This document shows, in pieces, positions 1-22,598 of a stretch of 22,598 nt of DNA (its first letter is position 1; every line of letters begins with the position of its first letter). The stretch is from positions 1 through 22,598 of IMG/VR virus record IMGVR_UViG_3300034375_002368. One strand, given 5' to 3'. The notes below the pieces were generated by a model. The model made no database searches and was not told where the DNA came from. It was given only the letters and a program-made list of their open reading frames with translations. The translations under genes and the position numbers were made by a program. This DNA is from a virus.

Positions 1-41
1 AAGTTTTTTAGTACATTAATCGTATCTGTTGAAAGATTCAT
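1..41 (-). CDS. 45: Sliding clamp gp45, N-terminal fragment (runs off the window)
   Basis: Only 13 codons are inside the window. The peptide MNLSTDTINVLKN matches the start of T4 gp45 (MKLSKDTTALLKNF as I recall it), the trimeric processivity clamp of the phage DNA polymerase, which also activates gp55-dependent late transcription. The ATG is at 41-39. An AGGAG ribosome-binding site lies about 9 bases upstream, in the 18-base gap after the peroxiredoxin stop. Its place at the end of the block fits the order of marine T4-like phages. The identification rests on a short stretch, but length, start and context agree. The rest of the gene lies left of the window. Confidence 0.8.
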   Translation of the reverse strand, partial: MNLSTDTINVLKN

Positions 42-59
42 AATATATTTCTCCTATTT

Positions 60-554
60 TTAATTGGTCAAGTATTTCAACATACTCTCTGGTGATGATT
101 CACCATATGGGTCGCTAGTCAAATTATCACATTTGCCTGGTTCTTCAAACAATGCCTCAATGACACCATCATTTACAACCATAGCATATCTCCAAGACCT
201 TTGACCAAATCCTTTATCGTCTTTACAGACAAGCATTCCCATTAACCTTGAAAATTCACCTGAGCCATCTGGAATCATTTTGCAATTTACAATATGTTCT
301 TTTTCTGCCCAAGCATTCATTACAAAAGAATCATTAACTGACATACAATAGATTTCGTCAATGCCTCTTTCTTTGAATTCATTATATTTGTTTTCGAAAC
401 CTGGTAATTGTTTACTTGAACAAGTTGGTGTAAACGCACCAGGCAGTCCAAAGACAACTACTCGTTTGCCTTTAAAAAAATCATCACTTGTTTTAGTAAC
501 CCATTCGCCAAGTTCTCTTACTTTAAAACTTACATTAGGTACTTTATGTTTCAT
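60..554 (-). CDS. Peroxiredoxin, Prx5/AhpE-like redoxin
   Basis: A 164-residue thiol peroxidase of the peroxiredoxin 5 type, which reduces hydrogen peroxide or alkyl hydroperoxides. The active-site signature PGAFTPTC (38-45) gives the P-x3-T-x2-C triad P38, T42 and peroxidatic Cys45, followed by SSKQLPGF. Arg122 in WRYAMVVNDG is the expected conserved arginine. Other cysteines (70, 91, 110, 142) could act in resolution, but none sits in a diagnostic place; Cys142 in EEPGKCDN is a candidate. Length matches the family; there is no signal peptide, so it is cytoplasmic. It has an AAAGGA ribosome-binding site, and its ATG overlaps the stop of a 35-codon upstream ORF (TAATG). It lies 18 bases before gp45, so the two are probably cotranscribed from the promoter at 669-697. 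A peroxiredoxin joined to a replication gene is an auxiliary metabolic gene. Family assignment is strong; the physiological role is inferred. Confidence 0.93.
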   Translation of the reverse strand: MKHKVPNVSFKVRELGEWVTKTSDDFFKGKRVVVFGLPGAFTPTCSSKQLPGFENKYNEFKERGIDEIYCMSVNDSFVMNAWAEKEHIVNCKMIPDGSGEFSRLMGMLVCKDDKGFGQRSWRYAMVVNDGVIEALFEEPGKCDNLTSDPYGESSPESMLKYLTN

Positions 555-661
555 TATATATCCTTTTTAACTAATTTTGGAGCGGAATGATTGTACTGCC
601 CAAACTTCTCCTGGTTGGAAACCAAGTGTTTTACTTTTAAACTAATTCCGCATTTGTTCAT
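554..661 (-). CDS. Candidate 35-codon leader ORF before peroxiredoxin
   Basis: An open frame starts with ATG at 661 and ends with TAA at 556-554, sharing one base with the peroxiredoxin ATG (TAATG), an arrangement typical of translational coupling. The peptide begins MNKCGISLKVKHLVSNQ and ends KLVKKDI; it is basic and matches no family I recognise. There is no Shine-Dalgarno site. The -10 box at 669-674 predicts a transcript start near 662, so the mRNA would be leaderless for this ORF. The same stretch also contains a long-range stem (582-588 with 645-651), so it may instead be a structured untranslated leader. Coding status is uncertain. Confidence 0.35.
   Translation of the reverse strand: MNKCGISLKVKHLVSNQEKFGQYNHSAPKLVKKDI
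582..651 (-). promoter_or_regulatory. Foldable leader upstream of peroxiredoxin
   Basis: In the transcript GCGGAAT (651-645) can pair with ATTCCGC (588-582), seven perfect pairs enclosing about 56 bases. Inside, TGGTT (624-620) and AACCA (616-612) form a small hairpin. Such nesting can be a regulatory leader or mRNA stabiliser. It does not resemble a riboswitch class I can name. It overlaps the 35-codon ORF candidate, and the two readings compete. Confidence 0.3.
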
Positions 662-668
662 GTGTTAC

Positions 669-697
669 ATTATATAGTAAATGGCCGAGAAAGTCAA
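669..697 (-). promoter_or_regulatory. Sigma70-like promoter P1 (TTGACT-17-TATAAT)
   Basis: The minus strand reads TTGACT (697-692), 17 bases, TATAAT (674-669). The spacer is optimal and the -10 box is consensus. The -35 box is embedded in AGGCTTGACTTTC, shared exactly with the promoter at 2071-2099. It drives the 35-codon ORF, peroxiredoxin and probably gp45. This is the form expected of a phage early promoter read by host RNA polymerase. The -35 box lies in the loop of the hairpin at 680-713. Confidence 0.75.
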
Positions 698-713
698 GCC
701 TCCTTCGGCCATT
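680..713 (-). terminator. Hairpin overlapping promoter P1; possible terminator of the upstream gene
   Basis: AATGGCCGA (680-688) pairs perfectly with TCGGCCATT (705-713), nine base pairs around a 16-base loop holding the -35 box. On the minus strand it starts about 10 bases after the stop codon of the 408-residue gene and is followed by only a weak T run (ATTTAC), so termination may be partial. The same layout recurs at 2084-2112. Confidence 0.45.
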
Positions 714-723
714 CATTTTATTT

Positions 724-1950
724 TTACAATAGTACCAATTCATCCATGTTGTGTATTTTTTTAATCGCTGGTAAGGTTGCATATAATACCACTTTACTTG
801 TATTTTTTGGTATTACATTATCTCCCTTATCATTTTTATATACAAAAAAGGTTTCTGCATAATTACTAATTGATTCTTTCCAATTAAAATTATGTAATTT
901 AACCCTATTGTCATATTGGTCTTGTAAGTCTTTTGTATTATTAGAGCTTTCAAGTGTTGATGTGTGTACAATAATCCTTAAAGTTTTACCTATAAAGTGT
1001 GGATTAGCCATCACAATTGATGCTCTATAAATGTTTTTAGTCCATGATGATGAAGCACAAACTAGATACAAAATATCTGGTTCTGAACCGTCATCTTTTA
1101 CAAATAGTAATTCTGCATTACCTAAACCAGCCCCTGGATATTGTAAGGCAGCTTTCTTATAATTATGGTCTGACATCCATTGATTAATATTTTCTGGTCT
1201 CCAAGAATATATCAAAGGTCTTGTATTTGCATTATTTAAAATTGTTTGTGCTAACTGGTCTTTATATGCTTCAGTAAAAGGACCATCACCTGTAGCCTCA
1301 TAAATCCAACCTTTAATATCTGCAAGATTTTTATTTAACATTTTACCATTAATTAATTCTTGACCAGCTGAGATAACATCTGCTCCGTTAGCAACACCTG
1401 TTGGTACATCAACACAATTAAATCTAACTGATTGTGTAATTAAAGTTCTATTATCTGTAACTTTATATACTGCTACAATTGCATTTTTCATTTTACAATT
1501 GTTTTTTAAGATTTTAGTTCTTGTTTTGCCAGTAATAATCTTAATAGAACCATCAGGATATACACAAATTGCAATTGGCGGATATCTTAATTTATAACCA
1601 TTTGTAATTATATCATTTTTAATTTTATCAAATTTTTGATTTTCGCCTGCTCTACCTTGTTGAGCTCCGTATTCTTTCTTAATAGAATCATTTAAAACAT
1701 CAATGTCATAAATTTCAAAATCTATAAAGTCTATACCCTTAGGTAATTCGTTACCATATAATTCAGGATATGCGTCTGTGCTAATGATTTCTTTTAATCT
1801 ATTTAAGTTTGCTTCTGAAAATGCGTCAACAAAATTTGTATTGATAACTATTGAATTGTCATCAATTGTTTTTGTTAAACTTGTATTGTTGTGGATTCCT
1901 AGTTGTTGTTCTAGCTCACTAGATAGCTGTACTTGTTGTTCTAAAGTCAT
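724..1950 (-). CDS. Hypothetical protein with ParB/sulfiredoxin-like fold segment
   Basis: A 408-residue protein not recognised as a whole. Residues about 75-165 resemble the ParB/Srx-fold nuclease-like superfamily: a hydrophobic strand RYPPIAICV (122-130), then DGSIKIITGKTRTKIL, where GKTR takes the place of the usual G-x-H-R loop, then a strand NAIVAVYKV. The histidine is replaced, so activity cannot be assumed, and no catalytic cysteine of sulfiredoxin is present at this loop. The C-terminal part (about 260-408) has several predicted strands and no motif I can name. There is no signal peptide or membrane segment. It is preceded by its own promoter (2071-2099) and a foldable leader, with a weak AAAGG ribosome-binding site. 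It sits between hsp20 and the peroxiredoxin gene. Possible roles include DNA binding or protein modification; none can be asserted. Confidence 0.6.
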   Translation of the reverse strand: MTLEQQVQLSSELEQQLGIHNNTSLTKTIDDNSIVINTNFVDAFSEANLNRLKEIISTDAYPELYGNELPKGIDFIDFEIYDIDVLNDSIKKEYGAQQGRAGENQKFDKIKNDIITNGYKLRYPPIAICVYPDGSIKIITGKTRTKILKNNCKMKNAIVAVYKVTDNRTLITQSVRFNCVDVPTGVANGADVISAGQELINGKMLNKNLADIKGWIYEATGDGPFTEAYKDQLAQTILNNANTRPLIYSWRPENINQWMSDHNYKKAALQYPGAGLGNAELLFVKDDGSEPDILYLVCASSSWTKNIYRASIVMANPHFIGKTLRIIVHTSTLESSNNTKDLQDQYDNRVKLHNFNWKESISNYAETFFVYKNDKGDNVIPKNTSKVVLYATLPAIKKIHNMDELVLL

Positions 1951-1963
1951 TTTATACCTTTTC

Positions 1964-2015
1964 TCGCCACATGGCGAATTGTCATTAATTTATTTCGGCA
2001 CCAAACTCTGTTTGG
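1964..2015 (-). promoter_or_regulatory. Two hairpins in the leader of the ParB-fold gene
   Basis: The leader contains CCAAAC/GTTTGG (2001-2006 with 2010-2015, three-base loop) and TCGCC/GGCGA (1964-1968 with 1973-1977, four-base loop), the second directly in front of the ribosome-binding region. The leader from the predicted start near 2064 is about 114 bases, close in length to the peroxiredoxin leader. Function unknown. Confidence 0.3.
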
Positions 2016-2070
2016 CATATGCCTATTATTATATATCCAAAATTTTTTATCATTTTAAAAATATATTACT

Positions 2071-2099
2071 ATTATATATTAAATGCCGAGGAAAGTCAA
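2071..2099 (-). promoter_or_regulatory. Sigma70-like promoter P2 (TTGACT-17-TATAAT)
   Basis: The minus strand has TTGACT (2099-2094), 17 bases, TATAAT (2076-2071). It shares the 13-base stretch AGGCTTGACTTTC with P1. The -35 box lies in the loop of the hairpin at 2084-2112. It drives the ParB-fold gene. Confidence 0.75.
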
Positions 2100-2112
2100 G
2101 CCTCCCTCGGCA
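2084..2112 (-). terminator. Hairpin overlapping promoter P2; possible terminator after hsp20
   Basis: TGCCGAGG (2084-2091) pairs perfectly with CCTCGGCA (2105-2112), eight GC-rich base pairs with a 13-base loop that contains the -35 box. It lies about 50 bases after the hsp20 stop. The transcript continues ATTTAATAT, a weak U-rich tail. The stem differs in sequence from the P1 hairpin, while the loop is nearly identical. Confidence 0.45.
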
Positions 2113-2162
2113 CTCTAAATTTAGCAGAGCCACCATATATAAAAGTGGTTGCAAAACAAAAA

Positions 2163-2615
2163 CTATTTAATAGATATAGTTCTTGCTTTCTTGTGGTCTG
2201 GTACGATTTTCTCTAAAGATACTTTTAGTAAACCATCTTTAAGTTCAGCACCTTTGACCTCGACATCATCTGCAATCGTAAAAGATTTTACAAAGCTTCT
2301 TTTAGCAATGCCTTTGTGTAATACGCCGTCATTGTCTTCCACTTCTTTTTCTTCTTTTGATTTTACAGATTCAATTCTTAGGATATTATCCTCATAATTT
2401 ACTGTAATGTCTTTTTTACCGTAACCTGCTAGAGCCACCTCAATGTCATATGATAAAGAACCTGTCTTTACTATATTGTATGGTGGATAATTACTAGCCG
2501 TCATTGTCGGTAGTTGAGTTGTCAACATATCGAAATGGTCGAACATATCGTCAAAACCCACCGTAAATGGTCGTAGTCCAGTAAAAATTGAATGAATTGC
2601 TTTTGAATTGGTCAT
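2163..2615 (-). CDS. hsp20: Small heat shock protein Hsp20 (IbpA-like)
   Basis: A 150-residue alpha-crystallin chaperone that binds unfolding proteins without ATP and holds them for refolding; cytoplasmic. The alpha-crystallin domain spans about 43-140: YPPYNIVKTG, a repeating strand pattern, then RSFVKSFTIADDVEVKGAEL and DGLLKVSLEK, as in bacterial IbpA/B. The C-terminal I-x-I motif (ISI, 147-149), which packs into neighbouring subunits, is present. The N-terminal arm is short. Length is normal. GGAGG lies 8 bases before the ATG. Its control region is notable: a sigma70-like box overlapping a T4-type late box, and a hairpin at the predicted mRNA 5' end. Hsp20 genes are common in T4-like cyanophages and related marine phages; a role in folding abundant virion proteins is a reasonable inference, not shown here. 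Confidence 0.93.
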   Translation of the reverse strand: MTNSKAIHSIFTGLRPFTVGFDDMFDHFDMLTTQLPTMTASNYPPYNIVKTGSLSYDIEVALAGYGKKDITVNYEDNILRIESVKSKEEKEVEDNDGVLHKGIAKRSFVKSFTIADDVEVKGAELKDGLLKVSLEKIVPDHKKARTISIK

Positions 2616-2650
2616 ATAGAACCTCCTTTTTATTAAGCAAAGTTTATGTT

Positions 2651-2675
2651 TTGATACCTCTTATGAGCGTATCAA
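2651..2675 (-). promoter_or_regulatory. 5'-end hairpin in the hsp20 leader
   Basis: TTGATAC (2675-2669 in the transcript) pairs with GTATCAA (2657-2651); after a one-base bulge CTC pairs with GAG around the loop ATAA. The predicted start from the -10 box at 2681-2686 is near 2674, so the hairpin forms the 5' end of the mRNA, as in stabilised transcripts such as ompA. The ribosome-binding site (about 2624-2629) stays outside it, which argues against a classical thermosensor that hides the site. Confidence 0.45.
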
Positions 2676-2678
2676 TAT

Positions 2679-2710
2679 TATTTATATAGGCATTAATTTT
2701 AAAATGTCAA
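2679..2710 (-). promoter_or_regulatory. Composite early/late promoter of hsp20
   Basis: The minus strand shows TTGACA (2710-2705), a perfect -35 box. ATATAA follows at a 17-base spacing, or TATAAA at 18. The same bases form TATAAATA (2686-2679), the T4 late promoter consensus read by gp55. Hsp20 could therefore be transcribed by host sigma70 early and by the gp55/gp45 machinery late. Confidence 0.6.
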
Positions 2711-2720
2711 CCTATAAAAT

Positions 2721-2758
2721 GGTTATTTTTTTGCATACAAGGCTATAAAAAAATAACC
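2721..2758 (-). terminator. Perfect 12-bp inverted repeat, possible terminator
   Basis: GGTTATTTTTTT (2721-2732) and AAAAAAATAACC (2747-2758) are exact reverse complements around a 14-base loop. On the minus strand the stem is followed by ATTTTATAGG and then by the hsp20 -35 box. It could end transcripts of the gene-free region to its right. The stem is AT-rich and symmetric, so direction and strength are uncertain. Confidence 0.35.
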
Positions 2759-3130
2759 AAAAAACGAGCCGCAGCTTAAGTTCTTTTGAGAGTTGAACCA
2801 GGCGCAAATGCCAAACAAACTCATCTAGGTTAACGCTAGCGCCCCTAAATTCTGTTATTGGTAGAGGTAGGCCTCACCCTCTTTTACCCTAACTTGTCTT
2901 ACCAAGCCTATCACTAGTCATGTGCTACGAAGGCCAATGGACCAATAAAGAGTAGTCTAACCGTGGACTACCGTGTGTGTATTAAGGCACAACCCTTAAA
3001 GTGGTAGTTTTTTTAATAGAGATACTACCAAACTCTTGCGACCCCGACATTAATTTGTCGGTCTTCCCTACGCTACTGGACTTACGAACCGCCAGCATAA
3101 TATATATAACACTTCAAAGCGTAGGAATCT
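2759..3130 (-). ncRNA. Hairpin-rich gene-free region, candidate structured RNA
   Basis: No credible ORF is present in this gap between bS21 and hsp20, yet it is GC-richer than its surroundings and full of exact short stems: 3067-3074/3118-3125 (8 bp, starting 6 bases after the bS21 stop, with a CTGG/CCAG pair inside), 3044-3049/3056-3061 (6 bp), 3002-3008/3024-3030 (7 bp), 2982-2987/2994-2999 (6 bp), 2952-2957/2966-2971 (6 bp), 2864-2867/2872-2875, and a closing GGCGC/GCGCC pair 2801-2805/2839-2843. A possible pseudoknot joins the loop at 2988-2993 to CACA just beyond. I looked for tmRNA, RNase P RNA, tRNA and group I intron hallmarks and did not find them. The strand is inferred from the operon direction; the stems themselves are strand-neutral. 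It is probably cotranscribed with bS21. Confidence 0.5.
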
Positions 3131-3340
3131 CTAAAAACCTCTAATCTTTTCCAACTTTTTCTGTTGTTTTTTCCAGTTCTTAATAGCCTCTTTTTTCTTT
3201 TCCTGTTTAATTTCGGAGGGCTTTTTGTAATATTGTCTTTCTCGTAACTCTTTAATCAAGCCTTCTTTTTGTACTTTCCTTTTTAGTACACGCATAGCTT
3301 GTTCAAGGTTACCATTTCTAACATTAACTGTAATACTCAT
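3131..3340 (-). CDS. rpsU: Ribosomal protein bS21
   Basis: A 69-residue, very basic protein matching bacterial S21 along its length: MSITVNVRNGNLEQAMRVLK, then RKVQKEGLIKELRERQYYKKPSE with the family's basic helices and a Lys-rich tail. bS21 binds the 30S platform near the anti-Shine-Dalgarno end of 16S rRNA and helps translation initiation. Viral bS21 genes are reported, including in pelagiphages; a phage copy could exchange into host ribosomes and favour viral messages, which is inference. Length is typical (about 65-71). GGAGG is 9 bases from the ATG. It stands between a terminator-like hairpin after the AAA+ gene and the structured gap. No separate promoter was recognised, so readthrough from upstream is likely. 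Confidence 0.93.
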   Translation of the reverse strand: MSITVNVRNGNLEQAMRVLKRKVQKEGLIKELRERQYYKKPSEIKQEKKKEAIKNWKKQQKKLEKIRGF

Positions 3341-3374
3341 ATATTTTTACCTCCTCTCTTAACAGTATAAGAAA

Positions 3375-3398
3375 GGTGGAGGGCACTACCCCTCCACC
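3375..3398 (-). terminator. Strong hairpin between the AAA+ gene and bS21
   Basis: GGTGGAGGG (3375-3383) and CCCTCCACC (3390-3398) pair over nine GC-rich positions with a six-base loop. On the minus strand it follows the AAA+ stop by about 27 bases and is trailed by TTTCTTATAC, a broken U tract. It probably ends or attenuates the cobT/cobS-like transcript before bS21. Confidence 0.6.
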
Positions 3399-3424
3399 AA
3401 GGACTTACACTATGATTGATAGAT

Positions 3425-4645
3425 TTAGATAACACCGTTGTCATCTGACTCACTATCATTGTCATCCATTTGAGAAGATATATCTTCCTGTCTTTGCTGT
3501 TCAGCAATCTGCTCGGCAGTTGCACCAGCATCCACTTTTGTATATAACTCCATAAATGAATTCTTTGTATCGTTATCAAATCTGTTAGTACAAACTTCGA
3601 TAGCTTTAACTTTTTTACCAAAGATGGCATATGCTTGTATGATATGAACCAATCTTCTAGTTGATATAATCTCATCAACACCACCATCAAAGTAGGTTTT
3701 TCTGATTACATCAGCCCAAGTTACCAATTTCTTACAGAAATCTTTGTCTGCTTTACCAGCAGTTTTCAAAGTACCAACCAAGATTTTTTCTTCTACACTT
3801 GGTTTTGGATAACTTTGCTCAAAGGTAATTGGAAATCTTTCCAAGAAAGCTTCGTTAAGTACATTAGTACCGATAAACTTTCCGTCATCACTACCTTGAC
3901 CTTTTGTATTGGCAGTAGCAACAACATTGAAACCATGAGCAGGTTTTATAAACTTGTTAATCTTTTTAACAAAGACACCAGAACCTTCAAGGATTGGTTG
4001 TAAACACATAATCTTATTACTTGCTAAGTCAATCTCATCAAGTAAAAGAACAGCGCCTCTTTCCATGGCTTCGATAACAGGACCATTTTGCCAAACAGTT
4101 TGGCCGTCCTTCAATCTGTAACCACCTAAAAGGTCGTCTTCATCAGTTTCAATTGTAATATTGACTCTGATTAATTCTCTTTTGTTTTCGGCACACGCTT
4201 GGGTAACACCCATAGTTTTACCGTTACCTGAAAGACCAGTAATAAAAACAGGATAAAACATCTTGCTTTTAATAATACTCTTTACATCAGGATAATTACC
4301 AAATGAAACGAACACAGGATCCTTTTTAGGAACAATGTCGCCAGTTAAAGAAGAAACAATATAAGCGGCTTCACTTTTTGTTTCAACTTCAGGTGCTTTA
4401 GTTGTCAAAACTTTTTCAGCTTCGCCTGATTGAACATTTGTCACAGGCACAACTTCATCACCCTCTGTAGGTAATTTGAATAATGATTTGCCAATTTTAT
4501 AATCGGCATTTTTAATCAACCATTGAGGTGCATACTTGCAACCAAAATGTTTGTTGGCTTCTTTTAATTGAGCCACGGTCAATTCGTTTGAACCAAACTT
4601 TTTAACAGCATGGTCTACGAATTCTTGTTGTTTAGTGTTTAACAT
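3425..4645 (-). CDS. cobS: MoxR/CobS-type AAA+ ATPase
   Basis: An AAA+ ATPase of 406 residues counted from ATG 4645. Walker A is GLSGNGKT (about 137-144), Walker B LLLDEID (about 200-206); sensor-type ATANTKG and an arginine-finger candidate in LNEAFLERFP follow, as in MoxR/NorQ/CobS proteins. The N-terminal 120 residues (MLNTKQQEFVDHAVKKFG) are a helical adaptor; the C-terminus is acidic. The frame is open to a TTG at 4699, but ATG 4645 is chosen because AGGAG lies 8 bases before it and the extension covers a promoter. In marine T4-like phages it is annotated CobS, from resemblance to the cobaltochelatase ATPase subunit. No chelatase large subunit is near, while a VWA partner lies just upstream, so a MoxR-VWA remodelling machine is an equally good or better reading. 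Confidence 0.88.
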   Translation of the reverse strand: MLNTKQQEFVDHAVKKFGSNELTVAQLKEANKHFGCKYAPQWLIKNADYKIGKSLFKLPTEGDEVVPVTNVQSGEAEKVLTTKAPEVETKSEAAYIVSSLTGDIVPKKDPVFVSFGNYPDVKSIIKSKMFYPVFITGLSGNGKTMGVTQACAENKRELIRVNITIETDEDDLLGGYRLKDGQTVWQNGPVIEAMERGAVLLLDEIDLASNKIMCLQPILEGSGVFVKKINKFIKPAHGFNVVATANTKGQGSDDGKFIGTNVLNEAFLERFPITFEQSYPKPSVEEKILVGTLKTAGKADKDFCKKLVTWADVIRKTYFDGGVDEIISTRRLVHIIQAYAIFGKKVKAIEVCTNRFDNDTKNSFMELYTKVDAGATAEQIAEQQRQEDISSQMDDNDSESDDNGVI

Positions 4646-4677
4646 AGTGTAGTCTCCTTTTTTCATTTTATAAGTAT

Positions 4678-4706
4678 ATCCTATCATAGATATTTTCAAT
4701 TGGCAA
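4678..4706 (-). promoter_or_regulatory. Candidate promoter of the AAA+ gene (TTGCCA-17-TAGGAT)
   Basis: The minus strand has TTGCCA (4706-4701), 17 bases, TAGGAT (4683-4678), followed by ATAC as at 9662-9690. An A8 tract lies 5 bases upstream of the -35 box, UP-element-like. Predicted start is near 4671, giving a leader of about 26 bases to ATG 4645. Both boxes are imperfect. Confidence 0.4.
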
Positions 4707-4711
4707 CCCTC

Positions 4712-4741
4712 TTTTTTTTGTTACCAGGTAAGGGTTACCGA
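4712..4741 (-). repeat. Repeat copy A: T-tract plus GGTAAGGGTTACCGA
   Basis: The plus strand has T8, then 7 bases, then GGTAAGGGTTACCGA (4727-4741). A second copy at 7103-7134 has T10 and GGTAAGGGTTTCCGA (14 of 15 identical). On the minus strand this copy makes the small hairpin GGTAA/TTACC and places the A tract just before the promoter of the AAA+ gene. Confidence 0.6.
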
Positions 4742-4747
4742 GCATTA

Positions 4748-7018
4748 TTATGCAACCTCCTGGATAAATTTGTTTAAAACCACTCTGGAAACCAATCGAT
4801 TCGCCATTGATTTACCAAAGATTCTTTTTAACTCTGAAGCAGTACCTTTCTTAACTTCAACATTAGACATATCAAAGTTTTCAACAGCAAGTTTTTTACC
4901 GTCAAGGATAAAGTATTTGTTGTAGCCATCAGCGTCAACAGCTATTGCCTTATCATTAGTCAACTGCTTTCTTAAAGTAGCATAGATTTTTTCTTTATGG
5001 TTCCAATCTTTGTAGTTATTGATATGTTTTTCAATATCCCATCTTCTAACTCTTTTGATTATATAAAAACCAATCACATTAGCCCCATGAGATTTTTTAA
5101 TATGATTTAATAAATCACTTGTAATAGAACCATGTCTGTTAGTAAATTTTGTTTTACCTAATTCATAAACATTTGTTTTATCCCAATCTTTTTTTTCATT
5201 GCCAACAACATCACCTCTTGGATGGTTACCAGCACCATCTGTTAAAGTAATAAATGTTAACTTCTCAATACCATATTTTTCTTTGTACATTGGTATTAAT
5301 TTGTTTAAGTAAATAAGTGACTCATTTAATGGTGTATTACCTAGATAATATTTGTTTGGAATACCCCATGTTTCAGACTCAGCATAATAGTCATCATTAT
5401 TATCCATCCATCTTCTATTTGTATATCTATTATTAAAATACATACCCATATGATACATCATTTTCATACCAAGGTCAGCTTGTTTTTTATTCATTTTGTG
5501 AGATAAACAATTTACTAGGTGGAAGTTTTCAAAAAACCATTCGCCAGGCTTGTTTGAAAAAGCTTTAGCTTTATCCTCATCACTATAGTAACCTCTTTCA
5601 CTTGTAAAGAAATAAACTTCGTACGGTATGTTTATTTTTCTACAAAATTCTACAAGGTTGATTAACTGTTTAACAGTATCAAACAATACATCTGACATGG
5701 ATCCAGACCAATCAAGTAACATCATCATACCATGGTTTTTGCCATCAGGAACAATAGTTAACTTTTTGAATATATCATCATTGTATTGATAAGAAGGCAA
5801 TTTCAAAGGGTCAATAATTCCAGTTTTATCTGTTTGAGCTCTTTTATATGCCTGAGCAGATTTTTTCATTTCAAACTCTTTAACAAGATACATTACAGTT
5901 TTCTTGTTTTCATTCATAAACTGTTTGTATGATTTGTCAAGGTAAGTATCATACTTAGCAATATTACAATATTGTCTTTGTTTAACTCTATAGTCGCCCA
6001 TATCTTTTAACCAAGTTTTCCAATGTGTCAATGCTCCATCTTTACCAAGATTAGGAGTTGGTATCTTACCGTATGTAAACCCTTTAGATTTTTCATCAAG
6101 TAATTCTTCCGACTTTTGAGTAAAAGTATCATCAGTAATTGATTTTAGAATTTTTGGTGTTTTAAAATCACCGCCTTGGCCTTTAGCATAACTATCTGCT
6201 TCGCCAGATTTGTCTTCTTCTTTTTCACCATTTTTTGATTGACTTTCACCAGATTGTTTAGAGTCTTTTTCATCATCTGCTTGTTGGTCACCAAAGTTAT
6301 TGAAATCATTTTTTTCGTCAGCGTCATCATCTGAATTATCAGCACCAGAACCTTGACCTTGACCGTTATCTGATTCTTCAAAATCTTCATCATCAAAGTC
6401 ATCATTTTCTAAACCGTAATTTTGAACAATCTCTAATTCATCAAAGTTAGGTAATTTTTGCATTTGTTCAACTTGGTCTTTTTGCCAAGCTAACATTTCT
6501 TTAGCCAAATTTATTACATCATCAAATGTAACCAAAGCGTCAACTTTTATTAACCAAGACATATCATCTTTAGACCATTTAAATGGCATTCTTTTTAATG
6601 ATTTTGACCTCAAATTAATTTTGTCAATAATCATAAATTCTTTATTAATATCTTTACCAGAAATACCAAAGAAGTTTTGTTTTTCTAAAATATCAAATCC
6701 GTTTTCGTAGTTAGAAACTACACCAGGATATTTGGCTTGAATAAGGTGGTCAATTCTACAATCTTCTAACACATTAACATATGACCTTAATTCTTTATCG
6801 TTAATGCCTTCCCATTGTTCATAAGGGGTAAATAGAGCGTGAGCACATTCGTGAGCGATAAGCATATCGTACACATCACCAGATTTTTGTTTAAATATTG
6901 GAAGAGTAAGAACACGATTCTTTACATCAAAAGAAGCTGTCTTAACATTATTGTGTTGAATTACTATATTTTCTGTAGCAAGTAATTTTGCTAGATTAGA
7001 TTTTACTTCTAAATTCAT
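4748..7018 (-). CDS. cobT: VWA-domain protein with N-terminal HExxH metallopeptidase-like domain (CobT-like)
   Basis: A 756-residue protein from ATG 7018. The N-terminal part has HECAH (56-60) and a downstream NVLEDCRID (about 82-90) whose Glu could be the third zinc ligand, as in gluzincin-like domains of the VWA/DUF2201 type. An acidic, low-complexity Asp/Glu/Ser/Gln linker fills about 205-285. The C-terminal VWA domain has the metal-binding DWSGS (436-440) and a later LTDGAG. The segment before it (EFEMKKSAQAYKRAQTD) resembles CobT. Two upstream in-frame ATGs (7042, 7039) exist, but only 7018 has an AAGGA site at proper spacing. It precedes the AAA+ gene by about 100 bases; such pairs act together, the ATPase remodelling targets chosen by the VWA protein. 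The usual cobaltochelatase label rests on similarity only. Whether the HExxH site is active is unknown. Confidence 0.87.
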   Translation of the reverse strand: MNLEVKSNLAKLLATENIVIQHNNVKTASFDVKNRVLTLPIFKQKSGDVYDMLIAHECAHALFTPYEQWEGINDKELRSYVNVLEDCRIDHLIQAKYPGVVSNYENGFDILEKQNFFGISGKDINKEFMIIDKINLRSKSLKRMPFKWSKDDMSWLIKVDALVTFDDVINLAKEMLAWQKDQVEQMQKLPNFDELEIVQNYGLENDDFDDEDFEESDNGQGQGSGADNSDDDADEKNDFNNFGDQQADDEKDSKQSGESQSKNGEKEEDKSGEADSYAKGQGGDFKTPKILKSITDDTFTQKSEELLDEKSKGFTYGKIPTPNLGKDGALTHWKTWLKDMGDYRVKQRQYCNIAKYDTYLDKSYKQFMNENKKTVMYLVKEFEMKKSAQAYKRAQTDKTGIIDPLKLPSYQYNDDIFKKLTIVPDGKNHGMMMLLDWSGSMSDVLFDTVKQLINLVEFCRKINIPYEVYFFTSERGYYSDEDKAKAFSNKPGEWFFENFHLVNCLSHKMNKKQADLGMKMMYHMGMYFNNRYTNRRWMDNNDDYYAESETWGIPNKYYLGNTPLNESLIYLNKLIPMYKEKYGIEKLTFITLTDGAGNHPRGDVVGNEKKDWDKTNVYELGKTKFTNRHGSITSDLLNHIKKSHGANVIGFYIIKRVRRWDIEKHINNYKDWNHKEKIYATLRKQLTNDKAIAVDADGYNKYFILDGKKLAVENFDMSNVEVKKGTASELKRIFGKSMANRLVSRVVLNKFIQEVA

Positions 7019-7051
7019 AGTGTTTGTGTCCTTTTTCATCATATACTGGAT

Positions 7052-7080
7052 AGTATAAAGGAAAACAATTCAAAAGTCAA
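7052..7080 (-). promoter_or_regulatory. Sigma70-like promoter P3 (TTGACT-17-TATACT)
   Basis: The minus strand has TTGACT (7080-7075), a 17-base spacer and TATACT (7057-7052). Two long A tracts and a small AAGCG/CGCTT hairpin lie just upstream. The predicted start is near 7045, so the transcript has a leader of about 27 bases to ATG 7018. Confidence 0.75.
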
Positions 7081-7102
7081 GCGTTATTGGCGCTTTTTTT
7101 TA

Positions 7103-7134
7103 TTTTTTTTTTGAAGCCTGGTAAGGGTTTCCGA
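7103..7134 (-). repeat. Repeat copy B: T-tract plus GGTAAGGGTTTCCGA
   Basis: Second copy of the block at 4712-4741: T10, then GAAGCCT, then GGTAAGGGTTTCCGA. It lies between the stop of the nucleotidyltransferase-cupin gene and promoter P3. Each of the two partner genes therefore has one copy in its upstream region. The base change breaks the hairpin formed by copy A. Confidence 0.6.
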
Positions 7135-7166
7135 ATACACACAAAATAAAAGCGTGTTTGTCGCAG

Positions 7167-7958
7167 CTATTTTCGCTCAATATCTGCCTCGGAACAGCTA
7201 TTTCCGTACTGAATTTCCACGATTCGCAACGATTCGTTTGTTTCATTGGTTAACATATGCCATTGGTTTCTCTCAATATGTAAATTATCAAATATATTAT
7301 AGACACCTAATAGTTCATAATCTGTACTATTTTTATTAATAGTGTAAACTGTTGCTCTACCAGACGATATAAACCAATGTTCAGACCTATTCTCATGCCT
7401 TTGCATAGATAAAGACTTGCCTGGTTCAACCACTAGTTCTTTTACTTTTACCACATTACTATCATTATATAACACTCGATAGTAACCCCATGGTCTCTCC
7501 GTTCGCCTATCAGCCCATTTTTCAAGTATATTAGATGATGAGTTTGTTTTACCACCACCTACATTAAATTCAAATGAAATCCAATCATCATCTTTAAAAT
7601 GCTCTAATTCAGGTATATTATCTAATTTTCTATCACCACCATTTGCAAATATAATATGAGCTCTAGGATAAAATCGTTTTACTTTTAAAATGGCCTCAAC
7701 AGCGCTGTCATCATGGTCAGCAAAGTTTATTACATTATCTACAGATTTTAAGTTAAGTAATATTTGTTCTCTTTCATAGTAGGGTAAGAATGACTTACCT
7801 TTTTTACGAGATAACCAATCATCTGAATTTAGGCCAACAATTAATACTTCACCTAATGCTTTGGCGCATTTTAGGTATTCTAAATGTCCTGAATGTAAGG
7901 GGTCAAAACCACCAGTTACGACTACTACTCTATGTAACCCATACTGTTTTAGATTCAT
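7167..7958 (-). CDS. Cytidylyltransferase-like / mannose-6-phosphate isomerase-type cupin fusion
   Basis: A 263-residue two-domain enzyme. Residues about 10-145 are an HxGH nucleotidyltransferase: GGFDPLHSGHLEYL with HSGH at 22-25, GLNSDDWLSRKKGK, and a KTNSSSNIL loop in the place of the usual I-S-S-T signature. It resembles the ADP-heptose and glycerol-3-phosphate/CDP transferases. Residues about 152-258 are a cupin of the type II phosphomannose isomerase kind: RPWGYYRVL, VKVKELVVEPGKSLSMQRHENRSE split over strands with metal-type His/Glu (RHENRSEH), then WHMLTNET. Together they suggest activation of a sugar or sugar-phosphate for surface glycan or glycoconjugate synthesis. The exact substrate cannot be read from sequence. 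Its ATG overlaps the MazG stop (ATGA), so the two are coupled. Both domains look intact. Confidence 0.85.
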   Translation of the reverse strand: MNLKQYGLHRVVVVTGGFDPLHSGHLEYLKCAKALGEVLIVGLNSDDWLSRKKGKSFLPYYEREQILLNLKSVDNVINFADHDDSAVEAILKVKRFYPRAHIIFANGGDRKLDNIPELEHFKDDDWISFEFNVGGGKTNSSSNILEKWADRRTERPWGYYRVLYNDSNVVKVKELVVEPGKSLSMQRHENRSEHWFISSGRATVYTINKNSTDYELLGVYNIFDNLHIERNQWHMLTNETNESLRIVEIQYGNSCSEADIERK

Positions 7959-8350
7959 CTGTTGTCGCCAGAACCATGAATGGTATTGTTTTTCTTTCTA
8001 ATTGCTAACTTTTCTAAATTAGCGCTTGCAATGTCGGATAACTTAATGTTAAAATCATCAGCCAGTACAGCGATATACCACAGGCAATCGCCAATTTCAG
8101 CTTTGATTTCAGACACCAGTTTTTCATCTTTACTATCTGAGCCATCTCTTATAATCTTCTTTACTTTATTTGCAACTTCACCTGCTTCACCGGTCAGTCC
8201 CAATGTTGGGTAGATAATGGCCTGTTCTCTCGGATATATTGCCGTTGTTTTTGCGACCTGTTGGTACATATCAAGGTCGCTAATTTTCTTGTATTTATGA
8301 TTTTCGTTTGTTACAGTACCTAATTCTAATTCTAGTTGTCCTTCACTCAT
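7955..8350 (-). CDS. mazG: MazG-like nucleoside triphosphate pyrophosphohydrolase
   Basis: A 131-residue all-alpha NTP pyrophosphatase from ATG 8350. The magnesium-binding signature is E55-x2-E58 (LGLTGEAGEVANKVKK) with E85-x2-D88 (AEIGDCLWYIAVLADD). Such enzymes hydrolyse (d)NTPs, and phage MazG has been discussed as acting on ppGpp or as a nucleotide-pool sanitiser; which applies here is unknown. The frame is open to 8401, but ATG 8350 has GGGAGA at good spacing and removes the overlap with the upstream gene stop at 8356. Single-domain phage length. The stop overlaps the start of the nucleotidyltransferase-cupin gene by 4 bases. Cytoplasmic. Confidence 0.9.
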   Translation of the reverse strand: MSEGQLELELGTVTNENHKYKKISDLDMYQQVAKTTAIYPREQAIIYPTLGLTGEAGEVANKVKKIIRDGSDSKDEKLVSEIKAEIGDCLWYIAVLADDFNIKLSDIASANLEKLAIRKKNNTIHGSGDNR

Positions 8351-8355
8351 GGTAA

Positions 8356-9654
8356 TTATCTCCCTACCTGTGGTAAATATTTTGTTTTGGTTTCTTCCCA
8401 TGATAGATAGATTATATCATCATAGAAATGTGTTTCAGTAGATACTCTACCTTGTTTCTTCAAACTAGCTAGTCTTTTTCTAGCATATTTGTTCTTCCAT
8501 AAATCTGTCAAAGCTTCAACCGAATTGTCAAATGCTCTTGTCAAACCTGTCGTATTTGTTTCTTCTCTTAAAAATTCTCTTGTATTTGTAAATAACTCAC
8601 CAAAATATATGCCTCTGGCATGGTCAGATTTAATAAGTTTCTTATCTATACCTAGTTGATTGTATGTAAATGTATGACTTCTATTTCTATGGTCTCTTTT
8701 ATGTGGTTGACCTGTGTCTTTTTTTGCAACATACCATTCAAAGTATTTGTAAGTATGGTTCTTTTTCAACCAATTTTGTATCATCATTCTAGTAGGTTTA
8801 GTAGGCTCATATGATACGGAACCAGCAGTCCAACCCATTTTCTTCCAATGTTTTAATCTGTCGTATTGTGATAATGGTATTTCTTTTGTTTTACCATATA
8901 AACTTGTAGTTGTAACACCAACCAATTTGTCTTTATATTGATGTTCCCATGTATCCTCGACAGTTCTACTCAAACATAGTAAAGCTAGCAGTTTCCCGCC
9001 AACCAGGTTGTATCCAAGCGGCTGTATTGGTACAATTGTACTACCAATGCAAGTATGATTAATCATTCTTTGCGTCTTGGCCTCTCTGTCCCAACCAATA
9101 TATTCATCTCTAGGTGTAAGGTCTAAAAAGTCACTACTCATACAGATAACACCAAGATATTTTTGTGTTACTTTATCTCTTACTAAAAAGTTTAGATTTC
9201 TACCAATATTACTATTGTTTTTCATGGTAGATAAAAATGTTCTTAATGCGTTCCAGATTTCAGAACCTTTGGCGTTTGTATGTGATTGTATTTCAGCACC
9301 ATCTGTCCAAATTAACTCTGGTTGTAAATTCATATATTCTTCGGGGTCATCTGGTAACCAAAAGTTATTTTTTACTTCTTGTATTACTGTGGCCTGTTCA
9401 GGTCTTACCATTGCTGGCTTGTCGTCAAAAAAACTATTTGTTTCTACTGTAGGGTATCTATCTTTTACTTCTAACCATTTTTGATATAAAGTATATTCTT
9501 TTACATCCATGGCAGATACATAAGACAAGTCTTTAATAAGAGCCTGTTTTAGTTCTTCCGTATCTATATCTGGTATTTTATCTAAAGGATTATTGTCTTG
9601 CCAACTTTGCCATTGGTCGTCAATAGTCATGCCTTTTTTCCACGCATATGTCAT
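8356..9654 (-). CDS. DruA-like (DUF4338-type) protein of unknown role
   Basis: A 432-residue protein. The central region (about 150-320) resembles DUF4338, the family that includes DruA of the Druantia defence system: NLNFLVRDKVTQKYLGVICM, then MSSDF, an aromatic IGWD, RMINHTCIGSTIVPIQP, GGKLLALLCLSR, a WEHQYKDKLVGVTTTSLYG segment and GWTAGSVSYEPTKP. The N-terminal 150 residues and the basic C-terminus (KNKYARKRLASLKKQGR) are not recognised. No helicase or other Druantia component is nearby, so this is a lone homologue, not a defence locus. Start ATG 9654 has AGGAT 7 bases upstream. Those same bases form the -10 box of the promoter at 9662-9690, so the mRNA from it would be nearly leaderless. 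Family call is from pattern memory and is moderate. Confidence 0.55.
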   Translation of the reverse strand: MTYAWKKGMTIDDQWQSWQDNNPLDKIPDIDTEELKQALIKDLSYVSAMDVKEYTLYQKWLEVKDRYPTVETNSFFDDKPAMVRPEQATVIQEVKNNFWLPDDPEEYMNLQPELIWTDGAEIQSHTNAKGSEIWNALRTFLSTMKNNSNIGRNLNFLVRDKVTQKYLGVICMSSDFLDLTPRDEYIGWDREAKTQRMINHTCIGSTIVPIQPLGYNLVGGKLLALLCLSRTVEDTWEHQYKDKLVGVTTTSLYGKTKEIPLSQYDRLKHWKKMGWTAGSVSYEPTKPTRMMIQNWLKKNHTYKYFEWYVAKKDTGQPHKRDHRNRSHTFTYNQLGIDKKLIKSDHARGIYFGELFTNTREFLREETNTTGLTRAFDNSVEALTDLWKNKYARKRLASLKKQGRVSTETHFYDDIIYLSWEETKTKYLPQVGR

Positions 9655-9661
9655 AATGTAT

Positions 9662-9690
9662 ATCCTACTAAAAAATTATTGATTTGTCAA
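9662..9690 (-). promoter_or_regulatory. Promoter of the DruA-like gene (TTGACA-17-TAGGAT)
   Basis: The minus strand has a consensus TTGACA (9690-9685) within GGCTTGACA, 17 bases, then TAGGAT (9667-9662). The -35 box overlaps the stop codon of def. The same TAGGATATAC string is used at 4678-4706. The start would fall about one base before ATG 9654; alternatively AGGAT serves only as ribosome-binding site. Confidence 0.5.
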
Positions 9691-10232
9691 GCCTTGTTTG
9701 ATTTTTCTACCTTTTTCAACATTTTCTCTCGTTTCTCCATAGCCCTTTTAAGTTTAAACTTACTTACTCTTTCTGTAAAGTTTCTACCTAACATATGGTC
9801 ATATTCGTGTTGAACGATTCGACTCATCATACCGTCTAATTGTGCCTCTTGTAAATCACCATTTTCATCTGAATATTTTAAGACACATTTTCTTGGTCTT
9901 TTAATATCTAAAAATATGAACGGATATGTTAAACAACCCTCTTTCATCATTACTTCTTCCTCGCCAGTAGAAATAATCATAGGATTAAAACAAGTCATTT
10001 TCAATCCGTTCTCTATTTGTGGATGACCACCGACAACAAACATATTAAAAGGTAAACCTACTTGATTAGCTGAAAGACCTATACCACCATATTGTGCCAT
10101 TGATTTAAACATGGCCTCCGATAATTCTTTTCTGTCTTTTATGCCCTCATCTTTTAACATTTCGTCAACAAATGGGGCAATTGCGTTATTTACTCTGGGG
10201 TCTGTAGGTGGTATTAGTTGTAGTTCTTTCAT
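9687..10232 (-). CDS. def: Peptide deformylase
   Basis: A 181-residue metal hydrolase that removes the formyl group from the initiator methionine of nascent proteins. All three family motifs are intact: GIGLSANQVG (50-59), EGCLTYP (98-104, metal-binding Cys100) and QHEYDH (141-146, metal ligands His142 and His146, catalytic Glu143). Length matches bacterial enzymes; the C-terminus adds a Lys-rich helix (about 155-181). The ATG overlaps the gp46 stop by 4 bases, which couples it to the recombination genes. Marine phage deformylases are well known; a role in processing abundant viral or host proteins made during infection is inference. Confidence 0.95.
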   Translation of the reverse strand: MKELQLIPPTDPRVNNAIAPFVDEMLKDEGIKDRKELSEAMFKSMAQYGGIGLSANQVGLPFNMFVVGGHPQIENGLKMTCFNPMIISTGEEEVMMKEGCLTYPFIFLDIKRPRKCVLKYSDENGDLQEAQLDGMMSRIVQHEYDHMLGRNFTERVSKFKLKRAMEKREKMLKKVEKSNKA

Positions 10233-11938
10233 GTTTGTTGTAACCTCGTAAAGTTTTTATACTTTTCATATTTAATTATGTTAGTAAACTTGTCAAATAG
10301 TATATCGCCTTTGTGAGATATAATAAAGATGTTTTCATTTTCAAATTGTTTGATAATTTTAAAGAAGTCGTCCATACCTTGGCCGTCTAAACTACTATCA
10401 AATATTTCATCTAACATTAATAAGTTTGTGTTTGTGCTGTTTTTCATCTTAGCGATTTGTCGCCAAGTAAAAAGTAAGGCTAAGTCAATTCTCATTTTCT
10501 CACCCTCACTAAAACTGTTATAATTAAAAGTATCTCTAAATCTACTTTTTATTGTTTCGTTAAATTCTTCATCTAAATTAAAGTTAACATAAAAATCCAT
10601 AGATTGTAAATGTTGATTAATTAACTGATTCATAATAGGCAAATACTTTTTAATAATCTGTGCTTTTGCACCTTTATCATTTAGTATTTCTCTTAATATA
10701 TCAACATACTTTTTCTGTTCAGATACTTTATTTAATTCTTCTTCAGCTTCTTTTAGCTGTGTTGACATAGTTACCAAGTCTTCTTTGATACTATCAATAT
10801 CATTGTTTTGTGCCATTGATATATCTAAATGTATTTGGTCACTATTCTTTTTTATCTGTTCTAGGCTTGTGTGTATCTTTGCTATCTCCACGGTCATATC
10901 TTGTATCTTGTTTGATATCCGGCCAAACTGCGTCACTTTCTCCTCTTGTTTGGAAAGTTCTTCTACGAGCTCTGACAAGCCTTTTGACAGTTTCGAAATG
11001 GTTTGATGTTCGTGGTCGCATTTTTGTTCCTTAAAATCTTTGTCTATAGGTTGTGTACAAGTAGGACAATTATCGTTTTGTTGAAAAAACTCTAATGTCT
11101 TTTTGTGTGATGATAGATTAGTTTCTATTTTTGTTTCAAGTTTTTGTAATTGATTATACTTCATATCAACACTTAACTTGTCTTTTACCTTTTCTTTTTG
11201 AACGGCAATCGATTCATTTAATTCTTGTATCTTTTGTTCATAATTAGCTGAATCTGTGTTGTTTTTATCAAGTAATTTTTGTCTATGTGTCTGGAAGTCT
11301 GTTCCTTGGTCTTCCAAAGACTTTAAGTGTTTTGCTTCAGTTTCATACTTGGTCTTTATTAACTCACATTGGTGCCTCACCTCCGTTAGACTTTTTTGTA
11401 AATCACTTTGTTGGGAACGCAAAATCAAGTCCATGAGGCCAAAAACTCTTATGTCCAAGATTTCTTCAACAACTTCTCGTCTGTATCTTGGTTTCATCTT
11501 CATAAATGGCTCGTATGATGAAGAACCTAATATTACAACTTGAATAAACGACCTGTAATTAAGTTTCATTATGTTTTGTTCAAGGTACTTTTGATAATCA
11601 ATACTACTTGCGTCTTGGTTTATAAGCTTATTGTTTTGATATATTTCAAATAAACTTGGTTTAATACCTCGTCTTATCATATACTGATTTGTACCTACTT
11701 CAAACTCTACTTCAACAAGCGTGTCACTATTATTAATAGTGTTGACCATTTGGTCTTTCTTAATTATTCTAAATGGTTTGTTAAACAAGGCATAACATAA
11801 TGCGTCAAGTAGTGTTGACTTACCACTACCATTACTACCAACAATTAGTGTTGTTGATGATTTGTCTAATTCTACTTCAATTGGTATATTGCCTGTTGAT
11901 AGAAAGTTTTTATATCTAATTTTTTTAAATTTAATCAT
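10229..11938 (-). CDS. 46: Recombination endonuclease subunit gp46 (Rad50/SbcC-like)
   Basis: A 569-residue SMC-like ATPase, partner of gp47 in resecting double-strand ends for recombination-dependent replication. Walker A is GSNGSGKST (34-42); a long coiled coil (about 175-400) is interrupted by a zinc hook CPTC (291-294); the ABC signature NSFSEGEKMRID and the Walker B LLMLDEIFD follow in the C-terminal lobe, ending with an ISHKGD switch. Length equals T4 gp46 (about 560). It overlaps gp47 upstream and def downstream by 4 bases each, so the three are translated together. All key residues are present. Confidence 0.96.
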   Translation of the reverse strand: MIKFKKIRYKNFLSTGNIPIEVELDKSSTTLIVGSNGSGKSTLLDALCYALFNKPFRIIKKDQMVNTINNSDTLVEVEFEVGTNQYMIRRGIKPSLFEIYQNNKLINQDASSIDYQKYLEQNIMKLNYRSFIQVVILGSSSYEPFMKMKPRYRREVVEEILDIRVFGLMDLILRSQQSDLQKSLTEVRHQCELIKTKYETEAKHLKSLEDQGTDFQTHRQKLLDKNNTDSANYEQKIQELNESIAVQKEKVKDKLSVDMKYNQLQKLETKIETNLSSHKKTLEFFQQNDNCPTCTQPIDKDFKEQKCDHEHQTISKLSKGLSELVEELSKQEEKVTQFGRISNKIQDMTVEIAKIHTSLEQIKKNSDQIHLDISMAQNNDIDSIKEDLVTMSTQLKEAEEELNKVSEQKKYVDILREILNDKGAKAQIIKKYLPIMNQLINQHLQSMDFYVNFNLDEEFNETIKSRFRDTFNYNSFSEGEKMRIDLALLFTWRQIAKMKNSTNTNLLMLDEIFDSSLDGQGMDDFFKIIKQFENENIFIISHKGDILFDKFTNIIKYEKYKNFTRLQQT

Positions 11939-12984
11939 TCACTTGCTTCACCATATAATTCTCTAGCAAACTCTTTTAGTTTGTGTTTATCTAAATCGCC
12001 TGTTTCGGCCTGGTCAATATAATTGCCTAAAAATGTTAATGTATCTTCACCTTGTTCTAATATATCACTTCTAACTGTAGAGGCCACATCAATAGGGTCT
12101 TCTATAATTTGTAATTCATGTACAGATATTGTATTATAAAATCTTTCAATAAGATTATTGTACATATCTTCATCTGTTTTATTAGTAACAAATATTTTAA
12201 CATATGAATTATCAAACTCTGATAAATCAAAATTAGAATAGTTTGTTTCTTTATCATTATAATATAACTTTTTATACATTCTATAAGGGTTAATTACTCT
12301 TTCTAACTCTCTTGTATCTGTATCAAATATATGAAAACCTTTAGGACATTTATAATCTGACCATGTAATTTCGTATTGTGTGCCTAGATAATAGATACGA
12401 CCATCATCTGATTTTTTGTGAAAGTGTCCAGATAATACTTTTTCAAATTTATTAAATTGAGATTTTTCTAATCCGTGGTCGTTGTACACGCCTTTGTGCA
12501 TTTCGAAGCCTTTAACTTCGAGGTGACCCATTGCAATGGTTGTAGTAGAATTGTCAATAGCATATAAGCTATCATCATAGTTATCATCACAAATCCAAGG
12601 CAAAAAAAGTATATCAAGGTTATCAAAGTTAACAGTAGTTGCTCTAGTATAGATTTTAGCATCCTTGTTAATGTTGAGATTTTGTAGGGCATTTACTTCG
12701 TTTGTGTTTTTGTAATAAGTGTCATGGTTTCCTATAATGATATGTGTATCAATATTTAGGTCTTCTAACCTGTTCCAAAAAACTTGTTTAAAGTTATGAG
12801 CTGTATTATGGTTTATAAACTTTCGTCTGTCAACAACATCACCTAAATGTACCAATGTCTTAATATTGTGTTCTTTCAAATAAGGAAAGAAGACATCATT
12901 ATAAAACTTATTTTGGTATTCTATAAAAGCAGGCGAGTCATTACGGCATCCGAAGTGTGTATCATTCAGTAACGCTATCTTCAT
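11935..12984 (-). CDS. 47: Recombination nuclease gp47 (Mre11/SbcD-like)
   Basis: A 349-residue metallophosphoesterase nuclease, the catalytic partner of gp46. The phosphoesterase motifs are in order: NDTHFG (7-12, Asp8 and His10), GDVVDRR (48-54), GNHD (85-88), MGH (152-154) and GHFH (186-189), all metal or catalytic ligands. The C-terminal third is the capping and gp46-binding part. Length is close to T4 gp47 (339). The ATG lies inside the end of gp55 (23-base overlap) and the stop overlaps gp46, indicating tight coupling. Confidence 0.96.
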   Translation of the reverse strand: MKIALLNDTHFGCRNDSPAFIEYQNKFYNDVFFPYLKEHNIKTLVHLGDVVDRRKFINHNTAHNFKQVFWNRLEDLNIDTHIIIGNHDTYYKNTNEVNALQNLNINKDAKIYTRATTVNFDNLDILFLPWICDDNYDDSLYAIDNSTTTIAMGHLEVKGFEMHKGVYNDHGLEKSQFNKFEKVLSGHFHKKSDDGRIYYLGTQYEITWSDYKCPKGFHIFDTDTRELERVINPYRMYKKLYYNDKETNYSNFDLSEFDNSYVKIFVTNKTDEDMYNNLIERFYNTISVHELQIIEDPIDVASTVRSDILEQGEDTLTFLGNYIDQAETGDLDKHKLKEFARELYGEASE

Positions 12985-13531
12985 TAATAAAATATTCCAA
13001 AGTTGATTTTGATTTCTTTTTAGTTTTCTTTTCTTTCTTAGCTGGCTCGTCTATGACGGTATTTTTTTGTAAGAATTCTGTAAACTGATTTTTAAACTCT
13101 CTATCTTCTCCAGGTTGCAATGTCAAATCATCATAATTAGCTTCCATTATTAGTTTTTGTTTAATGGTTGTTTGTTTTTTTTCTTTTTGTATTCTTCTAA
13201 TAAAAGCATAGTAAATAATTTGTGTAAAATAAGCAAACGGATTATTAGATTTTTCTGGATTAAAGTTATCTAAATATTGTAAACAATTCTCTATACCATC
13301 ACTAATCATATCATCTCTAAAAGTATAATTAATAAAATTAGGTCTGTATGACAGGTGATTCGCTATCTTTAAGAAACATCCACCTATGTAATCTGTAACA
13401 GGAGGTTTAATTTTTTTCTTCTTTTCTGCCTCTGCGACTGACTTTTTATACTCAATCATAGCAGCTAAAAACTCCTTGTTATTTACATAGTGTTCTTTTT
13501 GCGTTTTTGTTTTTTTATTCATATTGGACAT
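12962..13531 (-). CDS. 55: Late-transcription sigma factor gp55
   Basis: A 189-residue highly diverged sigma factor that recruits host RNA polymerase to the short TATAAATA late promoters seen in this window, with gp45 as sliding activator. The central part (about 50-115: YIGGCFLKIANHLSYRPNF, DDMISDGIENCLQYLDNFNP, NPFAYFTQIIYYAFIRRIQK) matches sigma region 2, including the aromatic-rich -10 recognition helix. The C-terminus is Lys-rich, ending ALTERNATE-type acidic residues (EYFINEDSVTE) where a clamp-binding tail is expected. The frame starts at ATG 13531, with GAGGT 11 bases upstream; a second ATG (codon 4, 13522) would be the first codon of a transcript made from the promoter at 13530-13558. 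Size matches T4 gp55 (185). Confidence 0.92.
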   Translation of the reverse strand: MSNMNKKTKTQKEHYVNNKEFLAAMIEYKKSVAEAEKKKKIKPPVTDYIGGCFLKIANHLSYRPNFINYTFRDDMISDGIENCLQYLDNFNPEKSNNPFAYFTQIIYYAFIRRIQKEKKQTTIKQKLIMEANYDDLTLQPGEDREFKNQFTEFLQKNTVIDEPAKKEKKTKKKSKSTLEYFINEDSVTE

Positions 13532-13558
13532 AATACACTAATACCTCGCTTTTGTCAA
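13530..13558 (-). promoter_or_regulatory. Sigma70-like promoter of gp55 (TTGACA-17-TATTAT)
   Basis: The minus strand has TTGACA (13558-13553), 17 bases, TATTAT (13535-13530). The -10 box overlaps the first in-frame ATG of gp55, and the expected start (about 13523) is at the second ATG. Transcripts from here would be leaderless for gp55. Confidence 0.6.
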
Positions 13559-13650
13559 TGCTGAGTTGCACAATTTAATATTAAAAAATAATTTAATCCA
13601 CGCTTGACTCTGGTGGAAAAATAGATATAATAGACGGTGTCTGCCGTCAT
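13555..13650 (-). CDS. Candidate 31-residue ORF between the Sm-like gene and gp55
   Basis: ATG 13650 to TGA 13555, with a good AGGAG site 8 bases upstream (13659-13663). The peptide begins MTADTVYYIYFSTRVKRG and ends NCATQH; it is hydrophobic and aromatic with no known family. The first codons coincide with an exact GACGG/CCGTC hairpin (13633-13637/13644-13648), and an opposite-strand promoter lies within it. The ribosome-binding site supports translation, but the short length makes chance possible. Confidence 0.35.
   Translation of the reverse strand: MTADTVYYIYFSTRVKRGLNYFLILNCATQH
13604..13631 (+). promoter_or_regulatory. Opposite-strand sigma70-like promoter (TTGACT-16-TATAAT)
   Basis: The only well-formed plus-strand promoter noticed: TTGACT (13604-13609) within CGCTTGACT, 16 bases, perfect TATAAT (13626-13631). 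The predicted transcript starts near 13638, runs across the intergenic gap past a T-rich stretch (about 13683-13698) and, if it continues, is antisense to the Sm-like gene and uvsW. No plus-strand gene follows. Confidence 0.5.
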
Positions 13651-13697
13651 AGAGAATACTCCTAAGCCAACTGTTAGATACTTGATTTTTATTTTTA

Positions 13698-14117
13698 TTA
13701 ATGGAAGGTCGGGTCTTCGTCCTCAAACTCATTAAATATCTCATTAACTTCTTTGTTTTGTTCATCACTTAGCCTTTGTTGTTCGTACTTCATATTTTGT
13801 ACTCTCTCTGGCACTTTATCTAATACATTATAATCTTTAATAATATTCACATAAGACTTTTGCATTTCATTGGTGGCGTTTGTGATAGTCATTATCTTTT
13901 GTTTTGGAATAGTAATAACTTGGTCACTTGTATAAGCCGCCCATTTAACTAAAGCCACATAATCTCTAAACCCGCCTGGTGTTAATTGTGGAATATATTT
14001 AATTTGTAATGGTTTGGTAATTCTTAATAATGCGTGTTCTTCCGGTAATTGGTCACTCGGGAACGAGCAAACAATATCATCTCCGTTTTCTAGCTTAACT
14101 ATTTTAATGTTTGTCAT
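13698..14117 (-). CDS. Conserved marine T4-like phage protein, Sm-like N-terminal domain (tentative)
   Basis: A 139-residue protein. The first 90 residues have the strand pattern IKIVKLENGDDIVCSF, LLRITKPLQIKYIP, VALVKWAAYT and VITIPKQKIMTITNAT, which recalls the Sm/Hfq-like small-barrel proteins conserved in T4-like marine phages; the NGDD turn after strand 1 is typical. The C-terminal 40 residues are helical and acidic (EQQRLSDEQNKEVNEIFNEF). No catalytic motif. It overlaps uvsW by 4 bases (ATGA). RNA binding would be a reasonable guess but is not shown; the family assignment is tentative. Confidence 0.6.
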   Translation of the reverse strand: MTNIKIVKLENGDDIVCSFPSDQLPEEHALLRITKPLQIKYIPQLTPGGFRDYVALVKWAAYTSDQVITIPKQKIMTITNATNEMQKSYVNIIKDYNVLDKVPERVQNMKYEQQRLSDEQNKEVNEIFNEFEDEDPTFH

Positions 14118-15595
14118 TTTGTTAAGTCCACATTATGGATTTCATAATCAAATTCTTCTTCATTGTAAATATTTATCCTTTCCCTAAAGTGTGATAATGT
14201 GTAATTCTCTTTCTCCTTAAAGGTTAAATCATCTGCAATATCATATAAAGTAGCTTTTGACTTATCATCTTTTAATCTTAAACCTCTACCAATACTTTGT
14301 AAATTTCTTATGCGAGATTTAGAAGGACTAGCAAAAATAATGTTATGCAAATTCCTGATGTTAATGCCTGTACTGAAAGTCCCATACGAAGCCACGATAA
14401 CTGCGTTGTCTGACTTTTCGGTAACTTCTCTAATTTTTTCTCTGTCCTCTGCTTCAACTCCTCCGTAAACATAAAATACCTTTTTGTTTTCTGCTTTCTT
14501 TGTTATATCTGCGTATAATCCAGCACCATGTTTTTCAACATATTGAAACAAACATAATGTATTGCCTGTTAATTTAGCGGCCAGATTTACTATAAATTTA
14601 TTTCTTTTTTCATGTGCAACCAAGAAATCCATTTCTTCTTGGTAATTAAGTCCATTTACATATTGTCTGCTACCATTATCATAACCTAATATCAATCCGT
14701 ATATTTTCAAGTCAGCAAGTTGTTTTTTCTCTTGTAACTCAGCTGTTGATATTACTTTATTTACTGTACCAAACAAACCCTCTAATACTAATTTATGTGT
14801 CTTTGTACCATCTAATGTACCTGTTAGACCATATCGGTACTTACAAGTTTCAAGTTTTGACATAATCTTTGTTAATGAAACTGCCTTAAATAAGTGTGCC
14901 TCATCACCTACTATTGTACCAAATTGTTTAAACCATGCCTTTGGTAGATTATAGATTGATTGCCATGTAGATATTACAACCCTTTTATCTGTGTCTTTAT
15001 CATGGCCTTGATATATTTTATGTACATTTGTTTCACTATTCCAACCATAATCTTTAAAATCTTTTGTTAACTGTTCTACTAATGATGTTGTAGGTACAAT
15101 AATTAATACTTTATTTTGTTTTTTATTTTTTAATCTAATTAAATTAAATCTAGTTATTAAATAAACTATAAGTGATTTACCACTAGCTGTGGGTGATAAC
15201 AATAAACATCTACTTTTTTTAATTGCATGAATAAATGCCTCTCTTTGATAATCTCTAACTGCAAAAGGTATTTTTAATGCTTTTATGAAACCATCAACGG
15301 CCTGTTCATCAACAGTAACATCTTTTATTTTACTACCATCCACGACCTCAATATTATTATCTTTACACCACTTAATAATATAAGGATATAATCCTGCATA
15401 TATTTGGCCTGTTTGATAAGAATATAATCTTATTTTTCCATCCCATACTCTGTTTCTATATTGAGGCATAAACTTAAAGCCTGGTACTTCAAATGTAAAG
15501 TATTCTGATAAATCTCTACGAATACCAGCCTCTGCTTCAATAGACAGATAGACTTCGTTTTTCTTTTCTAAAACTATATACTTTACTACAGCCAT
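14114..15595 (-). CDS. uvsW: DNA/RNA helicase UvsW
   Basis: A 493-residue superfamily 2 helicase that in T4 unwinds R-loops and branched DNA, and moves replication from origin-dependent to recombination-dependent starts. An N-terminal substrate-binding domain (1-110, with VPGFKFMPQYRNRVWDGKIRLY) precedes the core: Q-like YQREA (116-120), Walker A SPTASGKS (134-141), DEAH (231-234), TGTLDG, and C-terminal SIGRGLR motif VI. Length is close to T4 UvsW (503). It overlaps both neighbours by 1-4 bases. All motifs are intact. A TATTTATC string inside it (14170-14177) is GATAAATA on the minus strand and might be a late start for the next gene, or chance. Confidence 0.96.
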   Translation of the reverse strand: MAVVKYIVLEKKNEVYLSIEAEAGIRRDLSEYFTFEVPGFKFMPQYRNRVWDGKIRLYSYQTGQIYAGLYPYIIKWCKDNNIEVVDGSKIKDVTVDEQAVDGFIKALKIPFAVRDYQREAFIHAIKKSRCLLLSPTASGKSLIVYLITRFNLIRLKNKKQNKVLIIVPTTSLVEQLTKDFKDYGWNSETNVHKIYQGHDKDTDKRVVISTWQSIYNLPKAWFKQFGTIVGDEAHLFKAVSLTKIMSKLETCKYRYGLTGTLDGTKTHKLVLEGLFGTVNKVISTAELQEKKQLADLKIYGLILGYDNGSRQYVNGLNYQEEMDFLVAHEKRNKFIVNLAAKLTGNTLCLFQYVEKHGAGLYADITKKAENKKVFYVYGGVEAEDREKIREVTEKSDNAVIVASYGTFSTGINIRNLHNIIFASPSKSRIRNLQSIGRGLRLKDDKSKATLYDIADDLTFKEKENYTLSHFRERINIYNEEEFDYEIHNVDLTK

Positions 15596-16023
15596 TAAAC
15601 AGCGCCACTTGTAAACCTACGCCAATCAATAGCGTTTTTAATTGTAAATGTTCTATTTGATATTTGTCTGATTGTTCTATCGAGGTAATCAACAACAGTT
15701 GTTAAGTATTCAATCTTTTGTTTACCTTTGATAAGGTCTTCATCTGATTCAATATACTTATCAACATCTGTTCTTAATATTTTTAAGTCAAATGGTTTTT
15801 CTGCATATACTGAAGCGTCTGATTTGCCAGTATAATATTCCCATTTTTCTTTTTTAAGCTGTCTATAATCTGTTTCCGCTTTTGTCAACATCAATTTAAA
15901 CTTTGTATAATGTTTCATATACTTGTTATGTAATTGAGGAGTTTTAAGGGATTCTAAATCTAGTTCAGTTTCATTTATGGCCAAATCTTTGTCGGCCATT
16001 TCTTGTAGTTTTTCTAAATCCAT
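15595..16023 (-). CDS. uvsY: Recombination mediator UvsY
   Basis: A 142-residue helical protein that in T4 loads recombinase UvsX on single-stranded DNA covered by gp32. It aligns with T4 UvsY (137 residues) from the start: MDLEKLQEMADKDLAINETE, then KWEYYTGKSD (T4 has DYYSGRGD), and the C-terminal RTFTIKNAIDWRRFTSG (T4 GFAIKHIQDMRAFEAG). It is the first gene of a tightly packed early block with its own promoter at 16052-16080, and its stop overlaps the uvsW start by one base. Confidence 0.92.
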   Translation of the reverse strand: MDLEKLQEMADKDLAINETELDLESLKTPQLHNKYMKHYTKFKLMLTKAETDYRQLKKEKWEYYTGKSDASVYAEKPFDLKILRTDVDKYIESDEDLIKGKQKIEYLTTVVDYLDRTIRQISNRTFTIKNAIDWRRFTSGAV

Positions 16024-16051
16024 AATTTATCCATTATTAATATTTCATACC

Positions 16052-16080
16052 ATTATATCACAAAAACCTAAAAAAGTAAA
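16052..16080 (-). promoter_or_regulatory. Early promoter of the uvsY-uvsW block (TTTACT-17-TATAAT)
   Basis: The minus strand has TTTACT (16080-16075), 17 bases, TATAAT (16057-16052), a form close to T4 early promoters (GTTTACTT at -35). The predicted start is near 16045, leaving a leader of about 22 bases to ATG 16023. It is in the 63-base gap after the tail-tube-like gene. Confidence 0.65.
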
Positions 16081-16086
16081 GGTTTA

Positions 16087-16710
16087 TTATGAAGTTGTAA
16101 CAGTAGTTGCCGAAGCACCTACACTTGCAAAATCGTATCTATTATAATTAAAAGTTACACTTGCCGTTAAATATTGTACATCAGCTGCTTGTTGGTCATA
16201 TTGTAATTCACCAATAGAAACTGGATACAAATCTCTAAATCTTATTTCTTTAATAGGGTTGTTTTTACTTGTTAATACTATCAAAGTTGCGTCTGAAAAT
16301 AAGGCACCTTGACTTGGTGCACCATATTTTACTTTACCTGGTTCAGTTGAAACTGCATTATCACCACCAGGAAATCTATCACTTCCAGCGGCAGCGGCGG
16401 CTTTGTATTCTCCATAACTTTCTGGAAAACCAATACCTCTTAACCAACCATGTATTTCTTCAAAGTTCTCTAAATTTTCATCAACCAAAAATGTCATTGT
16501 TAAACTACCATATGAAAGTGTAGTACCAGGCATAGGTACATCTACAAAGGGTGTAGGCTGTTTTACTTCACTAATTGATAAAGATGGTACATTTACTTGT
16601 GTACAAAAATATTCTACTTTTGGTAGTTTTGTAATTTGAAATTTAAACTGCGTTGGTGACGCATAATCTAAACTTGTTGGTTGTCGTGCAAAACTATTTG
16701 TTGTTGTCAT
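16087..16710 (-). CDS. Tail-tube-fold protein (gp19 family or paralogue)
   Basis: A 207-residue virion protein. Early strands (SPTQFKFQITKLPKVEYFC, then VPSLSISEVKQPTPF) and the segment TLSYGSLTMTFLVDENLENF are the hallmark of the contractile tail tube fold; the end FRDLYPVSIGELQYDQ and LTASVTFNYNRYDF matches the C-terminal strand pair of T4 gp19 (LWPTNVGELQLD...). A Gly/Ala-rich insertion (about 95-120) is unlike T4. T4 gp19 lies before gp20, whereas this gene follows gp23, so it may be a second tube-fold protein such as a tube initiator or terminator. It starts 17 bases inside the upstream membrane-protein gene. Confidence 0.65.
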   Translation of the reverse strand: MTTTNSFARQPTSLDYASPTQFKFQITKLPKVEYFCTQVNVPSLSISEVKQPTPFVDVPMPGTTLSYGSLTMTFLVDENLENFEEIHGWLRGIGFPESYGEYKAAAAAGSDRFPGGDNAVSTEPGKVKYGAPSQGALFSDATLIVLTSKNNPIKEIRFRDLYPVSIGELQYDQQAADVQYLTASVTFNYNRYDFASVGASATTVTTS

Positions 16711-16948
16711 TGTCGACCTCTTTCCACTCTTGTTCCGTGGCTAATTTTTCTAGTTGTTTTTCTTTTTCAGTTAATACTTCTCTTTGCATTTGAATATCGT
16801 TTATTCTTTTTTCAAGGTATTCTAAAGCATTTTTCTTGTCAGGATATGTGAAATAAGCAAGTAAAAATAATGCACCAGCAATACCAAATATCCATGAATA
16901 TTGTATAAACATTTTACCCAATCTCTTATTTCTTCTCTTTTTTTTCAT
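16694..16948 (-). CDS. Small single-pass membrane protein with coiled coil
   Basis: An 84-residue protein not recognised. A very basic N-terminus (MKKKRRNKRLGK) is followed by one membrane segment (about 14-36, FIQYSWIFGIAGALFLLAYF) and a charged helix with coiled-coil heptads (about 40-75). The positive-inside rule puts the N-terminus in the cytoplasm and the helix in the periplasm. It lies directly after the gp23 terminator, behind a GATAAATA late-type box, so it is likely expressed late. The topology is like an inner-membrane spanin, but no outer-membrane partner was seen. Confidence 0.7.
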   Translation of the reverse strand: MKKKRRNKRLGKMFIQYSWIFGIAGALFLLAYFTYPDKKNALEYLEKRINDIQMQREVLTEKEKQLEKLATEQEWKEVDNDNNK

Positions 16949-16954
16949 ATAAAC

Positions 16955-16962
16955 TATTTATC
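16955..16962 (-). promoter_or_regulatory. T4-like late promoter variant (GATAAATA)
   Basis: GATAAATA on the minus strand, one base from the T4 late consensus TATAAATA and fitting the NATAAATA form described for T4-like cyanophages. It sits 7 bases before the membrane-protein ATG, immediately downstream of the gp23 terminator. The start would fall at or inside the ATG, so use for the following tail-tube gene is more likely. Confidence 0.45.
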
Positions 16963-16982
16963 CAACCTGGAAAAAGGCCAAA

Positions 16983-17009
16983 AAAAAGGGCGGATAAACC
17001 GCCCTTTTT
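16983..17009 (-). terminator. Intrinsic terminator after the major capsid gene
   Basis: AAAAAGGGCGG (16983-16993) pairs with CCGCCCTTTTT (16999-17009) around ATAAA. On the minus strand the GC-rich hairpin is followed by a run of seven T, the standard Rho-independent form, 23 bases after the gp23 stop. It is also T-flanked on the plus strand, so it could work both ways. Confidence 0.88.
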
Positions 17010-17031
17010 CGTATTTCTGTATAAACAGATA

Positions 17032-18366
17032 TTACATTAAGTTCGCAACTTGCGTTCTTTGGTAGTATCTGTTAGCGTTAGCAGAACCAGCACCGTTAAT
17101 AACAGCAGCATCACCAGTTCCAGCTTCAGCAAATGGGTTTGCTTGTAAGCCGTATCTAGTTTTGAAACCGATTTTCGGTTGGAAAGTGTCCTGACCAACT
17201 GCTCTTACCATTTGTAGTGGTACATATGGGCAATAGAACATACCAGCGTCATAAGGTGAAGTACCTTTGTAGCCAACTACATAGTAGTGAGCACTTGCTG
17301 AGTTTGCACTATATGGATCAATGTACACTTTAAATCTACCGTTAAGAACACCTGCAAAAGTATTACCTGTGTCATCAACATTTAGATTGTTGTTAAGAGC
17401 TGGAGTATAGTCTAATACACCTGCCATTTGTAAAGCACTAGCAACATCAGCTGAAGTAATGATAATGTTACCTTTACCTCTTCTTGTTCTTTGTGCGATT
17501 CTGTTGGCATCTCTTTCAAGGTTAAACATAAGACCTTTGAATCTTTCAACAGACCATCTGCCGTTAGAGTCAGTATCAAGGTCAAATACACCTGCTGTAG
17601 TCACATGACCTGCTGGTGAACCTTTTTCTGCGTTTGTGTAAATTGTTCTTACAACTTCTCTGTTGATTTCAGCTAAGATTTCAGCAGATAAGATATTTGC
17701 AAGTTCAGTTTCAGCGTCTAAACCATGGATTGCTTTTAAGTCTTGTGCAAGTTCCATAGTGTATTCTGCTTTAAGAGCTCTTGACTTAGCAGTCACAGTT
17801 GATTTCTCAATTGAGAATGCCATTTCAGCAAATGAATTACCACTTGCGTCACCTAATGCTTCAGCAGCTGCTGTAGTCATTGCTGTACCAGTTGTGTATG
17901 TTCCAGCAGGTGAGTCGTTAAGAACCTCAGGATTTGTTCCTGATTGTGCTGTAGATGAGAAACCATCAACAGATGAACCGGCTTTGTTTCTGCCAGAAAA
18001 ATCTGTATCAGCTTCGTCAAATAAAGCTTCTGTTCCATTCTGTGCGTCATATCTGCTTCTCATAGCAAATATTAAACCAGTTGGACCAGTCATTGGTTGT
18101 ACGCCAGCAATATCGTAAGCGATAAGGTTTGGCATAGCTCTTCTTACTAATGAAATCAAAATTGGATCCCAATTAGAAATAGAAGAACCAGTTGAGTTAG
18201 TTGGAGCAGCTTCGTTTAAGAAAGCAGCGTCCTCTTTCATTGCACGCTCTTGGTTTTCCAAGATTGTAGCAGTAACAGCTCGTCTGTAAGAATCACCGAT
18301 TTTTGGTAAATCTGCGTGTTCTAGGACTGGCTGCCATTTTTTTTCGTGGGTTTCAGATAAGTACAT
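17032..18366 (-). CDS. 23: Major capsid protein gp23
   Basis: A 444-residue HK97-fold capsid protein. The N-terminus (KKWQPVLEHADLPKI, RRAVTATILENQE), ISNWDPILISLVRRAMPNLI and YDIAGVQPMTGPTGLIFAMR are hallmark T4 gp23 segments. The prohead protease consensus (I/L-x-E before A/G) occurs at LNE52-A53, predicting a mature protein of about 392 residues. Shorter than T4 gp23 (521), as in marine T4-like phages. GAGGAG precedes the ATG by about 11 bases in the 24-base gap after gp22. No exact late box precedes it, so it is probably read from the promoter before gp22, ending at the strong terminator. Confidence 0.96.
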   Translation of the reverse strand: MYLSETHEKKWQPVLEHADLPKIGDSYRRAVTATILENQERAMKEDAAFLNEAAPTNSTGSSISNWDPILISLVRRAMPNLIAYDIAGVQPMTGPTGLIFAMRSRYDAQNGTEALFDEADTDFSGRNKAGSSVDGFSSTAQSGTNPEVLNDSPAGTYTTGTAMTTAAAEALGDASGNSFAEMAFSIEKSTVTAKSRALKAEYTMELAQDLKAIHGLDAETELANILSAEILAEINREVVRTIYTNAEKGSPAGHVTTAGVFDLDTDSNGRWSVERFKGLMFNLERDANRIAQRTRRGKGNIIITSADVASALQMAGVLDYTPALNNNLNVDDTGNTFAGVLNGRFKVYIDPYSANSASAHYYVVGYKGTSPYDAGMFYCPYVPLQMVRAVGQDTFQPKIGFKTRYGLQANPFAEAGTGDAAVINGAGSANANRYYQRTQVANLM

Positions 18367-18390
18367 ATCTTCTTCTCTCCTCTATTAGAT

Positions 18391-19491
18391 TTATTTCGAC
18401 AACTTAATGTCTTTTGTTTTAGTAATAGCGGCGGTATAAGCAGCCATGCTTTTTGATAAATCTACATTTTCAGTTGATTCACCAACCGCTACATCATCAA
18501 TGTCAGATGAAGCTTCTTTCTTAGCACCGAAATAAGACTCTTTAATTGTCTTAACCTTTGCTACAAAATCTTCTTCATTTGTATATTCAACCTCTTCGGC
18601 AAGTTTGTTGAATTTCTCCTTAGCAGTATCAGCTAAATCTTCGCTCATATCTTTTACAATAAGAGCTCTGTTTTTTTCTGATTTTACTTTGTTAAGTTCA
18701 ACATTCTTTTCGATTTCTTCGTTAAGTTTCTTTTCTAACGATTCAATCTTTGAAGCTTGGTCTTCTAGTACATCATATTTTTCGTCTGGGACTGAAATAT
18801 AATGCTCTTCAAAAAGTTTTTTCATACCAGAAATGAAATCTTCAGCAATTTCGCCTTTAATTCCACGCTCAAGAGCTAATTCGTTTTCTTTCATCCACTC
18901 TTCCACTACATATGCAAGGTAAGAGTCAACTTTTTCAACTAATTCGCTTTTTGCTTTTTCTGATTCTTCTTTAAGTTTTTCTTCGTATCCAGCGTGCATT
19001 TTCTTTTTAGCTTCTTTAACTTTTGTGTTAACAGCAGCTTCAAAGATAGTTGCAGCCTTCGACTTAAATTCTTCGGACAAATCTTCGTCTTTAACTAAAG
19101 CGTCAACATCAGCAGACACATCAATTTTTTCGTCTTCTTCGACTACTTCAACTTTTTCTTCCGCTTTTGTTTCTTCTTCGCTAGTTTCGATAATTTCCTC
19201 AGAACCTTCCTCGACAGTTTCGTCTTGCTCTTCTTTTAGTTTTGGCATTGCGTCAGCAGCACCAGCACTTTTTTGTTGAGCATCGCCTGAAACTGGCTTA
19301 ACTTTTTTTGTTGCGTCAGGATTAGAATCTGTAGGTTTTGTTACCGCTGTTCCTAAATCCTCTGCCTCATTGCTAAGGTGAGTAGGTTCAGCCGCTACAG
19401 CATTCTTTTTCGGAGCGTCAGCTTGTGGGTTAGCACTCGCTTCAGTCACTTCTTTTTCCAACGCCTCAATCTTTGTTTCTGTTTCGGCCAT
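18391..19491 (-). CDS. 22: Prohead core scaffold gp22
   Basis: A 366-residue, very acidic, mostly coiled-coil protein: the internal scaffold that shapes the prohead and is later degraded by gp21. Residues 1-90 are Ala/Pro/Lys-rich and disordered, about 90-125 is a Glu-rich block, and from about 130 long helices (AATIFEAAVNTKVKEAKKKM, YLAYVVEEWMKENELALERG, LFEEHYISVPDEKYDVLE) match T4 gp22, with EEWMKENELAL being typical of the family. It is longer than T4 gp22 (269) because of the N-terminal extension. Position between gp21 and gp23 is canonical. A late promoter and a 20-base palindrome lie in its leader. Confidence 0.92.
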   Translation of the reverse strand: MAETETKIEALEKEVTEASANPQADAPKKNAVAAEPTHLSNEAEDLGTAVTKPTDSNPDATKKVKPVSGDAQQKSAGAADAMPKLKEEQDETVEEGSEEIIETSEEETKAEEKVEVVEEDEKIDVSADVDALVKDEDLSEEFKSKAATIFEAAVNTKVKEAKKKMHAGYEEKLKEESEKAKSELVEKVDSYLAYVVEEWMKENELALERGIKGEIAEDFISGMKKLFEEHYISVPDEKYDVLEDQASKIESLEKKLNEEIEKNVELNKVKSEKNRALIVKDMSEDLADTAKEKFNKLAEEVEYTNEEDFVAKVKTIKESYFGAKKEASSDIDDVAVGESTENVDLSKSMAAYTAAITKTKDIKLSK

Positions 19492-19508
19492 TTGAGAAAT
19501 CTCCTCTA

Positions 19509-19528
19509 TTTTTTAATTAATTAAAAAA
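19509..19528. repeat. 20-base perfect palindrome in the gp22 leader
   Basis: T6-AATTAATT-A6 reads the same on both strands and stands just before the gp22 ribosome-binding site (GAGGAG). In RNA it can form an AU-only hairpin. It might be a protein-binding or mRNA-processing element, or simply low complexity. Confidence 0.45.
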
Positions 19529-19549
19529 CCTTCGTTTTTTGTACAATTA

Positions 19550-19557
19550 TATTTATA
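19550..19557 (-). promoter_or_regulatory. T4-type late promoter before gp22
   Basis: TATAAATA on the minus strand, exact T4 late consensus, 58 bases before the gp22 ATG and just after the gp21 stop. It probably serves gp22 and gp23. Confidence 0.7.
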
Positions 19558-19560
19558 AAA

Positions 19561-20205
19561 CTAAAGTTTTTTAAGAAACGATTCAAAGACATTTAACTTA
19601 ACTTCGTCTAATTTTCTTTGTTTCGCTTCTCTTATTTGTTGCTTCCAGAGTTCTAAATCTCTTTCCACAAGTTTACCATTATCCCATACCCACTCTTTGC
19701 TCTCCATAATACCTTCTACGAAAGCGTCTGGAGCGCTTGGGTCTGCAACAATGTCAGCCGCCGTTGCAAGGTAAAAGTCGTCTTTTACATAGTTTGCACC
19801 GTTACGCTGAATTATTGACCCCATACCACGACTTGAAACGCCCAATTGAGCGCCCTCATCTATAAGACCTTTTACAATCTTACCGTATGGTGTGTCCATA
19901 ATTTTTGCCTCACCAATAAAATTAGCACCATCTGGAGTTAGAGATGTAATCATGTGTGATACTCTCTCTAAATTTACAGTTGGACCGTCTGGATGTCCTA
20001 ACTCGCCAAAGGCTCTTTTCTTGTTGATGAATTCTCTATTGTATCTTGCCACTTCCTGTTCCAAAATTTGTTTTGGATACACTCTTCCATTTCTGTTCTT
20101 CAAATCTGATTGAAGAAAGATACCTTTAATTTTATATGATTTTTTTCCGCCAGTTTCTTCTACAAGATACTCTGCGTTTTGAATTTCTTCCGATATTAGT
20201 TTCAT
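19561..20205 (-). CDS. 21: Prohead core protein protease gp21
   Basis: A 214-residue serine protease of the assemblin-like fold that cleaves scaffold and gp23 during head maturation. The catalytic His is in GELGHPD (His71) and the Ser in GVSSRGMGS (Ser124/125); DIVADPSAPDAFVEGIME is a further conserved block. N-terminal segment GIFLQSDLKNRNGRVYPKQIL is typical. Length equals T4 gp21 (212). Its start has only a weak GAGAGA site; an exact late promoter lies 22 bases upstream. Confidence 0.95.
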   Translation of the reverse strand: MKLISEEIQNAEYLVEETGGKKSYKIKGIFLQSDLKNRNGRVYPKQILEQEVARYNREFINKKRAFGELGHPDGPTVNLERVSHMITSLTPDGANFIGEAKIMDTPYGKIVKGLIDEGAQLGVSSRGMGSIIQRNGANYVKDDFYLATAADIVADPSAPDAFVEGIMESKEWVWDNGKLVERDLELWKQQIREAKQRKLDEVKLNVFESFLKKL

Positions 20206-20226
20206 ATGTTCTCTCTTTGTACTAAC

Positions 20227-20234
20227 TATTTATA
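20227..20234 (-). promoter_or_regulatory. T4-type late promoter before gp21
   Basis: TATAAATA on the minus strand, in the 36-base gap between the 130-residue gene and gp21, 22 bases before the gp21 ATG. Exact consensus at a start-proximal place. Confidence 0.72.
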
Positions 20235-20241
20235 AGGTTTT

Positions 20242-20634
20242 TTACCTAAACTCTACAATAATCGTGTAATTATCACCGTTTGCAAAGTTTTTCGTTGATA
20301 ATAGTACATCTCCTGTTGGTACTGTTGCGTTGTTTGGTATCTCATTACCAGCTGGTCTTAAATCCCAATAACCATTTCCTGACAATGATAATGCTGTTGC
20401 ATTTGTTGTTCCGTCCCAAATCAATTCTACTGCTGACTTATTATTAGCAGTATTAATAGAATACCATATCTTACTAATTTTTCGATTGCCGTCTTCACTC
20501 ATAAAAGTTAGCTCTGAAGCGTCAACCTTTTTAACTAATGTTTCGCCAGTACCATCTGAGTTGTTTGTCAACTTGACTACAAACTTAACTCCAGTTGTAT
20601 CTGCGATTGTTTGTGTTGTTACTATATCTGCCAT
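20242..20634 (-). CDS. Small beta-rich phage protein, paralogue of its upstream neighbour
   Basis: A 130-residue protein not recognised by name. It is rich in strands (VKFVVKLTN, KISKIWYSI, SAVELIWDG, YTIIVEFR) with Thr/Asn-rich turns, as in virion decoration or fibre-like domains. It shares a pattern with the next gene: an N-terminal TQTIADTTGVKFVV / TQLIDDNFKIIV, a central LSGNGYWDLRP / ISGRGNYGLKP, and an ending NYTIIVEF / KYNLVIEC. It starts where its neighbour stops (1-base overlap). Lying between portal and protease, it is probably a late, virion-associated protein; that is inference. Confidence 0.7.
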   Translation of the reverse strand: MADIVTTQTIADTTGVKFVVKLTNNSDGTGETLVKKVDASELTFMSEDGNRKISKIWYSINTANNKSAVELIWDGTTNATALSLSGNGYWDLRPAGNEIPNNATVPTGDVLLSTKNFANGDNYTIIVEFR

Positions 20635-20996
20635 TACTTGTATCCCGCTTCTTTATGACATTCAATTACTAAATTATACTTTGTAACTGTGTCATCACTA
20701 TTTAAAAATATATCGCCTATTGCGTCTTTAACTTTTATCTCATCTGGTTTAAGGCCATAATTACCTCTACCAGATATAATTACTTTTTTAGATGTGTCAT
20801 TCTTAAAAAAGACTGTCACATTACCTGTACCTAAAATTTCATACTGCATATTTGCAATTGAAACTTTTGGTTCACTTGTTGCGTCTTTACTATTTACAAC
20901 ATCAACAAGCTTTTGTTGAAACTCACCACCAACACCATTAGAGTTTACAATAATTTTAAAGTTATCATCTATTAACTGTGTTGTTGATATAGTCAC
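20634..20996 (-). CDS. Small beta-rich phage protein, first of a tandem pair
   Basis: A 120-residue protein of unknown function, predicted all-beta, similar in layout to the following gene (see ISGRGNYGLKPDEI and the C-terminal TKYNLVIECHKEAG). The similarity suggests an old tandem duplication with strong divergence. It is separated by 3 bases from the 83-residue gene upstream and joined by a 1-base overlap to the one downstream. Expression in the head gene block suggests a virion role. Confidence 0.7.
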   Translation of the reverse strand: MTISTTQLIDDNFKIIVNSNGVGGEFQQKLVDVVNSKDATSEPKVSIANMQYEILGTGNVTVFFKNDTSKKVIISGRGNYGLKPDEIKVKDAIGDIFLNSDDTVTKYNLVIECHKEAGYK

Positions 20997-20999
20997 TTA

Positions 21000-21251
21000 T
21001 TAACCTCTTGGCGAACCAACAGCACTTGCTTTTGATGTAGGGCAAGTAATTTTGTCGGTAGTGCCTTTTTCTATAATTACTGTGTCGCCATCTTCCAAAT
21101 AAAATTTACCTAATTCAGTAGTACCATCTGATTCAAAAACTGTTCCTGTTGTATCAGCAGTAGCAGTTACTCTAACAAAATGAGCATTACCAAAATTATT
21201 TACACTTGGATTAGTAACGACATCTCCTTTAACTATAAAAGTCTGTGCCAT
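21000..21251 (-). CDS. Small hypothetical head-region protein
   Basis: An 83-residue protein rich in Thr, Val and Gly: AQTFIVKGDVVTNPSVNNFG, HFVRVTATADTTGTVFE, LEDGDTVIIEKGTTDKI. The short alternating strands indicate a compact beta domain. One cysteine (CPTS), no membrane segment. The family is not recognised. It fits within the late head operon with minimal spacing to both neighbours (3 and 2 bases). Confidence 0.65.
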   Translation of the reverse strand: MAQTFIVKGDVVTNPSVNNFGNAHFVRVTATADTTGTVFESDGTTELGKFYLEDGDTVIIEKGTTDKITCPTSKASAVGSPRG

Positions 21252-21253
21252 TT

Positions 21254-21502
21254 TTATTCTCCTAATTGTTCTTCTAATTCCTTATCAAAATAATCATAAA
21301 GAATTTTTGTGTTAATATTATAATGTTCGGCCACCTTATCTACAGCGCCTTCAAAAGTTTTAATTATATCGTCTGTATTATCTTTAATACTTTCAAAGAT
21401 TTCTTTTACTGCGTCTTTCATTTTTGGACTTAAAGACCTAAAAGAATCCGAGTCGATATATAAATCTCTTTCAACAATATTACTGAGCTTCAGTTTCGCC
21501 AT
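21254..21502 (-). CDS. Small helical head-region protein
   Basis: An 82-residue acidic, helical protein (MAKLKLSNIVERDLYIDSDS, MKDAVKEIFESIKDNTDDII, YDYFDKELEEQLGE). The open frame reaches a TTG at 21511, but ATG 21502 is the better start; both lie in the end of the upstream gene. It occupies the region where T4 has core genes 67/68, between portal and protease, yet I cannot align it to them. A minor prohead protein is plausible. Confidence 0.65.
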   Translation of the reverse strand: MAKLKLSNIVERDLYIDSDSFRSLSPKMKDAVKEIFESIKDNTDDIIKTFEGAVDKVAEHYNINTKILYDYFDKELEEQLGE

Positions 21503-21785
21503 TACCTGCAATCTCTATCTCAGCTTTACCGTCATTTGCCATATCAGCACTTGTCTGTACTTGGCCATCTTGTGTAAATGTACCTGGTTCAGCAATTTCT
21601 GGTTTAGGGTCACTAATTGGTTGTGCCTCAACTTTTCCATTAAACAAATTAGCCGCTAACTCTTGTCTTTTAGCGTCCAAGGCGTCACCCATTTTATCTC
21701 TTAATGCACTTTTAAATGCTTCGCCGGCGTCTGCATTGTTGCCAGCTTCCAAGTTGTCAATAAATGCTTTTGTATTTTCTGACAT
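21480..21785 (-). CDS. Probable prohead core protein (gp67/gp68 position)
   Basis: A 101-residue protein directly after the portal gene. The first 50 residues form a helix (FIDNLEAGNNADAGEAFKSA, LRDKMGDALDAKRQELAANL) that resembles the short core proteins of T4-like marine phages; the rest is disordered and acidic (PKPEIAEPGTF, IEIAGNGETEAQ). Gene order matches T4 genes 67/68, which encode scaffold core components. AGGAGA stands 7 bases before the ATG. Function is inferred from position and composition. Confidence 0.6.
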   Translation of the reverse strand: MSENTKAFIDNLEAGNNADAGEAFKSALRDKMGDALDAKRQELAANLFNGKVEAQPISDPKPEIAEPGTFTQDGQVQTSADMANDGKAEIEIAGNGETEAQ

Positions 21786-21795
21786 AATTTATCTC

Positions 21796-22598
21796 CTATA
21801 AAGTTGTATCTGTAACATCAGCGGTCGGAGCAGATATAATACCATCATCAATTTCTTTTTTGATTTGATTATCAATATCTTCAATCTCTCTTTCGTTTTG
21901 TTTCAGAATGTTTTTTCTCACATATTCTACTGAATAAAACTTACCAATATAATCACGCATTTCATTTGCTAAAGCTAATCGCTCTCTCATCATTTCAGTA
22001 TGTTTTAATTCTGCAAAGTGACCGTCTTGTAAGAAGTCATATGTAATACTTTCTCTTACAGATTGCCAATCTTCTTCATTAATAATACCTTTAAGAATTA
22101 ATTGTGTTCTTAAAATATCATTAAATAATTCTGTGAATTTCTTTCTTAATCTTTGTACAAATTTTGTAAATTTAAGTTCATCTCTAGTAATTTCTGAGGC
22201 TCTACCCATATTAAAACCAGAATTACTTTCTAATCTACTAACTGGTACATTTAAAGAACGATAAAGTTTACTTCTAAAGTATTCAATATCGTTAATTTCT
22301 CCTAGATTTTGACCGCCAGGCAAAGTAGTAATATCAGTACCTCTTCCACCTTCTCTACTCGGTAACCAAAAATCTTCCAACATTGACATATAGTTTCTGT
22401 CATCTCTGATTTCTCCTGTTGAGGCGTCATAAACAAGTTTATTTCTATATCTTGCCATAACATCTCGTAAGTATTGTTCAGCTTTTACTTTAGGTAAATT
22501 ACCTACATCAATCTTAAATATTCTTCTTTCAGGTGCCCTTGCAATTCTGTAAATAACAGTTGCGTCTTCAATCATTCTTAATTGATTGACAGGTTTAA
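21796..22598 (-). CDS. 20: Portal vertex protein gp20, C-terminal part (5' end outside window)
   Basis: The frame is open to the window edge, so at least 267 residues of the portal are present; the upstream codons read KPVNQLR, continuous with MIEDATVIYRIARAPERRIF. This matches T4 gp20 (LRMLEDSLVIYRITRAPERR) closely, followed by YDASTGEIRDDRNYMSMLED, the PGGQNLGEINDI segment and FRSKLYRSLNVPVSRL. The portal is the dodecamer at the head vertex through which DNA is packaged and the tail attaches. The internal ATG at 22575 is not the start. The gene ends 10 bases before the next start. Confidence 0.96.
   Translation of the reverse strand, partial: KPVNQLRMIEDATVIYRIARAPERRIFKIDVGNLPKVKAEQYLRDVMARYRNKLVYDASTGEIRDDRNYMSMLEDFWLPSREGGRGTDITTLPGGQNLGEINDIEYFRSKLYRSLNVPVSRLESNSGFNMGRASEITRDELKFTKFVQRLRKKFTELFNDILRTQLILKGIINEEDWQSVRESITYDFLQDGHFAELKHTEMMRERLALANEMRDYIGKFYSVEYVRKNILKQNEREIEDIDNQIKKEIDDGIISAPTADVTDTTL

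Follow-up and report, generated by a model that had tools for sequence, protein, structure and literature searches.

Genes and RNA features between bS21 and hsp20

The window, i.e., the whole stretch of DNA that was analyzed, is a virus record of 22.6 kb. Its genes are T4-like and all lie on the minus strand, and it most closely resembles Pelagibacter phages, e.g., Mosig EXVC030M (Kyanoviridae). Among its genes are a phage gene for bS21 (30S ribosomal protein S21), assigned by tblastn to the annotated S21 of Mosig and HTVC008M, and a downstream gene for an IbpA-like small heat shock protein (hsp20). An earlier note, made from the sequence alone, had described a gap without genes between both, at 2759–3130, with a GC content above that of the surroundings, and had proposed that it holds a new structured RNA. 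In line with this, no convincing conserved ORF was found in the bS21–hsp20 gap, and a protein-coding reading was rejected since the ORFs there span only 31–47 aa; the GC content of the gap was 0.45 vs. about 0.3–0.36 in the surroundings. As also proposed, the RNA element directly follows bS21; it starts right after the stop codon and is on the same strand. It is, however, longer than first delimited, extending from ~3127 to ~2721, and lies on the minus strand, none having been stated before. The features, all on the minus strand, are the following:

3131–3340, minus strand: bS21 phage gene
3119–3127, minus strand: 5' arm of P1, pairing with 3064–3074; the arms vary among relatives and stay complementary
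3101–3108, minus strand: TATATATA, a T4-type late-promoter-like motif (TATAAATA class) in the P1 loop (motif only)
3075–3096, minus strand: P1a hairpin, loop C-N-R-Y-U-C-R-U-A-A-G-W, the anchor in 88/88 relatives
3064–3074, minus strand: 3' arm of P1, pairing with 3119–3127
3038–3063, minus strand: P2 hairpin (CCGACA..UGUCGG), then conserved GGYGUCGC
3003–3036, minus strand: PKa, H-type pseudoknot with A-rich loop 3 (covariation; match to covariance model R1); S1, 3033–3036 with 3018–3021; S2, around 3024–3029 with 3003–3008
2952–2999, minus strand: module B (optional), a hairpin with a (C/A)CUUAAUA loop, then a hairpin with an ACGGUUA loop
2858–2945, minus strand: module D (optional), an outer stem, a GGYC with GRCC pseudoknot and a hairpin closing GGGUGAGRCCUACC
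2824–2849, minus strand: variable hairpin, GCGCUAGCGUUAA loop here and GCGAGAGU loop in other relatives (by inspection)
2771–2822, minus strand: PKb, part of the 3' core, then AGCUGC; S1, 2818–2822 with 2790–2794; small hairpin RGC-AYUUGC-GCY, 2801–2812; S2, 2795–2799 with 2779–2783
2721–2770, minus strand: PKc, H-type pseudoknot (covariation); S1, 2767–2770 with 2741–2744; S2, an AT-rich 12-bp stem, 2747–2758 with 2721–2732
2679–2710, minus strand: separate hsp20 promoter region, TTGACA plus TATAAATA (motif only)
2163–2615, minus strand: hsp20 gene, downstream neighbor

Relatives of the element and its link to bS21

Related loci were collected by a bS21 search, which gave 80 IMG/VR loci, many of them also matched by the gap in blastn, and more were added by means of patterns from the conserved 3' core. 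De-duplication reduced these to 88 distinct regions located 3' of bS21. Metagenomic contigs account for most of the loci, and the element was called present on the basis of patterns and of a single model dominated by sequence. P1a and its conserved loop occurred in all of the 88 regions, most of which continue into the P2 hairpin and PKa. A compact form of ~150 nt, composed of P1 enclosing P1a, then P2, GGYGUCGC and PKa, was found as such or nearly so in 57/80 loci. The long form (23/80 loci; 49/87 distinct regions that were classified, the window included) adds the optional modules and the 3' core, made up of PKb with its RGC-AYUUGC-GCY hairpin, AGCUGC and PKc, and a few long forms lack PKa (e.g., L105 and L116).

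Two isolates also carry the element. In Mosig, it is overlaid by Mosig_00015 and Mosig_00014 (L081:2601–2849), two annotated hypothetical proteins that are unlikely to be real genes; in streamlined marine phages, structured RNA has thus been overlooked and annotated as small proteins. Isolate HTVC008M has a reduced form, with two hairpins of the same loop type plus a single pseudoknot, and one gene lies between bS21 and this element.

The RNA follows bS21 in every locus with enough flank, including those in which further genes lie between the RNA and hsp20; the distance to hsp20 amounts to 0.9–1.4 kb in some relatives, Mosig among them, while the RNA is still next to bS21. Further, its strand is that of bS21 in all relatives. 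R1, a covariance model derived from the compact relatives with the window left out, recovered the window copy at 3002–3111 on the minus strand (E = 8e-10). R1 gave no match on 0.7 Mb of loci fetched with module B, and its hits in loci fetched with module D, independently of bS21, were all located 59–441 nt downstream of a bS21 gene in those checked (10), which indicates that the core is tied to bS21. A search of cellular genomes (84,980 species) with the 3'-core pattern returned two hits, both without the rest of the RNA.

With regard to the 3' end, PKc variants (columns 97–145 of alignment A1) are freely combined with various bodies upstream of them, which gives the impression of an RNA assembled from exchanged cassettes.

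Conserved stems, pseudoknots and stand-alone modules

The earlier note had built its case on a dense set of perfect stems. Many short stems are indeed present, but, as judged by shuffles, their density in a single sequence does not exceed chance. Folding of the interval 2759–3130 was not significantly different from that of dinucleotide shuffles (z = -1.65 on the plus strand and -1.07 on the minus strand), and the 515-nt minus-strand gap gave z = -2.8. Since shuffles fold as well, single-sequence folding was rejected as proof of structure, and the evidence for the RNA rests on the comparison of relatives. A long-range GGUCGCA/UGCGGCU pairing in the minimum free energy fold competes with stem 1 of PKc and was not adopted. 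RNAalifold recovered little structure from sequence-only alignments because pseudoknots cannot be placed and MAFFT shifts variable stems.

At the 5' end of the element, the P1 arms of relatives reached a median helix score of 21 vs. 14 for swapped partners. The inner 4-bp stem of P1a is perfect in 77/88 relatives, several of its loop positions are invariant, and a TATAAATA-class motif is found 4–8 nt before the P1a stem in 85/88.

At least one pseudoknot is present, as the earlier note had suspected. PKa was analyzed in an alignment of the compact class (A3; 24 rows) that had been aligned by sequence only, in which its 13 pairs were paired in 93% of cells, compared to 75% in shuffled and 24–47% in slid controls. 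Mapped on a maximum-likelihood tree, the PKa stems showed 16 independent double compensatory changes, while 500 site-independent AliSim simulations gave 0.9 on average and never more than 5; because these columns had also served to build the tree, 16 vs. ≤5 is to be read as a strong indication and not as an exact P value. In the other class, S2 of PKa alone was paired in 96.7%, and the pseudoknot finder placed AGGAG/CUCCU, AGCAG/CUGCU, GGUAG/CUACC and CACAG/CUGUG at the same place as S1, variants that are illustrative given that this tool picks the best pairing.

A similar picture was obtained for the 3' core. The closing pair of its hairpin is A-U in 30 rows and G-C in 23, and never mixed, and the S2 pair of PKb varies between U-A, C-G and G-C. 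PKc scores exceed the 95th percentile of shuffles, and its S1 reads GGCU/AGCC, GAGUU/AACUC, GUGUU/AACAC or UGUG/CACA in relatives. The perfect 12-bp inverted repeat pointed out by the earlier note is real and constitutes stem 2 of PKc, the last pseudoknot (2721–2732 with 2747–2758), although it lies just outside the interval to which it had been assigned.

Compensatory changes in interleaved stems beyond the phylogenetic null argue for a structured RNA rather than for stems formed by chance. Both covariation and conservation in relatives, on which the earlier note had made its proposal depend, were found and were strong, and they support a new structured RNA. They also bear on whether the locus could instead be a DNA-level feature, such as a replication origin or a site of packaging or recombination, with inverted repeats that merely resemble RNA. 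Inverted repeats near a promoter motif and frequent cassette exchange would fit such a site; neither the H-type topology nor the compensation seen in interleaved stems is simply explained at the DNA level, however, and the strand matches bS21 in all relatives, so we consider it very improbable. Taken together, the comparison of aligned sequences indicates that the gap almost certainly encodes a real RNA family, not listed in Rfam, that is modular and rich in pseudoknots.

On their own, modules B and D were each found in other marine phage contigs, at least dozens per module, and thus add two stand-alone RNA motifs found in many other phages; neither is present in Rfam. The module B motif, AGGGU..CUUAAUA..ACGGUUAG, was detected in >60 distinct sequences of marine phages among the matches listed (e.g., L241–L316 and L082:3001–3050), where 23 of 24 distinct strand pairs of its first hairpin are perfect, compared to a mean of 2.7 for swapped partners. 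Also among the matches listed, the pseudoknot pair of module D is U-A in 77/86 and C-G in 9/86 with no mixed case, and its hairpin is perfect in 20/24 distinct strand pairs. SAR11 phages with module D include the isolates Kolga, where it lies two genes after bS21, and Aegir (L354–L412; L442:36495–36606), and at least one contig contains two copies (L394, L403).

When alone, module B starts within 5 nt of a stop codon in 28/79 of the matches listed. This location at or near the stop codons of many genes, together with the intergenic position of modules B and D elsewhere, points to cis action and counts against the explanation that we favor below. The RNA could accordingly be a cis-acting intergenic mRNA element, in which stacked pseudoknots protect the 3' end of the late bS21 mRNA or segment and stabilize the bS21–hsp20 transcript, and modules would be swappable because sturdiness outweighs identity. 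The mosaic exchange of modules is consistent with this, as is the fact that P1 begins a few nt past the bS21 stop with a 5' arm preceding the promoter motif. However, loop sequences are conserved far beyond the needs of a mechanical barrier, the RNA has its own late promoter motif, and the core stays tied to bS21 rather than being used at many genes. On balance, we regard a cis-acting element as possible but somewhat unlikely.

Module B was also tried as a general element following late promoters, which was rejected, as only 4/79 of the matches listed have this arrangement. In another myophage type (L251:7875–7989), the bS21–hsp20 gap has a simpler layout, a GATAAATA motif and then module B alone, which is therefore located between a late promoter motif and hsp20. 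In Melnitz and relatives, module B follows tmRNA, at the spot occupied by the glutamine riboswitch in other phages. Both locations, and the occurrence of manA RNAs in 5' UTRs of ibpA chaperones (PMC2864571), would agree with a regulatory leader or a multi-aptamer, riboswitch-like element controlling hsp20 or the next gene. Like manA, wcaG and the glutamine riboswitch, the present RNA is a structured RNA of marine T4-like phages, and manA precedes ibpA (hsp20). Those RNAs are, however, in Rfam, and the position of the phage RNA follows bS21 and not hsp20: the glutamine, manA, wcaG and other marine riboswitch-type models gave no match in the window or its relatives, while the glutamine model did match other loci. 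Further, in the window a separate promoter motif for hsp20 lies 3' of the RNA, hsp20 and the RNA are parted by whole genes in some relatives, and no consistent terminator or sequestration of a ribosome site was found. A leader function is hence improbable.

Known RNAs and possible functions of the element

No match of the gap to any of the 4227 Rfam families was found at the gathering threshold, and only chance-level ones up to an E value of 10; the relatives likewise showed no match beyond chance. This Rfam search had been set beforehand as a test of novelty, and up to E = 10 it assigned the window to no known class. Neither GOLLD, ROOL nor other large phage RNAs matched in the window at E values up to 10. 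The open-access literature held no paper joining pelagiphage and pseudoknot, and none describing an RNA at this place. New thus means here that the RNA has no relation to any listed family; its mechanism may prove ordinary.

As SAR11 phages carry a two-piece tmRNA (PMC9004378), which resembles the present element in being a stable phage RNA with pseudoknots and of similar length, we considered a highly derived tmRNA or another known catalytic or decoding RNA. Several pseudoknots and a comparable size speak for it. In contrast, standard, alpha and permuted tmRNA models did not match the window, while the same models matched other fetched loci; ARAGORN was negative on the gap; inspection of the gap revealed no tRNA-like acceptor or T-arm, CCA-type acceptor or tag reading frame; and Mosig has a separate annotated tmRNA elsewhere. 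Hence, this origin is scarcely credible. RNase P and tRNA models also lacked a match in the gap, so that the absence of tmRNA, RNase P and tRNA signatures stated in the earlier note holds true. The only hit of these models in the window is a tRNA at 581–651 (minus strand), which was not called by ARAGORN.

An H-type pseudoknot is known from the leader of the gene 32 message of phage T4. The present RNA shares with it an H-type pseudoknot in a T4-like phage message and differs in that it is not at gene 32, has several pseudoknots and is always tied to bS21. Closer in position is the L17 downstream element (RF01708), a structured RNA that immediately follows a ribosomal protein gene and lies in the potential 3' UTR of this gene (PMC2864571). 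The phage element is likewise a structured RNA directly 3' of a ribosomal protein gene and on its strand, but the protein is another one, and the phage RNA is larger, contains pseudoknots and a late promoter motif, and did not match RF01708 or any other Rfam model.

With regard to bS21 itself, this protein is a component of the complex of the large non-coding OLE RNA, bound outside the ribosome, where it binds a mimic of the Shine-Dalgarno/anti-Shine-Dalgarno pairing (PMC12054373). OLE and the phage RNA are both large structured non-coding RNAs with a bS21 link, the phage RNA gene adjoining the bS21 gene. They differ in that OLE is ~600 nt long, belongs to Bacillota and has bS21 as a proven partner, whereas the phage RNA is connected to bS21 by adjacency and showed neither a match to the OLE model in Rfam nor the conserved ~600-nt architecture. 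The OLE complex makes binding of the phage RNA by bS21 a concrete hypothesis. AGGAG/CUCCU forms S1 of PKa in only a few relatives and this stem varies freely in others, so that the sequence does not decide on bS21 binding.

As for transcription, we infer expression and transcript ends from sequence motifs. A T4-type late promoter at the 5' edge would give rise to a late RNA of ~100–350 nt, and a start at the base of P1a fits the position of the motif. With the putative promoter motif inside the P1 loop, P1 would form only in read-through transcripts from bS21. For other phages, expression of their bS21 in late infection has been reported (PMC9723584). A discrete late transcript is rather likely, and the RNA would act in the manner of a 3'-UTR-type non-coding RNA that belongs to bS21.

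The function could be that of a discrete non-coding RNA or of a cis-acting element, and the two leading readings are accordingly a non-coding RNA made late as a discrete species, with a link to bS21 and late translation, and a cis-acting element of the late transcript. The best explanation overall, to which we give a probability of roughly 0.6, is a new late phage RNA family tied to bS21. It is weakened by the P1 5' arm preceding the putative promoter and by the scarcity of terminator-like U-runs, found after the last stem in only 11/49 long forms; the same count led us to reject a universal intrinsic terminator at PKc.

The conserved loops would most likely be docking points for a protein or for other parts of the RNA. 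The constant link to bS21 hints at a function in translation late in infection, for which phage bS21 itself would be a candidate partner, and it is conceivable, albeit doubtful, that the RNA acts through bS21 or translation. By analogy with OLE, one may further speculate that SAR11 myophages encode a two-part ribonucleoprotein, consisting of their own bS21 and the adjacent late pseudoknot-rich RNA that it binds, which would redirect late translation, and jointly that modules B and D are members of a wider, undescribed set of RNA elements shared across marine phages; we deem this combination unlikely.

SAR11 bacteria are very abundant and their phages are among the commonest viruses of the sea. 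Their bS21 is a known puzzle, being a ribosomal protein without apparent partners, and it has been suggested that it requires no other viral factor (PMC7029224). A large conserved RNA beside every related bS21 copy checked is a possible partner.

A further structure was observed on the other side of the gene, in the 5' leader of bS21, where a strong hairpin with a GUAGUG loop and a T-rich tail is located at 3375–3398 (minus strand). Its stem covaries and is kept in roughly half of the relatives, several of which also show an outer UAGUGUAA/UUACACUA pairing, making it a candidate terminator or bS21 leader element.
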